Source: an uncultured Ruminococcus sp.
GTDB lineage: Bacteria; Bacillota; Clostridia; Oscillospirales; Ruminococcaceae
Assembly (NCBI GenBank): GCA_900752785.1
Contig: CAADWP010000166.1
Coordinates: 1-11,946 of the forward strand
Length of the DNA: 11,946 nucleotides
Reading direction: 5' to 3'
A program made the position numbers and the translations under genes. Below are positions 1 through 11,946 of the stretch, one piece after another (within the stretch, counting starts at the first letter, position 1; every line of letters starts with the position of its first letter). The notes under the pieces were generated by a model that was not told where the DNA came from, did not search any database, and worked only from the letters and a program-made list of their open reading frames with translations.

Positions 1-1
1 A

Positions 2-619
2 GAGTGCGCCATAAACGGCAATACGCTTACTCTTGCAGACAATAACGGAGTATTTACCTATTCTGTTGGCAGCGAAGGCATGGTCCTTTCAAATGCTGTA
101 GTATACGGAAATGTTCTCGGATGCGATTACAGCTTCAACGTCGAAAGCAGAGTGCTGCTTTCCAAGCTTGAGCCGCGAATGCTTGAGACTATCTCAGCAG
201 CAACGGCAAAATATCTTGAATATGCGTACACCGGAGATAAAAGCTGTCTTTTAGGCATAAACGCGAGCGACGGACTAAAAACGCTCTTTCCCGAAGAAAG
301 ACGCGTAATTGAAAGAAAGCTTAAAAATATTTCCGACATTTTTACCTATTCTCTTAACGATCAAAACGGAGTCAGACGCTTCGCCGTTTCCATTACTGCC
401 GAAACGGAAATAACCTATGCAGGCAGCGACGGAAAGAAGAATCTTCTCACGGAAAGCTGCAAAGGCTTTCTCGAATTCAGCGGAAACTCGGAAAGCAGTC
501 TCAAAATCGTTTCAGGAAGCTTCTTTCCGGATAAGCCTGATTATACCGATAGCGAAAACGATCCCAAAAATAATGAAGGAAATATGCCGCCGCCTTATCC
601 CGACGGCGAACAACGATAA
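2..619 (+). CDS. Unrecognised protein, 5'-truncated by the window edge
   Basis: The frame is open from base 2 to the TAA at 617-619, so the start lies upstream; the first internal ATG (80) has no ribosome site and is probably not the start. I do not recognise the family. About 205 residues are visible. They include a predicted helix-rich stretch with the motif KYLEYAYTGDKS, then beta-type segments (RRFAVSITAETEITYAG). The C-terminal tail, of about 30 residues, is rich in Asp, Asn and Pro and ends in PPPYPDGEQR. A helix followed by strands could be an NTF2-like or extracytoplasmic domain, but this is only a shape resemblance. The low-complexity tail suggests a surface or exported protein. It ends 12 bases before purE with no visible terminator or promoter, so co-transcription with purE is possible. 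Confidence 0.6.
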   Translation, partial: ECAINGNTLTLADNNGVFTYSVGSEGMVLSNAVVYGNVLGCDYSFNVESRVLLSKLEPRMLETISAATAKYLEYAYTGDKSCLLGINASDGLKTLFPEERRVIERKLKNISDIFTYSLNDQNGVRRFAVSITAETEITYAGSDGKKNLLTESCKGFLEFSGNSESSLKIVSGSFFPDKPDYTDSENDPKNNEGNMPPPYPDGEQR

Positions 620-631
620 AGGAGTATATTT

Positions 632-1132
632 ATGTCAAAAAAAGTTGCAGTTATCATGGGAAGCGACAGCGACTTCCCTGTTGTAAAGTCAGCCCTTACA
701 GAACTGAAAAAATACGGCGTTGAATTTGAATGTCGTGTAATGTCGGCACACCGTACACCCGTTGAAGCCTGTGAATTTGCAGACAAGGCAAAGGAAAACG
801 GCTTCGGTGTAATTATATGTGCGGCAGGAATGGCAGCGCATCTTGCGGGAGTAATCGCAGGTCACACCACGCTGCCCGTTATCGGTATTCCCATGAAGTC
901 AACAGTGCTCGAGGGTATGGACGCACTTCTCGCAACAGTCATGATGCCCCCCGGAGTACCTGTGGCAACGGTAGGCATAAACGGTGCAAAGAATGCGGGT
1001 ATTCTCGCAGTGCAGATGCTTGCGATATCTGATGAGGAACTCGCTGGAAAGTTAGCGGACGAAAAGCTGAAAATGGCTGAGGGCGTTCGTGAAAAGGACT
1101 CAAAGCTCCAGGAGGAGATCTCTGCTTTATGA
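632..1132 (+). CDS. purE: PurE, N5-carboxyaminoimidazole ribonucleotide mutase (class I)
   Basis: Cytoplasmic enzyme of IMP synthesis that forms carboxyaminoimidazole ribonucleotide (CAIR). The 166 residues match the usual PurE length. Visible motifs are the phosphate-binding MGSDSD (9-14), SAHRTP (38-43) with the catalytic-type His40, GMAAHLAG (66-73) and LPVIGIPM (81-88). SAHRTP and GMAAHL are the class I (bacterial mutase) versions; class II AIR carboxylases have SAHK-type and GRSN-type sequences here. Class I enzymes normally use N5-CAIR made by PurK, and no purK is in this window; it may lie elsewhere, or the enzyme may be fed by non-enzymatic carboxylation. The start is ATG 632 after AAAGGAG. 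The stop overlaps the next gene's start (ATGA), implying translational coupling. Identification is secure. Confidence 0.97.
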   Translation: MSKKVAVIMGSDSDFPVVKSALTELKKYGVEFECRVMSAHRTPVEACEFADKAKENGFGVIICAAGMAAHLAGVIAGHTTLPVIGIPMKSTVLEGMDALLATVMMPPGVPVATVGINGAKNAGILAVQMLAISDEELAGKLADEKLKMAEGVREKDSKLQEEISAL

Positions 1133-1773
1133 GCAGATACAGAACGATCCTTTTCGACCTCGACGGCACGCTCATTGATACAAGAAAAGGCATCATGAAC
1201 TGTCTGAGACATACTTTCGATACGCTCGGACTACCACAGCCTGACGATGCAGACAGATTTCTCGGACCGCCGCTGCCGTACTCGTTCCGCAAGTTCTGCG
1301 GCATGAACGAGGAAGAGACTTCGGAGGCTGTTCGGATATTCCGCGAAAAATACAGCAGGGATGAGCTATTCAACGCCGAAGTGTTCGGCGGTATTACGGA
1401 ACTGCTCGATGCGCTGAAGGATCGCGGATATGTGCTTGCCGTTGCGACATGCAAGATTGAAAAATACGCCCGGCTGATACTCGATCGGTTCGGGATATCC
1501 CGATACTTCAAGGTTATCGGCGGCTCGACCGGGACGAGAGTGACCAAGGAAGAGGTCATCGCTCATGTTCGCAGGGAACTCGGCGATCCGGACATCTCAC
1601 AAATGCTTATGATAGGCGACCGCGACAACGACATTCTCGGCGCTAAAGCAGTCGGGATCGGCTGCTTGTATGCGCTGTGGGGATATGGCAGCTTCGATGA
1701 AGCATATGAATACGGAGCTTCCGCGGCTGCCGGAACTCCGATGGACTGTCTCGGATATATCGAAGCACATTAA
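1129..1773 (+). CDS. HAD-family phosphatase (phosphoglycolate-phosphatase-like)
   Basis: A 214-residue haloacid-dehalogenase-superfamily hydrolase, presumably a cytoplasmic Mg-dependent phosphatase. Motif I is FDLDGTL (9-15), with nucleophile Asp10 and acid/base Asp12. Motif II is the Thr in VATCK (Thr107). Lys140 fits motif III, and motif IV is IGDRDND (162-168) with the metal-binding acidic pair. The helical cap between residues about 17 and 85 is the C1 arrangement seen in Gph-type enzymes. Its start overlaps the purE stop by four bases, with AGGAGG just upstream at 1110-1115. Substrate is unknown; from the context a nucleotide or phosphoribosyl intermediate is possible but not shown. By eye its codon use is more GC-rich (CGG, GGG, GAC and CTC codons) than that of purC or the downstream membrane genes, which hints at a separate origin. 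Confidence 0.9.
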
Positions 1774-1837
1774 CGCTTACCTGTCCGAAGAAACGGACTT
1801 GTATATATTTCATATAATTCTCAGGAGGAATTTAAAA

Positions 1838-2557
1838 ATGGAAAACATTGTTAAACAGGAACAGCTTTACGAGGGCAAGGCTAAAAAGGTTTATGCCACA
1901 AACGATCCCGACCTCGTGATCGTTGACTACAAGGATGACGCTACCGCTTTCAACGGCGAAAAAAAAGGCACTATTTCCGGCAAGGGCGTCATAAACAATA
2001 AAATGACAAACTATATGTTCAAAATGCTTGAAAAGGAAGGCGTTCCCACTCACCTTGTAGAGGAGATCAGCGACCGTGAGACGATCGTTAAGAAGGTTTC
2101 TATCGTTCCCCTTGAGGTAATTATCAGAAATGTTGCGGCAGGAAGTTTTTCCAAGAGAATGGGCGTTGAAGAGGGAAGAAAGCTCCTTACTCCTATCCTC
2201 GAATTCAGCTATAAAAACGACGATCTCGGCGATCCGTTCATCAACGATTACTATGCGCTCGCTCTCGGTCTTGCTACTAAAGAGGAGATCGACACTATCG
2301 CAAAATATGCTTTTAAAGTAAACGAATTTATGGTGAATTTCTTTAAAAAGCTTAATATCGACCTCATTGACTTCAAGATCGAATTCGGCAAGACCTCCGA
2401 CGGAACTATAATCCTCGCCGATGAGATCTCCCCCGATACCTGCCGTTTCTGGGACAGCACCACGCATGAAAAGCTTGATAAGGACCGCTTCCGCAGAGAC
2501 ATGGGCGGCGTAGAAGAAGCTTATCAGGAAATCATGAAAAGACTTATGGGAGAATAA
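1838..2557 (+). CDS. purC: PurC, SAICAR synthetase
   Basis: Phosphoribosylaminoimidazole-succinocarboxamide synthase, which joins CAIR and aspartate using ATP. The protein is 239 residues, the normal length for bacterial PurC. Motifs in order: [10 protein letters not shown] (10-19), DDATAFNG with the ATP-site region (33-40), the first family signature [14 protein letters not shown] (90-103), the second signature LIDFKIEFG (176-184), and the metal/nucleotide segment [13 protein letters not shown] (194-206). The frame is open further upstream, to 1670, but the ATG at 1838 follows a strong AGGAGGAA and begins the conserved domain at the right place; the upstream extension overlaps the HAD gene and is not conserved in type. 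The next gene, purF, starts three bases after its stop. Confidence 0.98.
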
Positions 2558-2560
2558 AAA

Positions 2561-3985
2561 ATGGGCGGATTTTTTGGCGCAGCCTCTACAAACGACTGTG
2601 TGACCGATGTATTTTTCGGCACCGATTATCATTCGCATCTCGGCACACGCCGCGGCGGTATGACATCATTCTCCGAAGAATTCGGTTTTCAGAGAAATAT
2701 TCACAGCATTGAGAATTCCCCTTTCAGAACGAAATTTGAAAGCGACGTTGAAAAAATGCGTGGAAAGCTTTGTATCGGCAGCATAAGCGATACTGATCCG
2801 CAGCCTATCCTTGTACGTTCAAAACTCGGTCTTTATGCGGTATGCTCTGTCGGCATCATCCGAAACTCCGAGGCTCTCGTTCAGGAGCTTCTGGAAAACG
2901 GCTGTCCTAATTTTGAAGCAATGAGCAGCGGAGCTATCAACTCCGGCGATCTTATCGGCGCTCTTATAGCTCAGAAGGATTCCTTTGTTGAGGGAATCCG
3001 CTATGCGCAAAGCAGGATCGAGGGAACGATGTCCCTTATAATCCTTACTAAAAACAGCATTATCGCCGCCCGTGACAGCGCCGGCAGACTTCCCATCATT
3101 ATAGGAAAACGCGGCGACGGCTTCTGCGTTTCATCCGAATCCTTCGCTTTTCAGAAGCTTGGATACGATACATACCGTGAGATGCTTGCAGGCGAAATAG
3201 TGGAGATAACTGCCGATAAGTGCGAAGTTCTCAGTGAGGGCGACGCTTCAAAAATGAAGATATGCACTTTCCTCTGGACTTATTACGGCTATCCCAACGC
3301 CGTTTACGAGGGCGTTACCGTTGAGACAATGAGAACGCGCAACGGTGAGATCATGGCTGAAAACGACATTAAGGCAGGCAGGCTTCCCGAGGTAGACTAT
3401 GTATGCGGTGTGCCCGATTCGGGAACTCCTCACGCTATCGGATATGCCAACAGAAGCGGTATTCCCTTTGCAAGACCGTTTATCAAATATACTCCCACAT
3501 GGCCCAGAAGCTTCATGCCCACAAACCAGAATATGCGCAATCAGGTCGCTAAAATGAAGCTTATCCCCGTTCACGAGCTTATCGAGGGCAAACGCCTCCT
3601 CTTTGTGGACGACAGTATCGTAAGAGGAACTCAAATGAGAGAGACTGTGGAATTTCTTTATGAACACGGCGCAAAGGAAGTTCATATGCGTTCGGCTTGT
3701 CCGCCTATCATGTACGGCTGCAAATATCTGAATTTCTCAAGAAGCACCTCCGAAATGGAGCTTATAGCCCGCCAGATAATAGACGAGCTTGAGGGCGCGG
3801 ACGGAATTAAATTCATCCGCGAATACAGCAGCTCCGATACGGAAAGAGGAAGAAAGCTGCGCGACGAGATCTGCCGCAGATTAAAGCTCACTTCCCTTGA
3901 ATTCCAGACCCTTGAGGGCACTGAAAAGGCTGTCGGTCTGCCCGAATGCAATCTCTGCTCATACTGCTGGAGCGGAAAAGAATAA
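2561..3985 (+). CDS. purF: PurF-family amidophosphoribosyltransferase lacking the catalytic Cys
   Basis: A 474-residue homologue of glutamine-PRPP amidotransferase, the first committed step of purine synthesis (PRPP to phosphoribosylamine). The phosphoribosyltransferase half is intact: the PRPP loop FVDDSIVRGTQM (348-359) and VCGVPDSGTPHAIGYA (281-296) are canonical. Four cysteines, C235, C387, C466 and C469, sit where the 4Fe-4S ligands of the B. subtilis enzyme fall (KICTF, GCKY, NLCSYC). The N-terminal Ntn-hydrolase domain is degenerate. The protein begins MGGFFGAAS, with Gly2 where active PurF has the N-terminal nucleophile Cys. The glutamine-binding GHxRYST segment is replaced by IGSISDTD (72-79), and the HNG segment by SVGI (96-99). 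It probably uses free ammonia, or needs a separate glutaminase. The start is three bases after purC, with GGGAGAA nearby. The family assignment is secure; the reaction with glutamine is not. Confidence 0.93.
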   Translation: MGGFFGAASTNDCVTDVFFGTDYHSHLGTRRGGMTSFSEEFGFQRNIHSIENSPFRTKFESDVEKMRGKLCIGSISDTDPQPILVRSKLGLYAVCSVGIIRNSEALVQELLENGCPNFEAMSSGAINSGDLIGALIAQKDSFVEGIRYAQSRIEGTMSLIILTKNSIIAARDSAGRLPIIIGKRGDGFCVSSESFAFQKLGYDTYREMLAGEIVEITADKCEVLSEGDASKMKICTFLWTYYGYPNAVYEGVTVETMRTRNGEIMAENDIKAGRLPEVDYVCGVPDSGTPHAIGYANRSGIPFARPFIKYTPTWPRSFMPTNQNMRNQVAKMKLIPVHELIEGKRLLFVDDSIVRGTQMRETVEFLYEHGAKEVHMRSACPPIMYGCKYLNFSRSTSEMELIARQIIDELEGADGIKFIREYSSSDTERGRKLRDEICRRLKLTSLEFQTLEGTEKAVGLPECNLCSYCWSGKE

Positions 3986-3991
3986 AACAGT

Positions 3992-4017
3992 GCGGCAGCG
4001 CGCATATCGCTTGCCGC
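3992..4017 (+). other. Hairpin between purF and purM
   Basis: The arms GCGGCAGCG (3992-4000) and CGC-T-TGCCGC (4008-4017, one bulged T) can form a 9-bp stem with a 7-base loop. No T-run follows, so it is not a standard Rho-independent terminator. It is better read as an mRNA-processing or stability hairpin in the 59-base gap between the genes. Confidence 0.4.
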
Positions 4018-4044
4018 CAATTATAATAAACGGAGGATTTTACA

Positions 4045-5082
4045 ATGAACAACAGTTTCTCAGAAAGCTACAAAAAAGCTGGCGTTGACGTTACCGCAGG
4101 CTATAAGGCTGTTGAGCTTATGAAAACCCATATCGCCCGTACCATGACTAAGGGCGCGCTTTCCGGTATCGGCGGCTTCGGAGGACTTTTTGAGCTTGAT
4201 ATGACAGGCATAACAAAACCTGTTCTCGTTTCCGGCACCGACGGAGTCGGCACTAAGATCAAGATAGCTTTTATTATGGACAAGCACGATACCGTAGGTA
4301 TCGACTGCGTTGCCATGTGCGTAAACGATATTATCTGCTGCGGAGCAAGACCCCAGTTCTTCCTTGATTATATCGCCTGCGGAAAGAATTTCCCCGAAAA
4401 GATCGCTCAGATCGTCTCGGGCGTTGCAGAGGGCTGCGTTCAGGCTGAATGCGCGCTTATCGGCGGAGAAACTGCCGAGCATCCCGGTCTTATGCCCGAG
4501 GACGAATACGATCTTGCAGGCTTCTCCGTCGGTGTTGCCGACAAGTCAAAGCTTCTTCGTCCCGATACGCAGAAAGCAGGCGACGTACTTATCGCTATTA
4601 AATCAAGCGGCGTACATTCCAACGGCTTCTCACTTGTGAGACGTGTTTTTGATGTAAACGAAAATAACCTTGCTATGCATTTTGACGATCTTGGCACGAC
4701 CCTCGGCGAGGCTCTCCTCACTCCCACAAGAATTTATGTTAAGGCTGTCATGAATCTTATAGAAAACGTAAACGTGAAAGCCGTTTCACATATCACGGGC
4801 GGCGGATTCTACGAGAACATCCCGAGATCTATCCCCAAGGGACTTTCAGCAAAGATCGAGAGAAACGCTGTTCAGGTGCTTCCGATATTCAACCTTATCG
4901 CACGTACAGGCGATATTCCCGAACGCGATATGTTCAACACATTCAATATGGGCGTAGGTATGATCGTTTCCGTCGATAAAAATGACGCGGACAAGGCTAT
5001 TGCCGCTATAAAGGCTTCCGGCGAGGATGCTTATGTCCTCGGCGAGCTTGTCGAGTCGGAAGAAGGAGTTATCATCTGCTGA
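4045..5082 (+). CDS. purM: PurM, AIR synthetase (FGAM cyclo-ligase)
   Basis: Phosphoribosylformylglycinamidine cyclo-ligase: ATP-dependent ring closure giving aminoimidazole ribonucleotide, in the cytoplasm. The 345 residues match the family length. Motifs are [11 protein letters not shown] (41-51), the glycine-rich SGTDGVGTK (63-71), [15 protein letters not shown] (87-101), GGETAEHPG (140-148) and YDLAGFSVG (155-163), all in PurM order; a typical VSHITGGGF segment lies further on. The start at 4045 follows CGGAGGA at 4031-4037. It lies 59 bases after purF, and the next gene follows after 36 bases, where the cluster switches to non-purine genes. Confidence 0.98.
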
Positions 5083-5118
5083 TAACTGCGCAGGCGTATG
5101 TTATAACAGGAGTTTAAA

Positions 5119-5589
5119 ATGAATATATTGAGCATTTCTGGGATAATCGCGATACTGATTGGAATATTCACAGCAGTTTTCGGAATAATTCAAGGCAAAA
5201 AGCGTATTGAAAGCGAGGATAATTACATTTCGGCAGACGCCGAAATTCTTCGCATGGATTCGCGTTTTTCAGTGACGCTGCTTAATTGGATACCGATCAT
5301 TGCTAAAGAATATCGCCCCGTTATCCGATATAAAACGGAAGGGGGCAAGGAGATTGAATCCGACTCCATGCCGTTTTCCATGAAAATGTCGGACGAATGC
5401 CATGAGCTTTTTCGTATGTACGAGACAAAAACTCCGATAACTATACACTACGATCCCGAAGCCCCGAGCAATTTCTACTATAAAAAAAGAACAGGCTTCC
5501 GAATCAGAGAAGTTATCTATAAATTTATAATAGCTTCTGTTCTTATAGCCCTCGGAGCATTCATACTCTGGGGGAGTACGCTTTCCTGA
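5119..5589 (+). CDS. DUF3592-like two-TM membrane protein (paralogue A)
   Basis: A 156-residue protein with a hydrophobic N-terminal helix (about 5-26), a soluble middle and a C-terminal helix (about 132-153). The middle carries the pattern of DUF3592-like proteins: AEILRM, then YRPVIRYKTEGGKE (a strand with Pro-Val-x-Tyr), then PITIHYDPEAPSNFYY, where a Tyr-Asp-Pro-x-x-Pro motif follows a strand. The function of this family is unknown; nothing suggests an enzyme. The ribosome site is AGGAG at 5109-5113. It is the first of four related genes here and is separated from the other three by the expansin gene. Positively charged residues (KKR) directly after the first helix suggest that the soluble domain faces the cytoplasm, but this is weak inference. 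Confidence 0.75.
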   Translation: MNILSISGIIAILIGIFTAVFGIIQGKKRIESEDNYISADAEILRMDSRFSVTLLNWIPIIAKEYRPVIRYKTEGGKEIESDSMPFSMKMSDECHELFRMYETKTPITIHYDPEAPSNFYYKKRTGFRIREVIYKFIIASVLIALGAFILWGSTLS

Positions 5590-5609
5590 TTTTTAGAGGA
5601 GGCATCCAT

Positions 5610-6461
5610 ATGAAAAAGTTTATTTTTTCGGCAGCAGCAGCGGTTCTTTGCTTTTCCGCACTTACGGTATCTGCCGCAGGCGGAGACCTTGACTATAATT
5701 CAGACGGCGAAGTGAACTGTTTTGACATGGTAAAGGCAAGGGGCGAAAATCTTCCCGCCGAGGAGCTTATACGTCTTCATACTTTTATTATGACGGGAGA
5801 ATATATACCTCCCCAAAAATATACCATTGACGAAAGCTGTATTCTCGAACCCAAAGGAACTATCCACACGGGAGAAGGAACCTTCTACGGCGGTGGTTAC
5901 GTCGGAGGCTGTGCAATGCTCGACCCGGTATCCACAGACTACTGGATCGTTGCAATGAACCTTGAAGATTATAATGAAGCACAGCTTGCAGGCGCTTATC
6001 TTGAAGTGACAGGCGAGCTGGGAACTATAAATATGCTGGTCACCGATCTTCTCCCCGAGGGGAAAAAAGGAGATCTCGACCTGTATGTGGACGCGTTTCC
6101 GCTGATAGCTCCGGCAGAAAAAGGACGCGTTCCTGTCAGCTGGAAGATAGTTCCGTTAGACAGCGCGGAAAACGCTCCAGTTTCATACAAATACAAGGAG
6201 GGAAGCTCTGAATTCTGGTGCGGAGTTCAGGTGCGAAACCACCGCTATCCTATAACAAAGCTGGAATACCTTGACGAAAACGGCGAATTTCAGGAAATAA
6301 ACCGCCGCCGCTATAATTATTTTGAATCGGATAAAATGGGAAAAGGACCGTTTACTTTCCGCATTACCGATATTTACGGCCAAGTGGTCGTGGATGAAAA
6401 CGTCCCGTTCTCATACGACGATACCGAAATAATTCAAGGTCATGTTCAGCTTCCAAAATAA
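5610..6461 (+). CDS. Secreted expansin-like protein with N-terminal half-dockerin
   Basis: A 283-residue exported protein. Residues 1 to about 22 form a signal peptide (MKKFIFS, hydrophobic core, VSAA). Residues 26-39 form a calcium loop of dockerin type with ligand positions D28, N30, D32, N36 and D39, followed by a helix; only one of the usual two dockerin repeats is clear. From about residue 83 to the end it aligns by motif with bacterial expansin EXLX1 (B. subtilis YoaJ): GTFYGGGYVGG, LAGAYLEVTG, VTDLLPEGKKGDLDL, KEGSSEFW, QVRNHRYP, YNYF and the C-terminal GHVQLPK. Expansins loosen plant cell walls without hydrolysis. The double-psi barrel residues T91, D146 and D157 match YoaJ T12, D71 and D82, but YoaJ Y73 is L148 here. 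On the binding face, W125 becomes F202, while W203 and Y235 are kept. RBS GAGGAGG at 5597-5603. A cell-wall protein within a purine cluster is unexpected. Confidence 0.9.
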   Translation: MKKFIFSAAAAVLCFSALTVSAAGGDLDYNSDGEVNCFDMVKARGENLPAEELIRLHTFIMTGEYIPPQKYTIDESCILEPKGTIHTGEGTFYGGGYVGGCAMLDPVSTDYWIVAMNLEDYNEAQLAGAYLEVTGELGTINMLVTDLLPEGKKGDLDLYVDAFPLIAPAEKGRVPVSWKIVPLDSAENAPVSYKYKEGSSEFWCGVQVRNHRYPITKLEYLDENGEFQEINRRRYNYFESDKMGKGPFTFRITDIYGQVVVDENVPFSYDDTEIIQGHVQLPK

Positions 6462-6462
6462 T

Positions 6463-6921
6463 ATGAAAGTTGAAAAAATTGATTTGGTCTGGGCATCGGT
6501 TTCTATGGTCATAGTCGGAGTTTCTTTCCGAAAGGGAAAGCTTATCGACGGTTTGCTGCTTATATACGTACTTATGGCGCTGCTTTTTGCGCTGCATATT
6601 TATATTGTCCGCCGCAAGCTCAAAAACAGCGTTGCCGCTTTCGCGACAATAACCGATTATCATGTTTCAAGAACCAAAAAAGGTTTTTATCCTATCGTGA
6701 AATATACAACGGAAAGCGGCAGGGAAATAACCTCTGTCTATACCGTTGAGGACAGACAGAAACGCTTTGAGATAGGCGATGAAGAATTGATATGCTACGA
6801 TCCCGAAGACCCGATGTTCTTTTACTTTTCCGGCAGAGAAAATGAACTGACAAAGGACTATTTCCTCTTTATACTTATAGGAGGCATGATCTCAGCCGTA
6901 CTGCTTGCAATAAATCATTGA
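6463..6921 (+). CDS. DUF3592-like membrane protein (paralogue B)
   Basis: A 152-residue protein from ATG 6463, one base after the expansin stop. An in-frame ATG at 6442, inside the expansin gene, sits close behind AAGG and is an alternative start (159 residues). There are hydrophobic segments near the N-terminus (about 8-20 and 30-48) and at the C-terminus (about 130-149). The soluble middle has the same pattern as paralogue A: AFATITDYHV, FYPIVKYTTESGREI, FEIGDEELICYDPEDPMFFYF. The YDPEDP motif is especially close to A's YDPEAP. Function unknown. The near-contact with the expansin gene implies translational coupling. Confidence 0.72.
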   Translation: MKVEKIDLVWASVSMVIVGVSFRKGKLIDGLLLIYVLMALLFALHIYIVRRKLKNSVAAFATITDYHVSRTKKGFYPIVKYTTESGREITSVYTVEDRQKRFEIGDEELICYDPEDPMFFYFSGRENELTKDYFLFILIGGMISAVLLAINH

Positions 6922-6990
6922 TAAACTGCGTTTACATTGGTATATTCCCTGTGTGCGCAGATTCAGATAAAGCCGATGGAGAATTTATTT

Positions 6991-7395
6991 ATGTATGCTT
7001 TTTTAATATCCGGAGCCGTTATAATATTGATCGGACTGCTTATAAGCATAGACTGCCGCGTCAGAGCGAAGAAAGCCGAGAGATTTCCGGCGGAGATAAT
7101 AGCTATACGCGACAAGACGATCTCGCGCGGAAGAACTGCGCAAAGGCTCTTTTGCCCCGTTGTAAAATTCACAATGTACGGCAGTGAAAGGACAGCCGAA
7201 CATTATATTTATTTAAAAATGACAGATATTCATCTTCACAGAGGCGATAAGACGACCGTCTGCATTAACAGAAGCGACCCAAAGACCTTTTATTTTGCTG
7301 ATTCGGGAGCGCCCTCCTCTACCGCGGGAGCTGTTATAATGTCGGTAGGAGTCGCTCTTTCAATAATCGGCTTAATTATTATGCTCGTTAAGTAA
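6991..7395 (+). CDS. DUF3592-like two-TM membrane protein (paralogue C)
   Basis: A 134-residue protein from ATG 6991, chosen because GGAG (6978-6981) is nine bases upstream; the in-frame ATG at 6976 and a TTG at 6937 have no site. An N-terminal helix (about 2-20) is followed by a basic stretch (RVRAKKAER). The soluble middle has AEIIAIRDK, LFCPVVKFTMYGSERT, and a strand ending in NRSDPKTFYF, matching the SDP/YDP-x-x-FYF pattern of paralogues A and B. A C-terminal helix spans about 111-132. It appears to be a diverged member of the same family. Function unknown. Confidence 0.68.
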   Translation: MYAFLISGAVIILIGLLISIDCRVRAKKAERFPAEIIAIRDKTISRGRTAQRLFCPVVKFTMYGSERTAEHYIYLKMTDIHLHRGDKTTVCINRSDPKTFYFADSGAPSSTAGAVIMSVGVALSIIGLIIMLVK

Positions 7396-7405
7396 GGCGG
7401 CGCAT

Positions 7406-7849
7406 ATGTATATAATCGAGGCAATAAGTATAAATCCTATTGCAATAAAGCTTACTCTTGCAATGATAGGATTTGTTTTCACCTCTCTGGGTATCGCAAT
7501 GACGATGTATTATAAAAGCTTCAAAAACAATGGCGAGCTGTTCGAGGCGGAAGTCGTAAAATTAAAAGAAACGCAATATCACAGCAAAAATTCGATACAG
7601 GTCGTACCCATTGCTGAATACACGGTCGGCGGCAGGCTCAGAAAGGCTAAGCATTTTATTCCTGTTTTTAAAAACACGCTTGATTTTTCTGTCGGCGATA
7701 CCGTAACTGTAATTGTAAATTCCAAATATCCGTCAACATTTATGCTAAAAGATTACGATATAGAAACTCTCGGGAAAAACCATTGGAAAATCCTGCTTCT
7801 CGGTGTTGTCTTTATTGCCGCAGCAGTTGTTGCATACATTTTCTTCTGA
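7406..7849 (+). CDS. DUF3592-like two-TM membrane protein (paralogue D)
   Basis: A 147-residue protein starting 10 bases after paralogue C, behind a weak AAGGCGG. A hydrophobic helix at about 12-34 is followed by the soluble middle: FEAEVVKLKET, VVPIAEYTVGGRLRKAKHFIPV, FSVGDTVTVIVNSKYPSTFML. A C-terminal helix lies at about 126-146. The Pro-Ile-x-Glu-Tyr strand and the VGDxVxVxxNxxxP segment align with the other three copies, although the YDP motif has become SKYPS. It is the most diverged of the four. It ends 14 bases before purN, so the four genes and purN are probably on one transcript. Confidence 0.66.
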   Translation: MYIIEAISINPIAIKLTLAMIGFVFTSLGIAMTMYYKSFKNNGELFEAEVVKLKETQYHSKNSIQVVPIAEYTVGGRLRKAKHFIPVFKNTLDFSVGDTVTVIVNSKYPSTFMLKDYDIETLGKNHWKILLLGVVFIAAAVVAYIFF

Positions 7850-7863
7850 AAGGAGTTTAATAT

Positions 7864-8490
7864 ATGAAGAATATCGTCGTTCTTGTTTCCGGCGGCGGAA
7901 CTAATCTGCAAGCTCTCATAGACGCTGAAAAATCGGGAATGATCCAAGGCGGAAAAATAACCTGCGTTATCTCCTCCAACCCGCGCGCTTATGCTCTTGA
8001 AAGAGCCAAAAGCAACGAAATTCCCACAAGAATCGTTCCGCGCAGAGAATATACAGACAGCGTAAGCTACAGCAAAGCGATCCTTGAAGTTCTCAACGAG
8101 GAAAAAGCCGACCTTGTCGTTCTTGCAGGCTTCATGACGATTCTTGACGAATGTGTTACAAAGGAATACGCTTACAAAATTATCAACGTTCACCCCGCTC
8201 TTATCCCGTCGTTCTGCGGCGAGGGATTCTACGGACTTAAAGTTCATGAAGCCGCCCTCGATTACGGCGTTAAGGTTTCGGGCGCTACTATTCATTTCGT
8301 TAACGAAAAAGCCGACGCAGGCGCGATAATCCTGCAAGGCGTTGTAGACGTTCAGAACGGAGATACTCCCGAAATTCTCCAGAAACGTATTATGGAAAAC
8401 GTCGAATGGAAGCTTCTTCCGAAAGCAGTTTCGCTGTTCTGTCAGGATAAGATCGAGATCGCCGACGGAAAGGCTTATATAAGGGATTAG
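7864..8490 (+). CDS. purN: PurN, GAR transformylase (10-formyl-THF dependent)
   Basis: Phosphoribosylglycinamide formyltransferase, which transfers formyl from 10-formyltetrahydrofolate to GAR in the cytoplasm. Its 208 residues are typical of PurN. Visible features are the phosphate-binding loop VSGGGTNLQAL (8-18), LAGFMTIL (87-94), INVHPALIPSF (107-117) with the catalytic pair Asn108 and His110, and HFVNEKADAG (144-153) with the catalytic-type Asp151, equivalent to E. coli N106, H108 and D144. The start at 7864 follows AAAGGAG at 7849-7855. Three bases separate its stop from the next gene. Identification is secure. Confidence 0.97.
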   Translation: MKNIVVLVSGGGTNLQALIDAEKSGMIQGGKITCVISSNPRAYALERAKSNEIPTRIVPRREYTDSVSYSKAILEVLNEEKADLVVLAGFMTILDECVTKEYAYKIINVHPALIPSFCGEGFYGLKVHEAALDYGVKVSGATIHFVNEKADAGAIILQGVVDVQNGDTPEILQKRIMENVEWKLLPKAVSLFCQDKIEIADGKAYIRD

Positions 8491-8493
8491 CCT

Positions 8494-9054
8494 ATGAATA
8501 TAACCGTTATTAGAGAAAAACAATATATACAGAAGCTGTTTTTATGCTTTATGATGTATGCTGTTCTCGGCTGGTGCTACGAAGTAATTCTTGAAACGTT
8601 TATATACCGCTGGGGATTTTCAAACAGGGGCGTTCTTTTTGGACCGTACTGTCCGGTTTACGGAGTCGGCGCGCTTGCCTTTCTCGGATGCTTTGGCAGG
8701 CTTATGAAGAAAAAGGATGTCAAATGGCTGAATATTGTAAAGCCTGTTCTGATCTTTATAGGATGCATGTCTGTGGCGACTCTGATCGAGCTTGTCGCAA
8801 GCTATATACTCGAAGCGGCAACAGGCTCATGGCCGTGGCAGACATATGAACGCTATAAATACAATTTTCAGGCGAGAATAGCGTTATCGACCTCGCTGAG
8901 ATTCGGTCTCGGAGGAACAATTTTTATGTATCTCATACAGCCGCTTTTCGATTGGATCTTGTCTAAGCCGAACAGAAAAACACTGAATATTATTGCAGCT
9001 ATAACGGCATTTATCGTGCTTTTGGACTGCATATGTACATTTTTAATTTTTTGA
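8494..9054 (+). CDS. CmpB-type integral membrane protein (putative ABC-transporter type IV family)
   Basis: A 186-residue polytopic membrane protein with about five hydrophobic helices (roughly 10-28, 46-63, 81-105, 125-153 and 164-185). The motifs YAVLGWCYEV (22-31), FSNRGVLFGPYCPVYG (41-56), the helix with LIELVASYILEAATGSWPW, and the later ARIALSTSLRFGLGG fit the family Pfam calls ABC_trans_CmpB. That family's transporter label is historical; no ATPase or binding protein is adjacent, so a transport role is not shown. The start three bases after purN, with AAGGG at 8481-8485, implies translation linked to purN. A role in purine uptake is conceivable from context only. Confidence 0.8.
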   Translation: MNITVIREKQYIQKLFLCFMMYAVLGWCYEVILETFIYRWGFSNRGVLFGPYCPVYGVGALAFLGCFGRLMKKKDVKWLNIVKPVLIFIGCMSVATLIELVASYILEAATGSWPWQTYERYKYNFQARIALSTSLRFGLGGTIFMYLIQPLFDWILSKPNRKTLNIIAAITAFIVLLDCICTFLIF

Positions 9055-9069
9055 ATGGAGTAATTTATT

Positions 9070-9783
9070 ATGATAAAGCTTGATATTGCAAAAGAACTTA
9101 ATTCAAACGCATACCCCGGCAGAGGTATAGTTATCGGTAAATCAGACTGCGGAAAATTTGCCGTTACCGGTTATTTCATTATGGGCAGAAGCGAAAACAG
9201 CCGCAACCGCGTATTTGTTGAGGACGGCACGGGAATCCGCACACAGGCTTTTGAACCGTCTAAGTTAACCGACCCTCATCTCATCATCTACGCTCCGGTA
9301 AGAGTTTTGGGCAACAAGCTGATCGTCACAAACGGCGACCAGACCGATACTATCTACGACCTTATGGATAAGCAGTTCACATTTGAACAGTCGCTCCGTA
9401 CACGCGAATTTGAGGACGACGCTCCCAACTATACCCCCAGAATTTCAGGTATTCTCAGATTTGAAGAAAACGGCTTCAACTACGCTATGTCAATTCTTAA
9501 AAGCTCCAACGGCAACCCAGATTCCTGTCAAAGGTTCACATTTTCATACAATAATCCAGTAAACGGGGAAGGTCACTTCATTCATACATATATGGGCGAC
9601 GGAAATCCGCTCCCAAGTTTTGAGGGCGAGCCTAAACTTGTCGGAATTTCGGGAAATATCGACGAATTTACCGATATGCTCTGGAATAATCTCAACGCGG
9701 ATAATAAGGTTTCGCTTTTCGTTCGTTTTGTGAATCTTGAGGACGGTACTGTCGAGACTCGCATTGTAAACAAGAATAAGTGA
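9070..9783 (+). CDS. Archaeal-type (PurO-like) IMP cyclohydrolase
   Basis: Predicted to close the ring of FAICAR to give IMP, the last step of the pathway. The 237-residue protein is not related to the PurH cyclohydrolase domain; it matches the PurO / IMP_cyclohyd family first described in methanogens. Shared features are PGRGIVIGKS (16-25), a Ser/Arg/Asn-rich GRSENSRNRVF (39-49), APVRVLGNKLIVTNGDQTD (75-93) with the NGxxTD motif, and PNYTPRISGIL (119-129). It is some 35 residues longer than archaeal PurO, with an extra C-terminal part (SFEGEPKLVGI onward). The start at 9070 follows TGGAG at 9056-9060. Its partner AICAR transformylase lies downstream, past a lipoprotein gene and a repeat array; together they replace bifunctional PurH. 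Assigned by motif recall, not by a search. Confidence 0.87.
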   Translation: MIKLDIAKELNSNAYPGRGIVIGKSDCGKFAVTGYFIMGRSENSRNRVFVEDGTGIRTQAFEPSKLTDPHLIIYAPVRVLGNKLIVTNGDQTDTIYDLMDKQFTFEQSLRTREFEDDAPNYTPRISGILRFEENGFNYAMSILKSSNGNPDSCQRFTFSYNNPVNGEGHFIHTYMGDGNPLPSFEGEPKLVGISGNIDEFTDMLWNNLNADNKVSLFVRFVNLEDGTVETRIVNKNK

Positions 9784-9785
9784 AT

Positions 9786-10292
9786 ATGAAAAAAATAACA
9801 GCATTGTCGGTCGGTCTGATAATGGCAGTATCTTTTGTTTCATGCGGTGACGGCGGCAAAAAAAGCAGTAAAAGCGGTTCAGATAAAGCAGCCGAATACT
9901 TTATGGATTTTTCAGGAGAAATATTTTATACAAGTATTTTCCCGGATGAACGCATTGAAGAATTAAAAGACAGCGGCGAATGGGAAGATTTAATAGGCAA
10001 GTATAATGACGATATGGAAGATTCCCCCTATAAATACAAGGCCATGGATGTAAAAAAGGGAGAAGAATTAGTCAATCTTGAATATGCAGAAAGTTACTTT
10101 AGCGATGAGATGGACGTTGATGTTGAAGTCACCAAGGGATACGAATATATAGCAAAGGTTCAGTGTACTAACCGTGATGACGGGAAAAAGGACACTTATA
10201 CAAGGAAGTACTGCGTAGTAGAAGTGAACGATGACTGGAAAGTCATCCCTATCAGTGCGGAAGAACTTGAAAAAACATATGCTAAAAAATAA
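9786..10292 (+). CDS. Small predicted lipoprotein
   Basis: A 168-residue protein with a lipoprotein signal: MKKIT, hydrophobic core (ALSVGLIMAVS) and lipobox FVSC with the lipidated Cys20, followed by a Gly/Ser/Lys linker (GDGGKKSSKSGSDK). The rest is soluble, acidic and rich in Asp, Glu, Lys and Tyr. Predicted helices (about 33-75) precede strands such as EYIAKVQCTN and YCVVEVNDDWKVIPI, a layout like NTF2-type lipoprotein domains, though I do not recognise the family. Start choice: ATG 9786, two bases after the previous stop, begins the signal peptide properly; GTG 9780 would add two residues. There is no clear ribosome site, so translation is likely coupled to the upstream gene. It has no evident link to purine synthesis. 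Confidence 0.75.
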   Translation: MKKITALSVGLIMAVSFVSCGDGGKKSSKSGSDKAAEYFMDFSGEIFYTSIFPDERIEELKDSGEWEDLIGKYNDDMEDSPYKYKAMDVKKGEELVNLEYAESYFSDEMDVDVEVTKGYEYIAKVQCTNRDDGKKDTYTRKYCVVEVNDDWKVIPISAEELEKTYAKK

Positions 10293-10309
10293 TCAAGGAG
10301 GACATAACT

Positions 10310-10396
10310 ATGTCAAATGAAATGGCGGAGAGCCTCCGCAGGCAAATGAACTGCATTTCGTTTGATGCTGTGTCTCCGCAACAAAATCATAAATAA
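10310..10396 (+). CDS. Mini-ORF 1 in repeat copy 1 (28 residues)
   Basis: ATG 10310 follows AAGGAGG at 10295-10301. The product starts MSNEMAESLRRQMNCISF and ends PQQNHK. The first five residues equal those of the AICAR transformylase downstream. Strong initiation signals suggest it is translated, but a peptide this short cannot be called real from sequence alone. No signal peptide or membrane segment is present. It may be a leader peptide or simply a by-product of the repeat. Confidence 0.35.
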   Translation: MSNEMAESLRRQMNCISFDAVSPQQNHK

Positions 10397-10596
10397 TAAT
10401 TTAAGGAGGACATAACTATGTCAAACGAAATGGCGGAGAGCCTCCGCAGGCAAATGAACTGCATTTCGTTTGATGCTGTGTCTCCGCAGCAAAATCATAA
10501 ACAATAATTTAAGGGGGACATCTATTATGTCAAACGAAATGGCGGAGAGCCTCCGCAGGCAAATGAACTGCATTTCGTTTGATGCTGTGTCTCCGC
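10325..10596 (+). promoter_or_regulatory. Nested inverted repeats in each unit (candidate RNA switch)
   Basis: In each copy GCGGAG-AGC-CTCCGC (10325-10339, 10433-10447, 10542-10556) forms a 6-bp hairpin with a 3-base loop. The same 5' arm, GCGGAGA, can instead pair with a distal TCTCCGC (10373-10379, 10481-10487, 10590-10596). Further, AACTGCATTTCGTTTGA (10349-10365, 10457-10473, 10566-10582) is complementary over 12 bases to its own unit's TCAAACGAAATG and over all 17 bases to 10639-10655 in the AICAR transformylase gene. Alternative, mutually exclusive folds are therefore available next to the start codon. A regulatory role is inference. Confidence 0.55.
10418..10507 (+). CDS. Mini-ORF 2 in repeat copy 2 (29 residues)
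   Basis: Same peptide as mini-ORF 1 plus a C-terminal Gln, because the first stop TAA has become CAA. Its two other differences from copy 1 (codon 3 AAC, codon 24 CAG) are silent. The ribosome site AAGGAGGA lies at 10403-10410. Silent-only change inside the frame fits selection on the peptide, but two sites are too few to show it. Confidence 0.35.
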   Translation: MSNEMAESLRRQMNCISFDAVSPQQNHKQ

Positions 10597-10616
10597 AACA
10601 AAATCATAAACAATAA
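10527..10616 (+). CDS. Mini-ORF 3 in repeat copy 3 (29 residues)
   Basis: Peptide identical to mini-ORF 2. Its ribosome site is the weaker AAGGGGGA (10511-10518). The stop at 10614-10616 lies 19 bases before the ATG of the AICAR transformylase, close enough for ribosomes finishing here to affect initiation there. The antisense arm (10566-10582) is codons 14-19 of this frame. Confidence 0.35.
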   Translation: MSNEMAESLRRQMNCISFDAVSPQQNHKQ

Positions 10617-10619
10617 TTT

Positions 10620-10627
10620 AAGGAGGA
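10620..10627 (+). promoter_or_regulatory. Ribosome binding site of the AICAR transformylase gene
   Basis: AAGGAGGA is eight bases before ATG 10636 and decides this start over the in-frame ATG at 10579, which lies inside repeat copy 3 and has no site. The same site with its flanks is duplicated ahead of each mini-ORF. Confidence 0.85.
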
Positions 10628-10635
10628 CATCTATT

Positions 10636-11817
10636 ATGTCAAACGAAATGCAGTTAAAATACGGATGCAACCCCAACCAGAAGCCTTCAAGAGTGTATAT
10701 GGCTGACGGCAGCGAGCTTCCTATCGAGGTTCTCTGCGGAAAGCCCGGATATATCAATCTTCTCGACGCTCTCAACGGCTGGCAGCTCGTAAAGGAGCTT
10801 AAAGCCGCTACGGGCGTATGCGCCGCAACATCCTTCAAGCACGTTTCGCCTGCCGGAGCAGCTATCGGCAGACCTCTTTCCGACGATCTTAAAAAAATCT
10901 ACTGGGTTGACGATCTCGGTGAGCTTTCTCCCCTTGCAAGCGCTTATGCAAGAGCAAGAGGCGCGGACAGAATGTCGTCCTACGGCGATTTTATTGCTCT
11001 TTCCGACAAGGTTGACGTATGCACGGCTAAGATGATACAGCGCGAAGTTTCGGACGGCGTTATCGCTCCAGATTATGATGACGAAGCTCTTGAAATTCTT
11101 AAATCAAAGAGAAAGGGCACTTACTGCATCCTTAAAATGGACGAAAGCTATAAGCCTGCTCCTATCGAAACAAAGCAGGTTTACGGAGTTTCTTTCGAGC
11201 AGGGCAGAAACGAGCTTGATATCAATAAAGAGCTTCTATCCAACATTGTTACTGACAATAAGGAGATACCTGCCGACAAGCTCGACGATCTTATGATCTC
11301 GCTTATTACGCTGAAATATACCCAGTCCAACTCCGTTTGCTACGTCAAGGACGGTCAGGCAATCGGTATCGGCGCAGGTCAGCAGTCAAGGATCCACTGT
11401 ACTCGTCTTGCGGGTCAGAAAGCCGATAACTGGTGGCTCAGACAGTCTCCAAAGGTTATGGAGCTCCAGTTTGTTGACGATATCCGCCGCGCCGACCGTG
11501 ATAATGCTATCGACGTTTATATCGGAGACGAGTATGAGGATGTTCTGCGCGAGGGCGAATGGCAGAGAATTTTCAAGGTCAAGCCCGATGTGTTTACAAG
11601 AGAGGAAAAGCAGGCTTGGCTTGCACAGAATACAGGCGTTTGCCTTGGTTCGGACGCATTCTTCCCGTTCGGCGACAACATCGAGCGCGCTAAAAAGTCG
11701 GGCGTTGAGTATATTGCCGAGCCGGGCGGCTCTATCCGCGACGATAACGTTATCGAGACTTGCAATAAGTACAATATCGCTATGGCGTTTACGGGGATCA
11801 GACTTTTCCACCACTGA
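10636..11817 (+). CDS. Stand-alone AICAR transformylase (PurH C-domain type)
   Basis: Predicted to formylate AICAR with 10-formyltetrahydrofolate, giving FAICAR for the PurO-like cyclohydrolase upstream. The 393 residues cover only the transformylase half of PurH; the N-terminal cyclohydrolase domain of about 200 residues is absent. Motifs: LKYGCNPNQKPSR (7-19; usually LRYGENPHQ), SFKHVSPAGAA (66-76) with the catalytic Lys68-His69 pair (usually KHTNPCG), LKYTQSNSVCYVKDGQAIGIG (226-246; read in two parts, LKYTQSNSVCY and KDGQAIGIG), GAGQQSRIHC, DAFFPFGDNI, EPGGSIRDDNVI and the terminal FTGIRLFHH. The changed consensus residues suggest a distinct branch of the family. ATG 10636 starts the reading frame right after the repeat array, and its codons 2-7 are the target of the antisense arms. 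Confidence 0.92.
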   Translation: MSNEMQLKYGCNPNQKPSRVYMADGSELPIEVLCGKPGYINLLDALNGWQLVKELKAATGVCAATSFKHVSPAGAAIGRPLSDDLKKIYWVDDLGELSPLASAYARARGADRMSSYGDFIALSDKVDVCTAKMIQREVSDGVIAPDYDDEALEILKSKRKGTYCILKMDESYKPAPIETKQVYGVSFEQGRNELDINKELLSNIVTDNKEIPADKLDDLMISLITLKYTQSNSVCYVKDGQAIGIGAGQQSRIHCTRLAGQKADNWWLRQSPKVMELQFVDDIRRADRDNAIDVYIGDEYEDVLREGEWQRIFKVKPDVFTREEKQAWLAQNTGVCLGSDAFFPFGDNIERAKKSGVEYIAEPGGSIRDDNVIETCNKYNIAMAFTGIRLFHH

Positions 11818-11869
11818 TTGCGAATCGACAACTTTTGCTTCTATTCATGTTTTTATACTAACCCCATGT

Positions 11870-11891
11870 CAAAGGGTGAATCCACCCTTTG
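11870..11891 (+). terminator. Candidate transcript-end hairpin after the last purine gene
   Basis: CAAAGGGTG and CACCCTTTG form a perfect 9-bp stem with an AATC loop, 52 bases past the stop. A T6 run comes only 14 bases later (11906-11911), so it is not a textbook intrinsic terminator. It may end or protect the transcript. Confidence 0.35.
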
Positions 11892-11903
11892 GAAAACCTT
11901 ATG

Positions 11904-11943
11904 AATTTTTTCAAGTCCCCCATAAAGGGAGCTTGAAAAAATT
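11904..11943. repeat. A/T-armed inverted repeat at the window end
   Basis: AATTTTTTCAAG (11904-11915) pairs with CTTGAAAAAATT (11932-11943), with an inner TCCC/GGGA stem and one bulged G. The near-symmetry gives the same fold on both strands. No T-run follows on either strand. It could be a bidirectional transcription end or the edge of a small repeat family; it is cut close to the window edge. The 128 bases from 11818 hold no gene that I can support. Confidence 0.4.
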
Positions 11944-11946
11944 GTA

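What the first reader, a model, noticed from the sequence alone, without database searches (positions are those of the whole stretch)
10290..10650. Triplicated unit that copies a gene's ribosome site and first five codons into three extra mini-ORFs
Directly seen: three 108-109 bp units in tandem, each with AAGGAGG/AAGGGGG, ATGTCAAAYGAAATG and a 28-29 residue frame, ending in the genuine AICAR transformylase start. The real gene thus sits behind three decoy starts identical to its own. Copy differences in the frames are silent or extend the end by one Gln. I know of no described element of this form in front of a purine gene. Candidates: a leader-peptide regulatory array, a decoy for ribosomes or an RNA-binding factor, or a young expanding repeat.
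Basis: partly seen in the sequence, partly recalled or inferred. Interest (0 to 1): 0.85.

Follow-up and report, generated by a model that had tools for sequence, protein, structure and literature searches.

The report
Hairpin-led copies of a gene start
In front of a purine gene of a Ruminococcus-like gut bacterium, three tandem copies of the gene's own start have been built around a small hairpin found scattered in related genomes, leaving an antisense arm that could hide the real start unless the extra short reading frames are translated.

Summary
The triplication is real: period 108/109, 3.4 copies, 10283-10650.

The same make stands at the same gene in 2 of 125 genomes of L027's genus; the three carriers form no clade. 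Peptide tails are not conserved (28-29, 19 and 31 residues; frame differs). The anti-start is (17, 18, 12 nt).

The hairpin is a dispersed palindrome, exact in 11 of 125 genomes, with a compensated stem. In 28 of 84 copies tested the left flank recurs directly to the right. In one genome that flank is a promoter.

Best reading: a young REP-like, hairpin-led tandem duplication. Likely effect, in cis: anti-starts bury the real start, and translating the mini-ORFs reopens it (translational coupling). Predicted opening costs support this in the window and L027, not in G089. A peptide attenuator, known RNA family or purpose-built decoy is not supported.

The parts
9070..9783 (+). IMP cyclohydrolase gene, upstream in the purine operon
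   Evidence: PF07826, E 5.7e-70
9780..10292 (+). small lipoprotein-like ORF (my reading of its N-terminus) between the two purine genes; its stop ends 2 nt before the first ribosome site of the array
   Evidence: ORF; no Pfam match
10283..10650 (+). whole tandem array, period 108/109, ending in the real start
   Evidence: TRF, the repeat finder
10310..10396 (+). mini-ORF 1, 28 codons plus stop, ribosome site 10295-10301
   Evidence: sequence; translation
10418..10507 (+). mini-ORF 2, 29 codons plus stop, ribosome site 10403-10409
   Evidence: sequence; translation
10527..10616 (+). mini-ORF 3, 29 codons plus stop, ribosome site 10511-10517 (AAGGGGG)
   Evidence: sequence; translation
10325..10339 (+). 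dispersed hairpin GCGGAGAGCCTCCGC, copy 1
10433..10447 (+). dispersed hairpin, copy 2
10542..10556 (+). dispersed hairpin, copy 3
10349..10365 (+). anti-start 1: reverse complement of 10639-10655
   Evidence: inverted repeat I1, 17 nt, 100%
10457..10473 (+). anti-start 2
   Evidence: inverted repeat I2
10566..10582 (+). anti-start 3, nearest to the real start
   Evidence: inverted repeat I3; longest complement 17, 0 of 2000 shuffles
10587..10594 (+). GTGTCTCC, partial anti-Shine-Dalgarno paired to GGAGGACAT in the predicted fold
   Evidence: fold of 10519-10665
10636..11817 (+). AICAR transformylase gene (purH C-terminal function; called purH here for short), ribosome site 10620-10626
   Evidence: PF01808, E 3.4e-60

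Best explanation
The array is a young, local tandem duplication led by a REP-like hairpin, of the same make as arrays elsewhere in related Ruminococcus genomes. The hairpin sits right after a copy of the gene's ribosome site plus five codons. It is followed by an inverted copy of the start (with a remnant anti-Shine-Dalgarno), and then the start region is repeated directly. In the window this happened to the start of the AICAR-transformylase gene and was amplified to three units; in one other genome (G088) the repeated flank is a promoter instead. [Shown: anatomy, dispersal of the hairpin, direct copies ending at the hairpin edge. Inferred: hairpin-led duplication as the cause.] Its likely effect is in cis and at translation. 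Each anti-start can pair with the start that follows it, most strongly with the real gene's start, so the gene would be poorly initiated on naked RNA. Each mini-ORF runs through its own anti-start and stops about 20 nt before the next start, so a ribosome translating the mini-ORFs opens the next start. The real gene thereby becomes the last link of a translational-coupling relay. [Predicted from folding; not shown.] The peptides themselves are probably by-products.
For: Anatomy. Anti-start longest complement 17 nt (window), 18 (L027), 12 (G089), each 0 of 2000 shuffles; 76 non-carrier leaders have at most 9. Opening cost of ribosome site to +12: purH 16.7 kcal/mol in the whole array, 6.7, 9.8 and 9.4 for the mini-ORF starts; all three anti-starts held open, purH 5.7. 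With the last unit only: window 16.4, falling to 5.7 when its anti-start is held open; L027 23.7, falling to 6.7; 76 non-carriers median 6.3, range 3.5-11.8 (which re-ran the 77 with misplaced starts mended). Fold of last unit plus start -41.2 kcal/mol, z -4.05; leader 10284-10700 z -6.37. Dispersed hairpin: exact GCGGAGAGCCTCCGCMGGC in 11 of 125 genomes, 29 places, pattern read backwards 0; stem pair 5/11 is AT 52, GC 30, CG 6, TA 1, unpaired 1 of 90 copies. Left flank repeated directly in 28 of 84 copies (p<=0.005; 3 of the 28 are the window's own, the rest in 8 genomes); in 22 of 25 places that I picked for close reading the left copy ends exactly at the hairpin's first base. Promoter versions in front of G088 genes. 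Peptide not conserved, nucleotides conserved.
Against: G089, with the same make, has an ordinary opening cost (7.0; 6.9 with its anti-start held open). Mean unpaired probability of -18..+3 does not single out the real start (0.54 against 0.54, 0.48, 0.53 for the mini-ORF starts), so occlusion is mainly of codons 2-5, with only partial pairing of the Shine-Dalgarno. With only the last anti-start held open in the whole array, the cost falls no further than 11.1. That the frames stay open through the anti-start is not surprising (P 0.65-0.81 per unit under shuffling), so there is no sign of selection on the frames. Stop-to-start spacing is 19 nt before the real gene, where termination-reinitiation was measured as weak (passages of PMC10666635); coupling would have to act by unfolding. 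Carriers are rare and form no clade, which argues against a maintained function. The window's own genome is not held. No expression data exist here.
Confidence: 0.5

Rival explanations
1. Same origin, no function: a young tandem repeat seeded by a dispersed hairpin, tolerated because an intact ribosome site and start remain next to the gene. Pairing with the start is a relic of the inverted copy.
For: Rare and not clade-wide: 1 of the 78 best loci with enough upstream sequence (of 80), 2 of 125 genus genomes; three changes on the tree, starred branches force at least 2. G089 shows ordinary accessibility. Frames no more open than shuffles. In G070 the purH start was also copied 537 bp upstream into another gene, with no hairpin in the stretch read, so the site may be prone to duplication.
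Against: Pairing of the anti-start with the real start, reaching beyond what the mini-ORF start offers, is kept in all three carriers although purH DNA is only about 84% identical between them. The predicted cost to the real start in the window and L027 exceeds all 76 non-carriers, so a wholly neutral effect is not the default expectation.
Confidence: 0.37
2. Leader-peptide attenuator or sensor array: the 28-29-residue peptides or stalling on their codons regulate the purine gene.
For: Good ribosome sites and silent differences between the three window frames.
Against: All three carriers share only MSNEMAES: 28-29, 19 and 31 residues, the anti-start part read in another frame in G089. No + strand terminator-like site in 9700-10750. 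No Rfam match in the window at gathering score. No long run of one amino acid.
Confidence: 0.05
3. Decoy starts that titrate ribosomes or a regulatory RNA-binding factor that recognises the purH start.
For: Four near-identical ribosome sites and starts in about 350 nt.
Against: Copies in cis at three per message could titrate little (inference); no such factor is known to me; G089 has only one copy.
Confidence: 0.04
4. Assembly artefact of a short-read assembly.
For: The window's source is not told and L027 has an N gap inside its array.
Against: Copies differ at several positions and in spacing (108, 109), and a separate one-unit form exists in G089.
Confidence: 0.04

Closest known systems
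REP/REPIN sequences (RAYT-associated) and their tandem arrays
   Same: Short compensated palindrome in many copies; evenly spaced tandem arrays of REPs are described in Pseudomonas fluorescens (PMC3116915: abstract, and section 12).
   Different: No GTAG or CGTC tag at the hairpin; no Y1 transposase match (PF01797) in G088, the richest in the hairpin of the genomes counted. The repeat unit here carries a copied expression signal.
Translational coupling by RNA unfolding
   Same: A downstream start predicted to be buried in RNA structure that an upstream ORF's ribosomes would melt (review PMC12548453, passages).
   Different: The upstream ORFs are copies of the gene's own start, serially repeated, not a functional upstream gene. 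Coupling is not shown here.
VNTR / minisatellite-like intergenic tandem repeats (recalled)
   Same: Homogeneous head-to-tail units; one to three units seen among genomes.
   Different: The unit contains a dispersed hairpin and both a direct and an inverted copy of the target.
Ribosome-mediated attenuation leaders (e.g. trp, erm; recalled)
   Same: Short ORF with its own ribosome site in front of a gene, overlapping an RNA structure.
   Different: No conserved peptide, no + strand terminator-like site, no regulatory codon run.

Membership tests
REP/REPIN | short palindrome dispersed in many copies with compensated stem | tested here: met
   copies were found by pattern and partly picked by me, so the stem variants are not a random sample
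REP/REPIN | GTAG or CGTC tag at one end of the palindrome (most REPs, PMC3733652: abstract in the listing, passages) | tested here: not met
   left flanks vary freely and the right side reads NGGC in the copies listed
REP/REPIN | associated Y1/RAYT transposase in the genome | tested here: not met
   PF01797 in 3 of 12 genomes (G064, G002, G003); none in G088, G084, G122, G067, G090, G052, G046, G089, G007; G091, G034, G058 not tested; the window's own genome is not held
REP/REPIN | inverted doublets as the unit of spread | not tested
   doublets not counted
Tandem repeat (VNTR) | head-to-tail near-identical units | tested here: met
Tandem repeat (VNTR) | copy number varies between strains | tested here: inconclusive
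   1 unit in G089, at least 2 in L027 (N gap), 3 in the window, but these are different lineages, about 84% identical in purH DNA
Translational coupling by unfolding | predicted structure over the downstream start, relieved when the upstream ORF region is held open | tested here: inconclusive
   met in the window (16.4 to 5.7 kcal/mol) and L027 (23.7 to 6.7); not met in G089 (7.0 to 6.9)
Translational coupling by unfolding | downstream translation falls when upstream translation is blocked | not testable with these tools
   needs reporter fusions
Leader-peptide attenuator | conserved leader peptide or regulatory codons | tested here: not met
Known regulatory RNA family | match to an Rfam model | tested here: not met
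   0 matches at gathering score in the whole window

The most novel reading that the evidence does not exclude
In Ruminococcus a family of small hairpins without an evident Y1 transposase sits exactly at the end of an expression signal (promoter -10 or ribosome site plus start) and leaves a fresh copy of that signal downstream, so that the gene survives but gains a hairpin, an antisense arm and spare signals. At the purine gene this has produced a serial translational relay in which copies of the gene's own start control access to the real one.
Probability: 0.22. Interest if true: 0.75.

Novelty: new variant of a known kind. Interest (0 to 1): 0.5.

Why it matters
If the relay works as predicted, it shows how a repeat insertion at a start codon can survive by making its own rescue ORF, and can make an operon gene leader-dependent in a single step. 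The wider pattern (hairpin edge equals end of a copied promoter or start) gives a testable lead on how palindromic repeats spread in gut Clostridia. I found no description of this hairpin or of such start copies in six searches of the held library (open-access papers only, listings read).

Tried and rejected
Known RNA family: Rfam gave nothing at gathering score. Phage or plasmid origin: a phage-collection search of the leader found two 'Bacteriophage sp.' records matching only the real gene's start, a 29-residue tblastn found none, and an exact viral-contig pattern scan found none (that pattern would miss a G089-like unit); plasmids and E. coli genomes were not searched. Whole unit as a mobile element: rejected for the genomes scanned; matches beyond unit position 36 were purH arrays or hairpin only (at most 7 candidates scored in most genomes). 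I read 12 of that call's matched stretches in full; two or three further ones were ribosome sites of other genes. Hairpin right after a ribosome site and start at other genes: the pattern fits 2 of 125 genomes, G007 at purH and one place in G053 that I judged unrelated from its matched letters; G089 does not fit it because of one stem mismatch. In 396 family genomes GARATG plus hairpin (up to 1 mismatch) matched in 7 genomes at 8 places; of the eight loci only the two of G007 hold AICARFT within 1.5 kb; G089 was not in that sample. RAYT partner: rejected. Selection on the frames: no signal. Antisense transcription: each copy has a TTGACA promoter-like site on the minus strand, but TTGACA is simply the complement of TGTCAA in ATGTCAA; not pursued. 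Age of the array: the tree does not decide between one origin with losses, transfer, and repeated origin. In the test the L027 copies (identical, counted once) dropped out because of N, and G089's hairpin does not fit the pattern used. In one search and nine of the 77 non-carrier starts were off by a few bases because the tblastn match did not begin at a start codon; re-ran them (eight moved, L041 dropped, n 76) with the same median, range and maximum complement.
Full report
WHAT IS THERE. The window is a purine operon: AIR carboxylase (PF00731), a HAD hydrolase, SAICAR synthetase (PF01259), a glutamine amidotransferase (PF13537), AIR synthase (PF00586/PF02769), a formyl transferase (PF00551), IMP cyclohydrolase (PF07826) and a stand-alone AICARFT (PF01808; purH for short), with other ORFs between. 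Between a lipoprotein-like ORF that ends at 10292 and the AICARFT start at 10636 lies one tandem array, 10283-10650, period 109, 3.4 copies. Each unit has, in order: a ribosome site; ATGTCAAAYGAAATG (codons 1-5 of the gene); the hairpin GCGGAGAGCCTCCGC; 9 nt; AACTGCATTTCGTTTGA, the exact reverse complement of bases 10639-10655 of the gene; GTGTCTCC, which pairs with GGAGGACAT in the predicted fold; and an A+T-rich stretch leading to the next ribosome site. The inverted copy includes the gene's codon 6 and two bases of codon 7 (CAGTT), which the mini-ORFs lack, so it mirrors the real gene rather than the mini-ORF.

WHERE ELSE. The best 80 relatives of the gene in genome contigs are titled Ruminococcus and kin. 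Of the 78 with enough upstream sequence (L032 and L075 left out), only L027 (Ruminococcus sp. SIG538) has the units: two complete ones with an N gap between, so at least two. In 125 genomes of its genus, the unit matched beyond the copied start at purH in 2: G007 (which is L027) and G089 (one unit). 96 of the 125 matched the query in some part, mostly positions 1-36 (ribosome site and start); 29 had no match at E<=0.001. The window's sister rows L003 and L001 lack the unit. On a tree of 82 purH rows (L075 left out as partial; the G070 row is 824 nt) the three carriers form no clade: three changes, starred branches force at least two. The tree does not decide between one old origin with losses, transfer, and repeated origin.

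WHAT IS CONSERVED. The mini-ORFs differ after MSNEMAES: window MSNEMAESLRRQMNCISFDAVSPQQNHK(Q), 28-29 residues; L027 MSNEMAESPRCRYNCISFD, 19; G089 MSNEMAESLRRQFLHFVRQVSRNSKYNTKKH, 31, with the anti-start region read in another frame. The anti-start is kept: longest exact complement to the gene's start 17, 18 and 12 nt, each 0 of 2000 shuffles, against a maximum of 9 in 76 non-carrier leaders. A frame open through the anti-start is expected by chance (P 0.65-0.81 per unit), so the frames give no evidence of selection.

THE HAIRPIN IS A DISPERSED REPEAT. GCGGAGAGCCTCCGCMGGC occurs exactly in 11 of 125 genus genomes at 29 places (13 in G088), with 0 for the pattern read backwards. With up to two mismatches, 13 chosen genomes hold 171 places against 1 control match. 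In 90 fetched copies the fifth stem pair is AT 52, GC 30, CG 6, TA 1, unpaired 1 (copies were found by pattern and partly picked by me, so this is not a random sample). The left edge is sharp and the left flank varies; the right side reads NGGC. No paper in the held library prints any of the four hairpin strings that I searched for.

SIGNAL, HAIRPIN, SIGNAL. For 84 distinct fetched copies (3 of them the window's; not all of the 171 places) I compared the 60 nt left of the hairpin with 120 nt to its right. 28 of 84 have a direct repeat and 8 of 84 an inverted one at p<=0.005 (200 shuffles each). 13 of the 28 are from G088, mostly one promoter family, and are not independent; 12 lie in seven other genomes and 3 in the window. 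The other 56 of 84 show no such direct repeat. In 25 places that I picked for close reading, including window and carrier copies, the left direct copy ends exactly at the first base of the hairpin in 22. In G088 the left copy is a promoter cut after TATAA and the right copy an intact TATAAT, at the loci that I read in front of genes resembling pantothenate kinase, a response regulator and prolyl-tRNA synthetase (names recalled from the translations, not from a search). In G067 two such units stand in tandem, period 93. The purH array is the same make with a ribosome site and start in place of the promoter. In G088 within-locus similarity of the two promoter copies is only modestly above between-locus similarity (score 51.0 against 45.7, 12 loci), so there the unit may also spread as a whole.

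PREDICTED EFFECT. The cost of opening ribosome site to +12 is 16.7 kcal/mol for the real start in the array and 6.7, 9.8 and 9.4 for the three mini-ORF starts; holding the last anti-start open lowers it to 11.1, and holding all three open to 5.7. With the last unit alone the cost is 16.4 in the window (5.7 with its anti-start held open), 23.7 in L027 (6.7) and 7.0 in G089 (6.9); 76 non-carriers range 3.5-11.8, median 6.3. G089 is thus ordinary, and mean unpaired probability of -18..+3 is no lower for the real start than for the mini-ORF starts: both count against a strong or general effect. The mini-ORF stops end 19-21 nt before the next ATG. Published tests found reinitiation weak at about 20 nt (PMC10666635, passages), while unfolding by an upstream ribosome can act over such spacing (PMC12548453, passages).

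HOW IT MOST LIKELY WORKS. A hairpin-led event at the end of codon 5 left a direct copy, the hairpin, an inverted copy and a new direct copy of the start; unequal exchange then made more units. The direct-inverted-direct order recalls double template switching (my inference; one search listed papers on palindromes and template switching of which I saw only the listing). The anti-starts bury the next start and the mini-ORFs reopen it. I put the origin at about 0.8 and the functional relay at somewhat over 0.5 given that origin. A neutral repeat is the main rival.

MEMBERSHIP. It is predicted to work like a coupled leader and looks like a REP array, but two REP hallmarks were tested and not met (tag; Y1 transposase), so I do not file it as a REP. 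It is a tandem repeat by structure.

Noticed in passing
L124, L152-L157, L160-L162, L201, L202 (genome G088): At a dozen loci of one Ruminococcus genome a promoter copy cut at TATAA is followed by the hairpin, about 50 nt, then a promoter with intact TATAA: a possible promoter-copying repeat family.
   Followed up: partly
L127 (G070:C22), reverse strand, copy 537 bp upstream of purH: The purH ribosome site and first six codons are copied onto the front of a small zinc-ribbon-like membrane gene (my reading), apparently by tandem duplication, without the hairpin.
   Followed up: partly
L008 4658-4700 (R. flavefaciens FD-1): A small gene upstream of purH bears the usual purH ribosome site and ATGTCAA, while purH itself has a different ribosome site.
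   Followed up: no
window 9780-10292 and the same place in L001-L080: The sequence just upstream of AICARFT differs from genome to genome, as if the place between IMP cyclohydrolase and AICARFT were a hotspot for small cargo genes.
   Followed up: no
L034 4946-4964 (SIG537): A likely relic of a start copy, TCAAACGAAATGCATTAAA, ends 36 bp before the purH ATG, without its own ribosome site or hairpin.
   Followed up: no
L081 (MT837619) and L082 (MT836108): Unannotated 'Bacteriophage sp.' records match the start of the AICARFT gene; probably bacterial DNA in phage-labelled scaffolds.
   Followed up: no
window 10316-10289, 10424-10396, 10533-10504, 10642-10613, minus strand: Each of the four start copies holds a TTGACA promoter-like site on the minus strand (6 of 9 hits in 9700-10750; 2.8 expected in all), and each hairpin scores as a minus-strand terminator-like site (3 found, 0.8 expected).
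   Followed up: no
L218 (G088:C11:988470-989160): The hairpin with its right side (27 bp) is itself repeated three times head to tail.
   Followed up: no
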